Source: Anaerolineales bacterium (GTDB lineage Bacteria > Chloroflexota > Anaerolineae > Anaerolineales > Villigracilaceae). From it: a DNA stretch of 64,000 bases. Positions 1-64,000 of the stretch are shown piece after piece; within the stretch, counting starts at the first letter, position 1; each line of letters begins with the position of its first letter. Position numbers and translations under genes: made by a program. The stretch covers positions 1 to 64,000 of the forward strand of contig JACZJC010000074.1 in the NCBI GenBank assembly GCA_014860745.1, written 5' to 3'. The notes under the pieces are model-generated. The model did no database searches and was not told the DNA's origin. It saw only the letters and a list, made by a program, of their open reading frames with translations.

Positions 1-257
1 TTGCGTTCCTTCCCAACCTTGAATGCATAATCAGGCGCTTTCTTCGCGCCCTCGATCTCCAGTGAATCTTCGTGAATGACGTGCTTGTTCTCCTCGGAAT
101 ATCCCAGCCTGTTGAACACGTCCCAGCCCAACGCCTCGAAGAACGGGTCTAAAAATTCCCGCCGCAACTGCGTCTCGTTATACTTCCCCGCGCGATAGGC
201 ATCACGGTGCTGTTCAAATCGTTCCACAAGTTGTCGAATGGATTCAGGAGCAGGCAT
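1..257 (-). CDS. N-terminal fragment of a restriction-modification enzyme (type IIG / HsdR-N-like)
   Basis: Open from an ATG at 257 to the window edge (85 codons, no stop), preceded by an AGGGG-type ribosome binding site. The protein starts MPAPESIRQLVERFEQ and continues with NETQLRREFLDPFFEALGWD, then a hydrophilic stretch ending in APDYAFKVG. This N-terminal pattern, a helical start followed by the FL.PFF.aLGWD block and a PDY.f..G strand, is typical of the nuclease-like N-terminus of type IIG (Eco57I-like) enzymes that fuse nuclease, methylase and specificity domains. The catalytic D/ExK strand would lie just beyond the edge, so activity cannot be judged. It could instead be a stand-alone HsdR-N-like protein. 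Confidence 0.7.
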   Translation of the reverse strand, partial: MPAPESIRQLVERFEQHRDAYRAGKYNETQLRREFLDPFFEALGWDVFNRLGYSEENKHVIHEDSLEIEGAKKAPDYAFKVGKER

Positions 258-453
258 GGGTTGTCCCCTTTTAGGGAATTGGATTTTTCAATTATATAGC
301 AAAAAACTGGTCTCTGATTGCTGATTTATGACCCCTATAAATTCATCGATAAAAAATCCCTTTGAATAACGAATATGACCCGCTCCGTGCGCGTGATGAT
401 GATTTTGATTTCAATTTGACACTACAATAAAGAATATTCATTGTCTTAAAAGA
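258..453. other. Divergent intergenic region, left part
   Basis: Non-coding, AT-rich spacer between the divergent restriction gene and the polyamine operon. I see no open frame with a ribosome binding site, no tRNA and no strong repeat here. It presumably carries the minus-strand promoter for the restriction gene, but no convincing -35/-10 pair was found. Confidence 0.5.
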
Positions 454-482
454 TTGACACTCCGCCGCATCATAGTATAAAT
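454..482 (+). promoter_or_regulatory. Sigma70-type promoter of the spe operon
   Basis: TTGACA (454-459), 16 bp spacer, TATAAA (476-481). This predicts a start near 488 and a leader of about 120 nt before speD. Confidence 0.7.
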
Positions 483-502
483 GCGCACAATAGAGTCTGC
501 TT

Positions 503-574
503 GGGAACAGTTTCACTCGTTACGCAAGGACAACATCTTGCGGATCGTTTTGAAATGGAAAAGTTGGAGTTCCC
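503..574 (+). promoter_or_regulatory. Structured 5' leader of the spe operon
   Basis: The leader can fold into a nested hairpin: GGGAAC (503-508) with GTTCCC (569-574), GTTTC (510-514) with GAAAT (552-556), and CGCAAG (523-528) with CTTGCG (537-542). A T-rich run follows (586-595), then the speD ribosome binding site. No known riboswitch class was recognised. A role in polyamine- or SAM-dependent control is inference from position only. Confidence 0.4.
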
Positions 575-610
575 GGCGGGTTCTTTCATTTTTTAACCCT
601 GGAGGTGTGA

Positions 611-994
611 GTGAACGCGACTTTGAAATTGGGAGAGCATTTTATCTTTGATCTCTCCGACTGCAACCATGAGATTCTCATGGATGGCGAGCGGGCTTAT
701 TCGCTGTTTGCGCAGGCCGTGCGTGAAAGCGGCTTGACGGTTGTGGATGAGGGCTTTTACAAGTTCAGCCCGCATGGCTTTACCTGTTTTTTGCTTCTCG
801 CAGAGTCGCATGCAAGTCTGCATGCATGGCCCGAACATAATTACTGCGCCATCGACCTGTTTACCTGTGCCATCGGCATGGATATGATGCCGCTGCTGAT
901 GCGCATCAAACAGGCCTTCGGCGCGGATGATTTCTCGATGCGCAAGCTGGACCGCGAAGCATCCGTCGAAACCAGAATGCCAATAGCCATATGA
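611..994 (+). CDS. speD: S-adenosylmethionine decarboxylase proenzyme (prokaryotic type)
   Basis: Makes decarboxylated SAM, the aminopropyl donor for spermidine. At 127 aa it matches the short bacterial class. The self-cleavage site is visible as Glu65-Ser66-His67 within LAESHASLHAWPE; Ser66 would become the pyruvoyl group of the alpha chain. The conserved C-terminal block IDLFTC with Cys86 follows. The start is GTG at 611, five bases after GGAGG (601-605). The stop overlaps the speE start by four bases (ATGA), so the two are translationally coupled, and decarboxylated SAM passes directly to the next enzyme of the operon. No unusual residues. Confidence 0.93.
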   Translation: MNATLKLGEHFIFDLSDCNHEILMDGERAYSLFAQAVRESGLTVVDEGFYKFSPHGFTCFLLLAESHASLHAWPEHNYCAIDLFTCAIGMDMMPLLMRIKQAFGADDFSMRKLDREASVETRMPIAI

Positions 995-1818
995 GCATTT
1001 GGTTTACCGAAGAACTACATCCCTACTATCGCAAGGGGATTCGCGTCAAAAAGATCCTCGCCGATGAACAGACTCAGTTTCAACATTTGCAGATCGTTGA
1101 AACTGAGTTTTTCGGCAAGGCCATGATTCTGGATGGCATTATCCAACTGACCGAGCGTGACAACATCGGTTATCACGAGATGATCGTGCATGTGCCCATG
1201 CTTGCGGTTGGGAATCCCAAACGGGTTCTAATCGTTGGCGGCGGGGATGGCGGTTCGTTGCAGCAGGTGCTGCGATATCCTTCCGTGGAGGAAGCCGTCG
1301 TCTGTGAATTGGATGAGCGTGTGGTGGAACTCTCACGCGAACACTTCGCCTCTTTTGGCGACCCGTGGGCTGATCCTCGCGCCACATTATTAGTCCGCGA
1401 CGCTTTTGGCTTTCTCGAAGAAAACCCCGGTCAATTCGATGTCATCATCTCGGATACCACCGACCCCATCGGCATGGCGGAGCGACTGTTTTCTGATGAG
1501 TTTTACAAGCTCATGGTGCGTGCTTTGACTCCCAACGGAGCCGCTGCCACCCAGTGCGAACAGCCTTTCTTCGACACCGAATTGATCAAGCAGATCTATC
1601 ATTCCGCAAAAGCGTTGACGAAAAACCCTGCGTATTACTATGCCAATATCCCAACCTATCCCGGCGGCGGGATTGGCTTCATGTACGTCTCGAATACTCC
1701 TTGGGAAAATGGGTTGAAGACTCCGTTCCCTGCGGGGGTGAATAATTATATAAACCCTGATGTTCACAAGGCAGCGTTTGCCTTGCCAGAGTTTTTTAGA
1801 AAAGAGTTATACGGATGA
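991..1818 (+). CDS. speE: Spermidine synthase (polyamine aminopropyltransferase)
   Basis: Transfers the aminopropyl group of decarboxylated SAM to putrescine. The 275 aa length fits bacterial SpeE. The Rossmann-type binding loop is GGGDGG at residues 83-88, with an acidic residue in CELDERVV after the next strand. The YHEM motif (61-64) and DTTDPIG (155-161; usually DSTDPIG) form the substrate-binding and gatekeeper region. It overlaps speD by four bases and the downstream SpeD-like gene by four bases, so the three genes form one coupled unit. The other possibility would be thermospermine or an agmatine-using variant, which cannot be separated by eye. Confidence 0.92.
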   Translation: MSIWFTEELHPYYRKGIRVKKILADEQTQFQHLQIVETEFFGKAMILDGIIQLTERDNIGYHEMIVHVPMLAVGNPKRVLIVGGGDGGSLQQVLRYPSVEEAVVCELDERVVELSREHFASFGDPWADPRATLLVRDAFGFLEENPGQFDVIISDTTDPIGMAERLFSDEFYKLMVRALTPNGAAATQCEQPFFDTELIKQIYHSAKALTKNPAYYYANIPTYPGGGIGFMYVSNTPWENGLKTPFPAGVNNYINPDVHKAAFALPEFFRKELYG

Positions 1819-2210
1819 ACGTTTTACAAAATGAAGAAATTAGTAAAGAAGAGACGACCAGGTATTGGGGCGTGTCCTCTGCCATTGACCTGTATGATTG
1901 TGATCTGTCCCTCATGCAAAACGCGGATGCCATCCGCGAGTTTGTGAAAATCCTGTGCGACCGCATCAAAATGCGCCGATACGGAGAGACGCAAGTGGTC
2001 TTCTTCGGTGATGAGCCGCGCGTGCAGGGATTCAGTATGACAAAACTTATCGAGACTTCGCTTATCTCCGCCCACTTTGCGGATGCCAGCCGTACCATTT
2101 ATCTTGATGTGTTCAGCTGCGCGCCATATGAGCCTGAGGATGCTGCAAAATTTGCGGCAGAATATTTCAAGGCCTCCCGCCACCTTGTGAGTGTCGTCTA
2201 CCGCAAGTAA
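1815..2210 (+). CDS. SpeD-like paralog with an altered cleavage site
   Basis: 131 aa, third gene of the spe operon, overlapping speE by four bases. The fold signature of AdoMetDC can be aligned: residues 72-102 (GFS... to YLDVFSC) match the core GVS...ESHLTIH...IDVYTC of bacterial SpeD. At the self-processing site the Glu-Ser-His triad reads Thr81-Ser82-Leu83: Ser is kept, while Glu and His are replaced; His87 and Cys102 are retained. The chain has an N-terminal extension and ends soon after the core. It could be a catalytically poor partner that activates SpeD, like the trypanosome AdoMetDC prozyme, or a SpeD homolog with another substrate. Both are inference. Confidence 0.75.
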   Translation: MNVLQNEEISKEETTRYWGVSSAIDLYDCDLSLMQNADAIREFVKILCDRIKMRRYGETQVVFFGDEPRVQGFSMTKLIETSLISAHFADASRTIYLDVFSCAPYEPEDAAKFAAEYFKASRHLVSVVYRK

Positions 2211-2248
2211 TCCGAGTTGTTTTATCCAGGTCTTCGAAAATGAAGAGT

Positions 2249-2278
2249 CTCCGGGCGTTTATGCCCGGGGGCTTTTTT
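2249..2278 (+). terminator. Intrinsic terminator after the spe operon
   Basis: Stem CTCCGGGC / GCCCGGGG with a six-base loop, followed by a T run from 2273. Confidence 0.8.
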
Positions 2279-2361
2279 CTAATTGTCATGCTTTAAGAAT
2301 AGTAAATCCGCCACTCTGTGCTATATTAATATTGGCAGACGGTTCTCCCGAATCGCTGTAA

Positions 2362-5300
2362 ATGTTGATCAAAATGAACACTTCATCTAATTTTCATCGT
2401 TTGACTTTGCTTGTTGTGATTGCGGCGATACTATCTTCCGCTTTCGCTCCAAAGCAGCTAATTGACACAATTCCAGTAAAGGCAAATGTTGCTCCCTCAT
2501 TCAGCCAGCTGAATTTATATCCCAACATCGAAACTGCAGGAGTCGCGGCAAGCGGCTCAAACCTGCCGAAAACCGCCCAACTTTTTTACCGCCAGACCGG
2601 CGAAGTTAACTGGCGTACAGGCCATAACCTTATGCGGATCGATGATGGCCGTTTGGTTGGGAGTCTGTTCGGGCTTGCGCCATCCACTTCTTATGAAGTG
2701 AAAGTGGTCGATGGCGTAAATGAGATCGCAGGATCATTGACCACCCAGCCGGATGAACTTCAATTCACGCCAACGTCCGTCCTGCGCGTGGACGATAATG
2801 CCCAACCCGGGGGAGACGGCTCCGCTTTGATGCCTTTCAAATCCATACAGGAGGCGGTCAACCGTGCATTGCCCGGAACCCAGGTTCTGGTTGCGGACGG
2901 GGTCTATCATGAAACGGTCACGTTCCCGGCTTCCGGCACTGCCGGGAATTGGATTCAGGTCAAAGCGGAGGGTAGCGGCGCGATCCTCGACGGTTCGGAA
3001 TCCATTCCGCCGGAGAGTTGGAAACCATACGAATCAAAGACAAATGTTTGGTTCACAAAGATCGGCCCGGGGATCAAATATCTTGGGAGGAATCAACAGC
3101 GTTTCTATCAATATGATGACCTCAACGGCCTGCTGGATGGCCGCGGCCACAACAAAGTCCCAATGAACGAAGGCTGGTTTTACGACCCGCTCAACACAAG
3201 GCTTTACATCCGCATCCAACAGGACCCGATTGATTATTCCTGGCAGCTGCCCCGTTACAATCAGGCCTTTTTTGTGGATGGCCGCGATTGGGTCTGGATT
3301 GAAGGTTTTGAAATGCGGTTCTACGGCACGGAATATGGCTGCGGCGTCTGTGCGAAAGATTCCTCGCATATTGTGATTCGCAAAAACAGGATTCATAATC
3401 TGCAAAATGGAGTCTTCATTTCATGGACGGGGGGCGAGGAGCGCGGCAACGACACCCGCATCGAATACAACGAGATCTCCGACCCGCCGTTGAACGAATG
3501 GCCCTGGAAGGCGGTGAAAGCGACATCCATGGAAGCCACGGCCATTGTCCTGCGCGGGCATATCGGTGCGATCGTGCGCGGCAATCATATCCATCATTAT
3601 TTCAACGGCATTTACACCAGCTCGTCCGCGGCGCTGGATAACCCCGGTGTCGCCTTCGACGCGGATATTTACAACAACAATCTCCACCACATCAGCGACG
3701 ATGCCCTTGAGCCGGAAGGCACCTGCGTCAATCATCGTTTTCGGAATAACACCATCGATACGGTGCTGGTGGGCGTTTCGCTGGCGCCGGTCACCATGGG
3801 CCCCGTTTGGGTAATGCGTTCCACCATTACGAACTTTACGGGAAGAAGCATCAAATGGGATAGAAACTCGGACGGCTGGGTCTTGATCTACCACAACACG
3901 AGCTGGACAAATCTGGCGAACATGAATTTGATGGAGATGATCAGCCCGGTCCATCACTCCGTGATGCGAAACAATATTTTCCAGGGGAACGGATACGCGA
4001 TCGAGGAACAGCAGCTCGGCTCAACGGATCATGACTGGAACAACGACAACTGGAGCACCACACGCAGACCCTATCGTTTCAAATGGGAAAATGTAGAATA
4101 CGCCGCCATTAATGAATTGTGCAGGGCCACCGGGCTTGAATGCAATGGACACGAAGAATCGCCCGGCCTAGTGAACCCCGCAGGAGGGAATTTTTCACTT
4201 TCGCCGACCAGCCCAAACGTAGATCGAGGCGCGCTCATCCCCGGCATCAACGACAGCTACATCGGTTCCGCTCCCGATATCGGCGCGTTTGAATACGCGG
4301 TGGATATCCCACCAGGCGTTTCTTCCATCACCCGCGCCGATGCAGACCCCACGAATTCCGCTCTTGTAAATTTTATAGTAACTTTTTCCGAACCCGTCAC
4401 GGGTGTGGACGCGATGGATTTCAGCCTTTCCGCCAGCTCAGGTGTTGTCAATCCGACGATCGCCAGTATTACTCCAATTTCAGGAACGACATATCGAGTG
4501 GGCGTGACAACTGAATCCGGGAACGGCACAGTTCATTTGGATGTTATCGACGATGACTCGATTCGCGATTCGGCAAACAATCCATTGGGCGGGGCGGATG
4601 CGGGAAATGGAAATTTCACAACGGGTGAATTTTATACGATTGACAGAACGCTCCTGACCGTGACCTCCATCCTGCGTACGGATCCGACTCCGACCTCGGC
4701 GGATACTGTCCATTTTGCAGTAACCTTCTCTGAGGCAGTCACCGGCGTGGACGCGAGCGATTTTACCCTTGCCCCAACTGGCAATATTGCAGGTGCGGGA
4801 ATTGTGGAAGTCAGCGGCTCCGACTCGATCTATTCTGTAAGCGTCAACACCGGCATCGGCGATGGCACCCTGCAATTAAATCTCGTGGACGATGATAGCA
4901 TTCTCGACTCTCTTAACCGCCCGTTGAATGGTTTGGGTGTTGGGAACGGCAGCTACAATTCTGGAGAAGTTTATACGGTGGATAAAAGCACTCCTATCGT
5001 CGCGAGTATTCTACGGACGGATGCAGACCCAACCAGCGCCGACCTGGTGGGGTTCACGGTGATTTTCTCCGAATCTGTCAGCGGTGTGGACGCGGGCGAC
5101 TTTGTTTTGACGACTACCGGGAATATCTCAAACGCAATTGTGGCGGCGGTCGGCGGCTCGAATAATATCTATCATGTTATCGCGGCGACCGGTCAAGGAA
5201 ACGGAACCCTTCGGCTCGATGTGGTGGACAATGAAAGCATTCTGGATGGCAGCAATCAACCCCTGGGCGGAGTTGGCGCGGGGAATGGTAATTTCACCGC

Positions 5301-5922
5301 AGGGGAGGTTTATACGGTAAACAAATCGGTTGCTGTAATTCGTACAGAGACCTTTACATCCGCGGGAGCGAACGATGGTTGGGTGTTGGAGTCCAGCGAG
5401 GGCAGTAATCTGGGTGGGACAAAAAACTCCACGGAAACCACCTTTGTCCTTGGCGACGATAAACAAGACCGCCAATACCGGGCGATTTTGCATTTCCCCA
5501 CAGACTCGCTTCCGGATAATGCCTTTATCACCCTGGCGATATTGATGATTCGCCGCCAGGGGCTGATCGGATCCGATCCTTTCCCGACTCACAAAAATAT
5601 TTTGATCGATATCAAGTACGGGGCTTTCGGTCCAGCCGGTCTTTTTGGAACCAATTCGCTTCAGATCGCAGATTTTCAATCCACTGCCAGCAGGAATGCA
5701 GTTGGCACGATTCAGAATAATCCGGTGGGAGGCTGGTACTGGTCAAACCTTGATTCAACCGCGTATCCATATATCAATTTGACAGGACCCACCCAATTCC
5801 GCCTGCGATTTTCACTGGACGATAACGACGACCGCGGCGCGGATTACCTAAAATTCTTCAGCGGGAATTTCAACGCCTTGTCCGACCGCCCGCACCTGCG
5901 CATCGAATACTACATCCCATAG
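2362..5922 (+). CDS. Secreted right-handed beta-helix protein with three Ig-like repeats
   Basis: 1186 aa, predicted exported: a hydrophobic segment at residues 14-30 ends at SAFA. Residues ~45-130 look like an FN3 domain. From ~138 (VDDNAQPGGDG, FKSIQEAVNRA, GVYHETVTF) to ~630 runs a pectate-lyase-like parallel beta-helix of the DUF1565/PbH1 kind, with many N/H-rich coils such as RIHNLQNGVFIS. Three ~113-residue Ig-like repeats begin near 650, 764 and 877, each with TFSEPVTGVDA.DF and an acidic DDDSI.D motif. A C-terminal module (~990-1186) starts with TFTSAGANDGW. There is no LPxTG, membrane anchor or lipobox. It may bind or cleave polysaccharide; no catalytic residues were identified. The start is uncertain (ATG 2362 or 2374; neither has a clear ribosome binding site). 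Confidence 0.8.
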   Translation: MLIKMNTSSNFHRLTLLVVIAAILSSAFAPKQLIDTIPVKANVAPSFSQLNLYPNIETAGVAASGSNLPKTAQLFYRQTGEVNWRTGHNLMRIDDGRLVGSLFGLAPSTSYEVKVVDGVNEIAGSLTTQPDELQFTPTSVLRVDDNAQPGGDGSALMPFKSIQEAVNRALPGTQVLVADGVYHETVTFPASGTAGNWIQVKAEGSGAILDGSESIPPESWKPYESKTNVWFTKIGPGIKYLGRNQQRFYQYDDLNGLLDGRGHNKVPMNEGWFYDPLNTRLYIRIQQDPIDYSWQLPRYNQAFFVDGRDWVWIEGFEMRFYGTEYGCGVCAKDSSHIVIRKNRIHNLQNGVFISWTGGEERGNDTRIEYNEISDPPLNEWPWKAVKATSMEATAIVLRGHIGAIVRGNHIHHYFNGIYTSSSAALDNPGVAFDADIYNNNLHHISDDALEPEGTCVNHRFRNNTIDTVLVGVSLAPVTMGPVWVMRSTITNFTGRSIKWDRNSDGWVLIYHNTSWTNLANMNLMEMISPVHHSVMRNNIFQGNGYAIEEQQLGSTDHDWNNDNWSTTRRPYRFKWENVEYAAINELCRATGLECNGHEESPGLVNPAGGNFSLSPTSPNVDRGALIPGINDSYIGSAPDIGAFEYAVDIPPGVSSITRADADPTNSALVNFIVTFSEPVTGVDAMDFSLSASSGVVNPTIASITPISGTTYRVGVTTESGNGTVHLDVIDDDSIRDSANNPLGGADAGNGNFTTGEFYTIDRTLLTVTSILRTDPTPTSADTVHFAVTFSEAVTGVDASDFTLAPTGNIAGAGIVEVSGSDSIYSVSVNTGIGDGTLQLNLVDDDSILDSLNRPLNGLGVGNGSYNSGEVYTVDKSTPIVASILRTDADPTSADLVGFTVIFSESVSGVDAGDFVLTTTGNISNAIVAAVGGSNNIYHVIAATGQGNGTLRLDVVDNESILDGSNQPLGGVGAGNGNFTAGEVYTVNKSVAVIRTETFTSAGANDGWVLESSEGSNLGGTKNSTETTFVLGDDKQDRQYRAILHFPTDSLPDNAFITLAILMIRRQGLIGSDPFPTHKNILIDIKYGAFGPAGLFGTNSLQIADFQSTASRNAVGTIQNNPVGGWYWSNLDSTAYPYINLTGPTQFRLRFSLDDNDDRGADYLKFFSGNFNALSDRPHLRIEYYIP

Positions 5923-6086
5923 GATTGAGTAATTCCAAAAAAGGTGAAGAAAAATAGTTCGATTTTTTAGATGAGATTAGGGTGGATATTTGGAATGAAA
6001 TTGAAACACAATCTTTGCACTCCTCATTTGTATGATGAAATTGTGGGAAACAGACGGGGCGATACCACGCAGTGAAGGAGTTAAAT

Positions 6087-9008
6087 ATGAATCCCAAATT
6101 TCTCAAAAATTTCTGGAGGGGTACGTTTTCGTTTCTCCTCCCGCTGATGTTGGCATTTCCATATACCTTTTCCGATGCCCGCGCAGCGCCCGGGAGTGTG
6201 ACGCGCGTCTCTGTCGATTCGAGCGGTGTTCAAGGGAACGCTATTTCCTATTCCGGCCAGATCTCTGCAGATGGGCGTTTTGTGACAATTGATTCGGATG
6301 CAAGCAACCTTGTGGCGGACGATACGAACGGACAGACCGACGTTTTTCTGCGCAACCTGCAGCTTGGTACAACCGTCCGCGTTTCGGTGGACGCAAGCGG
6401 GGGGCAGGCCAATGGCGGCTCGGGCACTTCCGCCGTTTCAGCGGATGGCCGCTATGTGGTTTTTGAATCCAGCGCCAGCAATCTGGTGGCGGACGACAAC
6501 AATAATTTTATAGACATCTACGTGAAAGACATGCAAAGCGGAGCTGTCACCAGGGTTTCCGTGGATTCGAGTGGAGCACAAGCCAACGGCAATTCTTCGT
6601 ATCCTTCCATTTCCGGGGATGGGCGTTTTGTTGCCTTCAGTTCCGAAGCGAGCAACCTTGTGCCCAATGACCTGAATGGAGCGGGGGATATCTTCGTCCA
6701 TGACCTTCAAACAGGCGCGACTCTGTGGGCTTCCACGAATGCGAATGCCGGTGCGTTTGATGCGTCCATATCTTTGGATGGTCGTTTTGTTGTCTTTAAT
6801 TCCGGGGCGACCAACCTGGTTGCAAATGACACGAACGGCAGGCGCGATGTCTTCGTGTTTGCCGTTCAAACAGGTCAAATTACCAGAGCTTCGGTCAGTT
6901 CGAGCGGGATGGAGGGAGACAGGGATTCTCTGGATTCGTCCATTTCCGGTGATGGACGGTATGTAAGTTTTTCTTCAGCTTCCAATACCTTTATGACCAA
7001 TGATACCTTTGGCTTTACTCACGCCTATGTTCACGACACGCAAACAGGAACCACCTCCCTTGTTTCAGTCATCAACGGAGAAATGATGATCGGCTGGTCT
7101 GACGCCACAACCATGTCTGCGGATGGCCGTTACATCGCCTTCAGTTTTGACGATAAAGGAGACGGTTATCCGACGCGTTGGATTTACATCCACGACCGGG
7201 TGGCGAACCAGGCTTACTTAGCTGCATCCGGCAGTGGGACCGATGGCGCAGGAAATCCCGTCCTGGCATCCATCTCCGCTGATGGGCGTCTCCTTGCATT
7301 TGCGTCCGGGTCCGCCTCACTCGTCGCTGGCGATACAAATGGCGTGCGCGATATTTTCGTAAAAGAAATTTCCTATGCGCCGGACCTGAATCCCACGGTA
7401 ACTTCGGTGGCACACGGCTGCCCGAACGGCTGTGTCAATGCTGCCGATCAAGTGGTGGATTTTTTGGTTAAGTTTTCCGAGCCAGTGACGGGGGTCGACG
7501 CGAGCGACTTTGTACTGACCCTCAACGGAGGAATTGCCGGAGCAGCGGTAACAACTGTCAGCGGGGAGAGAAGCGATTACATTGTCCGCGTGGATACCGG
7601 CACTGGTGATGGTACGCTGCGCCTCGATATTGTCGACGATGACAGCATCAAGGATTTTTCGCTCAATCCATTGGGCGGCGCGGGCGCTGGCAACGGCGGT
7701 TTCACGGCGGGCGAAATTTATAAAGTGGATAAAAACGTTGTGGCAGTTGCAAGCATCCTGCGTCTCGACCCGAGCCCATCGCCGGCCGCGAGCGTTCGTT
7801 TTGCTGTGAATTTTTCCGAGCCGGTAACCGGTGTGGATGTAAGCGATTTTATGCCGGTGACAACGGGTTCGATGAGCGGCGTGACAGTTACCGAAGTGAG
7901 CGGATCCGGCAGCATATACACCATCACCGTGAATACCGGCGCGGGCGAGGGAACACTGCGGCTTGATTTGCTGGATGATGACAGCATTCTGGATTTCATA
8001 TCCATACCGCTTGGCGGGTTCGGCGTAAGCACTGGGAATTACAGTTCCGGCGAGACATATACAATCGACCGGTATGTTCCGTTTGTGGTGAGTATTTTGC
8101 GGATGGACCCGCATCCCACCGCGGCGGCGGTTGTTCATTTCAGCGTGACATTTTCCGAGCCTGTGAGCGGAGTGGACGGCAGTGATTTCATGCTGACGAC
8201 CGGCGGTGTTACGGGCGCAGCCATGACCGAACTCTTTGTGTCCGGTAACACCTATTACGTGACCGTGAATACCGGCAGCGGTAACGGCTCCGTCCGCCTC
8301 GATGTTGTGGATAACGACAGCATTCTTGATGCGGCCGGGTATCCACTGGGCGGTGTGGGAGCGGGTAATGGGAGTTTCGTTTTTGGTGAAACGTACACGA
8401 TTACCAAAATAACCTACATTATGCATACCGAGAGATACCGTTCCAATGGTTCGAATGACGGCTGGATTCTCGAATCGAAGGAGGATAGTAATCAGGGGTA
8501 TGCTAAAAATTCCACAGCATCCACCTTCAACCTCGGTGATAACGCCACTGACCGTCAATACCGGGCGATATTGAGCTTCCCCACTGCCTCCCTGCCGGAT
8601 GATGCGATAATCACCAAAGTAATTCTTATGCTGCGGGCGCAAGGCGTGGTTGGAACAGACCCCTTCACGACGCACGGCAATATCACCATCGATATTCGCA
8701 CAGGTCCATTTAGTTCCTTTGGGCCGTTTCGTGTGAAAGCTCTGCAGCCCTCTGATTTTCAAGCGACGGCCAGCAGGACTTCCGTTGGAATAATTCAAAA
8801 CAATCCTGTTGACGGCTGGTATTGGGCCTTGTTGGATAGTTCTGCCTTCCCGTATGTCAATGTGGCCGGCGTTACCCAGTTCCGCCTTGCCTTCCAATTG
8901 GATGACAACGACGATTTTGAAGACGATTACATAATGTTCTTCAGCGGAGATTACAAAGGACAGGCGATCCGCCCCCATTTGGTGATCGAGTATAACTTGA
9001 AGAAATAG
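6087..9008 (+). CDS. Secreted TolB/WD40-like beta-propeller protein with three Ig-like repeats
   Basis: 973 aa. ATG 6087 is preferred over the in-frame GTG at 6072 because GAAGGAG (6074-6080) sits six bases upstream of the ATG. A signal peptide ends near SDARAA. Residues ~35-430 hold about seven ~57-residue blade repeats with ISADGRFV, ASNLVADDTNG.TDVF and TRVSVDSSG (PD40/TolB type). Three Ig-like repeats begin near 435, 550 and 664, and a C-terminal module (~776-973) starts YRSNGSNDGW. The Ig-like repeats and C-terminal module are homologous to those of the preceding gene, so the pair shares a back end with different front ends. Probably an extracellular or surface protein; ligand unknown. 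Confidence 0.8.
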   Translation: MNPKFLKNFWRGTFSFLLPLMLAFPYTFSDARAAPGSVTRVSVDSSGVQGNAISYSGQISADGRFVTIDSDASNLVADDTNGQTDVFLRNLQLGTTVRVSVDASGGQANGGSGTSAVSADGRYVVFESSASNLVADDNNNFIDIYVKDMQSGAVTRVSVDSSGAQANGNSSYPSISGDGRFVAFSSEASNLVPNDLNGAGDIFVHDLQTGATLWASTNANAGAFDASISLDGRFVVFNSGATNLVANDTNGRRDVFVFAVQTGQITRASVSSSGMEGDRDSLDSSISGDGRYVSFSSASNTFMTNDTFGFTHAYVHDTQTGTTSLVSVINGEMMIGWSDATTMSADGRYIAFSFDDKGDGYPTRWIYIHDRVANQAYLAASGSGTDGAGNPVLASISADGRLLAFASGSASLVAGDTNGVRDIFVKEISYAPDLNPTVTSVAHGCPNGCVNAADQVVDFLVKFSEPVTGVDASDFVLTLNGGIAGAAVTTVSGERSDYIVRVDTGTGDGTLRLDIVDDDSIKDFSLNPLGGAGAGNGGFTAGEIYKVDKNVVAVASILRLDPSPSPAASVRFAVNFSEPVTGVDVSDFMPVTTGSMSGVTVTEVSGSGSIYTITVNTGAGEGTLRLDLLDDDSILDFISIPLGGFGVSTGNYSSGETYTIDRYVPFVVSILRMDPHPTAAAVVHFSVTFSEPVSGVDGSDFMLTTGGVTGAAMTELFVSGNTYYVTVNTGSGNGSVRLDVVDNDSILDAAGYPLGGVGAGNGSFVFGETYTITKITYIMHTERYRSNGSNDGWILESKEDSNQGYAKNSTASTFNLGDNATDRQYRAILSFPTASLPDDAIITKVILMLRAQGVVGTDPFTTHGNITIDIRTGPFSSFGPFRVKALQPSDFQATASRTSVGIIQNNPVDGWYWALLDSSAFPYVNVAGVTQFRLAFQLDDNDDFEDDYIMFFSGDYKGQAIRPHLVIEYNLKK

Positions 9009-9024
9009 CGTTGGTAATCAAAAG

Positions 9025-9054
9025 CCTCCGAGCTGATTGTGGCTCGGAGGTTTT
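9025..9054 (+). terminator. Intrinsic terminator after the propeller protein
   Basis: Perfect 9-bp stem CCTCCGAGC (9025-9033) / GCTCGGAGG (9042-9050) followed by TTTT. Confidence 0.8.
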
Positions 9055-9069
9055 CGATTCATACCGGAA

Positions 9070-9648
9070 TCACAAAATCATTCCCTCGGGGGTTTCGATG
9101 CCTGATCTTTCATATTCGATGGATTTCGCCACAGTGCGTATCCATTCGTAATACAAGCTTTTTGCGCTGACGATAATCCCGCCTGCGCTGCGGATTCGGT
9201 CGAGACCAATTTGATGCGCGCCGCCCGGTGAGCCGGTTGCATCTGCCACCACCACAACCCGATAACCCAAATCCATCAGTCCCAGGGCGGATTGAGAGAT
9301 GCACACATCGGTTTCATAACCGATGAGGACAACAGTTTTAAGTCCGCTCGCTTCTACCGCTTCGAGAATTTCCGCCTGTGCCGCGAGACCAAAAGACATT
9401 TTATTGTACACATTCGTACCGGGCGGCAGGAGTTGCGCCACCTCATCCGAGATGTTTCCAGTTTTTGGAATATCCTCCGCCGTTACCACCAGCGGAATAT
9501 TCAGCCAGTTCGCAACTTTGATGACCCAGCACATCCGTTGCAGGAGTGCATTATTTCCTGTTTGGTTTTCTTTTTTCACAAACGAAGGCTGAATGTCGAT
9601 GACGATAAGAAGTGAGTCGTTGACCTGGAGGAGGGAAGAATTGGTCAT
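9070..9648 (-). CDS. Isochorismatase-family cysteine hydrolase
   Basis: 192 aa with the family triad visible: Asp18 in VIDIQ, Lys83 in YNKMSFG and Cys116 in YETDVCI, followed by the usual AALGL-like helix (SALGLMDLGY) and a VVVVADATGS strand. A weak ribosome binding site (AAGGA) lies nine bases before the ATG. Members hydrolyse isochorismate, nicotinamide or carbamoyl-type amides; the substrate cannot be told here because the genes around it are unrelated. Cytoplasmic, no signal peptide. It ends just past the terminator of the convergent gene at 9008. Confidence 0.85.
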   Translation of the reverse strand: MTNSSLLQVNDSLLIVIDIQPSFVKKENQTGNNALLQRMCWVIKVANWLNIPLVVTAEDIPKTGNISDEVAQLLPPGTNVYNKMSFGLAAQAEILEAVEASGLKTVVLIGYETDVCISQSALGLMDLGYRVVVVADATGSPGGAHQIGLDRIRSAGGIIVSAKSLYYEWIRTVAKSIEYERSGIETPEGMIL

Positions 9649-9677
9649 TTGCTGCTGTCCTTGATGTTGGTCTTTAG

Positions 9678-10427
9678 TCAGGCGATGGTGGAATGTTGGG
9701 TAAAAAATTCAGGAACCATGTGACTGTTGGAGATGAGGACTTCAGGGTGCGCATGCATGAAGGCACGCAACAATGGGTCATGTGGGCCGAGCACGAATTT
9801 GATTAACCATTCAGGTGTCTCATTGTTATAGACTGCACCCGCATCCGCTGCGTGAAAGAACCAGCCAGTGGATGTTTTTATGGCAAGGCCGCAATGTCCG
9901 CGTGAATGACCGAAGAGAGGGATGAAATACATTTCTGGTTCAAAGGGCAGGCGAATGGCGTCAAAGTCATACCATTTATCAGTTATATTTTCGTATAGGA
10001 CAAATTTGGGTTGATGAGCGATGTAGCGCGGAATATAGGCGTATTCATCCCAATGCAGAATCTTATTGTCTGTGAAGGCCTCGTATTCACGCTTGTGAAC
10101 ATGAACCCTGGCATGTGGAAAATCGGGCAGGCCGCTGCAATGATCGAAGTGCATATGGGTGAGGATGATGTGTTTTACGTCATTGGGGTTGTATCCCAGC
10201 TTTTTGGCTTGATTAAAGGCCGCTTCAGCTGGGCTGAAGGGCATGATTGTAATGCTGCGGAATAATCGAGTCATCCAGGTTGGCTTAATGTATTCTTCAA
10301 GGCCGAGGCCCGTATCCACAAGGGTCAGCCCCTGGTCGGTTTCCATCAACAGGCAAACCATGCCCGTTTTCAAGTTGCTGGGCCAGCGGGCATTGCAGGT
10401 GAAGCAATTGAGCAGATGAATGGCCAT
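9678..10427 (-). CDS. Metallo-beta-lactamase-fold hydrolase
   Basis: 249 aa from the ATG at 10427. An upstream in-frame ATG at 10487 exists, but its 20-codon extension is encoded by a repeat-like intergenic sequence, and family members start close to M.IH.LNC. The binuclear metal motif THMHFDHCSG gives His91, His93, Asp95 and His96; a further GHSRGHCG histidine and HAADAG aspartate complete the usual site. The VDTGLG strand (38-43) precedes it. Resembles the N-acyl homoserine lactonase/glyoxalase-II-like group, but the substrate is unknown. It lies 29 bases downstream of the isochorismatase-like gene's start side, so the two minus-strand genes may be cotranscribed. Confidence 0.8.
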   Translation of the reverse strand: MAIHLLNCFTCNARWPSNLKTGMVCLLMETDQGLTLVDTGLGLEEYIKPTWMTRLFRSITIMPFSPAEAAFNQAKKLGYNPNDVKHIILTHMHFDHCSGLPDFPHARVHVHKREYEAFTDNKILHWDEYAYIPRYIAHQPKFVLYENITDKWYDFDAIRLPFEPEMYFIPLFGHSRGHCGLAIKTSTGWFFHAADAGAVYNNETPEWLIKFVLGPHDPLLRAFMHAHPEVLISNSHMVPEFFTQHSTIA

Positions 10428-10730
10428 GAGGATATTTAACCAGAGATGAACAAGGATGAACAGAGACAAAAATATCCGCAGCGGCATCGTTCTTTGGCGC
10501 TTTGGATGTTTTCTTTTTATACCAACATCCTCGCGGGATTTACCTGGAGCCTTGCCGAATTGTACCGGTACAGCCTGAGAGTGCTTGTAAGAATTTCTCT
10601 ACCTCGAATTTATTATTGTTGTGGCAGTCAACGAAGGTGATGCGGACGGGTGTATCAAAGTGACTGTGGTTGGATTGTTTCCCTTTTGGGGGTATGTTAT
10701 ATTGTCTCATCAAAAAATTCGGAGGTTATC
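10428..10730. other. Intergenic region with repeat-like fragments
   Basis: Holds no convincing gene. 10438-10475 is a tandem GATGAACA-type sequence of the kind often scattered between genes in this phylum. 10517-10557, read on the minus strand, resembles the 3' end of the E2 gene at 12070-12109 (32 of 41 bases by hand alignment, both ending in codons for NPxRMLV and a stop). The ribosome binding site GGAGG of the next gene is at 10721-10725. Confidence 0.4.
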
Positions 10731-12032
10731 ATGAAAATCCTGCCTTTTATTCTCCTCCCTCTGCTGATTGCATCGTTGACCGCCTGTAACCTTCCCAGGG
10801 AAACCGAACAAACAAGTACACTGATTCCGCCGCAACCCTCACCTGCAAACATTATTACAAATATACCAATTCCGCCCCCCGAACACCACATTGGAGTCCG
10901 CGTGGCGAATGGCGTTGGCGAGTTTTACCTCCGCACTACAGGCGTGAAATTCATCCCACGCGGCATGAACTATGTGCGGCTCGCGTCACAGACCAAAATG
11001 GATGGCTCGACCACGATTGGACATTCCCTGTTCGACCCCGGAAAATATGACTCTGCAATAGTCGGAGCTGATCTGCAGAAAATGCGCGCAGACGGCTACA
11101 ACGTCATCCGCGTATTTCTCAGTCCCGACACGATGGGAACAGCCAGCGGAGGTTTCTCGCCCGAATACATGAATAATATCGTTGACCTGTTGAGACATGC
11201 CAAACAGAATCAAATCTATGTCATGTTCACGTTGGATTGGATCCCCGGCGGAAAGTACGGAACGATTTTGAACGAAGACTGTTGTTCCACCTTTGCTTTA
11301 ATGAATGCAAATTTCCTTCCGCCTGCGGGGTTGAGAGCGAACAAGATCTTCTTCCAGGATTTGGCGCAAGAGTTGATCAAGTCAGGCGCTCCGACGGAAT
11401 ATATCTTTTCCTACCAATTGAGAAATGAAATGTTTTATGACACCGACCAGCCGCCGCTTTCATTCAACTCAGGCACGGTAACCACGGCAAACGGAAAATC
11501 GTACGATATGGCGAGCGCGGCAGATAAAAAAAAGATGATCGAAGAAAACAATGTTTACTGGCTCGATTCTATCCGTACCGCAATCCTGGAAATTGACCCA
11601 ACTGCACTCATCAGTGTGGGATTTTTTGTTCCGCAAGAGCCAAATTCGGCACGGATCGGTGACCCGCGTTACGTGGTCAGCGCCCCGGCCATCTGGCAAT
11701 CACAAATGGATTTCATTGACCTGCATGCCTACCCAGGCTTTGAGTTGAACTTAAAACAGCATGTTGAGAATTTCGGGGTCAATGGGATGCAGGAAAAACC
11801 CATTGTCATGGGAGAATTCGGCGGGGAAGTATCACGGTTCTCCTCCATCGAGGACGCGGCGCATACATTTATAGATTGGCAGGTTGAATCCTGTACGCAT
11901 GGTTTTGACGGGTGGATCTTTTGGACGTGGGATTTGAATGAACAGCCCGATTTTTTTAACGCGCTGATGCAGGAAGGTGCGATTAACGGCGTACTCGCCC
12001 CGGTGATCAGGCCTGACCCCTGCCTGCCATAA
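10731..12032 (+). CDS. Lipoprotein with a glycoside hydrolase clan A (GH5-like) domain
   Basis: 433 aa from ATG 10731, six bases after GGAGG. The lipobox is SLTAC, so the mature protein should be membrane-anchored outside the cell. A Pro/Thr-rich linker follows, then a TIM-barrel-like domain that begins with FYLRTTGVKFIPRGMNY. Typical clan A features are visible: YNVIRVFLS, the acid/base Glu233 in LRNEMFYD, the IDLHAYPG strand and the nucleophile Glu362 in VMGEFGGE. The ~130-residue spacing between the two glutamates fits GH5-like enzymes. The substrate, presumably a beta-glycan, cannot be assigned. It ends at a strong bidirectional terminator. Confidence 0.8.
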   Translation: MKILPFILLPLLIASLTACNLPRETEQTSTLIPPQPSPANIITNIPIPPPEHHIGVRVANGVGEFYLRTTGVKFIPRGMNYVRLASQTKMDGSTTIGHSLFDPGKYDSAIVGADLQKMRADGYNVIRVFLSPDTMGTASGGFSPEYMNNIVDLLRHAKQNQIYVMFTLDWIPGGKYGTILNEDCCSTFALMNANFLPPAGLRANKIFFQDLAQELIKSGAPTEYIFSYQLRNEMFYDTDQPPLSFNSGTVTTANGKSYDMASAADKKKMIEENNVYWLDSIRTAILEIDPTALISVGFFVPQEPNSARIGDPRYVVSAPAIWQSQMDFIDLHAYPGFELNLKQHVENFGVNGMQEKPIVMGEFGGEVSRFSSIEDAAHTFIDWQVESCTHGFDGWIFWTWDLNEQPDFFNALMQEGAINGVLAPVIRPDPCLP

Positions 12033-12039
12033 CAAAAAA

Positions 12040-12068
12040 CCCCGAGTTCTTCGAGAACTCGGGGTTTT
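12040..12068. terminator. Bidirectional terminator between convergent genes
   Basis: Stem CCCCGAGTTCT / AGAACTCGGGG (12040-12064) with a TCG loop, flanked by A and T runs. Serves both the lipoprotein gene and the E2 gene that ends at 12072. Confidence 0.85.
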
Positions 12069-12071
12069 ACT

Positions 12072-13322
12072 TTACACCAACATTCTGACTGGATTTTCCA
12101 GGAACCCTGCCAGCGCTTGCATGAATTGTGCCGCTTCGGCACCGTCACTGACTCGGTGGTCAACGGAGATGGTGGCTTTCATTCTCCAGCCCGCTTTTAC
12201 CATGCCATTTTCCACGACGGGAACTTCTCTTGCGGATGAGATTGCCAGAATCGCGGCTTCAGGCGGGTTGACGATGGCGATGAAATCTTCGACATCGTAC
12301 ATGCCAAGGTTGGAAGTAGAGAAGGTCGAGCCGTCCACATCCTCAGTCTTGACCTTTCCTTCGCGGGCGCGTGCTGCCATCGACTTGACTTCGCCTGAGA
12401 TCTGGCGCAATGCCTTTTGATCGGTGTCTTTGACAACGACGGTCATCAAGCCACCAGGCACGGTGACCGCCACGCCGACGTTGACGTGGCCAAATTGGAT
12501 CACCTCATTGCCCTTGATGGTTGCGTTGAGGTTGGGGAACTGGCGCAGCGACAACGCCACGGCTTTTAGAATAAAGTCGTTGACGGAAAGTTTTTCATTA
12601 TCTGGCAAATACGCATTGGCCTGCTTGCGCATCTCCATAAGCGCTTCCATTTTGTATTCGTGGGTCACATAAAAATGCGGGATGGTCTGTTTCGACTCGA
12701 CGAGTCTGCGACCAATGGCCTGGCGGAGTTTTGTGGTGGGGATGACTTTGTCTTCGGTGGAGATTGGCAATTGGTAATTGGTAATTGGGGTAACAGGAGT
12801 CGAAGGTCGAACGTCGAAGGTCGCTCCGCTTGATAGTGCTGCCTCTACATCCTTGCGGACGATACGACCATTGGGTCCACTTCCCTGAAGTTGAGCAAGA
12901 TTGATGTTTTTGTCACGGGCGATCTTGCGCGCGAGTGGACTTGCTTTTACAAGACCATCGTCAGCGGAGGCAGAGGCTTGGATAACAGAAGCAGCCGTCG
13001 GCTGAGTCAGAGGCGCAGGTTTTTCCTCCGACTTTGGACTTTCGACCTTCGACGGTGCCGCCGCAGCCACATCCACTTTTTCCCCTTCCGCACCCACAAC
13101 CGCAATCGGCGCATTGACAGGAACCATCGTGCCTTGGTCGACAATTAGTTGCAGCACAACACCGCTGGCGGAAGATTCAACTTCGACGGTGGCTTTGTCG
13201 GTTTCGATCTCGGCGAGCACATCACCTTTGTTAATGGTTTCGCCCACCTGCTTCACCCAGCGGACGAGCAAGCCTTCCGCCATGTCGAAGCCGAGTTTGG
13301 GCATTGAAATTGTTTCAGCCAT
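12072..13322 (-). CDS. pdhC: Dihydrolipoamide acyltransferase (E2) of a pyruvate dehydrogenase-type complex
   Basis: 416 aa with the standard E2 order. The lipoyl domain (1-80) carries Lys43 in ETDKATVEVES. An Ala/Pro-rich linker is followed by a peripheral subunit-binding domain (~126-163, ASPLARKIARD, GRIVRKDVEAAL) and the catalytic domain with DHRVSDG (His389) near the C-terminus. It receives acyl groups from E1 and passes them to CoA. The start overlaps the E1beta stop by one base (TAATG). It could serve pyruvate, acetoin or branched-chain oxoacids; the E1 sequences fit pyruvate or acetoin best. No E3 gene is in the window. Confidence 0.92.
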   Translation of the reverse strand: MAETISMPKLGFDMAEGLLVRWVKQVGETINKGDVLAEIETDKATVEVESSASGVVLQLIVDQGTMVPVNAPIAVVGAEGEKVDVAAAAPSKVESPKSEEKPAPLTQPTAASVIQASASADDGLVKASPLARKIARDKNINLAQLQGSGPNGRIVRKDVEAALSSGATFDVRPSTPVTPITNYQLPISTEDKVIPTTKLRQAIGRRLVESKQTIPHFYVTHEYKMEALMEMRKQANAYLPDNEKLSVNDFILKAVALSLRQFPNLNATIKGNEVIQFGHVNVGVAVTVPGGLMTVVVKDTDQKALRQISGEVKSMAARAREGKVKTEDVDGSTFSTSNLGMYDVEDFIAIVNPPEAAILAISSAREVPVVENGMVKAGWRMKATISVDHRVSDGAEAAQFMQALAGFLENPVRMLV

Positions 13323-14296
13323 TATTTCAAGACCTCCTTTGCCGCGGCGACGATGTCATGGACTTGCGGGAGGGCGGCTTGTTCGAGGGTGCGGTTATAG
13401 GGCAGAGGCACTTCTTTTTGTGCTACGCGGATGATGGGCGCATCAACATAGTCGAAGGCTTCTTCGTAAATACGGCTGACAATTTCGGAGCCAACACCGT
13501 ACGACTTCCAACCTTCTTCGACAACAATGGCGCGGTTGGTTTTCTTGAACGATTCGAGCACGGGTTCCATGTCGAGCGGGCGCAGGGTGCGCAGATCCAC
13601 GATCTCGGCTTGAATGCCTTCCTTCGCGAGTTCATCTGCTGCTTTCATGGATAACTCAAGTCCCTTGCAGTAGGTGACGATGGTGAGATCGCTTCCTTCG
13701 CGCTGGATCTTGGATTTTCCAATCGGAATCGTGTACTCACCTTCGGGCACTTCACCGCGCACTTGATACATGGTGGCGTGTTCGATAAAGAGGATTGGGT
13801 CATTCGACCGAATGGCGGATTTGAGCAGACCCTTGGCGTCTTCGGGCGTGCCAGGGCTGACAACTTTTAGTCCCGGGAAGTGCGCGAAGATGGCGTCGGG
13901 AGTCTGTGAGTGGGTGGCGCCGAGTTGGCGTCCGCCACCGCCGACAGCGCGGATGACGAGCGGAAGCATGAACTGTCCGCCGAACATATAGCGCAACTTT
14001 GGTGCCTGATTGACGATGTAGTCCATTGCCGAGAAGGCGAAGTTAATCGTCATTAATTCGGCAATGGGACGCTGACCGACCATCGCCGCACCGATTGCGC
14101 CGCCAATGATGGCGTTTTCTGCGATAGGGGTGTCTTTGATGCGGTCAGGTCCGTACTTGTCGTAAAAACCTTTGGTGACGGCGTAGGTTCCGCCCCAAAC
14201 ACCAACTTCCTCGCCCATGATAAAGACCGCAGGGTCGCGATCCATTTCTTCCATTAAAGCTTGCGAGATCGCCTCGCGCATGGTTATCTTAGCCAT
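13322..14296 (-). CDS. pdhB: Pyruvate dehydrogenase-type E1 component, beta subunit
   Basis: 324 aa. Begins MAKITMREAISQALMEEM, with GEEVGVWGG, the FSAMDYIVNQAPKLRYMFGGQ segment, GGGGRQLGATHSQ and the C-terminal DLRTLRPLD block, all standard for the beta subunit that binds the pyrimidine part of thiamine diphosphate. It lies 76 bases after E1alpha and overlaps E2 by one base. An AAGGA element lies about ten bases before the ATG. Together with E1alpha and E2 it forms the oxidative decarboxylation module linking glycolysis to acetyl-CoA, in keeping with the glycolytic genes later in the window. Confidence 0.93.
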   Translation of the reverse strand: MAKITMREAISQALMEEMDRDPAVFIMGEEVGVWGGTYAVTKGFYDKYGPDRIKDTPIAENAIIGGAIGAAMVGQRPIAELMTINFAFSAMDYIVNQAPKLRYMFGGQFMLPLVIRAVGGGGRQLGATHSQTPDAIFAHFPGLKVVSPGTPEDAKGLLKSAIRSNDPILFIEHATMYQVRGEVPEGEYTIPIGKSKIQREGSDLTIVTYCKGLELSMKAADELAKEGIQAEIVDLRTLRPLDMEPVLESFKKTNRAIVVEEGWKSYGVGSEIVSRIYEEAFDYVDAPIIRVAQKEVPLPYNRTLEQAALPQVHDIVAAAKEVLK

Positions 14297-14372
14297 AGTA
14301 TGTTCGTTTCCTTGTAAATTGATATTCGTTATTCGATACTATTTCCGAATATCTAATTATCGAATATCGTTC

Positions 14373-15329
14373 TTAATCCGCGTAAATATCCGCGTATAAA
14401 TCTTCCATCGTGGGTTCGGGGGAGGCTTCGGCAAATTCGACCGCCTTGACCACTTCCTCATCCACGCGGGCTTCGATCTCGTCCAGCGCCTTGCGGGTGG
14501 CGACTTTCTTTTCAAGCAGGTACTTGTTGAAGATACCGATGGGATCGTTCTCCTGCCACTTTTTCACTTCTTCGGCTTTGCGGTAACGTTCGGGGTCGCC
14601 CATGGAGTGACCTCGGAAGCGGTAGGTATCGATCTCAAGGAAATATGGCTGACCTTCCTTGCGGACGAAGTCCATCGCTTCCTTCGCGGCTTCGTAGACT
14701 TTTGTGACATCCATTCCGTCCACCTGGCTGTTCTTCATGCCATAGCCTTCGGCTTTCTGGCGGATCTCGTTTACAGCCGAAGCACGTTCCACTGAAGTGC
14801 CCATGCCGTACTGGTTGTTTTCACAGACCCACAGCACGCGCAAGCCCCAGGTCTTGGCAAGGTTCAACGCTTCATGGAAGTAGCCGATGTTGGTCGCGCC
14901 GTCACCAAACATGCAGATGGTGATGTTGTCGTTCTTGGCGTATTGATCGCCGATTGCGAATCCCGCTGCAATGGGCAAATGCCCGCCGACGATGGCATGC
15001 CCGCCCCACATGTTCTTGGACGTATCCGCCATGTGCATCGAGCCGCCCTTACCCTTGGACATACCCGTTGCCTTGCCGAGCAGTTCCGCCATCACTTCAT
15101 TGGCAGAGATGCCGCAGTTCAACGCCACGCCGTGGTCGCGGTAGGCGGTGATGACCCGGTCGCGAGGTTCACGCGCCGCGATCAGACCGGTCGAAACGGC
15201 TTCCTGCCCGATATACAGGTGCATGAAACCGCCGATCTTGCCAGCCTGGTACAGTTCCGCGCCGCGTTCTTCCACACGGCGGATGAGTACCATCTGGTAA
15301 TACAAATCAAGTAATTGTTCTTTCTTCAT
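14373..15329 (-). CDS. pdhA: Pyruvate dehydrogenase-type E1 component, alpha subunit
   Basis: 318 aa from ATG 15329, where the family start MKKEQLLDLYYQMVLIRR lies; GGAG is 11 bases upstream. Shows the thiamine diphosphate motif GDGATNIGYFHEALNLA with NN ending about 30 residues later (VCENNQYGMG), the phosphorylation-loop-like YRFRGHSMGDPERYR, and GGSMHM. This subunit decarboxylates the 2-oxoacid. First gene of the E1alpha-E1beta-E2 operon; the 76-base gap to E1beta contains only an AT-rich imperfect inverted repeat (ATTCGATA / TATCGAAT type) that I cannot assign. Confidence 0.93.
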   Translation of the reverse strand: MKKEQLLDLYYQMVLIRRVEERGAELYQAGKIGGFMHLYIGQEAVSTGLIAAREPRDRVITAYRDHGVALNCGISANEVMAELLGKATGMSKGKGGSMHMADTSKNMWGGHAIVGGHLPIAAGFAIGDQYAKNDNITICMFGDGATNIGYFHEALNLAKTWGLRVLWVCENNQYGMGTSVERASAVNEIRQKAEGYGMKNSQVDGMDVTKVYEAAKEAMDFVRKEGQPYFLEIDTYRFRGHSMGDPERYRKAEEVKKWQENDPIGIFNKYLLEKKVATRKALDEIEARVDEEVVKAVEFAEASPEPTMEDLYADIYAD

Positions 15330-15449
15330 TAGTATGGAAACTCCGATAAGGGATTCGCACGCCAGGGGCATGACTTAAATTAAATGGATGCTTAGGGAAA
15401 AAACACCAAAATTCTTTCGTGGTTATGCTTCCCGTCAACCGAGTCGGGG

Positions 15450-15455
15450 ATTATA
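15450..15455 (-). promoter_or_regulatory. Possible -10 element for the pdh operon
   Basis: Perfect TATAAT on the minus strand about 120 bases before the pdhA start. No good -35 at 17 bp. Confidence 0.35.
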
Positions 15456-15525
15456 TCAGATAAAATTTGCCAAAATTTCGGGTCTGGTAGGTTTTGAAAG
15501 GGTAAAAATTATGATTTTCTTCATA

Positions 15526-15553
15526 TTGACAGATCTTCCCCGGGTGCTATAAA
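15526..15553 (+). promoter_or_regulatory. Sigma70-type promoter of a micro-membrane protein gene
   Basis: TTGACA (15526-15531), 16 bp spacer, TATAAA (15548-15553), giving a leader of about 45 nt to the AAGGAG ribosome binding site. Confidence 0.75.
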
Positions 15554-15604
15554 TAACATGTCCGCCAGAGCGATTTCGTTTTGTTATTAAACAAGGAGAA
15601 TGAG

Positions 15605-15775
15605 ATGAAGCTTACTCCCCCTAAGACCATCACGTTTTGGGTCGCAGTTGTTCTCGGTTTGGCCGGCCTGCTTGGATATGTCAATATCCTAGCTTTCCTC
15701 GCGCCCTTTGCATTCTGGCTCGTGTTCGTAGGTTTGGTCCTGCTTGTCCTCAGCCTTCTGATTAAAGGCCTCTAA
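15605..15775 (+). CDS. Micro-membrane protein, first of a tandem pair
   Basis: 56 aa from ATG 15605, six bases after AAGGAG. Composition is two hydrophobic helices (about 12-32 and 36-53) joined by a short turn, with a short basic start (MKLTPPKTITFW) and end (LLIKGL). No family recognised. The gene has its own TTGACA promoter and its own terminator, so it is a deliberate single-gene unit and not a chance frame. The gene at 16057 encodes a clear paralog (same KLTPPK.ITFW start, same KGL end, same leader bases AAGGAGAATGA). Likely an inner-membrane peptide of unknown role. Confidence 0.75.
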   Translation: MKLTPPKTITFWVAVVLGLAGLLGYVNILAFLAPFAFWLVFVGLVLLVLSLLIKGL

Positions 15776-15800
15776 TTTATTTCACTGGCGGATGGACGAT

Positions 15801-15832
15801 CCTCCCCGCATCTTTGCGGGGAGGTTTTGTTT
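15801..15832 (+). terminator. Intrinsic terminator after the first micro-membrane gene
   Basis: 10-bp stem CCTCCCCGCA / TGCGGGGAGG with a 4-base loop and TTTTGTTTT tail. Confidence 0.85.
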
Positions 15833-16056
15833 TAATGGCGGGCAAACATAGTATTGACTATATGCTTATCCATGCCTCCCCCAAGTGGACTAGATACAAA
15901 TCCTCCAGTTGGGGGAGAGGTTTGGAATGTATCCATAATAAAATGAGCATATCATTCGCGTGATAATTAAAAGTACAACGCCAAAACAGGCAGCGCGAAA
16001 GATCTTAATCTATTAATCCGCCCTATCCACCCATAATGATCTCAAGGAGAATGAAC

Positions 16057-16233
16057 ATGAATCTTAAACTAACCCCGCCCAAGGAAATTACTTTCTGGAT
16101 CGCTGTTGCGCTGGGACTGCTCGGTCTATTCAGTTTTCTCGGTGTTTTCACCCTGCTTCCGATTGAAGCCTTCTGGCTTTTATTCATCGGCTTTGCGCTG
16201 CTGGTGGTGGCTCTTTTGGTTAAGGGCTTGTAA
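16057..16233 (+). CDS. Micro-membrane protein, second of a tandem pair
   Basis: 58 aa from ATG 16057, seven bases after AAGGAG (16044-16049); an ATG at 16051 is too close to the ribosome binding site. It mirrors the protein at 15605: MNLKLTPPKEITFWIAVALG at the start, two hydrophobic helices with an acidic residue in PIEAFW between them, and a VKGL end. The two genes lie 280 bases apart in the same orientation, each with its own terminator. This indicates duplication with separate regulation. Function unknown. Confidence 0.75.
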   Translation: MNLKLTPPKEITFWIAVALGLLGLFSFLGVFTLLPIEAFWLLFIGFALLVVALLVKGL

Positions 16234-16316
16234 AAAACCTCTGGCGAGTGATTACAATCCAACTTTAAAAATGATCGGTCCAGCCTAGGTTCCATAAGGA
16301 GGTTGTAGACTATCTA

Positions 16317-16355
16317 CGATCATCCCCGCGCAATTGCGCGGGGATGATCGTTTTA
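16317..16355. terminator. Terminator built on a perfect 34-bp palindrome
   Basis: 16317-16350 reads the same on both strands (CGATCATCCCCGCGCA arm), followed by TTTTAATT. Could act for the micro-membrane gene and, less well, for the opposing lipoprotein gene ending at 16383. Confidence 0.8.
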
Positions 16356-16382
16356 ATTAACGTCTGGGTGGAAAAACGATGT

Positions 16383-17096
16383 TCATTTACAAAACGGCAC
16401 GATCTGGATCGCCTTCTCCGAGGTGCCGTTTTCGTTCACAGATTCGATCTCATAGGTGATGTTTTTATTGTATGGAGCGGAAGGGTCTCTGTAACTGTAT
16501 TTGGTGGCCTTCAACTCGGCAATCCGATTCCCATCTCGGTAAAGGCGGAAGGCGGTCTCACCGCCGCCGCTCGACCAGCTTAAGGAAACCGTGAATTTCT
16601 TCGGCCCCGGCTGGCAGACCTGATTGGTCACAAAAAAATTCTGCGGTATCCCCGGCAGAGGCGGAGCATTACCAACTTGCAGCCCGCTGAAATCCGTGTT
16701 GGGCGAGGCATTTTCATTGAAGATCCAGCATTCCCTTTTTGTGGCATTGACAACCTGCCACCAGGTATTATCGTCGTTGCGGCTGATCACAGGTAACAAG
16801 GCCTGATTCGCGATCTGGTCGACGATGTTGTAATAGGTACTCGGTCCAAGCCGGCAATTGGAATTCTGGGTCAGGGTGATCTCCGGGGATATGGATGGTG
16901 TGGAGGTCGGCGTATCCACTGGGGCAATCGTGGCAGTGTTTTCGACAATTACCAAGACAGTTTCGACGGGTGCAACCGGTGACAGCGGCGTAGCAACCGG
17001 TTCTGTACCCCCGGAACCGGCGCCTGGCAAATTACATGCGAGGATCGATAAAACCAAAATAGCGCTGGCAAACGAAATTTCTTTTTTTGCCTTCAT
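16383..17096 (-). CDS. Lipoprotein with SH3b-like and fibronectin III-like domains
   Basis: 237 aa. Lipobox LSILAC (Cys21) with a basic N-terminus, then a Pro/Thr/Val-rich linker (to ~75). Residues ~75-130 form a bacterial SH3-like domain (CRLGPSTYYNIVDQI, WWQVVN) and ~150-235 an FN3-like domain (VSLSWSSGGGETAFRLYRDG, YSYRDPSAPY, YEIESVNENG). Such proteins sit on the outer face of the membrane and bind wall or polysaccharide; no enzyme domain is present. GGAGGAG lies about five bases before the ATG. Single gene, divergent from the HEAT protein. Confidence 0.75.
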   Translation of the reverse strand: MKAKKEISFASAILVLSILACNLPGAGSGGTEPVATPLSPVAPVETVLVIVENTATIAPVDTPTSTPSISPEITLTQNSNCRLGPSTYYNIVDQIANQALLPVISRNDDNTWWQVVNATKRECWIFNENASPNTDFSGLQVGNAPPLPGIPQNFFVTNQVCQPGPKKFTVSLSWSSGGGETAFRLYRDGNRIAELKATKYSYRDPSAPYNKNITYEIESVNENGTSEKAIQIVPFCK

Positions 17097-17156
17097 GGCA
17101 TTCTCCTCCGGTGAACGGATAAATTTCGCCGCATTATATACCCTTTACTTTTAATG

Positions 17157-17162
17157 TAAAAT
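17157..17162 (+). promoter_or_regulatory. -10 element placed for a leaderless mRNA (HEAT gene)
   Basis: TAAAAT ends six bases before ATG 17169, so transcription would start at or next to the start codon. No Shine-Dalgarno and no good -35. Confidence 0.4.
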
Positions 17163-17168
17163 AGCCCA

Positions 17169-18311
17169 ATGGATTGGTTACTAGGTTCGAAACAAAGCCA
17201 GGCCAAAAAATTGATTTCCCAGCTTGCGGATGCAGCCAAACGCGACCAGGCCGCGCGCGAGTTGATTAAATTAGGGGTGGATGCCGTGCCCCCTCTGATC
17301 GATGCGCTTCAGACTCAAGACTTGAACTTGCTCCCAGTCTACCAGCATCTCCTCGCCCGAATCCCCTCCGCTTTGCCGCAACTGATAAAGTCTCTTGCAA
17401 CCGCGCATCCGCTCGTCCGTGCGCGCGTGGCGGAAATATTTGGAATCAGCAGGGACAAATCCGCCATCCCTGCTTTGCTCGATGCAGCGAAAGGGGAATT
17501 CTTCACTGTCCGCTCACGTGCAGCACTGGCATTGAGTCAAATCGGTGACGGATCGGTCATCCCGGCGTTATTTCCCCTGCTAAAAGATAAAGAGGATGAA
17601 GTCCGCATTGCGGCTTGCACTGCCATTGGCAGTTTCCGCGACCCATCCACATTTGATGAGCTGACAAACGTGTTGCTGGACGACTCGAAGATCGAAGTGC
17701 GGCAGGCGGCTGCGAAAACATTGGGCGAGACGAGACATCCAGCTGCGATTCCATTTTTGATGGAGGCTCTGCGCGATTCGTATTGGTGGTATGAAAAAGA
17801 ACAGGCTGCGCAGGTCTTATTGAACGCCATCGAAAACATGGGTTCCGCTGTTGTGCAACCTTTAATCGAGGCATTGGGGGATCGGGAGGTGACCGTCCGC
17901 AAATTTGCGGCAATAATTTTGGGGAATCTGCGCGATGCCCGTGCTATGGAGGAATTGGGCATGGCGGTCTATGACCTGCACCATGAGGTGAGTCAGACCG
18001 CAGCGGAAGCGCTCGCCAAATTTGGCGCACCAGCTGTCGGCGTGTTGAGTGAGGCGCTTCGTCACCCGGAAGCCGCGGTCCGCGAGCATGCCGTCATCGG
18101 GCTGAGTCAAATCAAGGATACGCGCGTCACCCCTTTGCTGGTCGAAAAGTTGCGCGACCCCGACCGAACGGTACGAAAGCAGACCATAATCTCTCTTGCA
18201 AATTTGCATGATTCGCGGGCCGAATCGGCCTTGAAGGAAATTGCCAACAATCGAACCGACCGTGAGCTTTCCGCGCTGGCGAAACAACTTATCGAAACAA
18301 ATAAAGCATAG
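17169..18311 (+). CDS. HEAT-repeat protein (PBS-lyase type repeats)
   Basis: 380 aa, almost entirely ~31-residue alpha-helical repeats: for example PALLDAAKGEFFTVRSRAAL, PALFPLLKDKEDEVRIAA, LVEKLRDPDRTVRKQTI. About eleven repeats are visible from residue ~35 to the end, each with the D..VR..A pattern of HEAT/PBS-lyase repeats. No enzymatic motif, signal peptide or membrane segment, so it is probably a cytoplasmic scaffold. The start lacks a ribosome binding site but fits a leaderless transcript. The next gene (18343) is 31 bases downstream and may be cotranscribed. Confidence 0.85.
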   Translation: MDWLLGSKQSQAKKLISQLADAAKRDQAARELIKLGVDAVPPLIDALQTQDLNLLPVYQHLLARIPSALPQLIKSLATAHPLVRARVAEIFGISRDKSAIPALLDAAKGEFFTVRSRAALALSQIGDGSVIPALFPLLKDKEDEVRIAACTAIGSFRDPSTFDELTNVLLDDSKIEVRQAAAKTLGETRHPAAIPFLMEALRDSYWWYEKEQAAQVLLNAIENMGSAVVQPLIEALGDREVTVRKFAAIILGNLRDARAMEELGMAVYDLHHEVSQTAAEALAKFGAPAVGVLSEALRHPEAAVREHAVIGLSQIKDTRVTPLLVEKLRDPDRTVRKQTIISLANLHDSRAESALKEIANNRTDRELSALAKQLIETNKA

Positions 18312-18342
18312 CAGTTTGTGTTTTTATCGGTAGGAGTTAAAT

Positions 18343-19038
18343 ATGATACGCATTCACACTTTATTGGCTGTGCAATCTGTGGTTGCGATTCTGGTTTCCA
18401 TCAACCGCCTGGGTATATGGACGTTGGGTTATGTTCTGCCGAATGAATTTCTTCGCTGGGTGGATTTCAACAACATGCTCGTCCTTCCGCTGATCAGCCT
18501 CGTGGCTTTTTATCTTCTCAAGAAAACAATCGAATACGACTCTCCGGCGCGGGAAAGCCGCGCACACCTGGGAATCAACCTTGTTTTTATCATCGGGGTA
18601 TATCTGCTGGCAGCCAGTTATGGGGGCCACGAAGTAACAAATTATCTGCACGTTCGCTTCTGTCTCCAGGACCCATCCAGCGATTTATGCCGCATTGTCA
18701 TCTTCAACGACGATGAGTTCAGCCACTGGATTTTCTTTACAGGCTTTGTGATGATGAATGCAGCACTGTTGTTTTTGCAGGTTTTATTTCCCCAAAAAGA
18801 ACAACTTGCCGGCAAGGATGTTGCTCTTCTGTTGGTCAATTCATTTTTTCTTGGCGCGGGTGTGCTGGCGAATTTGGGTTTTGAAGAGATCGGATTGGAT
18901 TTGTACATCGTTTTCGCGCTTGCCATTCTTTCGGTTTATTTGCTTTGGAAGCGCGGAAGACAACCGTTGTTTGTCTATTACACGGCAGCATATTGGCTGG
19001 GGCTGGTCGGCAGTTTATTTGCCCAAATGATAAGATAA
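18343..19038 (+). CDS. Polytopic membrane protein of unknown function
   Basis: 231 aa from ATG 18343, six bases after AGGAG. About seven hydrophobic segments are visible (near 5-25, 45-62, 77-95, 125-145, 158-178, 182-200 and 207-228). Possible functional residues are in the polar loops: YGGHE (His92-region) and NDDEFSHW before the fourth segment, which could bind a metal or form an active site. I do not recognise the family. It follows the HEAT gene closely and converges on the metalloenzyme gene at 19049. Confidence 0.65.
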   Translation: MIRIHTLLAVQSVVAILVSINRLGIWTLGYVLPNEFLRWVDFNNMLVLPLISLVAFYLLKKTIEYDSPARESRAHLGINLVFIIGVYLLAASYGGHEVTNYLHVRFCLQDPSSDLCRIVIFNDDEFSHWIFFTGFVMMNAALLFLQVLFPQKEQLAGKDVALLLVNSFFLGAGVLANLGFEEIGLDLYIVFALAILSVYLLWKRGRQPLFVYYTAAYWLGLVGSLFAQMIR

Positions 19039-19048
19039 TCGTCAAACC

Positions 19049-19966
19049 CTAGCGAAGGGTTAGATAGTTCGCGATGGCGGGTTCGATTTCAGTTAGTTGG
19101 GTGATCTCAGAAAAACCACGACGGGCATTGGAATCCCCAATAACCAGAAGAGGTACTTTGGCATCCGTGTGCTTTCTTGTCGATAGATCTTCCATATTCC
19201 CATGGTCGGACGTGACCACGATCAGGCCTTCTTCCGCTTGCCACGCTTCGAGCAGCCCTTTCAACACTGAATCAAATGTCTCCAATTGTCGGGTGGCCCA
19301 ATCCATATCCTGTTTGTGGCCGGCGTAATCGCTGGCCCAGTATTCGAAGAAGGAAAAATCATATTGCCCGGCGAGTTCACCAAGCTTGTTCCCTGCAGCC
19401 TCAGGCTTAAAGACAGGGGCATCGGGAATGCCGAGAAATTCACGCCAGCCTTCGCCCGTGAAATCTGCGGCGAGAGCTTTGCCTTCGTAATAATCTTTGT
19501 CGGTGAAAAGGGAGATTCCCGCGTTCGTCAACGCGAGGGGAATGGATGAATACAAGCGTTTGCCTGAATCGATTCCATCAAAGTAGCGCGGGGGATAGGC
19601 ATTAAGCAGGGCAGCTTTTTTGCCGGCCTTGACCGTCTTGGAAAATAATGTGGCTCCGTTCAAATACTTTGCAACTTCCGGGTTGGGTTTCGGCCCATAG
19701 TGGTAGCCGAGCTCGGCAGGGATGTTGATTCCTGTGAGCAAAACGGCTTGACCTGTGGCGGATTGCGGCAAGCCTTTTACGCCAAGATTGGGGTCTGCTG
19801 CAATCAATGAAAGATGTTCATTTTCAAAAGGCGCAGTTTCGTTGATTAGTTTTTTACCGCCAAGCAAAGATTCCAGATATGGCATGTTCGCGCGCGCGAA
19901 AGGATTGGTCTCCGTGTTGTTTTCGCCGAGGCCGATGCCGTCAAGGAAGAGGAAGAGGATTTTCAT
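19049..19966 (-). CDS. Alkaline phosphatase-superfamily metalloenzyme
   Basis: 305 aa. The N-terminal metal-binding Asp is in FLFLDGIGLG, and the C-terminal part has VTSDHGNMEDLSTRKHTDAKVP, the DHG.....H pattern shared by cofactor-independent phosphoglycerate mutases, phosphopentomutases and related hydrolases. The chain is much shorter than iPGM (~510) and lacks its inserted domain. LPQSATGQAVLLTG supplies the likely Ser/Thr nucleophile region. A phosphomutase or phosphohydrolase role is likely; the substrate is unknown. No clear ribosome binding site at the ATG. Confidence 0.75.
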   Translation of the reverse strand: MKILFLFLDGIGLGENNTETNPFARANMPYLESLLGGKKLINETAPFENEHLSLIAADPNLGVKGLPQSATGQAVLLTGINIPAELGYHYGPKPNPEVAKYLNGATLFSKTVKAGKKAALLNAYPPRYFDGIDSGKRLYSSIPLALTNAGISLFTDKDYYEGKALAADFTGEGWREFLGIPDAPVFKPEAAGNKLGELAGQYDFSFFEYWASDYAGHKQDMDWATRQLETFDSVLKGLLEAWQAEEGLIVVTSDHGNMEDLSTRKHTDAKVPLLVIGDSNARRGFSEITQLTEIEPAIANYLTLR

Positions 19967-20050
19967 AAATGGAAAGGTGAATCAAAAAAACCTGTAGAGA
20001 TGTCATGATTAAAGAATACGGGTGAAGGTATTTTTGAACCCCAAAAGGCG

Positions 20051-20620
20051 TCACGAATTTTTTTGGTAAAGGAACCATGCCGAAGGACGATCTTGTTTAT
20101 CGAAACCATCTTTGCGGGAGATCAGGGTCAAGCCGCGGGTTGGGATCATGTCGATTTCGGAGTGGGCAAGCCCGGGTCCGGGAAGAAGCGGGTCAGGCTT
20201 GAAGAACCCGTACATGAGCCAGAATCCGCCGGGGACGAGGATGCGGGTCAGTTGAGTCAAATAATCCGCTTTGTTTTGAATACCATGAAAACAACCGATG
20301 TCCAATGCCAGCTCAAATGGACCGGATACTTTTTTCATGCGAGTTGCGTCGTCGGTGAAAACATCGGCCTGAATGCCGGCCTGTCTTATTTTCCGTTTTG
20401 CAATTTGAACAGCGCGGAAGGCGAAATCAAAACCCGTCACTTGCCAGCCTGCATTTGCAAGCGTGATTAGGTTCGTGCCGGTGCCGCAGCCGATATCGAT
20501 GGCGCGCGCGGCGGGGTGGCTTGAGATAAAGTCGTAAAGCTCCGGCGGGCTCATGCCGCTGTCCCAGGGCGCTTTCTTAAAATAAGAGAGGTTGAATTTT
20601 AGACGACGGAGGAGATTCAT
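20051..20620 (-). CDS. Class I SAM-dependent methyltransferase, coupled to the UxxC protein
   Basis: 189 aa. Motif I is AIDIGCGTGTNLITLA with the acidic end of strand 2 in GFDFAFRAV; the post-I to motif III region has DVFTDDATRMKK and LALDIGCFHGI. The N-terminal PWDSGMSPPEL segment is typical of small soluble methyltransferases of the TPMT/TehB-like kind that act on small thiol or chalcogen compounds; this sub-assignment is inference. Its ATG overlaps by four bases the stop of the upstream reading frame that runs through an in-frame UGA, so its translation should depend on ribosomes completing that frame. Confidence 0.8.
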   Translation of the reverse strand: MNLLRRLKFNLSYFKKAPWDSGMSPPELYDFISSHPAARAIDIGCGTGTNLITLANAGWQVTGFDFAFRAVQIAKRKIRQAGIQADVFTDDATRMKKVSGPFELALDIGCFHGIQNKADYLTQLTRILVPGGFWLMYGFFKPDPLLPGPGLAHSEIDMIPTRGLTLISRKDGFDKQDRPSAWFLYQKNS

Positions 20621-21099
20621 TGAATTGAGTCGCGCACCTTTTGCGGGTCGAGTCCGCCAATGTCGCGCCAGAGTTCATTTCCCTGCGCATCGAAGAAGAT
20701 GAAGGTAGGCGTAAATTCAAAACCATAAACCGGGGCAAGTTCCATGCCGGTTGTTTCCTGAATGTTCAGGCGGATGATGTGGATCTGACCGCCAAGTTCT
20801 TTTTCGAGCTCGTCAACGACGGGCTTAATCGCGGTGCAGCCAATTCAATAGGGCGATTGAAATTCCAGCAGAACCGGCGTACCCGCGCCGATCATCGCTC
20901 TTACTTTTTTGGCATCGTCCATGAGGGGCGTCTGGCGCGGATGCAGGATGCCCCAGGCGGTAAAGAGCGCCGCGACGATCACTCCGAAAGCAAGATAGTC
21001 GTTCCATCTTGGTTTGTTGGTCAGCAGGATGAAGCCCGCCACGAGTGCCAATCCGACCGCGACCGTGAGGAACGAATATTGGTTGGTGATTAAGTTCAA
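20617..21099 (-). CDS. Membrane-anchored thioredoxin-like protein with an in-frame UGA (putative selenoprotein, UxxC)
   Basis: 160 codons if the UGA at 20847-20845 (codon 85) is read as selenocysteine. TTG start at 21099, with GAGGA five bases upstream. Two hydrophobic helices span ~8-26 and ~34-50; then comes a thioredoxin fold. Strand PVLLEF is followed by QSPY-U85-I-G-C88-TAIKP, which aligns UGA with the first Cys of CxxC. After it, VDELEKEL, HIIRLNI and FTPTF (cis-Pro131) complete the fold. The stop at 20617-20619 overlaps the next gene as ATGA. TGA is an ordinary stop elsewhere in the window. Read literally, the protein would end after 84 aa, just before its active site. A disrupted Cys codon (TGY to TGA) is the alternative. 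Confidence 0.75.
20807..20825 (-). promoter_or_regulatory. Candidate bacterial SECIS hairpin after UGA
   Basis: On the mRNA, nt +20 to +38 after the UGA can form AGC-c-CGUC / GACG-a-GCU: seven pairs and one C-A mismatch around the loop GUU. The loop starts with G and lies 27 nt after the UGA, within the 16-37 nt window described for bacterial SECIS elements. Short loop and hand fold, so moderate support. Confidence 0.5.
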
Positions 21100-21201
21100 T
21101 CTATCCTCGTTGACGTTTTTTAGGAATTAACTGGGGCATGTACGACTGTCGCAGGCAGAGCATGCTGAAAATGTCATGTTTTATCCGTGACGCTTCACAC
21201 T

Positions 21202-21230
21202 TTGACAATTCAATTGAGTTCTTTTACAAT
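21202..21230 (+). promoter_or_regulatory. Sigma70-type promoter of the EF-G2 gene
   Basis: TTGACA (21202-21207), 17 bp, TACAAT (21225-21230). The ribosome binding site AGGAAGGG (21260-21267) and ATG 21276 follow. Confidence 0.8.
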
Positions 21231-21275
21231 CGTGCAACGCTTTACATCCTACATCTTATAGGAAGGGCTTTTTCG

Positions 21276-23357
21276 ATGAAAGAGTATACCACCGAGTTTC
21301 TTCGCAACGTTGCGCTTGTGTCGCACGGAGGGGCAGGCAAGACGATGTTGGCGGAGGCATTCCTTCACGCAACGGGGGCAACCACCCGCCTCGGCAAGGT
21401 TGAGGACGGAACGACGGTTTCTGACTATGATGATGAGGAAAACCGTCGAAAAATATCCATCTATTCCAGTGTCATTCCCATTGAGCATCGCGATCACAAA
21501 ATAAACGTAATCGACGCGCCAGGCTACACCGATTTTGTAGGCGAGATGATCTCCGCCTTGAGTGTGGCGGATGGCGCGATCCTTTTAGTGGATGCGGTGG
21601 CCGGCATCGAGGTCGGCACAGAGGTTGCCTGGCTCCATGCCGACGAATTCAATCTGCCCCGCTTCGTGGTCATCAACAAGATGGACCGCGATAATGCCGA
21701 TTTCGAAAAAACCTATGCGGCCATCGAAGAATTTGTGCGTTCGCACGGCAAGCGCGCTTTACAGGTCCACCTGCCAATTGGCTCGAAACATGAATTCAAA
21801 GGTGTGGTGGATATCATTGGCATGAAAGCCTATATGGGAGACGGCAAGACCACGGCGGAAATCCCTGCTGACTTAAAAGATGCCGCAGAAAAAGCCCACT
21901 TTGCACTTGTGGAAGCGGCGGCTGAGGGCGAAGACGAGTTGATGGAAAAATACCTCGAGAACGGCTCTCTCACGGACGATGAGATGGTGCGCGGATTGGA
22001 AGATGTCGTCTACGCTGGATCATTTGTCCCTGTGTTCTGCGCCGCGGGCGGACGTGAAATCGGTACAATCGCCCTGCTCAACGATATCATCGACTTGCTG
22101 CCCTCTCCATTAAATGCTCCGAAACGCAAAGCTCAGGGGAAAAACGGTGAAGAAGAATTGAAACCCTCGGATACTGAGCCTTTGGCCGCTTATACCTGGA
22201 AGACCACCGCAGATCCATTCGTCGGCAAAATGACCTACTTCCGTATATTCTCCGGTTCCATCCAGTCGGATGCGCATGTGTGGAATCAAAATAAAAGCGC
22301 CGATGAGCGTATGGCTGGCCTGCATTTTCAGCGTGGCAAGGAAGTGATTCCCACGAAGATCGTCCATGCCGGTGATATTGCGGCTGTTTCAAAGTTGAAT
22401 GCCACCGCCACCGGCGATACCTTTTGCGAGAAGAATCATCCGCTTACGATTGCGCCGCCGAATTTCCCCGCTGCGCTATACCGCGTTGCGATCACACCCA
22501 AAACCCAGGCCGATGCCGCCAAGATCACCCCGACCCTGACCCGCCTGTGCGAAGAAGATATGACCCTCTCATGGCAGAATGACCACATCACGCACGAGAC
22601 GGTGTTACAAGGCATGGGAGACCAGCACATTGATGTGGCGTTGCATCGCGCGCAGGCGAAATTTCAGGTAGGTCTGGTTACGCACGAACCGAAGGTCCCA
22701 TACCGGGAGGGGATTACCCGCAAAGCCTCTGCCCAATACCGTCACAAGAAACAATCCGGCGGAGCAGGCCAGTTCGGCGAAGTCCACCTCCGCATCGAGC
22801 CCCTGCCCGGTGGAGAATTTGAATTCGCCGACGAGCTGGTGGGCATGAACCTGTCCCGTTCCTATCTGGCTCCCATCGAAAAAAGCATCCGCGCTACCAT
22901 GGAGCGCGGTGCATTTGCCGGCTATCCCATGAGTAATGTAAAAATCATCGTCTTTGACGGCAAGGAACACGAGGTGGATTCGAAACCGGTCGCATTTGAA
23001 ATTGCTGGAAGGGAAGCTTTCAAGCTCGCCGTGCAGGATGCTGGCCCCGTCTTGTTTGAACCGATCATGAACGTGCGCGTCACCATCCCGGATGCGAACA
23101 TGGGCGACGTGATGAGCGACATCAACACCCGCCGCGGAAGGGTGCAAGGCACGGATTCCGAGCATGGCAGCACGGTCATAGTGGCGCATGTGCCCATGGC
23201 TGAAATGCTGCGCTACACCACCCAACTCCGCTCCATCACCGGTGGACGGGGCTACTTCACAATGGAATTCGACCATTATGAAACCGTTCCCAATCATATC
23301 GCCGGGGCGATCATCGAAGCGCATAAAAAGGAAATGGAAGCCAAGAAGGAAGAGTAA
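21276..23357 (+). CDS. Elongation factor G-like GTPase (EF-G2 type)
   Basis: 693 aa from ATG 21276, behind AGGAAGGG. The full EF-G domain order is present: the GTPase domain with P-loop SHGGAGKT (16-23), DAPGYTDF and NKMD, the beta-barrel domain II, domain III, domain IV (YRHKKQSGGAGQFGEVHLRIEP) and domain V ending RGYFTMEFDHYE. The P-loop GGAGKT differs from the AHIDAGKTT of the main EF-G and matches the EF-G2/FusA2 paralog group, as does its location away from rpsL-rpsG-tuf genes. Its precise role in translation or ribosome recycling is unsettled for the group. It stands alone, with its own promoter and terminator. Confidence 0.88.
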   Translation: MKEYTTEFLRNVALVSHGGAGKTMLAEAFLHATGATTRLGKVEDGTTVSDYDDEENRRKISIYSSVIPIEHRDHKINVIDAPGYTDFVGEMISALSVADGAILLVDAVAGIEVGTEVAWLHADEFNLPRFVVINKMDRDNADFEKTYAAIEEFVRSHGKRALQVHLPIGSKHEFKGVVDIIGMKAYMGDGKTTAEIPADLKDAAEKAHFALVEAAAEGEDELMEKYLENGSLTDDEMVRGLEDVVYAGSFVPVFCAAGGREIGTIALLNDIIDLLPSPLNAPKRKAQGKNGEEELKPSDTEPLAAYTWKTTADPFVGKMTYFRIFSGSIQSDAHVWNQNKSADERMAGLHFQRGKEVIPTKIVHAGDIAAVSKLNATATGDTFCEKNHPLTIAPPNFPAALYRVAITPKTQADAAKITPTLTRLCEEDMTLSWQNDHITHETVLQGMGDQHIDVALHRAQAKFQVGLVTHEPKVPYREGITRKASAQYRHKKQSGGAGQFGEVHLRIEPLPGGEFEFADELVGMNLSRSYLAPIEKSIRATMERGAFAGYPMSNVKIIVFDGKEHEVDSKPVAFEIAGREAFKLAVQDAGPVLFEPIMNVRVTIPDANMGDVMSDINTRRGRVQGTDSEHGSTVIVAHVPMAEMLRYTTQLRSITGGRGYFTMEFDHYETVPNHIAGAIIEAHKKEMEAKKEE

Positions 23358-23384
23358 ATTCACATTTTGGATTGCGTGATTCCA

Positions 23385-23416
23385 AAAGCCCCGAGGCGGA
23401 TAACTTCGGGGCTTTT
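23385..23416 (+). terminator. Intrinsic terminator after the EF-G2 gene
   Basis: Stem AAAGCCCCGA / TCGGGGCTTTT with a ten-base loop. Confidence 0.75.
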
Positions 23417-23453
23417 ATTCTTCTCGAAGAATCTCCATGATAAAATCTCACTT

Positions 23454-24101
23454 ATGAATCGAACTCTCCTTTTAATCGCACTTTTGATTGGAATTTCACT
23501 CGCCTGCGCCTTGAGCCCTTCTACAGTTACCGAACCAACAACCCTGCCTTCCGGCAGTGTTTTGTTTCAGGATGATTTTTCCCGCAACACATCGGGCTGG
23601 GACCGCATGCTGGCGAACGAAGGCATCATGGATTACGACGCAGGCGGATACCGCATCCTCGTCAATGCCCTGCAAACCAACTTCTGGACGACGCCGCGCC
23701 AGAATTTTACAAACGTGCGCATCGAGGTGGATACCGGCAAACTGGCCGGACCCGATGAGAACCGAATTGGTTTGGTTTGTCGATTCAATGGGACTGATTA
23801 TTATTTCTTTATCATGTCATCCGACGGTTTTTACGGCCTGGGTCTGTTTTCTGAAGGAAAAGCCGCCTTGCTTGGGCAGGCTGAAATGCAATCCTCCGAA
23901 AACATCAACAAGGGGCTTGCAGTCAACCACCTTCGCGCTGATTGCAACGGGGATACCCTTACATTTTTTATCAATGGGTTTCAGGTGGCGCAGGCACAGG
24001 ACGCCACTTTGAATTCCGGTGACGTTGGAATTCTGGCGGGCACGTTTGGTGTACCTGGAGTGGATATTGTCTTTGATAATTTTGTGGTGTTACAACCGTA
24101 A
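23454..24101 (+). CDS. Lipoprotein with a laminin-G/concanavalin-like jellyroll domain
   Basis: 215 aa from ATG 23454. Lipobox GISLAC (Cys17), so it should be anchored to the outer face of the membrane. From residue ~38 a beta-sandwich pattern is visible: SVLFQDDFSRNTSGWDR, then strands FTNVRIEVDTGK, NRIGLVCRFNGTDYYFFIMSSDGFYGLG, HLRADCNGDTLTFFINGFQVAQAQDATLNSGDVGI split by turns, ending VDIVFDNFVVLQP. This is the DUF1080/LamG-like layout used for carbohydrate binding. There is no ribosome binding site; TAAAAT (23441-23446) lies seven bases before the ATG, which suggests a leaderless mRNA. Confidence 0.75.
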   Translation: MNRTLLLIALLIGISLACALSPSTVTEPTTLPSGSVLFQDDFSRNTSGWDRMLANEGIMDYDAGGYRILVNALQTNFWTTPRQNFTNVRIEVDTGKLAGPDENRIGLVCRFNGTDYYFFIMSSDGFYGLGLFSEGKAALLGQAEMQSSENINKGLAVNHLRADCNGDTLTFFINGFQVAQAQDATLNSGDVGILAGTFGVPGVDIVFDNFVVLQP

Positions 24102-24105
24102 CAAT

Positions 24106-24226
24106 ATGTCATTGCGAGGGCGAGCCTTAAGCGGCGAAGCCCGAAGCAATTTCCAACTCAATGAGGAGATTGCTTACCCTTACGGGTACGATGTCGTCGG
24201 GAAAAGCGCCTTCCTCGCAATAACAT
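24106..24226. repeat. REP-like palindromic intergenic element
   Basis: Outer arms ATGTCATTGCGAGG / CCTCGCAATAACAT and inner arms GAAGCAATTTCC / GGAGATTGCTTAC form an imperfect inverted repeat of 121 bp. The same arms occur at 40434-40509, so this is a dispersed family. It ends 12 bases before the mtaB start. Confidence 0.75.
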
Positions 24227-24238
24227 GAAATAATAATC

Positions 24239-25507
24239 ATGAAAATCTTTCTTGATACCATCGGCTGCCGCCTTAATCAGGCGGAAATTGAACAAATGGC
24301 GCGCCAGTTCCGAGCAGCAGGGCATGAGATTGTGGCTGCAGCCGAACATGCGGAATTGGCTGTCGTCAACACCTGCGCCGTTACCACGCAGGCTGCTTCG
24401 GATTCACGCAGCAAGATTCGCAGCATTGCACGGGCGGGCGTGGAACAAATTGTCCCCACCGGGTGTTGGACAACCCTTCAACCCAAAGAAGCTGCCGCAC
24501 TACCAAATGTCTTGCGCGTAGTCACAAACGACCAAAAAGATTTTCTTGTTGCCAAAACTTTAAACCTTGAACCCTCAAATTTCGATCTTGAACCCATCGA
24601 GCGGGCTCCTATCCCAGGTTTGCACCGCCGCACACGCGCCTTCATCAAAGTGCAGGATGGTTGTGATAATAAATGTACATTTTGCATCACTACTGTTGCG
24701 CGCGGCGAAGGACGGAGTCGTCCGTTGGCCGAAGTGATTCGCGATATCAATTCCGCGCTGGCTGGCGATTCAAAAGAGATCGTCCTGACCGGCGTTCATC
24801 TCGGTTCATGGGGGCAGGATTTTGCGCATCATCTTCGCGACCTGGTCAAAACCATTTTGCGCGAAACAGATGTGAAACGATTAAGACTTTCTTCCCTCGA
24901 GCCTTGGGATCTGGATGCGGATTTCTTTCAGCTTTGGCAGGATAAGCGCCTCATGCCTCACCTTCACCTGCCTCTGCAATCCGGCAGTGAATCCACGCTG
25001 CGGCGGATGGCCCGCAAGACCACCCCCGATTCGTTCCGCGAGTTGATAAAGGCTGCGAGGAAGGTAGTTCCAGAAATTGCGATTACCACCGATATCATTA
25101 CAGGTTTTCCTGGCGAAACGGAGGATGAATTTTCGGAAACGCTGGATTTCGTCAAAGAGATTCAATTTACCGGCGGGCATGTCTTTTCGTATTCGCCGCG
25201 TCCCGGCACAGGGGCGGCGAAGATGAAGGGGCAGGTCAGGCACGAGTTAAGAAAGAAGCGGAATCACATCATCCAGGAGGCAATGGAAGAGTCTGCAGAT
25301 TCCTATCGTGGAAAATTCATCGGGCAGAAAATGTCCGTGCTGTGGGAATCCATTACCGAGTTTGGCGAATATGGCTGGCGCATGGAAGGCTGGACGGGGA
25401 ATTATTTGCGAGTGAGCGCCTTCGCGCCTTCACCACGCTGGAATGAAATGGATGACGTGGTGTTGGGCGAAGCAGGGGATGGAGTTGTGAAAGGAGAAAT
25501 TGTCTGA
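24239..25507 (+). CDS. mtaB: MtaB-type tRNA methylthiotransferase (radical SAM)
   Basis: 422 aa. The N-terminal MTTase domain carries the auxiliary [4Fe-4S] cysteines Cys10 (TIGCRLNQAE), Cys46 (NTCAVT) and Cys76 (PTGCW). The radical SAM cluster is CDNKCTFC (Cys142, Cys146, Cys149). TGVHLGSWG, LHLPLQSGSESTLRRM and TDIITGFPGETEDEF are standard for the family, which adds a methylthio group to t6A37 of tRNAs reading ANN codons (B. subtilis YqeV/MtaB). MiaB and RimO are less likely given the CITTVARG.GRSRP sequence and the short C-terminus without an obvious full TRAM domain. No ribosome binding site; it begins just after a repeat element. Confidence 0.85.
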   Translation: MKIFLDTIGCRLNQAEIEQMARQFRAAGHEIVAAAEHAELAVVNTCAVTTQAASDSRSKIRSIARAGVEQIVPTGCWTTLQPKEAAALPNVLRVVTNDQKDFLVAKTLNLEPSNFDLEPIERAPIPGLHRRTRAFIKVQDGCDNKCTFCITTVARGEGRSRPLAEVIRDINSALAGDSKEIVLTGVHLGSWGQDFAHHLRDLVKTILRETDVKRLRLSSLEPWDLDADFFQLWQDKRLMPHLHLPLQSGSESTLRRMARKTTPDSFRELIKAARKVVPEIAITTDIITGFPGETEDEFSETLDFVKEIQFTGGHVFSYSPRPGTGAAKMKGQVRHELRKKRNHIIQEAMEESADSYRGKFIGQKMSVLWESITEFGEYGWRMEGWTGNYLRVSAFAPSPRWNEMDDVVLGEAGDGVVKGEIV

Positions 25508-25536
25508 GCCAAAAGACACGCTCTCTATTTCCAAAT

Positions 25537-27420
25537 ATGAAATCACTGTATCGCCTTAAACCCGCGCACGTCTTGTTTGCACTGATTGCCGTCCATCTGA
25601 TTCTTGCATTCCTTATCGGTGATGGGTATGGGCAGGCATGGGATGAGCCATCCTTTTACCTTTTTGGCGAGCGGTCCCTCGATGCCTATTTGCGCGGGCT
25701 TGCCGGTCTGCCTTTAATACCCGAAAAGCATATTTTTTTCCTGGACCTGCGATATTACGGGGCTTTTTATACGGCGATTGGATGGAAAATAGTAGATGCT
25801 CTCCAGCCCTTCCTGAGTAGTTGGGGTTATGTTGATGTTTGGCATTTTGTAAATTTTATCTTTTTTCAGATAGCCCTGATCTCTTTATATGTTCTTGCAA
25901 AGCGTTACGTCAACCCGTGGACAGCTGTCCTTGTAGTTTTTCTTTTTTACACCCAGCCGCTTCTTTTTGGCCATGCATTTATAAACCCCAAGGATGTTCC
26001 ATTCCTTTCATTTTTTTTGGCAAGCGTAACGGTTGGCCTTTTAATGGCGGACGCCATAAAAAAGAATGAAGTGGATAACAATGAATTGGCTGGAAAATCT
26101 TTTTCGACTTTTAACCTGCTGCTTGCCGCCCTGTTTGGTTTGTTCGTATTTACATTTATCGGCAAGGATTTGATCTCTTCGGCGATCGGGTGGGCGGTTT
26201 CGGCGATCTACAATTCCCCGTCTGACTCATTATTCGGTCAAATCTTTTCCATGCTTGCTGGAAATTCAAACCGCCTTCCTTTGGAAAGCTATATTCATAA
26301 AGCTGTGGCCGCGCACCTTGAACGAAAGATCATTTATCTGCTTTTCTTTTTTTTGATAGGCAGGAAGTTCTTGGCTGACTTTTCTCGAAACAAAAATATG
26401 AATATTCGCTTCCGGGCGGATTTTCGGTTATGGGGTTTGGTTCTTGGGGCTGGGATTCTACTTGGGCTGACAACCTCCATCCGTTTGCTTGCGCCTTTGG
26501 CGGGTTTTTTGATTGCAGGGTACGCGCTTTGGACGAAAAAACACAATTCTCTTCCCGCCATAATTTATTATTTTTCGATTGCCGCTGTTGTATCCTACCT
26601 GACCTGGCCTTTTTTATGGAACTCTCCATCTTATAATTTTCTTGAGGCGCTGCAGGTTATGAGGGATTTTCCGTACAACGCTGAAGTTCGGTTTATGGGT
26701 GACAATATACAGCCATCTAATTTACCGTGGTACTTTGTCCCTTTCCTTGTTTCCGTCCAGATTACTGAACCGATGGTGATCCTTGCCTGGATCGGTTTTT
26801 TTATTCTACTAAGGAAAATAGGAGATCGAAATTCGTTTATCCCCCTCGTCTGGCTTATTTTGCCGGTCGGATTGCAAATCCTTTTAAAATCAAATGTGTA
26901 TGATAACTTTCGACAGTTTCTTTTTGTGTTACCGCCTATGTTCATCCTGGCAGGGGTGGGGTTTGAATCGCTGATAAAGCGGGTGACAAATCGGGTTTGG
27001 GAAATTTTATTTATTGTAATTTGCATGGCGCCGGGGTTGATTGGCGTTGTGTCGCTTCATCCCTACCAATATATTTATTACAACAGTTTTGTGGGCGGGG
27101 TCTCTGGTGCAGAGGGGAAGTTTGAATTGGATTACTGGCTGACTTCCTATCGCGAAGCAGGCGCGTTTATTAATGGGGTCGCCTCGCCGGATGCGAACAT
27201 TTTGGCATGGGGCTCGGGATACAATGGCGCGCGCAAGGATCTGACGGTTTTCGCCTTCGGTTCGGAAGATGAAATTGAAAATTCAGGTGAAATATTCGAA
27301 TATGCTGTGATAACTTCACGTTACTCCATGCATCAGGGCATCCTTCAAGATGCGGAAGTCGTTTACGAAGTCAGAAAAAACGGAGCCTTGCTGGCTGTTG
27401 TCAAGAAGATGACAAAGTAG
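25537..27420 (+). CDS. Polytopic glycosyltransferase of the GT39/ArnT-like kind
   Basis: 627 aa with about twelve hydrophobic segments. The first periplasmic loop holds WDEPSFYLFGER, with the acidic pair that lipid-linked sugar transferases of this superfamily (PMT, ArnT, PF13231-like) use for catalysis or metal binding, and a long loop near HAFINPKDVPFL resembles the PKD segment of dolichyl-phosphate-mannose transferases. The C-terminal part (EFDYW-like KFELDYWLTSYREA) is a soluble loop. It probably moves a sugar from a polyprenyl phosphate to an extracellular acceptor. The gene is visibly more AT-rich and uses more T-ending codons than its neighbours, which hints at later acquisition. No clear ribosome binding site. 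Confidence 0.75.
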   Translation: MKSLYRLKPAHVLFALIAVHLILAFLIGDGYGQAWDEPSFYLFGERSLDAYLRGLAGLPLIPEKHIFFLDLRYYGAFYTAIGWKIVDALQPFLSSWGYVDVWHFVNFIFFQIALISLYVLAKRYVNPWTAVLVVFLFYTQPLLFGHAFINPKDVPFLSFFLASVTVGLLMADAIKKNEVDNNELAGKSFSTFNLLLAALFGLFVFTFIGKDLISSAIGWAVSAIYNSPSDSLFGQIFSMLAGNSNRLPLESYIHKAVAAHLERKIIYLLFFFLIGRKFLADFSRNKNMNIRFRADFRLWGLVLGAGILLGLTTSIRLLAPLAGFLIAGYALWTKKHNSLPAIIYYFSIAAVVSYLTWPFLWNSPSYNFLEALQVMRDFPYNAEVRFMGDNIQPSNLPWYFVPFLVSVQITEPMVILAWIGFFILLRKIGDRNSFIPLVWLILPVGLQILLKSNVYDNFRQFLFVLPPMFILAGVGFESLIKRVTNRVWEILFIVICMAPGLIGVVSLHPYQYIYYNSFVGGVSGAEGKFELDYWLTSYREAGAFINGVASPDANILAWGSGYNGARKDLTVFAFGSEDEIENSGEIFEYAVITSRYSMHQGILQDAEVVYEVRKNGALLAVVKKMTK

Positions 27421-27602
27421 CTGCGAGTCGTTGCCTCATTTGAAAAACAGGATCCCGAAGGGAGGCGATTAGTGAAATAATGACGAGAAACAGATAAGAA
27501 CGCGTTTTATGATAAAAAATATTGCCATTGTGTCTATAGCTCTGACTGATGCTATTGAGTTACTTGTTACAAATGTCACTTTTGGGATTTGAAGAGTACC
27601 CT

Positions 27603-27608
27603 TATAAT
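27603..27608 (+). promoter_or_regulatory. -10 element of the folD promoter
   Basis: TATAAT with TTTGGG 16 bp upstream as a weak -35. The 220-base gap before folD shows nothing else of note. Confidence 0.45.
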
Positions 27609-27642
27609 TTTTGTAGAAAATCATTGTGAAAAGGAGCAAAAA

Positions 27643-28521
27643 ATGACGGCTCAGTTAATTGACGGAAAACTAATTGCCCAGCAAGTACGGGATGAAGTGG
27701 CGGCAAATGTAGCCAAACGGGTGGCGGCGGGGAAATCCAAACCCACTCTTGCCGCGGTGCTTGTGGGTGAAAGGGTGGACTCGGCAACCTATGTGCGAGC
27801 CAAGGGCAAGGCTTGCGAGGAATTAGGCATGGGTTCGGTCAGCCATCACCTGGCTGCGGATATTTCGCAGGAGGAGTTGGAGAAGCTGATCAAGAGTTTG
27901 AACGAGGATAAAACCGTGAACGGCATTCTCGTCCAGCTGCCCTTGCCTGATCATTTGAATGAAGAGCGTGTACTCCAACTCATCAGTATTGAAAAAGACG
28001 TGGATGGTTTCTCGCCGCTGAACATCGGCCGCCTGGCCCAAAAAGGCCGGGAACCTTTGTTTGTGCCTTGCACGCCGTATGGCTGCATTTATTTGCTTGA
28101 AAAAGCAGGCGTGAAAATAGAAGGAGCAAATGCGGTTGTGTTAGGGCGTTCGAACATTGTGGGAATGCCTGCCGCATTGCTATTGATTGGTAAAAACGCG
28201 ACCGTGACAGTCTGTCACTCGCGGACGAAGGACATTGCGGGAGTTGTCCGTCAGGCGGATATTTTAATCGCTGCCATCGGCAAGACTGAGTTCGTGCGAG
28301 GCGACTGGGTCAAACCTGGTGCGGCAATCATAGATGTAGGCATCAATTCCAAACCAGATGCGACCAAGAAAAGCGGTTATCGTTTGGTGGGTGACGTTAA
28401 CTTTGATGAGGCCAAGGAAGTGGCTGGGTTTATCACTCCCGTTCCTGGCGGAGTGGGACCGATGACCATCGCAATGCTGATGAATAATACATATCGGGCG
28501 GCGGAAATTCAAGATAAGTAA
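27643..28521 (+). CDS. folD: Methylenetetrahydrofolate dehydrogenase / cyclohydrolase
   Basis: 292 aa from ATG 27643, behind AAAAGGAG. It interconverts 5,10-methylene-THF, 5,10-methenyl-THF and 10-formyl-THF. The catalytic Tyr50 and Lys54 lie in TYVRAKGKACEELG; QLPLPDHL, KDVDGFSPLNIG, PCTPYGC, the dinucleotide loop GRSNIVGMPAA and PVPGGVGPMTIAML are all present. A strong terminator follows. No anomalies. Confidence 0.95.
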   Translation: MTAQLIDGKLIAQQVRDEVAANVAKRVAAGKSKPTLAAVLVGERVDSATYVRAKGKACEELGMGSVSHHLAADISQEELEKLIKSLNEDKTVNGILVQLPLPDHLNEERVLQLISIEKDVDGFSPLNIGRLAQKGREPLFVPCTPYGCIYLLEKAGVKIEGANAVVLGRSNIVGMPAALLLIGKNATVTVCHSRTKDIAGVVRQADILIAAIGKTEFVRGDWVKPGAAIIDVGINSKPDATKKSGYRLVGDVNFDEAKEVAGFITPVPGGVGPMTIAMLMNNTYRAAEIQDK

Positions 28522-28552
28522 ATCAAATATTCCGCTGTTTGAACGTGAGGTG

Positions 28553-28580
28553 AGTCCCGTCAAAAGACGGGACTTTCTCT
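28553..28580 (+). terminator. Intrinsic terminator after folD
   Basis: Perfect 9-bp stem AGTCCCGTC / GACGGGACT with an AAAA loop and T-rich tail. Confidence 0.8.
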
Positions 28581-28590
28581 ATTAAAAACC

Positions 28591-28619
28591 TTGACATATT
28601 GCCAATTTCATACTATAAA
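28591..28619 (+). promoter_or_regulatory. Sigma70-type promoter of the padR operon
   Basis: TTGACA (28591-28596), 17 bp, TATAAA (28614-28619). Overlaps the palindromic operator candidate. Confidence 0.8.
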
Positions 28620-28650
28620 CTACTTATTAGTAGTAAGTAAATGGTAGTAT
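28610..28650. promoter_or_regulatory. Nested palindromic operator candidate for PadR
   Basis: ATACTA (28610-28615) / TAGTAT (28645-28650) flank TACTTA (28621-28626) / TAAGTA (28634-28639) and CTACT / AGTAG (28620-28633). It covers the -10 box and the start site, where autorepression by the PadR-family product is expected. Confidence 0.6.
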
Positions 28651-28664
28651 TGGAAGGAGCAGGA

Positions 28665-29021
28665 ATGGCTGGAATTACCGCACAGACTAAAAAGTTTCAA
28701 AAGGAATTGAACTCGGGAACCTCGTCTCTCGTGCTGCTAAGTGTGTTGAGTCGCAGCAAGGAACCTATGTATGGATATCAGATCGCAAAACTACTCGAAG
28801 AGAGCGGCCCCGAGATTTTGATGATGAAGCAGGGAACGTTGTATCCGGTGTTGCGCTCGCTGGAGGAGAACGGTTTGCTTGAAAGCACGGTGGAGCCTTC
28901 GGTTTCCGGGCCGCCGCGCAGATATTATAAAATCACAAGTGTTGGGAGTGCTGTTTTAGGGGAGTGGCTTGAAATTTGGAAACAAACAAAAAAATTCGTA
29001 GATACAATTTTGAAAGGGTAA
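28665..29021 (+). CDS. PadR-family transcriptional regulator
   Basis: 118 aa from ATG 28665, five bases after AAGGAG; an upstream ATG at 28641 lacks a ribosome binding site and lies within the operator. The winged helix shows the family pattern MYGYQIAKLLEE, MMKQGTLYPVLRSLEENGLL and GPPRRYYKITSVG, followed by a short C-terminal helix (subfamily 2). It likely dimerises and represses its own promoter through the TACTA-type palindrome. The next gene, a membrane protein with an N-terminal HAAS-like domain, starts four bases after the stop, a pairing common for this regulator type. Confidence 0.9.
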   Translation: MAGITAQTKKFQKELNSGTSSLVLLSVLSRSKEPMYGYQIAKLLEESGPEILMMKQGTLYPVLRSLEENGLLESTVEPSVSGPPRRYYKITSVGSAVLGEWLEIWKQTKKFVDTILKG

Positions 29022-29025
29022 CGAC

Positions 29026-29910
29026 ATGAATAAAACAATCGATGAATATCTTGATGCTTTGAAAAACGAAATGAAGGACACCGACCCGGCTGTGGTACAG
29101 GATGCATTGGCTGATGCACGTGAGCATTTGTCCGCCGCGCTGGCGGTCGTGCGGGATACAAGCCCCGAAACCAGCAAGGTTGATGCCCTCGGTAAGATCA
29201 TCGAAGAGTATGGATCGCCTGAAGAAACTGCGTCAGCTTATAGGGAGGTCGAGCGCCGCACTTCGCCCGCACTAAACCAAGCTATCAAACCACGATCACT
29301 GCTGGGACGCTTTTTCGGTGTGTATACCGATCCGCGTGCCTGGGGCGCATTGCTTTATATGTTCATTGCTTTTGTTACGGGCATCTTCTACTTCAGCTGG
29401 GCGGTGACCGGCGTTTCAGTTTCTGTATCTTTCTTGATTTTCATTTTCGGATTCCCGATTGCCCTCTTATTCCTGCTTTCTGTGCGCGGACTAGCCCTGT
29501 TGGAAGGCCGGCTTGTGGAAGCATTGCTCGGGGTGCGAATGCCGCGACGACCGTTATTCTCCCACCAGGAAATGAAGTGGTTTGACAGGCTCAAAGCGCT
29601 CCTGACCGACAAGGCAACATGGTTAATGCTCGTTTACATGGTTTTGCAATTTGTTTTGGGAATTGTGTATTTCGTTTTGATCGTAACTGTATTCAGTTTG
29701 TCGGTCTCGCTTATTGCAATCCCGATCATGCAGGAATGGTTGGGGCAGGGAGCGATATATGTCACCAATGTACGATATTTCTTTCCGACATGGTCGTATC
29801 CACTTTTGGTTTTAGGCGGTATTCTGTTGTGGACGACTTTCATGAATATGGCGCAAGGGATCGGTAAATTGCATGGTAAATTGGCGAAGGGATTGTTGGT
29901 TTCTGAATAG
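29026..29910 (+). CDS. HAAS-like domain plus duplicated membrane 'sensor' domain protein
   Basis: 294 aa, second gene of the PadR operon. Residues 1-80 form a charged helical domain (IDEYLDALKNEM, ADAREHLSAAL, IIEEYGSPEETASAYREVE) like the HAAS/DUF1700 domain found next to PadR regulators. Two homologous membrane halves follow (~95-175 and ~190-285), each beginning with a D.RAWGALLYM or DKATWLMLVYM segment and two hydrophobic helices, as in the 'putative sensor' membrane domain. It probably transmits or responds to an envelope signal with PadR. The ligand is unknown. The gene ends at a bidirectional terminator. Confidence 0.75.
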   Translation: MNKTIDEYLDALKNEMKDTDPAVVQDALADAREHLSAALAVVRDTSPETSKVDALGKIIEEYGSPEETASAYREVERRTSPALNQAIKPRSLLGRFFGVYTDPRAWGALLYMFIAFVTGIFYFSWAVTGVSVSVSFLIFIFGFPIALLFLLSVRGLALLEGRLVEALLGVRMPRRPLFSHQEMKWFDRLKALLTDKATWLMLVYMVLQFVLGIVYFVLIVTVFSLSVSLIAIPIMQEWLGQGAIYVTNVRYFFPTWSYPLLVLGGILLWTTFMNMAQGIGKLHGKLAKGLLVSE

Positions 29911-29918
29911 CGCGGAAG

Positions 29919-29952
29919 AAAAAACAGCCCAGTTTTGGCTGGGCTGTTTTTG
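29919..29952. terminator. Bidirectional terminator
   Basis: Stem CAGCCCAG (29925-29932) / CTGGGCTG (29939-29946) flanked by an A run and a T run, between convergent genes. Confidence 0.85.
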
Positions 29953-29961
29953 TATCCTTTG

Positions 29962-32169
29962 TTATGGCCGGATGAACAAACCAAGGTGGTTTGCCACCGC
30001 ACGTTCCCGTCCGGGTTTTGCCATATCGACGGGGGAATTCAAGATGCGGGCTTTGCCATCAATCCCCTTGATGGCCATTGTGGAAGATCCACCGCCATCC
30101 ATGTTTACGCCTGTGTGTACACCAAACGAGATAAGAATCTCACCCAATTCCGGGAAGGTGACTCCTTCGCTGTAACCGGGCAGGCGGCCATCCACCACCA
30201 TCAGGGTTAACCAGCGGGCGTTTTTATTTAATCCAACCGCAGTGCGTGGATTGGGTGCATTGGCTGCCAGGTTTTTTACCACGGCGCCGCCGTTAACCAC
30301 GATGCGGTCGCCTGCGATCGCATTGAACACCCTGCCCTGCTCCTTGTTCACTGTCACTTGATTCTTTTGCCCGATGTAAATAACAGGCTGGGCAGTCTTT
30401 TGCGGCGAATATATTTTTCCACGGGAAGCAGCATAATCACTCACACGGACTGGAAGGCCGCCATTTGGGCAATATGTGGCCGGGTCGATGGAGGCATCCA
30501 TGTAACTGAAATATCCTCCATTGATAGCGACATGCAATTTGAATTCTTCAAGGAAGGCCGAGGTGACCCGCGTGCATAGTACATTGCTAGTATTTGGAGA
30601 AGGCGTGACCAGGAATTCCAGTTTGGCGGTTTGCAGGTCGATTGCAATGACATGCACCACGTTGGGGCGCGGGGTGGTCAAGTCTTTTCGCAGGTAGGTG
30701 ACGCCGCTGACCAGGCTCTGGCGGATTGACGTGGGACGTCCATTGCCGAGCAGGACAAGATAACTTTTGGAGCACCAGCCGGTCAAGCCATCGAGCCGCT
30801 GAACCTTTACCCAACTCGGGTCGCTCGCATCGTCCAGGGCGGGAATGGTATCGTTTTTCAACACTGTCCCCAAAATTTTTGCGGAGGTACTGGCGGTTTC
30901 GCGCATATTCAAGGTTACGGTATTAACTCGATACCAATTCCTGTCGCTATGGTCTGGAACCGGAGTGGTTGCAGGCGGTTCTTCTGGAACTGGGGAATGG
31001 ACACTGATCAGATATTCGCTTGCGCTCCAGCCCGTCAGCGTGCCATTCGTGTTGCGAATATTCAACCACGTGCCGTCTGAAGTGGCTCCTATCTTTTCAA
31101 CCAGTTCGCCAAAATAAACAAGGCCGATTGAATCAAAGGTCAACCCTGGGCCTTCGCGCACTTTGAGCGAAGAAGCAGTAACACGATACCAATTCTCATC
31201 TTCTTCGTCCGGTGGGGGCTCAGGTGTTGGTTCAGGTTCCGGCTCCGGTTCGGGGGTTGGCGTCGGAGTCGTGCCGCTGATCCTTTGGAGATATGCGCTG
31301 AAACTCCAGCCCGTTAGGCTGCCATCCAGTTTGCGGACATTGAGCCAGGTGCGGCCTGGGTTTGCGCCAATTTCTTCAACAACTTCATTGAGCAGAATGC
31401 TGCCGATTTGCGGCGCCGTCAGGCTTGGCGCATTTCGTACCTTCAGGGAAGGGACGGTGACGCGGAACATGCCGCTCTCAGGCTGGGTGTCCGGGTCCGG
31501 GATCGGTATCTCGCTCAACCCGAACCGTTGTCTAAACGCAGCTTCATCGCCGTTGAAATAGTTCAGGTCTATATTTCCGCTTTCCACACCATAGATTCCG
31601 CCGTTTCCGTTATCCGTGAATTGCCAAAGCATCCATTCATTGGCTGTCCAGGGCTTGGGGACGAGCGGGGAATTCGTTCCGTAATTTGCTATCCACAGGG
31701 GGAATTGCTTGAAATAATTAACACTGGCTGTAGGCACGCCTGCCATGTTTTCGAGCCAGTAATAATACGCGGTGTAAACCCCGATCTCTTTGTTTGGGGT
31801 AAGGGCTTTCAAACGCTCGATGAAGTTATACCAATGCTTCCAACCTCGAAAGGAACCACCGTAATTGTCTTCGAAATCACACCACAAAGGGAGTTCGCCG
31901 AAATCACCGTCGAACAACGAGACCCATAATTCCGCCTGTTTCTTCGGGTCGGCACGGCTGTCATAAAACCAGTAGGAACCGCGCGGCAGGCCTGCCAGTT
32001 TTGATTCGCGCCAATTCGCCTTGAAATCCCGGTCTGCCCAAAGATTCTGGCCTGCGCGAATGATGATGTAACCCGCGCCTGCCTTGCGCATTTTAATAAA
32101 GTCAATGCCCTGCGGGGTCTGGGGGTCATCCTGGTAAAAACTAACATCGGGTCCGATAACATATGCCAT
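29962..32169 (-). CDS. GH25 lysozyme-like, triple SH3b, phosphodiester glycosidase fusion
   Basis: 735 aa, AAGGAG six bases before the ATG. Residues 1-205 form a GH25 domain: Asp8 in GPDVSFYQ, AGAGYIIIRAGQ, GSYWFYD and the catalytic D.E in LWCDFEDNYGG. Three SH3b domains follow (~236-300, 331-395, 412-480), the first two separated by a (TP/EP)n linker of about 25 residues. Residues ~485-735 match the NAGPA-type phosphodiester glycosidase domain (AINGGYFSYMD, DRIVVNGGAVV, PRTAVGLNKNARWLTLMVVDGR, NMDGGGSSTMAI). No signal peptide is visible although all the domains suggest wall glycans as targets. It may be released by lysis or a non-classical route. Confidence 0.85.
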   Translation of the reverse strand: MAYVIGPDVSFYQDDPQTPQGIDFIKMRKAGAGYIIIRAGQNLWADRDFKANWRESKLAGLPRGSYWFYDSRADPKKQAELWVSLFDGDFGELPLWCDFEDNYGGSFRGWKHWYNFIERLKALTPNKEIGVYTAYYYWLENMAGVPTASVNYFKQFPLWIANYGTNSPLVPKPWTANEWMLWQFTDNGNGGIYGVESGNIDLNYFNGDEAAFRQRFGLSEIPIPDPDTQPESGMFRVTVPSLKVRNAPSLTAPQIGSILLNEVVEEIGANPGRTWLNVRKLDGSLTGWSFSAYLQRISGTTPTPTPEPEPEPEPTPEPPPDEEDENWYRVTASSLKVREGPGLTFDSIGLVYFGELVEKIGATSDGTWLNIRNTNGTLTGWSASEYLISVHSPVPEEPPATTPVPDHSDRNWYRVNTVTLNMRETASTSAKILGTVLKNDTIPALDDASDPSWVKVQRLDGLTGWCSKSYLVLLGNGRPTSIRQSLVSGVTYLRKDLTTPRPNVVHVIAIDLQTAKLEFLVTPSPNTSNVLCTRVTSAFLEEFKLHVAINGGYFSYMDASIDPATYCPNGGLPVRVSDYAASRGKIYSPQKTAQPVIYIGQKNQVTVNKEQGRVFNAIAGDRIVVNGGAVVKNLAANAPNPRTAVGLNKNARWLTLMVVDGRLPGYSEGVTFPELGEILISFGVHTGVNMDGGGSSTMAIKGIDGKARILNSPVDMAKPGRERAVANHLGLFIRP

Positions 32170-32252
32170 AATAATCTCCTTGTTGCCCTGCGCTTCCTTT
32201 AGATTTTAATGAGTGCGCAGGGTTGTTAGCTGACTATAAAATTATACAGGAT

Positions 32253-32606
32253 TTACAAGGCGTTTTCAAAATGGGTGACAAGAGGTTCCGTGCCGGGTCT
32301 GCCTTCAATGGCAATCACATCGATCTGCCAATGGTCGATTTCATGCTCGGCGGCATAATGCTGGGCGGCGTTGAGCATGTGCTCGCGTTTTCGCGCGGTA
32401 ATGTTGTGTTCGGGATAAAAATTCATGCTCGAGGTAAGGGTTTTCACCTCGACAAAAATGGTTACGTCTTCGAACTTTGCGATGATGTCGATCTCGCCGT
32501 AGGGTGTTCGCACGTTGCGGGCGACGATTTCACAACCCCGCTTCGTCATATAACCGACGGCTGATTCTTCACCCCAGGCACCCACCCGCTGATTATGATT
32601 CGTCAT
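32253..32606 (-). CDS. YraN/UPF0102 family nuclease-like protein
   Basis: 117 aa. Contains RVGAWGEESAVGYM, GCEIVARNVRTPYGEIDIIAK and VTIFVEVKTL, the restriction-endonuclease-like core (E..., GEID, EVK) of the YraN family, whose role is thought to be in DNA processing but is not settled. Its ATG overlaps by four bases the stop of the glycosyltransferase gene upstream, so it is cotranslated with it. The usual partners of yraN (rnhB, rplS) are not here. Confidence 0.88.
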   Translation of the reverse strand: MTNHNQRVGAWGEESAVGYMTKRGCEIVARNVRTPYGEIDIIAKFEDVTIFVEVKTLTSSMNFYPEHNITARKREHMLNAAQHYAAEHEIDHWQIDVIAIEGRPGTEPLVTHFENAL

Positions 32607-33805
32607 GAATTGAATTGTTCCACAAACCCGCGCAGACGGGTGCGCCAGTTGCTTTTCCGCGGCCTGGACTCTGCGACCAGCCTTTCATAATGCTTGAGCA
32701 TGATCCTGGTGGTGTGCTCGATGGCGTAGACGGAGGATGCCTTTCGCGCCGAGTCGCTCATTTGCCTGCGCAGGTTCAGGTCAAGACAGAGGCGGGTGAG
32801 TTTGGCGGTGAATGCGGGCAGGTCGTGAGTCGCGAGAAAGCCGGTCACTCCATCTTCCACAGTATCTCCCACGCCGACGGATTCGATACCCATGATGGGA
32901 AGCCCCGCGCCCATGGCTTCGATGACGGAGAGCGGATGTACCTCGGTGACCGATGCTGTGACAAAAATATTGCACATCGCTAGATAAGCGGGGAGTTGAT
33001 CGTAGGATATTCGGCCTGTAAAGCGGACGCGCTGATCGAGGTTCATTTCGCTGACGAGGGATCGAATTTCATCATCGAATTGTTGAACCCCGCTGCCGAT
33101 CAGAAGCAGATGGATATTTGGAACTGCCTGCGAAATTCCCTTGAACGATTCCAACAGGAATGGTAGATTTTTTTCAAGCGCAAGGCGGCCCGCATAAACG
33201 AGCAGGATGTCATCAGCGTTGTAACCGAACTGGTCACGCGGGAGCGGGGCGGCGGAATGGAAGGCTTTCAAGTCCACTCCGTTTGGCACTACTTCTATCG
33301 GGACTTCCACATTAAGTTGACGCAGGATTTTTTCCATGCCTGCCGAAGGGGTGATGACTAGTTCGACGGCTTTGCAGAATGTGGGCATGTAGGCTTGCAG
33401 GAGGCCCGTGCTGACCTCATCGGGCATCATGGGGAGGTAAGCCTGGGCGTAAAGATCGTAGCGGGTGTGATTGGTGTAGATGACGGGGATCTGCAATGGG
33501 CGGCAGTATCTCAAAGCGAGTCTTCCGCTCAGGAAAGGATGATGCACGTGAACCACGTCCATGGTTTGGAGTACCTTTTTCGCCGTGCGGGAATACCGCA
33601 TGGATAGATAAAACCCCGAATCAGCCAGCGGTAATCCCTTGCTTCGGATCACGCGCGGCTCTCCATCTTTTAGTTCTGTGTCTCCAAAAGTGAAGACGAA
33701 AACATCATGCCCGGCCAACTCGAGATGGCGTTTATTGATCTCGACATAATTTGTGATGCCGCTGATATACGGTTTGTAGCTGTCGACCATCATCCCTATT
33801 CGCAT
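32603..33805 (-). CDS. Glycosyltransferase family 4 protein
   Basis: 400 aa, GT-B fold. N-terminal domain: MRIGMMVDSYKPYISGI, VVHVHHPFLSGRLALRY. C-terminal nucleotide-sugar domain: LLVYAGRLALEKNLPFLL, LLIGSG, RVRFTGRISYDQLPAYL and TEVHPLSVIEAMGAGLPIMG, with the EX7E pair. Resembles the glucosyl- and mannosyltransferases that build diacylglycerol glycolipids or phosphatidylinositol mannosides; acceptor unknown. Cytoplasmic or membrane-peripheral. The ATG is six bases after a -10 box and lacks a ribosome binding site, so the mRNA is probably leaderless. Coupled to yraN. Confidence 0.88.
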   Translation of the reverse strand: MRIGMMVDSYKPYISGITNYVEINKRHLELAGHDVFVFTFGDTELKDGEPRVIRSKGLPLADSGFYLSMRYSRTAKKVLQTMDVVHVHHPFLSGRLALRYCRPLQIPVIYTNHTRYDLYAQAYLPMMPDEVSTGLLQAYMPTFCKAVELVITPSAGMEKILRQLNVEVPIEVVPNGVDLKAFHSAAPLPRDQFGYNADDILLVYAGRLALEKNLPFLLESFKGISQAVPNIHLLLIGSGVQQFDDEIRSLVSEMNLDQRVRFTGRISYDQLPAYLAMCNIFVTASVTEVHPLSVIEAMGAGLPIMGIESVGVGDTVEDGVTGFLATHDLPAFTAKLTRLCLDLNLRRQMSDSARKASSVYAIEHTTRIMLKHYERLVAESRPRKSNWRTRLRGFVEQFNS

Positions 33806-33811
33806 GGAATT

Positions 33812-33840
33812 ATGCTACGGCATGCGCGGATGAATGTCAA
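33812..33840 (-). promoter_or_regulatory. Promoter for a leaderless GT4-yraN mRNA
   Basis: TTGACA (33840-33835), 17 bp, TAGCAT (33817-33812) on the minus strand; the ATG follows six bases after the -10 box. Confidence 0.65.
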
Positions 33841-33883
33841 GTGGGGAATTCAGCGTGGTAGAATGAAAATTCTCAGGAGAAAA

Positions 33884-34084
33884 ATGCCGGCGAAATTGAT
33901 TTTACGTGACAAGGAATTCGAGGTGAAGGCGGGAATGACCCTGCTGGATGCCTTGAAAAAAAGCAACATCGTTCCCGAGTCAGTGATCGCCACCCGCAAC
34001 GGTGAAATGATCACGGACGATGAAGTGCTAAGAAACGGGGATGTGATTAAATTGATCGCTGTGATTTCAGGCGGTAAAAAATAA
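33884..34084 (+). CDS. Ubiquitin-like sulfur carrier (TtuB/ThiS/MoaD type)
   Basis: 66 aa from ATG 33884, four bases after AGGAG. Beta-grasp pattern: AKLILRDKEFEVKAGMTLLDAL, VIATRNGEMITDDEVLRNGDVIKLIAVISGG. The C-terminal Gly-Gly that is adenylated and thiocarboxylated in this family is followed by two lysines, so the tail must be trimmed or the carrier is unusual. Its place 90 bases before a TtuA-like thiolase suggests it is the sulfur donor for tRNA thiolation (TtuB), not for thiamine or molybdopterin. No E1-like or cysteine desulfurase gene is near. Confidence 0.8.
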   Translation: MPAKLILRDKEFEVKAGMTLLDALKKSNIVPESVIATRNGEMITDDEVLRNGDVIKLIAVISGGKK

Positions 34085-34160
34085 ACACAAAGATCACAGA
34101 GCAACACAAAGGTTTGTAATCCTTAAGAATTCCTTCGTGACCTTTGTGTCCTTCGTGTTT
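34083..34160. repeat. Intergenic inverted repeat (ACACAAAGG type)
   Basis: AAACAC (34083-34088) / GTGTTT (34155-34160) and ACACAAAGG (34104-34112) / CCTTTGTGT (34141-34149) form an imperfect palindrome filling the gap between the sulfur carrier and TtuA-like genes. Confidence 0.6.
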
Positions 34161-34174
34161 GAAAAGAGAATTTT

Positions 34175-35110
34175 ATGAAATGCCGTAAATGTGAAAATAA
34201 AGCTTCCGTCCACATGCGCCAGCACAAACTGGCTTTATGCCGGGAGCATTATCTGCAATGGGTTCCCGAGCAGACCGAGCGTTTCATCATTAAGTACCAA
34301 ATGTTCACGAAGGGTGAAAAAATTCTGGTAGCGGTTTCGGGCGGCAAGGATTCTCTTTCGCTGTGGGATATTCTTGTGCGCCTTGGTTATCAGGCCGATG
34401 GGTTGTATCTCGGTCTTGGCATCGATGGCGGAATCGATTATTCCCACGAATCACAACGGTTGAGTGAAAAGTTCGCAGACGAACACAACCTCAAGCTGCA
34501 TGTGGTGGATATCGAAAAGGAATACGGCCAGTCGATTCCCATGCTGGCGGAATCCAGTCACCGCGGATACGGCAAGCCGTGCGCTGTGTGCGGACTTGCC
34601 AAGCGCCATGAAATGAACCGCATCGCCCGCGACCTCGGATATGATGTGCTCGCGACAGGCCATAACCTCGACGATGAAGCGGCTGTGTTATTTGGCAATA
34701 CCCTGAACTGGTCTAGCGAATATCTTTTGCGGCAGGGGCCGGTCCTGCCCGAAGCCGAGGGACTGGCTCGCAAGGTTAAGCCGTTGTGCCGATTCTACGA
34801 GCGTGAAATGACGGCATATGCCCTGTTGAGCGGGATCGAGTACATCTACGAGGAATGTCCCTTCGCGGAGGGATCTCAATCCATTTTTTACAAGGAAACC
34901 CTCAACCAACTGGAGACGACCCGCCCGGGCGTTAAGCTGACTTTTTATCTGAGATTTTTAGAAGCAAGAAAAAGCGGGGAATTGTTCATCGAGAAGAATG
35001 TGAGACTGGGCGACTTGCATCCGTGCCCAAAATGCGGGCAGCCCACCTCCACCTCCGATCTTTGCACATTTTGCCGGATGATCGAAAAGGCGAATATTGA
35101 GGCTGAATAG
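34175..35110 (+). CDS. ttuA: TtuA-like tRNA 2-thiolation enzyme (TtcA/TtuA family)
   Basis: 311 aa. N-terminal zinc site Cys3-Cys6-Cys22-His25, PP-loop SGGKDS (55-60) for ATP, [4Fe-4S] ligands Cys136, Cys139 (PCAVC) and Cys228 (EECPF), GHNLDDEA, and a C-terminal zinc site Cys284-Cys287-Cys297-Cys300. This double zinc finger layout is that of TtuA, which forms 2-thio-5-methyluridine at position 54 of tRNA, and not of TtcA (s2C32). The sulfur carrier gene just upstream supports this. In thermophiles the modification stabilises tRNA; its value here depends on growth temperature, which the sequence does not reveal. Confidence 0.85.
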   Translation: MKCRKCENKASVHMRQHKLALCREHYLQWVPEQTERFIIKYQMFTKGEKILVAVSGGKDSLSLWDILVRLGYQADGLYLGLGIDGGIDYSHESQRLSEKFADEHNLKLHVVDIEKEYGQSIPMLAESSHRGYGKPCAVCGLAKRHEMNRIARDLGYDVLATGHNLDDEAAVLFGNTLNWSSEYLLRQGPVLPEAEGLARKVKPLCRFYEREMTAYALLSGIEYIYEECPFAEGSQSIFYKETLNQLETTRPGVKLTFYLRFLEARKSGELFIEKNVRLGDLHPCPKCGQPTSTSDLCTFCRMIEKANIEAE

Positions 35111-35111
35111 T

Positions 35112-36101
35112 TTATCTCAATAATGTTGTGATCAGCCCGATCAGGAACAACCCAATTGCGGTATAGCCTGCGATCTGTTCCGGCGTGAAGATTGTTATAT
35201 GAGGCGTGTCAAAGCTGGAACGATCGAGCGCGGGTTTGGTGGGCGTTTCTATTTTGCCGAGCAAAGCATCACGAAAATCAGTCACAGCGCCGGGGCGGTT
35301 ATCCGGGTGAAGAGACATGGCCCACAGGATGGCTTTTTCAACATGACTGCTGATGTGAGGATTGAACTCTCGAGGCGGAATCAGGCTGCGGGTATCCAGG
35401 AAGCGTTTACGTGCTTCGGTGGGTGGTTCGTTGGTTAGCAGGTGATATAGAGTCGCGCCGAATGAAAAAATATCCGCGCGCGGGTCGGTGTGGGTGTCAT
35501 CCCCGCCATATTGTTCAAGGGGAGTGTAGTGCGCCGTGCCCTGTCCCTGGATGATGGTGATGGTCACTTCATCGGGTGCCATGATCTTTACGAGGCCGAA
35601 GTCTACAAGTTTGATCAATCCGCTGGGTGTGATCTTAAGATTGCTGGGTTTGATATCGCGGTGAATGATGGGGGGAGCCTGATGATGAAGATAACTCAAT
35701 GCATCGGCAATTTGCACCGCCCAGCGCAGGACCTCTTTTTCCGAAAGAAAGGATTTGTTGCGGCGCGCTTCCTGCATTCGCTCGCGCAGGTCTTTGCCGG
35801 GCACATAATCCATTACAAGATAATCGCGCGGACCTTCCGAAAAGAAATCGGAAACCTTCGGCAGATTGGGGTGGTCGAGGCGCGCAAGCACAGAAGCCTC
35901 GCGAAAGAATTGTTCGCGTGCCTGTTTGAATACATCTGGTGGGAGTGCCTGGTTGTGCTCAACTTCCTTGAGCGCACAGAGCCGGCCCTGCAGGCGGGTA
36001 TCTTCTGCAAGGTAAATACTGCCCGTGCCGCCCTGACCGATTTGTTCGCGGATCTTGTAGCGGTCACGCAGGACTTCCCCAATGACCAATGCTTGGGGCA
36101 A
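35112..36101 (-). CDS. Ser/Thr protein kinase, tail-anchored
   Basis: 329 aa with a TTG start at 36101 behind AAGGAG. Complete Hanks kinase: glycine loop IGQGGTGSIY, Lys45 in CALKEVE, HRDIKPSN with Asp149, DFG Asp167, activation segment ending TPLEQY, and DIFSFGATLYHLLT. A single hydrophobic helix at the very C-terminus (AIGLFLIGLITTLL) would anchor the kinase in the membrane facing the cytoplasm, with no extracellular sensor. Divergent from an FHA-winged helix regulator gene at 36417, a plausible phospho-Thr-binding partner. Confidence 0.9.
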   Translation of the reverse strand: MPQALVIGEVLRDRYKIREQIGQGGTGSIYLAEDTRLQGRLCALKEVEHNQALPPDVFKQAREQFFREASVLARLDHPNLPKVSDFFSEGPRDYLVMDYVPGKDLRERMQEARRNKSFLSEKEVLRWAVQIADALSYLHHQAPPIIHRDIKPSNLKITPSGLIKLVDFGLVKIMAPDEVTITIIQGQGTAHYTPLEQYGGDDTHTDPRADIFSFGATLYHLLTNEPPTEARKRFLDTRSLIPPREFNPHISSHVEKAILWAMSLHPDNRPGAVTDFRDALLGKIETPTKPALDRSSFDTPHITIFTPEQIAGYTAIGLFLIGLITTLLR

Positions 36102-36416
36102 ACCTTCTCCTTATGTGTGGGTTCTGTTTTCTCAGTGATCTTTTCGGCGTGTATCACTGTTCATTTCGCAAAGCTCCAAGATCGTTCGAAATACCGGGAA
36201 ATTTTGCTCGGAGCGGTGGGAACATGAAATTTACAATATAATCATGCACAGAAATCCACTTTTCTGCTATATTATAAACGGCTTTGTTATTATCGAGCAC
36301 TTTTCTTGCGAATGTCGTCCCAGGCGATACCCGTATAATGCAGAGCGAAATGCGGTGCGGGTGAGCACAGGATCGCCGCTGAAATTATCAACGCAATTTG
36401 CGCATTTGAGGAACAT
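36102..36416. promoter_or_regulatory. Divergent kinase / FHA regulator intergenic region
   Basis: 315 bases, no gene seen. A perfect TATAAT on the plus strand (36334-36339) would give a ~70-nt leader for the FHA gene, but lacks a good -35. AT-rich TATATTATAA near 36270-36280 could hold the kinase promoter on the minus strand. No clear operator palindrome. Confidence 0.4.
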
Positions 36417-37073
36417 ATGGAACACGAAGAGGATTACCCAATTCTGGTTGCCCAGGATGGTCCGCTTAAGGGGCAGCGGTGGGCATTGAGCCGCACGTTG
36501 ATGGTGGGGCGCGACCCAACCTGCGATATCAATGTTCAGGATCGGCAGGTTTCCCGTTTTCATGCGCGAGTCACTCCCACACCGGAGGGTGTCACCATCG
36601 AGGATCTCGGCAGCAAGAACGGCACCAATCATAATGGCACAGAAATCTCCGCGCCTGTCATGCTGCAGGATGGCGACCTGCTTGGAATTGCGCTCGCCCA
36701 GCAGTTTATCTTCCTGACCTCTGATGCCACCATGCCGCTCGCGGAAGGCGGTGCACGCCAGGGGCGGTTGTTGATCGACCAGAAATCCCGCCAGGTTTGG
36801 GTGCATCAGCAGCAGGTGGTGCCGCCGTTATCTGCCCAGCAATTTAAATTATTATGGCTGCTCTACGAAAAGCAGGGACAGGTCATCAGTCGCAGCGACC
36901 TTGTTGCCGTGGTGTGGGGGGAGGAACAAATGGCAGGCGTTTCCGACCAGGCGCTCGATGCCCTTATCCGCCGCCTGCGTGACCGGCTTGCCGTGCTCGA
37001 CCCTGGACATCAATATATCGATACAGTGCGCGGACATGGTCTGCGGTTGGATAACCCGCCGAACGGCGAATGA
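36417..37073 (+). CDS. FHA domain fused to an OmpR-type winged helix
   Basis: 218 aa. The FHA domain (1-105) keeps the phosphothreonine-binding residues: GRDPTCD, VSRFHARV and GSKNGT. A linker leads to a winged-helix DNA-binding domain (~120-215; LSAQQFKLLWLLYEKQGQVISR, LDALIRRLRDRL, YIDTVRGHGLRL) of the PhoB/OmpR C-terminal kind. There is no receiver domain, so input would be a phosphothreonine partner, not a histidine kinase. The divergent Ser/Thr kinase at 36101 is the obvious candidate. GAGG lies six bases before the ATG. The PNPOx-like gene starts seven bases downstream. Confidence 0.88.
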   Translation: MEHEEDYPILVAQDGPLKGQRWALSRTLMVGRDPTCDINVQDRQVSRFHARVTPTPEGVTIEDLGSKNGTNHNGTEISAPVMLQDGDLLGIALAQQFIFLTSDATMPLAEGGARQGRLLIDQKSRQVWVHQQQVVPPLSAQQFKLLWLLYEKQGQVISRSDLVAVVWGEEQMAGVSDQALDALIRRLRDRLAVLDPGHQYIDTVRGHGLRLDNPPNGE

Positions 37074-37080
37074 AATTAAT

Positions 37081-37554
37081 ATGGATGCTCAATCGGAAAA
37101 ACTTTTAGCACACATTATTCGTACGGCGCGCGTTGCGGCTCTCGCTACCCTGCGCGATGAAGCGCCGCAAGTCTCCATGGTGGCTTACGTTGCCATGGCT
37201 GACTTTTCATTATTCTATATTCTCGTTAGCCGCCTCGCCCAGCATACTATGGAAATGCAAAGGGACAAACGGGTTGCCTTGTTGATCGCCGAACCCGATG
37301 ACGGCCGAAGCGACCCGCAGACTCTGGCGCGCGTGTCCATTCGCGCGAGCGCGGAAATGATCCAAAATGGGGAACCGGGTTACACCCCGCTCAAGGAAAT
37401 GTACCTCGCGCGTTTTCCCGAAGCGGAACAATTATTCAAACTGGCCGATTTCAATTTTTGGCGGATCAAACCCAAGGGCGGACGATATGTGGCGGGATTT
37501 GCAAAAGCATACAACATCACAGCGGACACGCTCAGAAAAGTCTCCGCGCGATAA
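37081..37554 (+). CDS. Pyridoxamine 5'-phosphate oxidase-like flavin/heme-binding protein
   Basis: 157 aa from ATG 37081. The split-barrel pattern is clear: LLAHIIRTARVAALATLRDEAPQVSMVAYV split over two strands, FSLFYILVSRLAQHTMEMQRDKRVALLIAE and the C-terminal NFWRIKPKGGRYVAGFAKAY, as in HugZ/heme-degrading and PNPOx-like proteins. The GGRYVAGFA end with 'F.RI.P..G..V.GFG'-like spacing fits the HugZ group best. Substrate unknown. It is seven bases after the FHA gene and likely cotranscribed. Confidence 0.75.
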   Translation: MDAQSEKLLAHIIRTARVAALATLRDEAPQVSMVAYVAMADFSLFYILVSRLAQHTMEMQRDKRVALLIAEPDDGRSDPQTLARVSIRASAEMIQNGEPGYTPLKEMYLARFPEAEQLFKLADFNFWRIKPKGGRYVAGFAKAYNITADTLRKVSAR

Positions 37555-37564
37555 TCACACGAAT

Positions 37565-37589
37565 CACAGTCACCCTGAAGGTGACTGTG
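37565..37589. terminator. Perfect 10-bp intergenic hairpin
   Basis: CACAGTCACC / GGTGACTGTG with loop CTGAA just after the PNPOx-like stop. No T run, so a rho-independent role is doubtful; it may be mRNA 3'-end protection or a processing site. AGGAG for the next gene follows at 37595. Confidence 0.45.
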
Positions 37590-37604
37590 ACTTTAGGAGT
37601 TGGC

Positions 37605-38414
37605 ATGTTAACTTTAAAACTGCTTGCTGTTTTTGCACATCCGGATGACGAATCGATGGGAATGGGCGGCACGTTTGCGAAATATTCTGCCGAAGGGGTG
37701 GAGACACACCTCGTCTGTGCTTCACGCGGAGAGAGAGGCTGGTCGGGTCCCGAAGAGCAGGATCCAGGCCCGGAAAGACTCGGCCAAATCCGAACCGCGG
37801 AATTGGAAAATGCGGTCAAGGTGCTTGGCATCAAGAGTCTCTCCTTCCTCGGCTACATCGACGGGGACGTGGACCAGGCCGACCCTGCCGAAGCCATCGA
37901 AAGAATCGTTACACACATCCGCAAGATAAATCCGCAGGTGGTTGTCACTTTTTCCCCTGATGGAAGTTACGGTCATCCCGACCACATCGCCATTGGGCAG
38001 TTTACCTCCGCCGCCCTCGTCTGCGCTGCGGACTCAAGGTACAACGACCCGGAGAACCTCCCATCTCATCGAGTCTCGAAATTCTATTACATGGTGGATG
38101 GCGAGAATTTTGTCAACACCATCATGCCGTATTTTGGCGAGATCACCTTCCCAGTGGGCGAACAGATTCGCGGAGAAGTTCCGTGGGCGGAGTGGATGAT
38201 CACCACCCGCATTGACACAGCAGAATATTCGCGCACAGCGTGGAAGGCCATCAAGTGCCATGCCAGCCAACAGTCTTCCCTCGGCGGCCTTGCCGAATTG
38301 GACGAAGACGCAGCCGCTGCGGTTCTCGCCATGCAGGGAACGTTTTATCGCGCCTTTAGTTTGGTGAATGGAGGAAGAAGAGTCGAAACCGATTTTTTTG
38401 AAGGATTGAGATAA
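37605..38414 (+). CDS. PIG-L/LmbE family deacetylase
   Basis: 269 aa from ATG 37605, five bases after AGGAG. The zinc motif AHPDDE with the downstream SYGHPDHIAIG histidine is diagnostic; ASRGERGW and FLGYIDGD are also typical. Family members remove N-acetyl groups from GlcNAc conjugates (MshB in mycothiol, BshB in bacillithiol synthesis, GlcNAc-PI). No other low-molecular-thiol gene lies close by, so the substrate is open. Cytoplasmic. Confidence 0.88.
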   Translation: MLTLKLLAVFAHPDDESMGMGGTFAKYSAEGVETHLVCASRGERGWSGPEEQDPGPERLGQIRTAELENAVKVLGIKSLSFLGYIDGDVDQADPAEAIERIVTHIRKINPQVVVTFSPDGSYGHPDHIAIGQFTSAALVCAADSRYNDPENLPSHRVSKFYYMVDGENFVNTIMPYFGEITFPVGEQIRGEVPWAEWMITTRIDTAEYSRTAWKAIKCHASQQSSLGGLAELDEDAAAAVLAMQGTFYRAFSLVNGGRRVETDFFEGLR

Positions 38415-38437
38415 ATTTTATCAATAGGAGAATCAAA

Positions 38438-38932
38438 ATGCTTTATCAATGGATGGTTTGGCTGCATGTGTTATCTGCGATCCTGTTTTTCTTTGTGCAT
38501 GGAATTTCCATGGCGACGGCCTTTCTGCTCCCCAAAGAAAAGGATGCGAAACGCATGTCCATGCTCCTGGATATGGCCGGCGTCACCATCGCCCCGATGG
38601 GAATCAGCATGCTAGGCTTGCTCGTCACAAGCATCTATATGGGAATCTCAGCAAACTGGTGGGCGAGAGGCTGGTGGGGAACTTCCTTCCTGCTCTTCAT
38701 GCTCATGATCGTGTGGATGACGTGGTATGGACGAAAATATTACAGCCCCATACGCAAAGCGCTGGGTTTGGATTACATGACAGGCTTTGGCACTCAAAAC
38801 CCTGCCATCGAGCCTGCCGGTATGGACGAGGTGCAGAAGTTGATTGCCAAAACCAGCCCGCACTTGCTGGCGACAGTCGGGTTCCTCGTCACTGCGATGT
38901 TGTTGTGGTTGATGAGGTTCAAGCCGTTTTAG
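38438..38932 (+). CDS. Four-helix membrane protein (DUF2269-like)
   Basis: 164 aa from ATG 38438, seven bases after AGGAG. Hydrophobic segments near 5-28, 48-70, 82-98 and 140-160. The first helix holds WLHVLSAILFFFVHG, with the histidine pair that the DUF2269 and related heme/copper-associated membrane families show near the N-terminus; assignment is tentative. It sits 23 bases after the deacetylase gene and ends at a bidirectional terminator. Confidence 0.6.
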   Translation: MLYQWMVWLHVLSAILFFFVHGISMATAFLLPKEKDAKRMSMLLDMAGVTIAPMGISMLGLLVTSIYMGISANWWARGWWGTSFLLFMLMIVWMTWYGRKYYSPIRKALGLDYMTGFGTQNPAIEPAGMDEVQKLIAKTSPHLLATVGFLVTAMLLWLMRFKPF

Positions 38933-38934
38933 AT

Positions 38935-38973
38935 AAAAAGAGGCGGCCACTTTAATGTGGCCGCCTCTTTTTT
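38935..38973. terminator. Bidirectional terminator
   Basis: 12-bp stem AGAGGCGGCCAC / GTGGCCGCCTCT with a TTTAAT loop, flanked by A and T runs; between convergent genes. Confidence 0.9.
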
Positions 38974-40327
38974 ATCCCATGTTCTTCTTCATCACCCGCT
39001 TCAACGCTACTCTGTAAATCTCCGTAAGTTTTTCGCCCATGGCTTTCGCCTCGGGGTTATCGGGCTGCGACTCCATTTGGGCGACCAACCCGCTGAGCGC
39101 ATCCACGAATTGCTGGTTGACCATCGCATCGTTGTCCGTGAGCATCTTTTCCATGCCCGCTTCATCTGGAGCCTGGAGTAATTGCTCAATGAAGGCCACT
39201 TCGGGCGGCGGGGCGCTGGCGGCTTGCAGCACCTGCACCATCTTTTGCAATTTGCCCATGCGGGTGTAATCATTCTTTTCAGAAGCCTGCCGCAGCAACT
39301 GGTTGACCACTTCTACAGCATCCTGTGTGAAGTTATCCAGGTTGGCCTGCGTGGCCTTTTCGATATCTTCCTGTTCGAGCAGGGTTTCCACAAATTTTTG
39401 CGCCTGTTTCAAACGCGCTTCCATCTGCTTATCGGCTTCATTCGTGAAGAACAGCAATTTCTCGCGAATGCCTTCCAGCCTGGCTTTTTCCTCACCCGGT
39501 GCCTTCTCGATCTTCTCGGTCAAATTCTGGAAGAAGACATAATCCATTCCTGCGCGCGCCAGTGAGACGTAGGCGCGGATGCGTGAATCGCTCTTTGATT
39601 CGAGGACGAAGTCCAGCAGCTTTTCGCGCGTGAGACTTTGCCCCGCCTCTTGCAGGACCTGTTGGGCTGCTTCCAATTCCCCGACGGATTCCTTCAGCTG
39701 ACGGCCATACTCGGTCTCTTCCAACAACATGGTTTGAATTTCGATCATTGTGCGGGCAACGGGTTCCTGTCCGCTTTGCATGGCATTCTGGGCGATGCGG
39801 CTGAACAAGGCAAAGAACTGCTCGTCGATGATTTTTTCGTTCTGCTTGATCAACTCCAGACGCACATCCTTCGATGTGACCTGCATCAACTTCTCCATGA
39901 ACTGGACGCGTTCCTGTTGTCCCTTGATCATTTCGGGCGTGATGCCGTCCTTGCCTAAAATGGTTTCCATCATGGACTCGAAAGTCAGGTTGGCTTGCGG
40001 GCTGAATAAATAGCCCTTGCGTTTCTCGGCAGGCAAACGATCCACAACCTGCTTGATTAACGGCCCTATCATTTTTTCCTGTTCGTTGAGCGGCAATCCC
40101 AATTCGGGTGGAAAATAGGTCAACAGCAGTTCCTTGTCATTGTCGTGATAGACGATGGGAGTTGCGAGACGACCTTCGTATCCACAAAACTGGCAGCGGG
40201 CGAAGTTGGATTGTCCGCTCAGCAAGCGCTGTTTGGATGCGGGTTCATGTGCCACATCGAACAACTGCTCGACGTTGGCGGGGATCATTTGTCTACAGCG
40301 GGGACATGCAATTTGTGTTTGAGGCAT
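38972..40327 (-). CDS. CpXC-domain protein with a long helical C-terminus
   Basis: 451 aa. Residues 8-11 (CPRC) and 45-48 (CQFC) give the four-cysteine CpXC zinc-ribbon signature, within a ~150-residue beta-rich domain (PANVEQLFDV, YEGRLATPIVYHDN, ELLLTYFPPEL). The remaining ~300 residues are highly charged and helical, rich in Gln/Glu/Met/Lys with coiled-coil character (QQERVQFMEKLMQ, EKARLEGIREKLLF). No catalytic motif. CpXC proteins are of unknown function, and the helical tail is longer than in most. Cytoplasmic. No partner gene is evident. Confidence 0.75.
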   Translation of the reverse strand: MPQTQIACPRCRQMIPANVEQLFDVAHEPASKQRLLSGQSNFARCQFCGYEGRLATPIVYHDNDKELLLTYFPPELGLPLNEQEKMIGPLIKQVVDRLPAEKRKGYLFSPQANLTFESMMETILGKDGITPEMIKGQQERVQFMEKLMQVTSKDVRLELIKQNEKIIDEQFFALFSRIAQNAMQSGQEPVARTMIEIQTMLLEETEYGRQLKESVGELEAAQQVLQEAGQSLTREKLLDFVLESKSDSRIRAYVSLARAGMDYVFFQNLTEKIEKAPGEEKARLEGIREKLLFFTNEADKQMEARLKQAQKFVETLLEQEDIEKATQANLDNFTQDAVEVVNQLLRQASEKNDYTRMGKLQKMVQVLQAASAPPPEVAFIEQLLQAPDEAGMEKMLTDNDAMVNQQFVDALSGLVAQMESQPDNPEAKAMGEKLTEIYRVALKRVMKKNMG

Positions 40328-40375
40328 TTACTATTTCCGATTTATGATTTTGGATTTACGATTTTGTAACTACTG

Positions 40376-40424
40376 GTGGTCGAGTAGCCCTGAGCTTTCT
40401 ATGCGAAGGGCGTATCAAGACCAC
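40376..40424. repeat. Palindromic intergenic element, family 2
   Basis: GTGGTCGAGTAGCCC / GGGCGTATCAAGACCAC arms with a short centre; an imperfect inverted repeat of a kind widely seen between bacterial genes. Only one copy in this window. Confidence 0.55.
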
Positions 40425-40433
40425 ATTTAGGTT

Positions 40434-40509
40434 ATGTCGTTGCGACGAAGCAATCTCCAATGAGGAGGAGGTTGCTTCGTTGGTGAGAAGACTCTCCTCG
40501 CAATGACAT
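40434..40509. repeat. REP-like palindromic element, second copy
   Basis: Arms ATGTCGTTGCGA / TCGCAATGACAT and GAAGCAATCTCC / GGAGGTTGCTTC, each 11 of 12 matched; same family as 24106-24226 but shorter. Fills the gap between the CpXC and pepF genes together with the preceding palindrome. Confidence 0.75.
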
Positions 40510-40521
40510 GATATTTATAAA

Positions 40522-42330
40522 CTACCCAACCAATTCTTCCAACCGATCGATGTAACTTTCCATTACCGCGAAGGTTTCTTCAACGGCTTTGGGTGTAGTC
40601 AAGTCCACGCCTGCGCGTTTCAGTACATCCAGCGGATAAAGGGACGAGCCAGATTTAAGGAAGCCGAGATAATCTTCCGCCGCGTTGGGTTTGCCGCGCA
40701 AGATTCTTCCTGCAAGTGCGTGCGCGCCTGAAATGCCCGTAGCGTACGCGTAGACGTAATAGTCCGAGAAGAGGTGGCCAAACGTGGACCAGACCATGCC
40801 CACACGGGGACGATCCACTTTTACCCTGGGACCAAATCCCTCGGTAAACAGGTCAGCCATCAGATTTTGCATTGAATCGGCCGTCAGGGGTTCGCCGCGT
40901 TCCGCGCGTTGATGCGTCTCAAGCTCAAAACGCGCCAGGGTCGGCATCTGAAAGAAATACCGAAAAAAGTTACCGCCCACAGCTTCTTCGATCAGCGAAA
41001 TCAGGAAGTTCTTGTCGGTGATGGTCTTGAGTAAATGTCCACGCATCATGGCCTGGTTGAAATTCGAAGCGACCTCCGCGACGAAAAGTGAATAGCCCGA
41101 GTAGGCGAAGGGCTGGTTCTTCCAGGTGAGGTACGAATGCATGGAGTGGCCAAGCTCATGCGCCAATGTGCTCATGCTGCCGATGTCGTCCGTATAGGAC
41201 ATCATAATGAATGGGTGGGTGCCCGGCGAACCATAGGAAAATGCGCCGTTCATCTTGCCCTGGTTCTGGGTCGAATCAACCCAGCGGTCTTTGAGACAGC
41301 CCTTGCGCACGGTATCCACGTATTCCTTCCCGAGCGGAGCGAGGCTTTCGCAAATCAGGTCAACTGCTTTTTCATAGGGAACCCTCGTCTTCTTTTTAGC
41401 AATTGGCGCCCACATGTCGAAGTATTGGATTTCCTTCAACTTCAAGGCTTTGCGGCGGATCTCAAAATAGCGGTGCCAGACCGGCAATTTTTTCTTGAAG
41501 GTGTTAATGAGGTTATGAAATACCTCTTCGGGGATATTGTTGTTGAACAGGGAAGCGGAAAGGGTTGTATCAAACTTGCGCGCCCGCATGTTAAAAACAT
41601 TGGCGCTGATGGAGGTGGATAGGTTTGTGGCAAGCGTGTTCTTGAATTCAAGATGCTTGTCGTGATAACTTTCAAAGGCGCTTCGGCGCACGGTTCGATC
41701 GGGATCTTCCATCAAAGCAGAATGATAGTTACCCTGCGTGACCTCCACCTTTTTGCCCTTGCTGTTTTTGGCGGGAGCAAATTTGAAATCGGCGTTTACC
41801 AGCATGCTGGTGCTTGTAGACGGTCCACCAAACGGATCCGCCAGCATGCCGAGGATTTCCTCCACCTCGGCGGAGCGCACATGCGCCTGCTGGCGCAAGA
41901 GATCATCTATTGCCTGACGGTATACGGCAAGCTTTTCATTCTCCTTCATCCACGCTTCCAGTTTTTCCCGGCCAATTCGGAGCAATTCCGGGTTTAGGAA
42001 GGAAACAGCCGCAGCTACTTGACCATACATACCTTGAGCCTTGCCGACCAGGGCCCCTGCGGATTGGTTCATTGTATCCACAGCATAAGAGAATTGCGCA
42101 TACATGTATAGTGTTTGCGCGCGATGGAGCAGGTTTTCGATTGCGGAATATCCCTCCAGCAGGGAGGAGGGACTATCACCGAGTCTTCCTTCGAATTTTT
42201 TCACGCTTGGGATATCGTTCAGAACACTCTTTAATGCGGCTTCCCAATCCTTTACTGATTTATAGACACTTTCGGCGTTCCAGGTGTATTTCTTGTTGAC
42301 CTTTTTCCTTGGGGGTATTGTCGTTGCCAT
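40522..42330 (-). CDS. pepF: Oligoendopeptidase F (M3B metallopeptidase)
   Basis: 602 aa. The zinc motif HELGH gives His391, Glu392 and His395, in TLAHELGHSMHSYL; the third ligand lies in the following FVAEVASNFNQ helix. Substrate-binding YYVYAYATG and GFLKSGSSLYPLDVLKRAGVDL near the end are standard for the family. It cleaves short peptides in the cytoplasm. A ribosome binding site AAAGGA precedes the ATG. No anomalies; single gene between repeat elements and a histidine kinase. Confidence 0.93.
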   Translation of the reverse strand: MATTIPPRKKVNKKYTWNAESVYKSVKDWEAALKSVLNDIPSVKKFEGRLGDSPSSLLEGYSAIENLLHRAQTLYMYAQFSYAVDTMNQSAGALVGKAQGMYGQVAAAVSFLNPELLRIGREKLEAWMKENEKLAVYRQAIDDLLRQQAHVRSAEVEEILGMLADPFGGPSTSTSMLVNADFKFAPAKNSKGKKVEVTQGNYHSALMEDPDRTVRRSAFESYHDKHLEFKNTLATNLSTSISANVFNMRARKFDTTLSASLFNNNIPEEVFHNLINTFKKKLPVWHRYFEIRRKALKLKEIQYFDMWAPIAKKKTRVPYEKAVDLICESLAPLGKEYVDTVRKGCLKDRWVDSTQNQGKMNGAFSYGSPGTHPFIMMSYTDDIGSMSTLAHELGHSMHSYLTWKNQPFAYSGYSLFVAEVASNFNQAMMRGHLLKTITDKNFLISLIEEAVGGNFFRYFFQMPTLARFELETHQRAERGEPLTADSMQNLMADLFTEGFGPRVKVDRPRVGMVWSTFGHLFSDYYVYAYATGISGAHALAGRILRGKPNAAEDYLGFLKSGSSLYPLDVLKRAGVDLTTPKAVEETFAVMESYIDRLEELVG

Positions 42331-42465
42331 GTTTTATCCTTTTGTGAGTTTGCTGTTTGATTTTACCATTTGGAGTTATGGCCTGACATGTTTCCAGGAT
42401 ACCTCATACCTCGATGGTTTGTGATTCTTGTCCGTATAAAGCAGGTGAAACATGTCAGGTCTGAA

Positions 42466-44016
42466 TTAACGTGCAAGTGAAAAACAGATCCTCGCACCAG
42501 AATCAGGTTTCGGGTCCGCCCAGATGCGACCGCCGTGCGCTTCGATAATGGCGCGCGCAAGATAAAGTCCCAGCCCTGCGCCCTTGGTCTGCTTGACGGC
42601 ATTCGTTGAACGATAGAATCGGTCGAAGATGTGCGGGATATCCTTGGCGTCGATACCGGGTCCCTCATCGCTGACACAGACGACGACCTGATCAGGGCGC
42701 AGGGTGCCGCTGATTTTGATTTCGCCAGCGGATGCGTATTTCATCGCGTTCGATACGAGATTGGAAATGACCTGCTCCAATCGATTTTCGTCGCCGAGAA
42801 TGACCGGGAAATTTGCAGGGAAGTCAGTGATGAGGCGATGTTTAGGCGACTGCGACGCGAAACGTTCGGTCACTCTTAACGCAAGGCTGGGGAGTGCGAC
42901 ATCGGCATGGCTCAAGCTGAGACCGCCTGCCTGTAGTCGTGAAGCATCCAGAAGATCGTCGATCATTTTGGAGAGACGGTCCGCCTCTTCTTCGATGACA
43001 GCCAGCGAATCGCTAATGGTGTGCTTGTCCCATTTTGCATCGCCGCGGCGCAACGTGGAGGCATAGCCTTTGATCAAAGCAACCGGCGTCCGCAGTTCGT
43101 GGCTGACCACAGAGATGAAGGTGGCTTTGAGTTCATCGGCAGTTCGAAAATGGGTGATATCCCTGATGCTGACGATGACATTGAGGAGTTTATTTTCTTC
43201 CGAAAGCAGGGGCGCATACGTGATGCCGACAGGGAGCGGCGGTGGGAGCGGCCGTTCGAGGTCGCCTTCCACATAGAGGGTGGCGTTGGGAGTTAAAGGC
43301 CAGCCGTTCGCGATTGATTCTTCGAGAGTTCTGCCTTGCGGCTCCCTCTTCCATTTGATGATCTCGCTGTGCTCGCGCCCTGTAATTTCTTCACGCGACT
43401 TGCCAAGCAATTTTTCGAACGCTTCATTGCTGCGTTCGATATTGAATTTTGCATCCAGAATGAGGATGCCATCCGCGGCGGAATCCAAAAGTGCATCGAG
43501 ACGTTTCTTTTCATAAGTGACCTGCCCGTACAGTTGGGCGTTGAAAACAGCAATGGCAGCCTGGTCTGCAAATGATTGCAGGAGCACCCGGTCGTTAGGG
43601 GTGAACAGGTCTGCATAATTGCGGAAAATGAAAATGACACCAATCACCTGTCCATGGGCGGCAAGAGGTAAGCCAGTGCCGTTTAGCAAGCCCATGCTGG
43701 CGGTGTAGGTCAATTCCTTTAACATGCGGTTGAGTTCGCGCACGTCCAACTCGCGGACTTTTTCCTCGGCTAGGAGGGGGGTCAAGTAAGAGAGAAATGC
43801 CGGGGCGATGCCATGTGCTGTGGCCACGCGCCAGCCGTCGGGTAGTTTGAGCGCGATGAGTCCGGCTTGCCCGGCCAGCATTTCAATCGAAATACGCAAA
43901 ATGCGCGCCAGCAACTTTTCCAGGTCAAGTTCCTGGGTGAGGGCGCGCGAGATTTCGAGCAGGTAATCCCGTTGGCGGACGCGAAAGTCTGGAAGCATGG
44001 AGGGGATAATGGACAT
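42466..44016 (-). CDS. Soluble sensor histidine kinase (GAF-PAS-HisKA-HATPase)
   Basis: 516 aa from ATG 44016; the frame stays open further upstream to 44145, but that part looks non-coding. A GAF domain (~20-165), a PAS-like domain (~185-300; LDSAADGILILDAKFNIERS), HisKA with His306 in VVSHELRTP, and a HATPase with N box LVSNAMKYA, G1 DEGPGID and FDRFYR. No membrane segment, so it senses a cytoplasmic signal. No response regulator is adjacent. TAAAAT (44028-44033, minus) lies 11 bases before the ATG, and there is no ribosome binding site, so the leader is very short. Confidence 0.85.
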   Translation of the reverse strand: MSIIPSMLPDFRVRQRDYLLEISRALTQELDLEKLLARILRISIEMLAGQAGLIALKLPDGWRVATAHGIAPAFLSYLTPLLAEEKVRELDVRELNRMLKELTYTASMGLLNGTGLPLAAHGQVIGVIFIFRNYADLFTPNDRVLLQSFADQAAIAVFNAQLYGQVTYEKKRLDALLDSAADGILILDAKFNIERSNEAFEKLLGKSREEITGREHSEIIKWKREPQGRTLEESIANGWPLTPNATLYVEGDLERPLPPPLPVGITYAPLLSEENKLLNVIVSIRDITHFRTADELKATFISVVSHELRTPVALIKGYASTLRRGDAKWDKHTISDSLAVIEEEADRLSKMIDDLLDASRLQAGGLSLSHADVALPSLALRVTERFASQSPKHRLITDFPANFPVILGDENRLEQVISNLVSNAMKYASAGEIKISGTLRPDQVVVCVSDEGPGIDAKDIPHIFDRFYRSTNAVKQTKGAGLGLYLARAIIEAHGGRIWADPKPDSGARICFSLAR

Positions 44017-44129
44017 GGATTTCAAGTATTTTATCACCGCGCCTAAGGGGCCGGTATATGAGTTCTGTAAGCGGGCTGGAAAGGTTCGACTCTCCTCGCC
44101 AAAATTAACGATTTTGTCATTATTGGAGG

Positions 44130-44158
44130 TTGACCCCCGTACCAATTCCCCATAAAAT
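44130..44158 (+). promoter_or_regulatory. Sigma70-type promoter of the giant adhesin leader
   Basis: TTGACC (44130-44135), 17 bp, TAAAAT (44153-44158). Predicts a start near 44165 and a ~200-nt leader. Confidence 0.65.
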
Positions 44159-44185
44159 ATAGGGAAGTTCTTATTTTACGGATGC

Positions 44186-44318
44186 CATGACCCAATACCA
44201 TCAATTGGTCGCTTTCCCTCGCGGGGTTTACCAGGGTAGGTGTTGGCGAGTAAAGCAGCGAAACCGGCCGTAAGTCGATTTGCTGCTTTTTTAATTTAGA
44301 CCTTGGTATTGCTTCATG
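44186..44318 (+). ncRNA. Riboswitch-like or attenuator leader RNA of the giant adhesin
   Basis: A 15-nt inverted repeat (44186-44200 / 44304-44318, 13 of 15 paired) encloses two competing structures. Antiterminator-like: GCTTT-cc-CTCGC (44211-44222) with GCGAG-t-AAAGC (44246-44256). Terminator-like: AAAGCAGC (44252-44259) with GCTGCTTT (44282-44289), then six T. They share AAAGC, so only one can form. The strand upstream belongs to a gene on the opposite strand, so the terminator can only serve this leader. Class not recognised; c-di-GMP-I consensus blocks are not convincingly present. It could also be a free-standing small RNA of about 130 nt. Confidence 0.55.
44252..44292 (+). terminator. 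Intrinsic terminator inside the adhesin leader
   Basis: Long hairpin: AAAGCAGC / GCTGCTTT, then AAA / TTT and CGGC / GTCG above a bulge and mismatch, followed by TTTTTT (44287-44292), about 80 bases before the adhesin start. Confidence 0.7.
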
Positions 44319-44368
44319 ACAGAAACTTGGATTTTATTTTTTCTAAATCTTACAAAGGACTATTGCTC

Positions 44369-47300
44369 ATGTTGAGATCATTGCGTTTTGTGTTCCTGAT
44401 CCTTGTTACGATTGCTTCGCTGGTCCTCGGGCCGGTGACCCCGGCCCGGGCTGCAACCCTGCCGGCTGAAATCAACAAGCAGTTTACTCCTCTGCAAATC
44501 GACGCGGGCGGCACATCGGTCTTGAGAATATCCATTTTCAATCCGAATACCTTCCAATTAACCAATGTGGCTTTCACCGACAACCTTGTCCGTGTGCAGC
44601 CCGGCCTTTTTATCGATACTCCCAACGGTTTGGTGAACACTTGCAATGGCACAGTAACAGCCTTGCCAAATTCATCAACGATTTCGCTGGCCAATGGGAT
44701 GGTTCCTGCCCAGACGGGTTCAACTCCGGGGCAATGCTATATTGAAGTCAACGTCTCCTCCATTACTTCAGGAAATATAATAAATACAATTCCGGCGCAT
44801 AATCCCCCGGCGGATATTGGCCTCACGGCGAATGGTATCGACGGTGTTACTCCGGTAACTGTTACAAATACTTCTCCCGCCAGCGCTACGATTACGGTCA
44901 TTGCGGTTTCTCCGCCTTCTCTTACCAAATCCTTTGCGCCAAATACAATTTTTGTAGGGGATGTGAGCGTGTTGACGATCCGTATTAATAACAATGATGT
45001 GGATACGAATTTGACCGGGGCAACTTATACCGATACACTACCCACTGGTTTGCAGGTTTCAACACCGGCCAACATCACCCGCACGAACTGCGGTGCTGGA
45101 AATGTGGTCAATGCGCCATCAGGCGGCACGACCATCACGCTTACGAATGCAACGATCACGCCCAGCCAGGATTGTGTTGTCACTTTGGACGTGCGCGGGG
45201 TGACGTATGGCCAATATACCAATACCATCCCGGCGGGTCCCGCCAATCCGGGTTCACTGCAAACAGACCAGGGTGTCACCAATGGCAGCCCGGCAAACGC
45301 CAACCTGAATGTTCAGCCGGTTGGGGTTACCAAATTATTTTCTCCAACGACCATCGACGCCGGGGATACCACCACGTTGACAATTACCCTGGAAAACCCG
45401 ACCAACACCCCGCAAGTTGTTACTAGTGTGTTGGATACCTTGCCGGCAAACTTAACAATCGTCGGTTCCCCCACCACTACATGTGGCGGAACGGTTTCCT
45501 ATGATCCTACGCCTCCGGCGAGCTGGGTTTTCACTGGCGCGACGATTCCTGCCAGTGCCAGCCCACCTACTCCAAATACCTGTACTATCACTGCTGACCT
45601 CCAGGCGGATTTGACTGCCAGCGGTAACCGTACGAATACGATCCCTGCCAACTCGGTGATCACTGGCACACCCGGTTTCACAAATTATCTGGCAACCTCC
45701 AGTACGGTTACGATCAATCCGGCGCTGACCGGGTCAAAGGCATACGCTTCACCGTTTGCCATTGCATTAGGCGGCACAAACCTGGTGACGATCACGTTGA
45801 ATAACAACAGCTCCACGGCTTTCACCGATGTTGATTTTACTGATACTTTGCCGGGGGCAACACTAGGTGATTTGACAGTCTCCAACACACCAGCGCCACC
45901 AGCTACCACCTGCGGAACCGGTACGGTTTCTAATACGGCCACAACGGTAACCCTTACAAACGGGACCATCGCAGCAAATTCCTCCTGTACCATTACTTTT
46001 TATGTAACGAGCACGGTTCCCGGTAGCGGGTCGACCTATGAAAATGTGATCCCCGCCAATGATATTACTGCATGTACGGCGGCCTTGGGTTGTGTAGGAA
46101 ATGGTTCAAACATAACCACCGGCACCGATTTGACCGTGGTCAACGCTCCGCAGTTACCAGTTACGGTGGCCAAATCATTCAGCCCTGCTACAGTGGCGCC
46201 GGGACAGGCCAGCCGTCTCCGTCTTACTATCACTGCGCCACTGGATATAGCGGTTTCTCAAATTAGCATAACAGATGTGTTGCCAACTGGGATGGTGGTT
46301 GCTCCAAATACTCCTCCGATTCCTGCCCCAACCGATAACTGTCCAGGCGGAACCCTGGTCGCCAACCCAGGTGATACTTCGATTACTTTTTCGAACCTGG
46401 TGGGGAATGTCCTGAATGCCGGCGCTTCATGTAATATCGATGTCTATGTGGTCGTTGCTAACCCAGGTAGTTATGACAACCTTGTCCCCGCAAATACCGT
46501 GACCACCTCGCAGGGGCGGACAAACTCGTTTGACAGCAACACGGCCACCCTGCGTGTGACCAACATGAACATGAGCAAGGCATTCTATCCGACACTTGTG
46601 CAGGCAAATGGCGTTTCCACGCTCACGATCACATTGGAAAATACATTCACGCAAGCGTTGACAAATGTTTCAGTGACTGACGATCTTCCAGCCACTAATG
46701 CCAACAATCGTCTCATTGTCGCGCCTACTCCCAATGCTTCCACCACCTGCGGTGGCACGTTTATACCAAACGCCGGTGATGCCACTCTCACTTTGACTGG
46801 AGGTACCATCCCTGCCCAAAGCGGCGGTGTTCCCGGGATTTGTACGATCAATGTGGATGTGCAAGGCCTGGATTCCTCCCCAGCTTCACAAAGCACTCAA
46901 ACCAATACAATTCCGATTACAAGTGCAAGTGGATTTATCGCCAGCCTCGGTATCACCGTCAATCCCACCCTTCCCGCTCAGGCGGTGTTGACGATCCGTA
47001 ACTTAAGCATTGGCGTAGTAAAGGGGTTTAATCCTGTGCTTGTTTATGGTGGTGCCACCTCAACCATGACGGTGCAATTAATCAACCCTGAAAGTACCAC
47101 ATTAACCGGTGTAATGTTTACAGACAATATGGCATTACTCAGTTCGGGCATCATCCTCGCGAACCCGCCTGATTTCAATACAGGCACCTGTGGCGGTACA
47201 CTGACCGGCAACCCGGGTGATTCCTCCTTCTCCTTCAGCGGCGGGACGATCCTGCCCAATTCCAGTTGCACTTTGACGTTATCTGTAGTGATGAATGTCA

Positions 47301-50300
47301 ACGGCAATCGTACCAACCGCATTCCTGCGGGTGCGGTAACAACCCTGAGTGGCGTTAGCAGCACCCAGGCAACGGAGGCATCGCTAACCAACCTGCCCGG
47401 TGTAAGTGTAAACAAGGTGTTCAATCCCAATCCTGTTCAAATTAACCAGGTTTCCACGCTCACGATCAATATCACCAATACAAGCAGTATTCCAGTGGTC
47501 AACATGAGGGTGGAAGATAATCTTCCCGGCACACTCCCTGATGGTGTGGAAGTGGCAAACCCACCGAATGCAACTACAACCTGCGGAACGCCTCCGACCA
47601 CCACCTTGAGCGCAGTGCCAGGCTCACAATCCATCGTACTCACAGGTGGCAATATCGCAGGGAATGCATCCTGCCAGATTTCTGTGGATGTTGTCAGTAC
47701 TCGCGCAGGACTTTATGTCAATACGATTCCGGCGGGCGCTCTGACGGCGGATGGCGGCATTTCCAATAATAACCCTGCGACTGATTCACTTACCGTTGGA
47801 ACTCTCTTCAGCCTTGGGAATCGCGTCTGGTTTGATACAAACAATAACAGTCTGATCAGTTTGGGCGAATTGGGCGCGGATGGAGTGGTTGTACAGTTGT
47901 ATGCCGCTGACGGAGGCGGGCTTCCGACAGGACCGGTGCTCGGCACACAGACCACCAGTTTTGGCGGTTATTACCGCTTCGATAACCTGCCCGAAGGCGA
48001 TTATGTAGTCGTTATCCCGGCCGATAATTTCCGTAATGTGGGTCCCGGTGACCTCGCTCCAAGCAACCCGTTGGCTGGTTACTGGAGCAGTGGCACGATC
48101 CTCTCTGGAGGTTCCACCACCGAACCCCCTGCTCCTGACCCCGATGATGATCTCGATAATACAGATAATGGAACCCTGCAAACCGGTCCAGCATTTACCG
48201 GCGCAGTGATAAGTGGCGCAATTACGCTTGGCACAAATGCCGTACCCGCCGAGCCGACCGATGATGACGATGCGCCGGTTCCCAACCCGTTCGGTGAAGC
48301 GGTCGACAACCGCAGTAACCGCACGGTTGATTTCGGCTTCTATCAAACGGCAATTGGCAACCTGGTCTTTGTGGATGCAAACTCAAACAACACATACGGT
48401 GGCGCTGATACCCTGCTTCCGGGAGCAATCGTCCAATTGTTTGCCAGCGATGGGACAACAGAGATCAATGTCGGGCCGGACGGCATATTTGGCACAGATG
48501 ACGATCAACCCGGCGGCGTGGTAACTGGCTCCGACGGCCTTTATGCACTCTCTGGCTTGCCCGAAGGTGACTACATCGTTCGGGTTACGCCTCCGGCGGG
48601 ATATCAAAGCACCGGCGACAGCAGCCCCAGCGATGTAAATGATCCTGACTTTAACATTGACAACAATGACAATGGCATTGGCAATGCCATTGGCCCGTTA
48701 AGCAGCAGCAGCGGCGTGTTGACCATGGATGCAGGTGAAACAGGCACGAACATCATAGTGACGAACAGCACCGGAACAACCAATGATCTTAGTGTCGACT
48801 TTGGTTTCGTTTCTATTTCCTACAGCCTGGGTAACCGTGTTTGGTTCGATGACGGTACGGGCGGCGGCATACCAAGTGATGGCATCCGCAACGGCGGTGA
48901 ACCCGGCATTGATGGCGTTACTGTCAATCTGTACCGCGACTCGGATAATAATGGCACCCCTGATGGAGGGGTCATCGCTACAATGCCCACTTCGGGCGGC
49001 GGCTACTATCGCTTTGACAATCTCACTGCAGATACCTATATCGTCGAAGTCGTTCCTCCTACAGGCTATGTCAGCACGGTGGATGCGGGTGACCCGGATA
49101 CCGATGTCGATGACAATGATGATAACGGCGTGGTTATCTCTGGTGCCAACATTCGCAGCAACCCGGTCACACTCGGGCCGGGCAGCGCTGAACCCACTGG
49201 CGAAACCGATCCAACTACCAACCCGGAAGCAGGGGAGGCGCCCGATAATCGCAGCAATCGCACCGTCGACTTTGGCTTTGTAACGGTTTACAGCCTTGGC
49301 AACCGCGTCTGGTTGGACGATGGCTCAGGCGGTGGCGGAGCCAATGATGGCGTGCGCAACGGCAGCGAACCCGGCATTGACGGTATCACGGTCAACCTGT
49401 ATCGTGATTCAGACAATAACGGCATACCGGATGGCGGGGTCATTGCCACGATGCCGACTGCAGGCGGAGGATATTATCGATTCGATAATCTAGTCCCCGG
49501 AACCTATATTGTGGAAGTTGTTCCCCCGGCAGGTTATGGAAGCAGTACTGTGGATGCTGGAGACCCGGATATCGACGCAGATGACAACGATGACAATGGT
49601 GTCGTGATCTCCGGTACGAATATTCGCAGCAACCCGGTCACACTCGGGCCGGGAGGTTCTGAACCCACTGGCGAGACCGACCCGCTGACTAACCCTGAAC
49701 CTGGAGAAGCTGCCGACAATCAATCCAATCGCACGGTGGACTTTGGCTTTGTAACGATTTACAGCCTTGGAAACCGCGTCTGGTTCGACACGAACAATAA
49801 TGGTAGTGTCGATGTGGGCGAGGTGGGCGTTCCAAATGTGCGCGTGGAACTCTACCGCGACACCGGCACGACCCCCGGCATCTACGATGCGGGTGATGCC
49901 TTTGTGGGTTTCAGCAACACGAACGGAACAGGTTATTACCGCTTTGATGGACTTGTGGCCGGTGAATACGTTGTCGTCATTCCGCCGGATAACTTCCGGG
50001 ACCTGGGTCTGGGCGATACAGTCCTCGGGGATCCGCTCGCTGGATATTTGAGCAGCGGTTCATCCATCGCCGGAAATGGTTCTGTCACTGATAGTTTTGG
50101 TCCAGACCCGGACACCACAGTGCTGGATAATGATGATAATGGGGTGTCCACCTTCGTTAGCAACATCCTCGATTATGTATCAGCGCAGGCAGTGACTCTC
50201 GGACCCGGATCAGCCGAACCGACGGGCGAAGCGGATCCAACACCGAACCCGGGTGCCGGCGAATCGGTCGATAATCAAAGCGACCGCACCGTGGATTTCG

Positions 50301-53300
50301 GCTTTTATCGCCAGCAATTAAGCAACCAGATCTTCCTGGATTTGGATTCAGACGGCGTATTTACCGGAGCTGATACCCCACTGGCTGGTGCTATTGTGCA
50401 ATTGTATGCCAGCAATGGAACAACGGAAATTTTGGTTGGAACAGATGGCATTTTGGGAACATCGGATGATGGGCCAGGTGGTGTAACCACTTTAGCGGGC
50501 GGTACCTACCTGTTCAGCGGCCTGCCTGCAGGCGATTACGTTGTCCAGGTGACGCCTCCGGCCGGGATCAGCACGATCGACAGCGCCGATACAGCCACAC
50601 CAAATAATAATGTGGATAATAACGATAACGGCGTGGGGACCGCTGCCGGGCAAGCCTCCAGCAATCCAGTGACTCTCACGCCCGGCATTACCGGAGTCAG
50701 CACCACCGTAAATAACAGCAACGGTACCACTCTCAACCCGTCGCTCGATTTTGGCTTCAATCCCTTGTTCAGCCTGGGCAACCGTGTCTGGTTCGATACC
50801 GATAACAGCAGTACGATCAACGGAGCTGAAGTCGGCATTGATAATGTCCGCGTGGAGTTGTACCGCGACGATGGTTCCACGCCCGGCGTCTGGGACTCGC
50901 TGGATACCCCGGCCGGTTTTGATCTCACCGACGCGAACGGTTATTATCGCTTCGATGGATTGGATGCGGATGATTACGTGGTTGTCATTCCTTCAAGCCA
51001 GTTTGGCGCGGGTGGTCCTTTGGATCGATACTGGAGCAGCGGCACAAACATTGCCAATAACGGCACGGTGACCGACAGCACTTCCAACGACCCGGATAAC
51101 GATACAGACAGCGACGATAACGGGATCACGACCTTTGCTGGCAATAATATTAACTATGTCTCATCCCAGGCTGTCACCCTTGGCCCGGGTTTGAGCGAAC
51201 CGATCAACGACAACGACCCCACGACCAACCCGGAACCGGGCGAAGCGCCAAATGATCGGAGCAATCGCACCCTGGACTTTGGTTTCTATCGTGCAGAGTT
51301 GGGGAACCAGGTGTTCTGGGATATTAATACCGATGGCTTGTACGATGCTGGCGATGTGGTGATCCCAGATGCGGAAGTTCGCTTGTTCACCGGGGATGGC
51401 GTCACAGAAATCCTCGTTGGCCTGGATGGTGTTTTAGGCACCGCGGATGATGGCGCTGGCGTGGTAACCACTGCCCCGGATGGAACCTACCTCTTTGGAG
51501 GTTTGCCAGCCGGCAACTTCATCGTACGGGTGACGCCCCCTGCCGGGTTCGCCAGCACTGTGGATGTCAACGCCGATACCACCACCCCGAACAACAATAT
51601 TGATAATAATGATAACGGCGTGGGCACCGCAGCCGGGCAAGCCTCCAGTAATGTGGCCGCCCTAACACCGGGAAGTGTAAATGTAAGCAATATTGTCACC
51701 AATAGCACGGGTACCACACGCAATCCGTCGCTCGATTTTGGCTTTGTCCCCGACTCGAATCTCGAATTCAGCCTTGGGAACCGCGTCTGGTTTGACACGG
51801 ATAACAGCGGCGCGATCAATGGCTCCGAGATCGGCGTTGGAAATGTGCGCGTGGAGTTATACCGGGATAATGGAGGCACACCCGGCTTGTTTGATGCCGG
51901 GGATGCATTCGTCAACTTTACAACCACGGATGCAAACGGCTACTATCGCTTTGATAACCTGCCTGCCGGGAATTATGTGGTGGTGATCCCACCGAGCCAG
52001 TTCGGTTCCGGCGGAGCGTTGGATGGGTATTGGAATAGCGGCACCAGTATTTCCGCAAGCGGCGCCATAACAGATAGCATCAGCCCAGATCCCGATTCCA
52101 ATGCAACAGATAGTGATGATAATGGCGTCACCACCCTCGCAGGCAGCGTTCTGGATTATGTTTCATCAAGAGCTGTAACGCTTGGCCCGACCATCACAGA
52201 ACCCACCGGTGAGACTGATGCATTACCCAACCCGGCTCCCGGTGAAGAACCGGATAATCAAAGCAACCGTACTGTGGACTTTGGGTTTTATCGGCTTGAA
52301 CTGAGCAACCAGATTTTTGTGGATGTGAACAACGATGGAATCTTCAACGCTGGAGATTTGGACCTGGCCGGTGCCCGTGTACAATTGTTTGCAAGCAATG
52401 GAACCACCGAGATCAATGTCGGTGTTGATGGAATTTTAGGCACTGGCGATGACGGCACCGGCGGCATGGTGACAGGACCCGCGGGAACATACCTGTTCAG
52501 CGGTTTGCCCGCCGGGGACTATATCGTCCGCGTGACACCCCCAGCCGGTTACTTCAGTACTGTGGATGTAAACCCCGATACAGATACTCCCAATAACAAC
52601 GTCAACGACAATGATAACGGCGTTGGCATCGGAAGCGGGCAGGTTTCCAGCAATATTTTCTCGCTCGTTCCCGGAGTTGCAGGCCCAAGCACAACGGTTA
52701 TAAACAGCACCGGAACCACACTTAACCCGTCGCTGGATTTCGGGTTCAATACGACAAATGGTTTCCTTAAAACCATCGCCGGTACGAGCGAAACGTTTAC
52801 AGGGGGTGCAAACGTGGCGATTGGAGAAATCGTCACCTACCAGATCACAATTGACCTTGCCGCCGGCGTGCCGGTCAACAATGTTGTTGTCACCGACCGG
52901 ATGGATAAAGGCCTCGCGTTTGTAGATTGTCTCCTTGTGCAGGTAGATGGTACGGATGTGACGGGCACGGTTTGCCCACCCGCCGTTTCATCAATAACCG
53001 ATCCCGGCGATTTGGCAGGAAACCCGGCCAACCCGGGCAGGCAAGTCGTCTTTAACGTTGGGAACGTTGCAGCTCCAACTGCCGCCTCGAGCATTGTCAT
53101 CCGCTACCGCGCGATCGTACTGGATGTAATCGAAAACCAGGACGGTATTTCCCTGAACAATGCCGCCACCGTTACTTCATCTGCGGGCACACTCTCTTCC
53201 AGCGCTCCAAACGTAAATATCGTGGAGCCTGACCTCGCCATCGACAAATCCGCAATTCCGCAAAACAGTGTGCCAATCGGCACACCCATCCAATTTACAT

Positions 53301-54301
53301 TGGAGATCAATCATACATCCCCGCAAAGTACGGCAGATGCCTTTGACGTAGTCTTGACGGATGTCTTACCGCCCACACTTGAGTATATTCCGTGCAGTGT
53401 TACTTATAGTGGCCTGCCGCCAACAAGCCCCGCAACTCCTGCCTATTGCCCCGGAACGACAAACACCCTGACGTTCACCTGGGATGTCTTCCCGCGGGGT
53501 CAATCCGCGATGATCACATTTAGCGCGCGCCTCGTAGGCTCGCCGGCGACCAACGTCGCTTCCGTTTCGTGGACTTCACTTCCCATCGACCCCGGCATTA
53601 CCGGTCTTCCTGTTCAACTCTCAATCCATAATTCCGAATCCACAGAACGTTGGTATGACCCATTGGATGATGTTAATATTTACGCAACCCGGGACAGTGT
53701 CACGATCAATGACACAGATGCTGTCTTGGATGATGCGGGAGAATCTGTAAAACTACCCACCACATTACCCGCTACAGGCTTTGCTCCCGGTGTGGTCACC
53801 ACTTTGCCGGAACAGCCTGCGGACCTGGCCTATACAACCACCGGTGTGTGGCTTGAAATTCCAAGCATCGGCGTGACCATGCCGATTGTGGGAGTTCCCC
53901 TGGCAGACGGAGATTGGAATGTGTCCTGGCTGGCATCGGAGGCGGGTTGGTTGAATGGAACTGCATTCCCCGGCTGGAATGGAAACAGCGGCTTGACTGG
54001 TCATGTAACCCTGCCAAACGGCAAACCCGGGCCATTTACTAAATTAGGCAACCTCCAATGGGGCGACAAGATCATTGTCCATGCCTTTGGAGAGATCTAT
54101 ATTTACGAAGTACGCGAAAACCGTACGATCAAACCGTACAGCACCTCCGTGCTGCAGCATGAAGAAGAGGCCTGGCTGACGCTCATCACGTGCAAATCGT
54201 ATAACGAATCCACGAATACCTATGCTGACAGGATTGCCGTCCGAGCCGTGCTTGTAAAAGTACAAACGGAGACCACATCCAACCCTGTGGAAAAGCGATA
54301 A
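44369..54301 (+). CDS. Giant DUF11/SdrD-repeat surface protein with LPATG and a C-terminal sortase domain
   Basis: 3310 aa from ATG 44369 (AAAGGA nine bases upstream); a signal peptide ends near ARAA. Residues ~30-1146: eight DUF11-like repeats of ~125-150 aa, each opening with a K.F.P..I..G...L.I motif. Residues 1147-2790: ten SdrD B-like repeats of two alternating types (SLGNRVWFD and LSNQIF.D), with Asp-rich loops such as DDNDDNGV likely to bind calcium. Residues ~2795-3110: two more DUF11-like domains. LPATG lies at 3133-3137 without the usual hydrophobic helix and basic tail. Residues ~3155-3300 form a sortase domain: His3212 in TGHVTLPNG, Cys3275 in LITCKSY, Arg3288. Probably a stalk-like adhesin that joins substrate motif and transpeptidase in one chain. 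Confidence 0.85.
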   Translation: MLRSLRFVFLILVTIASLVLGPVTPARAATLPAEINKQFTPLQIDAGGTSVLRISIFNPNTFQLTNVAFTDNLVRVQPGLFIDTPNGLVNTCNGTVTALPNSSTISLANGMVPAQTGSTPGQCYIEVNVSSITSGNIINTIPAHNPPADIGLTANGIDGVTPVTVTNTSPASATITVIAVSPPSLTKSFAPNTIFVGDVSVLTIRINNNDVDTNLTGATYTDTLPTGLQVSTPANITRTNCGAGNVVNAPSGGTTITLTNATITPSQDCVVTLDVRGVTYGQYTNTIPAGPANPGSLQTDQGVTNGSPANANLNVQPVGVTKLFSPTTIDAGDTTTLTITLENPTNTPQVVTSVLDTLPANLTIVGSPTTTCGGTVSYDPTPPASWVFTGATIPASASPPTPNTCTITADLQADLTASGNRTNTIPANSVITGTPGFTNYLATSSTVTINPALTGSKAYASPFAIALGGTNLVTITLNNNSSTAFTDVDFTDTLPGATLGDLTVSNTPAPPATTCGTGTVSNTATTVTLTNGTIAANSSCTITFYVTSTVPGSGSTYENVIPANDITACTAALGCVGNGSNITTGTDLTVVNAPQLPVTVAKSFSPATVAPGQASRLRLTITAPLDIAVSQISITDVLPTGMVVAPNTPPIPAPTDNCPGGTLVANPGDTSITFSNLVGNVLNAGASCNIDVYVVVANPGSYDNLVPANTVTTSQGRTNSFDSNTATLRVTNMNMSKAFYPTLVQANGVSTLTITLENTFTQALTNVSVTDDLPATNANNRLIVAPTPNASTTCGGTFIPNAGDATLTLTGGTIPAQSGGVPGICTINVDVQGLDSSPASQSTQTNTIPITSASGFIASLGITVNPTLPAQAVLTIRNLSIGVVKGFNPVLVYGGATSTMTVQLINPESTTLTGVMFTDNMALLSSGIILANPPDFNTGTCGGTLTGNPGDSSFSFSGGTILPNSSCTLTLSVVMNVNGNRTNRIPAGAVTTLSGVSSTQATEASLTNLPGVSVNKVFNPNPVQINQVSTLTINITNTSSIPVVNMRVEDNLPGTLPDGVEVANPPNATTTCGTPPTTTLSAVPGSQSIVLTGGNIAGNASCQISVDVVSTRAGLYVNTIPAGALTADGGISNNNPATDSLTVGTLFSLGNRVWFDTNNNSLISLGELGADGVVVQLYAADGGGLPTGPVLGTQTTSFGGYYRFDNLPEGDYVVVIPADNFRNVGPGDLAPSNPLAGYWSSGTILSGGSTTEPPAPDPDDDLDNTDNGTLQTGPAFTGAVISGAITLGTNAVPAEPTDDDDAPVPNPFGEAVDNRSNRTVDFGFYQTAIGNLVFVDANSNNTYGGADTLLPGAIVQLFASDGTTEINVGPDGIFGTDDDQPGGVVTGSDGLYALSGLPEGDYIVRVTPPAGYQSTGDSSPSDVNDPDFNIDNNDNGIGNAIGPLSSSSGVLTMDAGETGTNIIVTNSTGTTNDLSVDFGFVSISYSLGNRVWFDDGTGGGIPSDGIRNGGEPGIDGVTVNLYRDSDNNGTPDGGVIATMPTSGGGYYRFDNLTADTYIVEVVPPTGYVSTVDAGDPDTDVDDNDDNGVVISGANIRSNPVTLGPGSAEPTGETDPTTNPEAGEAPDNRSNRTVDFGFVTVYSLGNRVWLDDGSGGGGANDGVRNGSEPGIDGITVNLYRDSDNNGIPDGGVIATMPTAGGGYYRFDNLVPGTYIVEVVPPAGYGSSTVDAGDPDIDADDNDDNGVVISGTNIRSNPVTLGPGGSEPTGETDPLTNPEPGEAADNQSNRTVDFGFVTIYSLGNRVWFDTNNNGSVDVGEVGVPNVRVELYRDTGTTPGIYDAGDAFVGFSNTNGTGYYRFDGLVAGEYVVVIPPDNFRDLGLGDTVLGDPLAGYLSSGSSIAGNGSVTDSFGPDPDTTVLDNDDNGVSTFVSNILDYVSAQAVTLGPGSAEPTGEADPTPNPGAGESVDNQSDRTVDFGFYRQQLSNQIFLDLDSDGVFTGADTPLAGAIVQLYASNGTTEILVGTDGILGTSDDGPGGVTTLAGGTYLFSGLPAGDYVVQVTPPAGISTIDSADTATPNNNVDNNDNGVGTAAGQASSNPVTLTPGITGVSTTVNNSNGTTLNPSLDFGFNPLFSLGNRVWFDTDNSSTINGAEVGIDNVRVELYRDDGSTPGVWDSLDTPAGFDLTDANGYYRFDGLDADDYVVVIPSSQFGAGGPLDRYWSSGTNIANNGTVTDSTSNDPDNDTDSDDNGITTFAGNNINYVSSQAVTLGPGLSEPINDNDPTTNPEPGEAPNDRSNRTLDFGFYRAELGNQVFWDINTDGLYDAGDVVIPDAEVRLFTGDGVTEILVGLDGVLGTADDGAGVVTTAPDGTYLFGGLPAGNFIVRVTPPAGFASTVDVNADTTTPNNNIDNNDNGVGTAAGQASSNVAALTPGSVNVSNIVTNSTGTTRNPSLDFGFVPDSNLEFSLGNRVWFDTDNSGAINGSEIGVGNVRVELYRDNGGTPGLFDAGDAFVNFTTTDANGYYRFDNLPAGNYVVVIPPSQFGSGGALDGYWNSGTSISASGAITDSISPDPDSNATDSDDNGVTTLAGSVLDYVSSRAVTLGPTITEPTGETDALPNPAPGEEPDNQSNRTVDFGFYRLELSNQIFVDVNNDGIFNAGDLDLAGARVQLFASNGTTEINVGVDGILGTGDDGTGGMVTGPAGTYLFSGLPAGDYIVRVTPPAGYFSTVDVNPDTDTPNNNVNDNDNGVGIGSGQVSSNIFSLVPGVAGPSTTVINSTGTTLNPSLDFGFNTTNGFLKTIAGTSETFTGGANVAIGEIVTYQITIDLAAGVPVNNVVVTDRMDKGLAFVDCLLVQVDGTDVTGTVCPPAVSSITDPGDLAGNPANPGRQVVFNVGNVAAPTAASSIVIRYRAIVLDVIENQDGISLNNAATVTSSAGTLSSSAPNVNIVEPDLAIDKSAIPQNSVPIGTPIQFTLEINHTSPQSTADAFDVVLTDVLPPTLEYIPCSVTYSGLPPTSPATPAYCPGTTNTLTFTWDVFPRGQSAMITFSARLVGSPATNVASVSWTSLPIDPGITGLPVQLSIHNSESTERWYDPLDDVNIYATRDSVTINDTDAVLDDAGESVKLPTTLPATGFAPGVVTTLPEQPADLAYTTTGVWLEIPSIGVTMPIVGVPLADGDWNVSWLASEAGWLNGTAFPGWNGNSGLTGHVTLPNGKPGPFTKLGNLQWGDKIIVHAFGEIYIYEVRENRTIKPYSTSVLQHEEEAWLTLITCKSYNESTNTYADRIAVRAVLVKVQTETTSNPVEKR

Positions 54302-54310
54302 CCTTGATTC

Positions 54311-54344
54311 AAAAAGACGGCGTCCCCAAAACGCCGTCTTTTTT
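54311..54344 (+). terminator. Intrinsic terminator after the giant adhesin
   Basis: Stem AGACGGCGT (54315-54323) / ACGCCGTCT (54331-54339), flanked by A and T runs. Confidence 0.8.
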
Positions 54345-54366
54345 GATTGTGCAATTGGAGCTTCCT

Positions 54367-54810
54367 ATGCCGTTTGCCCGCCGTCTAAAAATATTTCTTT
54401 GCCATTCCTCCAAAGACAAGCCGCAGGTGGCAAAATTATACGATACCCTTTTAAAAAAAGGTGCCGACCCCTGGCTTGATTCCGAGAAGCTTCTGCCCGG
54501 CCAGGATTGGAATTTCGAGATCAATAAAGCCCTGGATGATTCAGATGTCATCCTCGTCTGCCTGTCAAAAGGATCCGTCGATAAGGAAGGCTATGTTCAA
54601 AGGGAGATCCGCCTCGCCCTCGACCGAGCGCTCGAGATGCCCGAAGGACGCATTTTCCTCATCCCCGGCAAGCTCGAAGAATGCGACCTGCCCCGCCGCC
54701 TGCACGCCTATCAATGGGTGGATTTATTTACCCAACACGGCATCGAAAAATTAACCCAAGCCCTCAACCTGCGCGCAGGGCAGGTAGGTGCAGGCCTGTT
54801 GTCAACCTAA
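54367..54810 (+). CDS. Small TIR-domain protein
   Basis: 147 aa from ATG 54367, seven bases after GGAG. The whole protein is one TIR_2-type domain: KIFLCHSSKDKPQVAKLYDTL (first strand and BB-loop region split here), DPWLDSEKLLPGQDW, ALDDSDVILVCLS and GYVQREIRLALD. Glu80 in VQREI is at the position of the catalytic glutamate of TIR NADases. No signal peptide, membrane helix or fused sensor domain. Stand-alone TIR proteins can act in defence or in signalling; nothing next to it (no Sir2, Thoeris, CBASS or STAND gene) points to a known defence system. It starts 23 bases after the adhesin terminator. Confidence 0.85.
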   Translation: MPFARRLKIFLCHSSKDKPQVAKLYDTLLKKGADPWLDSEKLLPGQDWNFEINKALDDSDVILVCLSKGSVDKEGYVQREIRLALDRALEMPEGRIFLIPGKLEECDLPRRLHAYQWVDLFTQHGIEKLTQALNLRAGQVGAGLLST

Positions 54811-54840
54811 CGCAAACCAACTCTTTGCCACTAAATAGAA

Positions 54841-54869
54841 AGTCCTTTGAGTCTTCCGCTCAAAGGACT
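54841..54869. terminator. Bidirectional hairpin between convergent genes
   Basis: 11-bp stem AGTCCTTTGAG / CTCAAAGGACT. A second small hairpin AAGC-TTCG-GCTT with a T run follows at 54885-54900. Confidence 0.75.
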
Positions 54870-54898
54870 TCTTGCTATTTATATAAGCTTCGGCTTTT

Positions 54899-56221
54899 TT
54901 ACATCATTTCCTTTTCCGCAACGGTAACCGCTTCCTCGAACAACTTTAAGCCTTCATCGATCTCTGTTTTTGTGATAGCCAGCGGGGGCGCAATGCGGAT
55001 CACGCTTTTGCCACAGGAAAGCATCAGTAAACCGCGCTCAAACCCGAGGTCCACGATGCGATCCGTCATCTCTTTGGCGGGTTCCTTCGTCTCGCGGTCG
55101 GTCACAAATTCCACGCCAATCATTAATCCCTTGCCGCGGACTTCCCCAATGCTGGGATGGCGCGCCTGGATCTCCTCCAAAGCATCGATTGTATATTGAC
55201 CAACTTCCTTGGCGTTCTGCATGTATTCTTCTTCGATCAGTTCCATTGTCGCAAGCGAAGCCGCACAGGAGATGGGATTGCCGCCGTAGGTATTGCCGTG
55301 CGTACCGATCTCCCAGTCCATCACCGATTTGCGAGCAACACACGCGCCTAACGGCATGCCAGAGGCAATGCCTTTAGCAGCGGTGATAATATCGGGTTCC
55401 ACGCCGAAATGTTCGATTGCCCACCACTTGCCGGTGCGCCCCATGCCCGATTGCACTTCGTCGAGGATCATCAATATCCCGTGTTGGTCGCATAGTTTGC
55501 GTAACGCAGGATAGAAGCCGTCGGGAGGGACGATGTATCCTCCCTCACCCTGAATGGTTTCCACCAAAATGCCCGCCACATCTTTCGGAGGCAAAATTTG
55601 AGCGAGGATTTCTTCTTCAATGTAACGTACCACAGCCTCACCGTAATCTTCACCTTTGCGCCGTTCCAGCACCGGGCGGTACGGATTCGGGAAGGGAGCA
55701 TGAGTCACACCGTTCATCAGCGGATAAAACCCGCCATGGTATTTTGCCTTGCTCGCCGTAAAGGTCACCGCTCCCATCGTGCGGCCATGGAATGCGCCGG
55801 TAAACCCGATGAAGTTGGAGCGCTTGGTGTGGTAACGCGCGAGTTTTATCGCGGTTTCAACGGCTTCGGTCCCGGAATTGGTCATAAACGAAAGAGCATC
55901 CTCTTTGAAAGGTGCAATTTCATCCAACTTCTCAGCCAGGCGGATCCAATTCTCGTGATAGAAATCTGATGAAATGTGAATGAATTTCTCAGCCTGCTCC
56001 TGGATCGCCTTTACAACTTTCGGGTGGGAATAGCCCGTGGCTACCACGGCAATTCCCCCCATAAAATCGAGATAACGATTACCGTCCACATCCCACACTT
56101 CACTGCCTTTTCCATGATCCATCACGAACGGATATCCCCTCGGATAAGAGGGCGAGATTACCTTATGATCCCGCTCTATCATTGCCCTGGCCTTTGGGCC
56201 AGGAAGATTGGATTTTGTCAT
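54899..56221 (-). CDS. Class III PLP aminotransferase (acetylornithine / 4-aminobutyrate type)
   Basis: 440 aa, AAGGAG before the ATG. The family motifs are in order: DVDGNRYLDFMGGIAV, SGTEAVETAIKLAR, FHGRTMGAV, ILDEVQSGMGRTG, and the PLP lysine Lys283 in TAAKGIASGMPLG, then THGNTYGGNPISCAA. This group covers GABA, ornithine, acetylornithine and other omega-amino-acid transaminases; the length (440) and the absence of arginine biosynthesis genes nearby favour a GabT-like or broad omega-aminotransferase over ArgD. With the spe operon far away, a link to polyamine breakdown is only a possibility. Cytoplasmic. Confidence 0.88.
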   Translation of the reverse strand: MTKSNLPGPKARAMIERDHKVISPSYPRGYPFVMDHGKGSEVWDVDGNRYLDFMGGIAVVATGYSHPKVVKAIQEQAEKFIHISSDFYHENWIRLAEKLDEIAPFKEDALSFMTNSGTEAVETAIKLARYHTKRSNFIGFTGAFHGRTMGAVTFTASKAKYHGGFYPLMNGVTHAPFPNPYRPVLERRKGEDYGEAVVRYIEEEILAQILPPKDVAGILVETIQGEGGYIVPPDGFYPALRKLCDQHGILMILDEVQSGMGRTGKWWAIEHFGVEPDIITAAKGIASGMPLGACVARKSVMDWEIGTHGNTYGGNPISCAASLATMELIEEEYMQNAKEVGQYTIDALEEIQARHPSIGEVRGKGLMIGVEFVTDRETKEPAKEMTDRIVDLGFERGLLMLSCGKSVIRIAPPLAITKTEIDEGLKLFEEAVTVAEKEMM

Positions 56222-56240
56222 ACATTCTCCTTATGATTAT

Positions 56241-57182
56241 TTATAGCGAATTTAATTTCATCTCCGCTAAAGCTCGCGCGCCAAGCAGGCCCGCGTTATC
56301 TCCCAATTTCGCTTTTGTGATCACAAGCCCCTCAAGATAGCGGGGATGGAACACATGCTTTTTCAAACTTTCGTGAAAGGTATCGAACAATAAATTGCCA
56401 ACCTGCGAAACCCCTCCGCCAAAAATGACGATGGACGGGTCGAACGCATGCAGCATGGAAGCCACCCCGATACCAAGATATTCCCCTGCGCGTTGATACG
56501 CCTTGATCGCAAGCGCATCCCCCTTGTGAGCGGCATCCGCGACCTCCCGCGCTGTTAGATTAACCTCCCGCCTCATGCTCGACCCGACGCCTGATTCCAA
56601 TTCACCGAGCACGTACCTCACAATGGCAGGACCGGATGAAAACGATTCAAGATGCCCGTTGAAACCGCATGAACAAGGCGGGCCGTTCGGGTCGATGATG
56701 ATGTGACCTAACTCCGCTGCGAGACCATGATACCCCTGTAAAAGCCTGTCATCGATAATAACGCCGGCCCCAATCCCAGTGCTGACAGTGAAATACAAAA
56801 CATTGTGATGGTTTTTCCCTGCCCCAAAGCGGTATTCCGCCAGCCCGGCCAGGTTGGCGTCGTTGTCGAGATAGGCATTCACGCCAAAATGCCTCGAAAC
56901 ATTTGGCGCAAGTGGAAAATTATGCCATTCCGGGTTGTTGGGTGGAGCAAGCAGATAGCCTGTGTGCGGGTCCAGTGGACCAGGCGAACCCAGGCCGATT
57001 GCCTCCACTTTATCGCCATCCGGCCAGACTTCGTCGATCACCCGTATCAGGCGTTCAAAACCGCCTGGTTCGGATGCAAGTGTGGCAATCTTTTTTTGTT
57101 TTATGGGTTCGAGTTTCTCAGAAGTATAGGAAGCGGCGCGCATTTGGGTGCCGCCGATATCGACAGCAATGATTGTGGGCAT
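56241..57182 (-). CDS. ROK-family sugar kinase
   Basis: 313 aa from ATG 57182; a GTG six bases upstream is rejected because it would lie against the -10 box. ATP-binding VDIGGTQMR, the LGSPGPLD loop, catalytic Asp in YLDNDANLAGLAE, and GHIIIDPNGPPCSCGFNGHLESF. The zinc site of ROK proteins is H...CxCGxxGC; here the last Cys is His. Glucokinase is the likely activity, but other hexoses or N-acyl-mannosamine are possible. TATAAT lies seven bases before the ATG with no ribosome binding site, so the mRNA should be leaderless. It diverges from yvcK. Confidence 0.85.
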   Translation of the reverse strand: MPTIIAVDIGGTQMRAASYTSEKLEPIKQKKIATLASEPGGFERLIRVIDEVWPDGDKVEAIGLGSPGPLDPHTGYLLAPPNNPEWHNFPLAPNVSRHFGVNAYLDNDANLAGLAEYRFGAGKNHHNVLYFTVSTGIGAGVIIDDRLLQGYHGLAAELGHIIIDPNGPPCSCGFNGHLESFSSGPAIVRYVLGELESGVGSSMRREVNLTAREVADAAHKGDALAIKAYQRAGEYLGIGVASMLHAFDPSIVIFGGGVSQVGNLLFDTFHESLKKHVFHPRYLEGLVITKAKLGDNAGLLGARALAEMKLNSL

Positions 57183-57189
57183 AAGCACA

Positions 57190-57195
57190 ATTATA
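57190..57195 (-). promoter_or_regulatory. -10 element for a leaderless ROK kinase mRNA
   Basis: Perfect TATAAT on the minus strand, seven bases before the ATG at 57182; no good -35. Confidence 0.55.
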
Positions 57196-57228
57196 CCGTA
57201 TGGCTTTCTTCCGAGCTTTTTATGTGGT

Positions 57229-57257
57229 TTGACTGATTAATCCTTCCCTGCTATCAT
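57229..57257 (+). promoter_or_regulatory. Promoter for a leaderless yvcK mRNA
   Basis: TTGACT (57229-57234), 17 bp, TATCAT (57252-57257). The ATG at 57264 is six bases after the -10 box, at the expected start of transcription. Confidence 0.7.
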
Positions 57258-57263
57258 CTTTTC

Positions 57264-58586
57264 ATGCCAAATAATATCTTGTCGCAATTCTGGCAAACCT
57301 TGCGCGGCCTTCCGCGCTGGCTCCGTCCCGGTCTCGGGATTAAACGTTGGTTCGTTTTTGTGATGGTGGGCATCACACTCTTGGGGCTCGGCTTTGCTGT
57401 TATTTTGATCGATCTATATCGCACCGACTCGGCCAACCCAACCCTGCTAACTATTCTATCCTATGCATCCTTGCGATTTATCCCGCGCATCTGGCGCGCC
57501 GTCATTTTTGGGGGATTGGGAGTCTGGCTTGTCGTGTTCGGCATTTTGCAGCTTAATCGTTCTCTGCTTCGGCCATTCATCCGTCCCGGCTCCGACGTAT
57601 TCAACCAGTTGACGGGCTACCAACGCCGCGAACGCGGCCCGCGCATCGTTGCCATTGGCGGCGGGCACGGACTGTCCACATTGCTGCGCGGTTTGAAGGC
57701 GCATACCGGCAACCTCACTGCTGTGGTCACCGTGGCGGATGATGGCGGTTCCTCCGGGCGCTTGCGTGAATCCTTTGGGATTCTTCCCCCAGGCGATATT
57801 CGCAATTGCCTTGCCGCCCTTTCCAATGACGAAGACATGCTGGCGCAATTATTTCAGTATCGGTTTAGCGGCTCGGCGGATCTCGAAGGCCATTCCTTTG
57901 GCAATCTCTTTATCACAGCGTTGGCGGATATTACGGGCAGTTTCGAATCAGCTGTCGTTGAGTCTGGACGCGTGCTCTCTGTCAATGGAAGGGTGCTCCC
58001 ATCAACGCTGCATGATGTCAAACTGGTCGCAAGCATGGAACTTCCGCATTCACTGAACGAGGTCCGTGTGGAAGGGGAGAGCAAGATTCCCGAAATGGCG
58101 GGGCGTGTCCGCCGTGTGTGGCTGGAACCGGACGATGCGCCCGCCTTCCCGCCGGTGATCAAGGAACTATTAAACGCGGACATTGTTGTGGTAGGGCCTG
58201 GAAGTCTTTACACAAGCATTTTGCCGAACTTGCTTGTTAAGGATCTGCTCGCGAGTCTCCACGTCAGCCGGGCCATCAAAATTTACGTATGCAACATCGC
58301 CACCCAGATCGGTGAAACAGATGCCTACTCCTGCTACGACCATATCTGCGCATTGGATAGCCACATTGGCAATGATTTGTTCGATGTGATTCTATGCAAT
58401 GATAATTACGAGGGAGATCTGGGTCTTTCTTCCCGATGGGTAATGGCGGATGAGAAAACACGCTCCGATTTCCGTGCCTATTGCACCGACCTGGTAGATG
58501 CCAGCCATCCCTGGCGGCATGACCCAACAAAACTGGCACAAGTGGTTGTTGACATTTTTTATGAACGTACGGGGCCATTAATTTAG
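57264..58586 (+). CDS. yvcK: YvcK/CofD-family gluconeogenesis factor, membrane-anchored
   Basis: 440 aa. Two hydrophobic helices (~29-50 and ~78-98) precede the soluble YvcK domain, which begins RIVAIGGGHGLSTLLRGLK. Further family motifs: VTVADDGGSSGRLRESFGIL split by turns, PPGDIRNCLAAL, GHSFGNLFI, VVGPGSLYTSILPNLLV and CNIATQIGETD. YvcK binds UDP-GlcNAc and helps direct carbon to the cell wall; it is also a target of PknB-type kinases in Firmicutes and actinobacteria, which fits the several Ser/Thr kinases here. The classic yvcJ and yvcL (whiA) neighbours are absent. The N-terminal anchor is not present in the Bacillus protein. Confidence 0.9.
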   Translation: MPNNILSQFWQTLRGLPRWLRPGLGIKRWFVFVMVGITLLGLGFAVILIDLYRTDSANPTLLTILSYASLRFIPRIWRAVIFGGLGVWLVVFGILQLNRSLLRPFIRPGSDVFNQLTGYQRRERGPRIVAIGGGHGLSTLLRGLKAHTGNLTAVVTVADDGGSSGRLRESFGILPPGDIRNCLAALSNDEDMLAQLFQYRFSGSADLEGHSFGNLFITALADITGSFESAVVESGRVLSVNGRVLPSTLHDVKLVASMELPHSLNEVRVEGESKIPEMAGRVRRVWLEPDDAPAFPPVIKELLNADIVVVGPGSLYTSILPNLLVKDLLASLHVSRAIKIYVCNIATQIGETDAYSCYDHICALDSHIGNDLFDVILCNDNYEGDLGLSSRWVMADEKTRSDFRAYCTDLVDASHPWRHDPTKLAQVVVDIFYERTGPLI

Positions 58587-58749
58587 CACTTTTGTTCAAG
58601 GTAATCGATTACATTTGTCATAAAAAACTTGGACGTACAAAAATTCACAAATTTGACTTAACGCAGTAAAATCAGGTCCGTGGCAAGACCATACTAAAGT
58701 GAAATATCACTATTTTCTCTTGTAATTTCATTCTTTGGAGGATGATTCC

Positions 58750-59760
58750 ATGTCAGTAAAAGTTGGTATAAATGGATTTGGCCGTATCGGCCGATTGGTA
58801 CTACGCACGATTAAACAGCGTCACCCGAACGATATCGAAGTGGTGGCTGTTAATGATCTTTTCGATGCGCAAACAAATGCCCATCTGTTGAAATATGATT
58901 CGACCTACGGCCCCTATGAGGGTACGGTCGAGGCGAAGGATGGCCATCTTGTGATCGATGGAAAAAAGGTCACCGTCACCGCCGAGAAGGATCCAGGCGC
59001 GATCAAGTGGAAGGAAATGGGCGTGGAAGTGGTACTCGAATGTACCGGCCTGTTTACCGATGCCACCAAAGCCAAGGCGCATATTGAATCCGGCGGCGCG
59101 AAAAAAGTGATTATTTCCGCCCCGGCAAAGAACGAAGATATCACCCTTGTGCTGGGTGTAAACGACGAAAAATACGATCCCAAGAAACATAACATTGTTT
59201 CTAACGCTTCCTGCACTACGAACGGACTTGCGCCTGTGGCAAAAGTGTTGAACGATAAATTTGGTATTGACAAAGGTATGTTGACCACGGTCCATGCGTA
59301 TACTAATTCGCAAAAATTGCAGGATGTGGGCGCGAAGGATCTGCGCGATGCGCGCGCTGCGGCGCAGAATATCGTCCCTTCAGCAACCGGCGCAGCCAAG
59401 GCTGTCGGCCTGGTCATTCCCGAGCTCAAGGGCAAATTCGGCGGAATGGCCTTCCGCGTTCCCACCCCAACCGTTTCGGTCGTCGATTTCACGGCAATTC
59501 TTAATAAGGAAGCCTCCATCGAGGACATCCGCGCCGCCATGCTGGAATATGCAAACGGCTCGATGAAGGGCATCCTGGATGTTACCGATGAGCCGCTTGT
59601 ATCCACGGATTTACGCGGCACCAATTTCTCGTCAGTGTTCAGTTCAATGGATACACTTGTGATCGGAAACATGGTCAAGGTGGTTGCCTGGTACGACAAT
59701 GAGTGGGGGTACGCCTGCCGCACCGCCGACCTGACCGCGAAGATTGCGAAATCACTTTAA
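58750..59760 (+). CDS. gap: Glyceraldehyde-3-phosphate dehydrogenase, type I
   Basis: 336 aa from ATG 58750, eight bases after GGAGG. NAD-binding [11 protein letters not shown], the catalytic Cys155 in [13 protein letters not shown], His in TTVHAYTN, the [19 protein letters not shown] block and the C-terminal [11 protein letters not shown]. It makes 1,3-bisphosphoglycerate for the pgk product encoded next. The 163-base upstream gap is AT-rich and should hold the promoter; TTGACT near 58655 and TAAAAT are present but not at proper spacing. Confidence 0.96.
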
Positions 59761-59767
59761 ATAATTA

Positions 59768-59793
59768 CAGGGACACAGCACGCTGTGTCCCTG
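59768..59793 (+). terminator. Hairpin between gap and pgk
   Basis: 12-bp perfect stem CAGGGACACAGC / GCTGTGTCCCTG, loop AC, then TTCTCT. A partial terminator or RNA-processing stem that could set the gap-to-pgk expression ratio. Confidence 0.5.
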
Positions 59794-59806
59794 TTCTCTA
59801 AAAATC

Positions 59807-60979
59807 ATGAATAAGAAAACTGTAAAAGATATCGATATCAAAGGCAAACGCGTCCTCATGCGGGTCGACTTCAACGTCCCAATGGCGGACGGAAAAGTGA
59901 CCGACGACAAGCGCATTAAGGCCGCCATGCCGACAATCCAGTATGTTCTTGATCAGGGCGCATCCCTGATTTTGATGAGTCATCTTGGCCGGCCGAAAGG
60001 CGGCTCGGACCCTGAATTCAGCCTGCGTGCTGCTTCGGAGACATTGGCTTCGCTGTTGGATCGCCCCGTGCAAATGGCTTCCGACTGTGTCGGCCCCGAA
60101 GTGGAAAAACTTGCAAAGGCCATGAAACCCGGCGACGTATTGATGCTTGAGAATACACGCTTTCACGCAGGCGAAGAAAAAAACGATCTTAACCTTGCAA
60201 AACAGATGGCTGCTTTGGGCGAAGTCTATGTTAACGATGCATTTGGTTCGGCGCATCGTGCGCATTCGTCCACGGAAGGTGTGACGAGATATCTGCCCGC
60301 CGTCTCCGGCTTTCTGATGGAGCAGGAATTGGAATACCTCGGGCGTGCCATTGCCAACCCCGAACATCCCTACATAGCCATTCTCGGCGGCGCAAAGATC
60401 AGTGACAAGATTCTGGTGGTTGAAACCCTGCTCTCCAAATGCGATCAGTTGATCGTCGGCGGCGGCATGGCAAATACCTTTCTCACAGCAAAAGGGTTGA
60501 ATATGCAGGACAGCCTGGTGGAATTGGATTCCATCGAGACCGCAAAAAGCCTGATTGCCAAATTTAATGATAAGTTGATCCTGCCCGTGGATGCGGTCAT
60601 TGCCGATAAATTTGATGCCGAAGCAAACTCCCAGATCGTTGACGTGGATAAGATCCCCGCTGGTTGGCGCATGTTGGATGTGGGTCCAAAGACAATCGAG
60701 GCATACAAAACCGTCTTGGGTACAGCCAGACTGGTTGTGTGGAATGGCCCGGTGGGCGTATTTGAGATGCCGAAATTCGCCGAGGGCACCTTCGCCATTG
60801 CCCGGCTTCTTGCCGAATCAAAAGCTACAACTGTAATTGGCGGCGGCGACTCGGCTAGCGCGGTCAAGAAGGCGGGCGTGGCCAAACAAATGACCCATGT
60901 TTCCACAGGCGGCGGCGCATCGCTGGAATTCCTCGAAGGAAAAGTGCTGCCCGGTGTGGCGGCATTGCTGGATAAATAG
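59807..60979 (+). CDS. pgk: Phosphoglycerate kinase
   Basis: 390 aa. MRVDFNVPM, the SHLGRPKGG loop, [44 protein letters not shown] and the C-terminal GGGDSASAV with [14 protein letters not shown] are all standard. It transfers phosphate from 1,3-bisphosphoglycerate to ADP. It follows gap by 46 bases with a hairpin between. The start context is weak (no clear ribosome binding site within 12 bases), perhaps relying on the processed 5' end. Terminated by a strong hairpin at 61001. Confidence 0.96.
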
Positions 60980-61000
60980 ATAACATATCGCTAGGACTAA

Positions 61001-61038
61001 TGGAGCAGAAAGATTTGCGTCTTTCTGCTCCATTCTTT
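61001..61038 (+). terminator. Intrinsic terminator after pgk
   Basis: 13-bp stem TGGAGCAGAAAGA / TCTTTCTGCTCCA with a six-base loop and a T-rich tail. Confidence 0.8.
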
Positions 61039-61075
61039 CATATAATGCGCCAATCAAAATCACAGGAGATTTTTT

Positions 61076-61570
61076 ATGGAATCAAACTCGTCTATTAATT
61101 CATCACCCGAAGCGCCGAAATCGAACCGCAATTTGATTATCGGCATTGTTATTGCTGTTGTATTGTGCTGCTGCTGTGTAGTTACGGCTGCCGGCGGTTA
61201 TTATGGTTACCAGGCCTACGTCGCCGCCCAGCAAGCGGTTCAGCAGTTCGACGATATCGAAATCCCGACCGGTATTCCCTTCGACCCGAATCAACTCCCC
61301 GAAGTAACAGGTGAAGTGCCGCAAGGCGGCCTGGCGGATGAGTCGACTCGGTACACCGCCTGGCTGTCCGTTCAACTCGTGGGTATGATTTCAGGATGTG
61401 AGACTCCCACCGCGCAGGGAACGACCATTAGCGTTGTTCAACAGCCCGATGGGAGCGGTGAATGGGTTGAAGACTGGAATGTAGATTGCGGCAACGGTTC
61501 TTCCCAATCCTACAAGGTGACCTTCACCCCGGAAAACGGAGTCGTAAATGTGAATGTCGCCTTGCCGTAA
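61076..61570 (+). CDS. Single-pass membrane protein of unknown function
   Basis: 164 aa from ATG 61076, about eight bases after AGGAG. A polar N-terminus (SSPEAPKSNRN) is followed by one hydrophobic helix (~20-45) containing four consecutive cysteines in VVLCCCCVV, then GYYGYQAY and an extracellular part rich in Gly, Thr and Gln with strands such as TTISVVQQPDGSGEW and SYKVTFTPENG. The cysteines could be acylated or bind metal; two more (CETPT, VDCGN) may form an external disulfide. No family recognised. It sits between terminators, as a separate unit in the glycolytic cluster. Confidence 0.6.
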   Translation: MESNSSINSSPEAPKSNRNLIIGIVIAVVLCCCCVVTAAGGYYGYQAYVAAQQAVQQFDDIEIPTGIPFDPNQLPEVTGEVPQGGLADESTRYTAWLSVQLVGMISGCETPTAQGTTISVVQQPDGSGEWVEDWNVDCGNGSSQSYKVTFTPENGVVNVNVALP

Positions 61571-61623
61571 CAGGAGGTCTTAAAATTCTGGCTGCAATGG
61601 TTTGACAGCGCGGCGACTATTTT

Positions 61624-61658
61624 ACATGGACGGGAATTTCCCCGTCCATGTTTTATTT
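61624..61658 (+). terminator. Intrinsic terminator
   Basis: 11-bp stem ACATGGACGGG / CCCGTCCATGT with a six-base loop, then TTTATTT. Confidence 0.8.
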
Positions 61659-61708
61659 CAGTTTGCAAACAGTTTACATGGCAATAACCTAAATTAATCG
61701 CCGTGGAC

Positions 61709-61714
61709 TATAAT
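61709..61714 (+). promoter_or_regulatory. -10 element of the kinase-tpiA unit
   Basis: Perfect TATAAT about 27 bases before the kinase start; no convincing -35. Confidence 0.4.
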
Positions 61715-61741
61715 CGGGGGAAATTGCAAGCGGAGTTGTGT

Positions 61742-63514
61742 ATGACATTCAACATTGGCGAAAATATTGGGCCGTATCGCATCATCGAGCAATTGGGGCA
61801 GGGCGGTATGGCGACAGTTTACAAGGCCTACCATGCGGCTCTCGACCGTTATGTTGCCCTTAAAGTTTTACATGCGGCCTTTCACGAAGACCAGACCTTC
61901 ACTGCCCGTTTTCAGCGGGAGGCGCGGGTTGTGGCTCGTTTGGAACACCCCCATATCGTCCCTGTCTATGATTATTCTGAACACCAGACGCGCCCCTATC
62001 TCGTCATGAAATATATCGAAGGGGATACCCTCAAGGCGCGTTTAAATAAAGGACCGCTTTCATCCCGAGAGATCGAACAGGTTGTCGATTCAGTTGGCTC
62101 CGCACTGGCGTACGCACACAAGCAGGGAATTTTGCATCGCGATATCAAGCCTTCCAATGTTTTGATCGCGAATGACGGGGTGATGTACCTGGCCGATTTC
62201 GGCCTGGCGCGGATCGCGGCGGCGGGGGAGTCCACATTTTCCTCCGATTCAATTATGGGTACACCCCAATACATTTCGCCGGAACAGGCCATGGGCAGAA
62301 AAGACCTCGACTCCGGAACGGATATTTATTCCTTTGCAGTCATGTTATACGAAATGGTGGTAGGTCAGGTTCCGTTCAGCGCGGATACACCCTTCTCCAT
62401 TATTCACGATCATATTTATACGCCGCTGCCGCTTCCAATGGATATCAATCCCAAAGTGCCGGAATCGGTTCAGCGGGTTTTGTTGAAAGCCCTTGCAAAA
62501 GACCGCGACGACCGCTATGAAACAGTGGAGGATATGATCCAGGCATTTAAACATTCCTGGGAGGAGGCAGGCATCCCCATGCAGGGCACCGCTATCACCA
62601 TGCGCCCGGGCAGCCTGAAAACCCAAGCCAAAAGCCAGCCGCCATTCAAAAGCGTGGAACCTGCTGCGAAAACAGTGGCAGTTCAAAGTCCGATTGCGAA
62701 GCGATCCTATTCCTGGATGTGGATCAGCGTTGGCGTGGTCGCTTTCCTGTGTGTGGGAGTCGCTTTCCTTGCAGTCTTAAGAAATCGTCCTGCGCGTCAA
62801 ACCCAGCCGACAGCTGTTCTGCAAACCCCGGCACCCCCTTCGCTGACGTCGCTTCCAGTTACCGGTGCGCCGCCCCCAACAATGGAAAATCTATCGCCGG
62901 AAGTGGCTGCGGCCAGCGACGCAGTATCAAAAAATCCCGGTGACCCGCATGCCCACTTATCTCTCTCTCTTGCCCTTTGGGACGCAGACCAGCCAGCCGC
63001 ATCCATGCAGGAATTGGCGCAGGCTGCCAACCTTGCCGGGCCTGCCAACAAAGATTTTTTTCTCAAGGCCGCTGAAGAATTTAAAGCTCGCGAGGCATGG
63101 GTCCCAACTGCTGGAATGTACCTGCGGCTGGCGCCGATCTCCCAGGATGGGAAGCTGACCGTTGAGCAGGAAGAGGCCTTGCACGAAGCGATCTATAAAG
63201 CCGCTGAAAAGAAAGACATGCCGCTTTTCGTTTTTTTTGAACGGATCGACAACCTTGACCTCGCTCTCGGTTCCATCGCACGCGGACGCTATGCCTTACA
63301 TAACGGCAGCCTCGACGATGCCAGACTGCACCTTGCAAACGCCGAAAAGGTAAAACCCGATATGTTCGAAGTGTTTTTATTGAAAGCTGAAGTTGAAATG
63401 AAATCTGGTAATAATAATATTGTCAAACCTATCCTGCTTTCGCTATCGTCAGACCTGGGCGCTCCCGAATGGATCCGCCTCATGGCTGACACATTTTTGA
63501 AGACAATGGAGTAG
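61742..63514 (+). CDS. Transmembrane Ser/Thr protein kinase with external TPR-like domain
   Basis: 590 aa from ATG 61742, six bases after CGGAG. Complete kinase domain (1-~275): LGQGGMATVYKAY, Lys41, Glu60, HRDIKPSN with Asp134, DFG Asp152, GTPQYISPEQAMG and DIYSFAVMLYEMV. A juxtamembrane Ser/Thr/Lys-rich linker leads to one membrane helix (~323-346, WISVGVVAFLCVGVAFLAVL). The extracellular part (~380-590) is helical with TPR-like repeats (DPHAHLSLSLALWDADQPAASM, ALGSIARGRYALHNGSLDDARLH split by turns). It is a PknB-type receptor kinase. The stop is only seven bases before tpiA. Confidence 0.9.
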   Translation: MTFNIGENIGPYRIIEQLGQGGMATVYKAYHAALDRYVALKVLHAAFHEDQTFTARFQREARVVARLEHPHIVPVYDYSEHQTRPYLVMKYIEGDTLKARLNKGPLSSREIEQVVDSVGSALAYAHKQGILHRDIKPSNVLIANDGVMYLADFGLARIAAAGESTFSSDSIMGTPQYISPEQAMGRKDLDSGTDIYSFAVMLYEMVVGQVPFSADTPFSIIHDHIYTPLPLPMDINPKVPESVQRVLLKALAKDRDDRYETVEDMIQAFKHSWEEAGIPMQGTAITMRPGSLKTQAKSQPPFKSVEPAAKTVAVQSPIAKRSYSWMWISVGVVAFLCVGVAFLAVLRNRPARQTQPTAVLQTPAPPSLTSLPVTGAPPPTMENLSPEVAAASDAVSKNPGDPHAHLSLSLALWDADQPAASMQELAQAANLAGPANKDFFLKAAEEFKAREAWVPTAGMYLRLAPISQDGKLTVEQEEALHEAIYKAAEKKDMPLFVFFERIDNLDLALGSIARGRYALHNGSLDDARLHLANAEKVKPDMFEVFLLKAEVEMKSGNNNIVKPILLSLSSDLGAPEWIRLMADTFLKTME

Positions 63515-63521
63515 AAAATTC

Positions 63522-64000
63522 ATGCGAACACCTTTCGTGGCCGGCAACTGGAAGATGAACAAGACCATATCAGAAACGCGCGAGCTTGTTACTGCGCTGA
63601 CCTTAAAATTAAAAGAGATCGGCGGTGTTGAAAAAGTATTGTGCCCTCCGTTTATATCGCTGGCCGCCGCCGCCGCCTTGCTGGAGGGTTCAGGCATTGG
63701 GCTTGGTGCGCAGAATATGCACTGGGAGGAGAAAGGCGCATACACAGGTGAAGTTGCCCCGGCGATGGTGAAGGAGTTGTGCGGCTATGTAATTCTTGGC
63801 CACTCCGAGCGTCGGGCATATTTTAGCGAATCAGACGAGATCGTAAATCGAAAATTGCATGCCGCCCAAAAGGTAAACCTGACTCCCATCGTCTGTGTTG
63901 GAGAAACGCTGGAACAGTACGAATCTAACCAGACCCGTGAAGTTGTCTCGCGCCAAACCAGCCAGGGGCTTAAGGGTGTTACTTCCGAATTTGCGCCTCA
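63522..64000 (+). CDS. tpiA: Triosephosphate isomerase (truncated by the window edge)
   Basis: ATG at 63522, seven bases after the kinase stop; 159 codons are visible and the frame is open at the edge. FVAGNWKMNKT contains the substrate-binding Asn9 and Lys11, GAQNMHWEEKGAYTGEV is standard, and the catalytic His94 lies in VILGHSERRAYF. The catalytic Glu, near residue 165, lies beyond the edge. It interconverts dihydroxyacetone phosphate and glyceraldehyde 3-phosphate and so joins gap and pgk in the same pathway, though here it is cotranscribed with a Ser/Thr kinase and not with pgk. Confidence 0.95.
   Translation, partial: MRTPFVAGNWKMNKTISETRELVTALTLKLKEIGGVEKVLCPPFISLAAAAALLEGSGIGLGAQNMHWEEKGAYTGEVAPAMVKELCGYVILGHSERRAYFSESDEIVNRKLHAAQKVNLTPIVCVGETLEQYESNQTREVVSRQTSQGLKGVTSEFAP

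Follow-up and report, generated by a model that had tools for sequence, protein, structure and literature searches.

The question raised by this locus is whether a TGA triplet inside a minus-strand reading frame is a premature stop or a selenocysteine (Sec) codon. An earlier note on the window (the whole 64,000-nucleotide stretch of DNA analysed) had claimed that the frame opening at TTG 21099 meets TGA at codon 85 and then continues unbroken for 75 codons, and that the TGA sits at the first cysteine of a thioredoxin CxxC motif, with an FTPTF motif downstream. Translation confirmed the first claim, giving 84 codons, the TGA, 75 sense codons and a terminal TGA. The second was borne out by a Pfam match and by structural alignments (see below); the UGA lies in the context PVLLEFQSPY-U-IGCTAIKPV, and FTPTF falls in the second half of the protein. 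We conclude that the UGA is almost certainly read as Sec. The features of the locus are collected in Table 1, where A3 is a 36-row protein alignment built on 35 loci (L052–L086; 33 TGA, 2 Cys). Most of these loci come from genomes already covered by the G set, and they were excluded from the count of 103 orthologues given below. An initiation codon (ATG, GTG or TTG) stands at the aligned TTG site in 60 of 101 orthologues, the remaining 2 of the 103 being too short to reach this position.

Table 1. Coordinates of the putative selenoprotein gene, its elements and its neighbours in the window
Feature	Position	Strand	Details
Selenoprotein gene, complete	20617..21099	minus	starts at TTG 21099, has UGA as Sec codon and ends at TGA 20619-20617; product of 160 residues, membrane-anchored and thioredoxin-like
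In-frame UGA, residue 85, first position of UxxC	20845..20847	minus	almost certainly read as Sec
Resolving Cys88 codon (UIGC)	20836..20838	minus	invariant across the 36 rows of A3
Pro131 of the FTPTF motif	20707..20709	minus	from sequence and alignment
SECIS-type hairpin	20808..20824	minus	5′ arm 20824-20818 GCCCGUC, loop 20817-20815 GUU, 3′ arm 20814-20808 GACGAGC
Possible Shine-Dalgarno GAGGA	21104..21108	minus	upstream of TTG 21099; sequence inspection
Two predicted transmembrane helices	20944..21069	minus	residues ~11-27 and ~34-52, positively charged linking loop; prediction
Class I SAM methyltransferase	20051..20620	minus	Methyltransf_25 2.4e-16; ATG overlaps the selenoprotein stop (ATGA)
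Metalloenzyme superfamily protein	19049..19966	minus	third cluster gene; weak similarity to iPGM and phosphopentomutase
EF-G-like GTPase	21138..23357	plus	divergent upstream neighbour, syntenic marker; profile match

The source genome (4.32 Mb in 82 contigs) was searched for selA, selB, selC and selD, the check that the earlier note had proposed, and all were present. The tRNA-Sec (selC) scored 68.5 bits, above the family cut-off, and was assigned a UCA anticodon by ARAGORN; selA and selB scored 546 and 347 bits, respectively. There are two selD genes (L048 in G000:C41 and L049 in G000:C2), both of which have an in-frame TGA in the motif CAGUASK.

We then compared the distribution of the decoding genes with that of the TGA gene across 201 genomes (the source genome and 200 relatives), where selB was above its curated cut-off in 167 and selA was found in 170. 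Both genes were present in 66 of the 76 genomes with a TGA gene, with one of the two in 9 and neither in 1 (G122). For the 24 genomes with only a Cys version of the gene, the corresponding numbers were 21, 1 and 2, and for the 101 genomes that lack a full orthologue they were 68, 17 and 16. Thus, selA or selB is above cut-off in 75/76 genomes with a TGA gene, and only 1 of the 19 genomes with neither carries one (Fisher p 0.002, ignoring kinship). The G122 assembly is in 640 contigs and has a possibly fragmentary selB match at 5.8e-49.

A protein search at E ≤0.001 gave matches in at least 199 of the 201 genomes. The weaker matches, many of which cover the thioredoxin domain only (mostly from residue ~60 onward), were taken as generic thioredoxins. 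Five such matches with TAA stops or similar (L222, L223, L224, L228 and L229) all have WCGPC with a Cys codon, as in ordinary thioredoxins. We examined 110 loci and kept the 103 in which the orthologue was full-length and the codon could be read. Those left out were L181 (internal deletion), L182, L183–L185 (partial or remnant) and L186–L187 (distant TGA relatives); L182 gave no tblastn match and was later recovered by profile as a Cys homologue.

The codon at the UGA site was TGA in 79 of the 103 full orthologues, TGC in 17 and TGT in 7, with no other codon observed. The alignment of homologues suggested in the earlier note therefore places the UGA on a redox cysteine, with Cys in 24/103 relatives. 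A sequencing error in one genome is not a reasonable account of this pattern. Among thioredoxin-domain relatives outside Chloroflexota (not orthologues; collected in a contig scan with the post-UGA half as query), Cys occupied the site at 21 of 21 loci. A scan of viral contigs found no relative.

None of the 103 full orthologues has a frameshift after the UGA, an event that the earlier note had named as evidence against recoding. Selection on the two halves was estimated from 45 same-length pairs of moderate divergence drawn from 16 sequences. After removal of 3 saturated pairs from the pre-UGA data and of 7 zero-dS pairs from the hairpin segment, 42 pairs were usable before the UGA, 38 in the hairpin segment and 45 after the hairpin. 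As the pairs share sequences, the resulting values are descriptive: median dN/dS was 0.136, 0.275 and 0.122, and median dS was 1.46, 0.19 and 0.96, in the same order. Restoring the zero-dS pairs left the median dS of the hairpin segment at 0.19, and we read its raised dN/dS as the product of suppressed dS. Purifying selection is thus similar before and after the UGA, with synonymous divergence depressed across the hairpin segment.

These data bear on the possibility that the gene is decayed, or the sequence or assembly wrong, in which case translation would end prematurely at the UGA and the frame beyond it would have survived by chance. Loss does occur among relatives: L181 (G075) has an internal deletion that removes the thioredoxin core, and L185 (G054, from the same genus) is only a remnant. 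The gene can therefore be lost. Nevertheless, a pseudogene or sequencing error is rejected for the window's own gene, because the TGA is shared by 79/103 orthologues and purifying selection persists downstream of it. In addition, a covarying SECIS-type hairpin (below) is found in the TGA set and is absent from the Cys set. We regard decay or error as having a negligible chance of being correct, and the earlier note's preference for recoding over decay is supported by the same three lines of evidence. Within the genus, 44 of 57 genomes (including our own) have a full orthologue among the matches listed and 13 are without one, which marks the gene as dispensable; of these 13, one has the remnant only and another has a copy broken by a contig end (G043).

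A 7-pair stem with a 3-nt apical loop that opens with G lies downstream of the UGA, its stem 20 nt and its loop 27 nt behind it. In the alignment, columns 24–30 pair with columns 34–40 around a GUN loop. The window's own hairpin has 6 of the 7 pairs and one C-A mismatch, which is common to 26 of the 79 TGA genes. Pair statistics for the TGA set (79 genes, 78 distinct rows) were compared with 500 shuffles. Here 86.3% of cells were paired, 35 cells had changed on both sides and covariation was 0.219, values equalled by 0/500 shuffles. Two other measures were weaker: only 3 pairs showed any double change (reached by 431/500 shuffles), and there were 8 further pair types (reached by 6/500). At columns 28/36, the TGA set has 64 G-C, 13 A-T and 2 G-T pairs (Fisher 4e-13, ignoring kinship). 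RNAalifold gave no consensus structure on the 79-row TGA alignment; the evidence for the hairpin consists of pair counts, controls and the folding of single sequences.

The Cys set (24 genes) behaved quite differently, with 36.9% of cells paired, which is at the shuffle level. At least 5 of the 7 pairs were present in 79/79 TGA genes versus 1/24 Cys genes, and the base preceding the loop was C in 79/79 versus 6/24. Relative to synonymous recodings, folding energy had a mean z of −2.05 in the TGA set, compared with −0.07 in the Cys set. In 25 TGA genes of the same length, the stem codons for Pro, Val, Asp and Gly/Glu were 85–100% identical synonymously, and the loop codon was 41% identical. This codon, the third base of which is the last base of the loop, is freer, being GTG in 41 TGA genes, GTT in 31 and GTC in 7. 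Some codons outside the hairpin also have high synonymous identity. The sole Cys gene of the 24 with a complete 7-pair hairpin is L150 (G071:C49), a TGC orthologue; this looks like a recent Sec-to-Cys change in which the SECIS has been retained as an apparent fossil.

If the UGA were instead bypassed by a near-cognate tRNA or under a variant code, Cys or Trp would be inserted and the protein would contain no selenium. A Cys reading would also work, since Cys is found at the site in the 24 orthologues noted above. However, the genome encodes the UCA-anticodon tRNA-Sec together with selA, selB and selD, and the hairpin has been conserved in step with the TGA state. Furthermore, TGA is an ordinary stop elsewhere, as the earlier note had held: it terminates 6 of the 34 non-overlapping ORFs of at least 200 aa in the 64-kb window, among them the ORF at 991–1818, which we take to be speE-like, and it also ends the selenoprotein gene itself. 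We therefore consider a selenium-free bypass highly improbable, and treat the product as a selenoprotein in what follows.

A tree of the orthologues (midpoint root, SH-aLRT support only) required 9 state changes at the UGA site, at least 4 of them forced by starred branches. Sec is found on the branch most distant from the clade of the window's gene, which suggests that Sec is probably the ancestral state and that Cys has been derived repeatedly.

To extend the comparison beyond the order, 251 genomes spread over the phylum were searched with a profile, which matched 52 at E 1e-10. Of 19 loci retrieved from beyond the order, 15 have TGA and 4 have Cys at the active site, and three more class members (L225, L226 and L227) also have TGA there. 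The TGA form of the anchored thioredoxin is common to many related Chloroflexota. When the hairpin was scored in a fixed register, at least 5/7 pairs were present in 15/15 first TGA copies and also in two Cys homologues (L197 and L182); only 4/7 were present in the second copies of L207–L209 and in the paralogue L187. In several distant TGA copies, an unconstrained search for the longest hairpin gave its best result outside the family register.

UxxS stands in place of UxxC in L212 and L214 (G288 and G400) and in the second copies of L207, L208 and L209 (G306, G230 and G270), the latter three each adjoining a UxxC copy. The motifs are UARS, UAKS, UASS and UGAS, so that these proteins would have Sec without a resolving Cys. 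Four more distant thioredoxin-like ORFs, L186 (G115:C302; FTUGTC), L187 (G159:C41; FYUTTC), L225 (G316:C55; HWUVSC) and L227 (G340:C6; PWUGSC), likewise have TGA in frame at this site of the active centre and probably represent further Sec-thioredoxin subfamilies.

With the TGA written as Cys, the protein matched the Pfam model Thioredoxin (PF00085) with 38.6 bits against a cut-off of 23.5. This match covers residues 73–140 and therefore spans the TGA. Thioredoxin_2 (PF13098) was matched with 34.5 bits against a cut-off of 27, and both models matched all 36 members of A3 at E ≤0.001. The equivalog model for thioredoxin, TIGR01068, was not reached (45 bits, cut-off 96.8), and none of the 13 NCBIfam models listed at E ≤1, selenoprotein models included, reached its cut-off. 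One of them, NF045694 (TsoB, rhodanese/DsbD fusion-like), gave a weak match of 10.8 bits to the thioredoxin-like part; its cut-off of 805 bits is far above this, and its 572-position profile describes another architecture.

An AlphaFold model (pLDDT 80.3, pTM 0.60) has helices at residues 2–27 and 32–52 followed by strands and helices in the thioredoxin order. The Foldseek matches listed were mostly thioredoxins, thioredoxin fusions or complexes, and the PDB matches listed comprised thioredoxins and a few protein disulfide-isomerases, with residue 85 on the first Cys of WCxxC. The protein therefore has the features of the thioredoxin superfamily: the fold, a CxxC-type motif and a Pro ahead of the following strand. 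Thioredoxin m and bacterial thioredoxins are soluble proteins. The solved examples (1fb0, 2puk and 4ulx) share the fold, the position of the Pro and the alignment of their first WCxxC Cys with residue 85; they have Cys preceded by W, whereas the selenoprotein has Sec preceded by Y/F. We take Pro131 to be in the cis state, as in the thioredoxin family.

The topology was predicted from charge counts. Over 102 orthologues, the loop between the two helices averaged 2.49 K+R, compared with 0.27 for the N-tail and 1.01 for the segment that follows helix 2. The positive-inside rule would place the charged inter-helix loop in the cytoplasm, and the thioredoxin domain is predicted to be extracytoplasmic.

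Taken together, these features very probably describe a selenoprotein with SelB-hairpin Sec insertion that acts as an extracytoplasmic UxxC exchanger, tethered by two helices, with a partner of the CcdA/DsbD or VKOR type. The hairpin, whose loop follows the UGA by 27 nt, would be bound by SelB carrying Sec-tRNA, leading to Sec insertion at residue 85, as the parts present suggest. The product would be anchored in the membrane through its N-terminal two-helix hairpin, with the thioredoxin domain outside the cytoplasm, and at the cell surface the UxxC pair may carry out fast thiol/selenol-disulfide exchange. Sec85 would attack first and Cys88 would resolve the selenosulfide, with Glu79 and Pro131 (positions taken from the alignment) presumably assisting catalysis as in thioredoxins. 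Electrons would most likely be exchanged with a membrane partner of the CcdA/DsbD or VKOR type; DsbD_TM and VKOR each have three matches above cut-off in the genome.

The protein is most likely an extracytoplasmic membrane-tethered UxxC thiol oxidoreductase, for which two directions of electron flow can be considered. Were it a DsbA-like oxidase rather than a CcdA-fed reductase, it would introduce disulfides into exported proteins and be reoxidized by a VKOR partner. The three VKOR-family matches and the predicted extracytoplasmic position of the domain are consistent with such a role. Against it, the thioredoxin profile scores above those of DsbE, ResA and DsbD, the best solved relatives are thioredoxins, and CcdA/DsbD-type matches are present in the genome as well. 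The oxidase is a possible but less favoured alternative, and a reductase seems the more likely of the two.

The gene is followed on the same strand by those for a SAM methyltransferase and a metalloenzyme, which together form a conserved cluster behind the selenoprotein. Within the flanks examined, a methyltransferase homologue lies downstream on the same strand at 75 of the 103 orthologous loci, the metalloenzyme gene lies downstream at 74, and the EF-G-like gene lies upstream on the opposite strand at 87. The methyltransferase is likely an operon partner of the selenoprotein gene. The ATGA overlap and the recurrence of the pair could also point to a joint function in metalloid or thiol methylation, with the thioredoxin supplying reduced substrate, and the methyltransferase is weakly similar to the TPMT, TehB and ArsM models. 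However, TPMT is barely over its cut-off (27 versus 26 bits) and TehB and ArsM are under theirs; 28/103 loci have no methyltransferase match within the flank examined; and, if the predicted topology is right, the two proteins would be separated by the membrane. We consider this function improbable, and the preferred reading remains that of a tethered thiol exchanger.

UxxC thioredoxins and thiol:disulfide interchange selenoproteins are both established entries in the parts of two reviews available to us (PMC13188914, PMC9312934). The Trx selenoproteins (UxxC, PF00085), as described in a table of PMC13188914, are alike in having a thioredoxin domain, Sec in first position of the motif and a resolving Cys; going by that table description, the present family is set apart by its two-helix N-terminal anchor and the predicted extracytoplasmic position of its domain. 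The thiol:disulfide interchange selenoproteins (UxxC, PF13098) of the same source are alike in their PF13098 match and redox UxxC. This match is generic, and taken as a sequence match it does not appear to imply subfamily identity with them. A two-helix-anchored subfamily was not found in the available portions of the two reviews. The main text of both contains no occurrence of ‘chloroflexi’, and that of PMC13188914 none of ‘chloroflexota’. Similarly, the accessible parts of the literature on selenoproteins of Chloroflexi, Chloroflexota and Anaerolineae held nothing resembling an anchored Sec-thioredoxin family.

Since no NCBIfam cut-off was reached and the literature was negative within this scope, we place the protein in a distinct anchored subfamily of the known Sec-thioredoxins. 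This placement is well supported, UxxC thioredoxin selenoproteins themselves being already known. On balance, we lean towards an uncatalogued Chloroflexota subfamily of Sec-thioredoxins that are extracytoplasmic and anchored by two helices, with Sec as the ancestral state, repeated derivation of Cys and, in some lineages, UxxS without a resolving Cys; ‘uncatalogued’ is meant as a limited claim.

As far as the available text of a 2006 survey goes, the phylum contributed 3 selenoproteins in 3 families (PMC1794560); the present protein adds a well-supported selenoprotein to it. The Sec, Cys and fossil-SECIS copies also provide a natural series in which to ask why Sec is kept or lost in a predicted extracytoplasmic thioredoxin. 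Gene prediction that takes this UGA for a stop codon would truncate the protein immediately ahead of its active site. Elsewhere in the window, a single ORF of 3332 aa occupies positions 44303–54301 on the plus strand.
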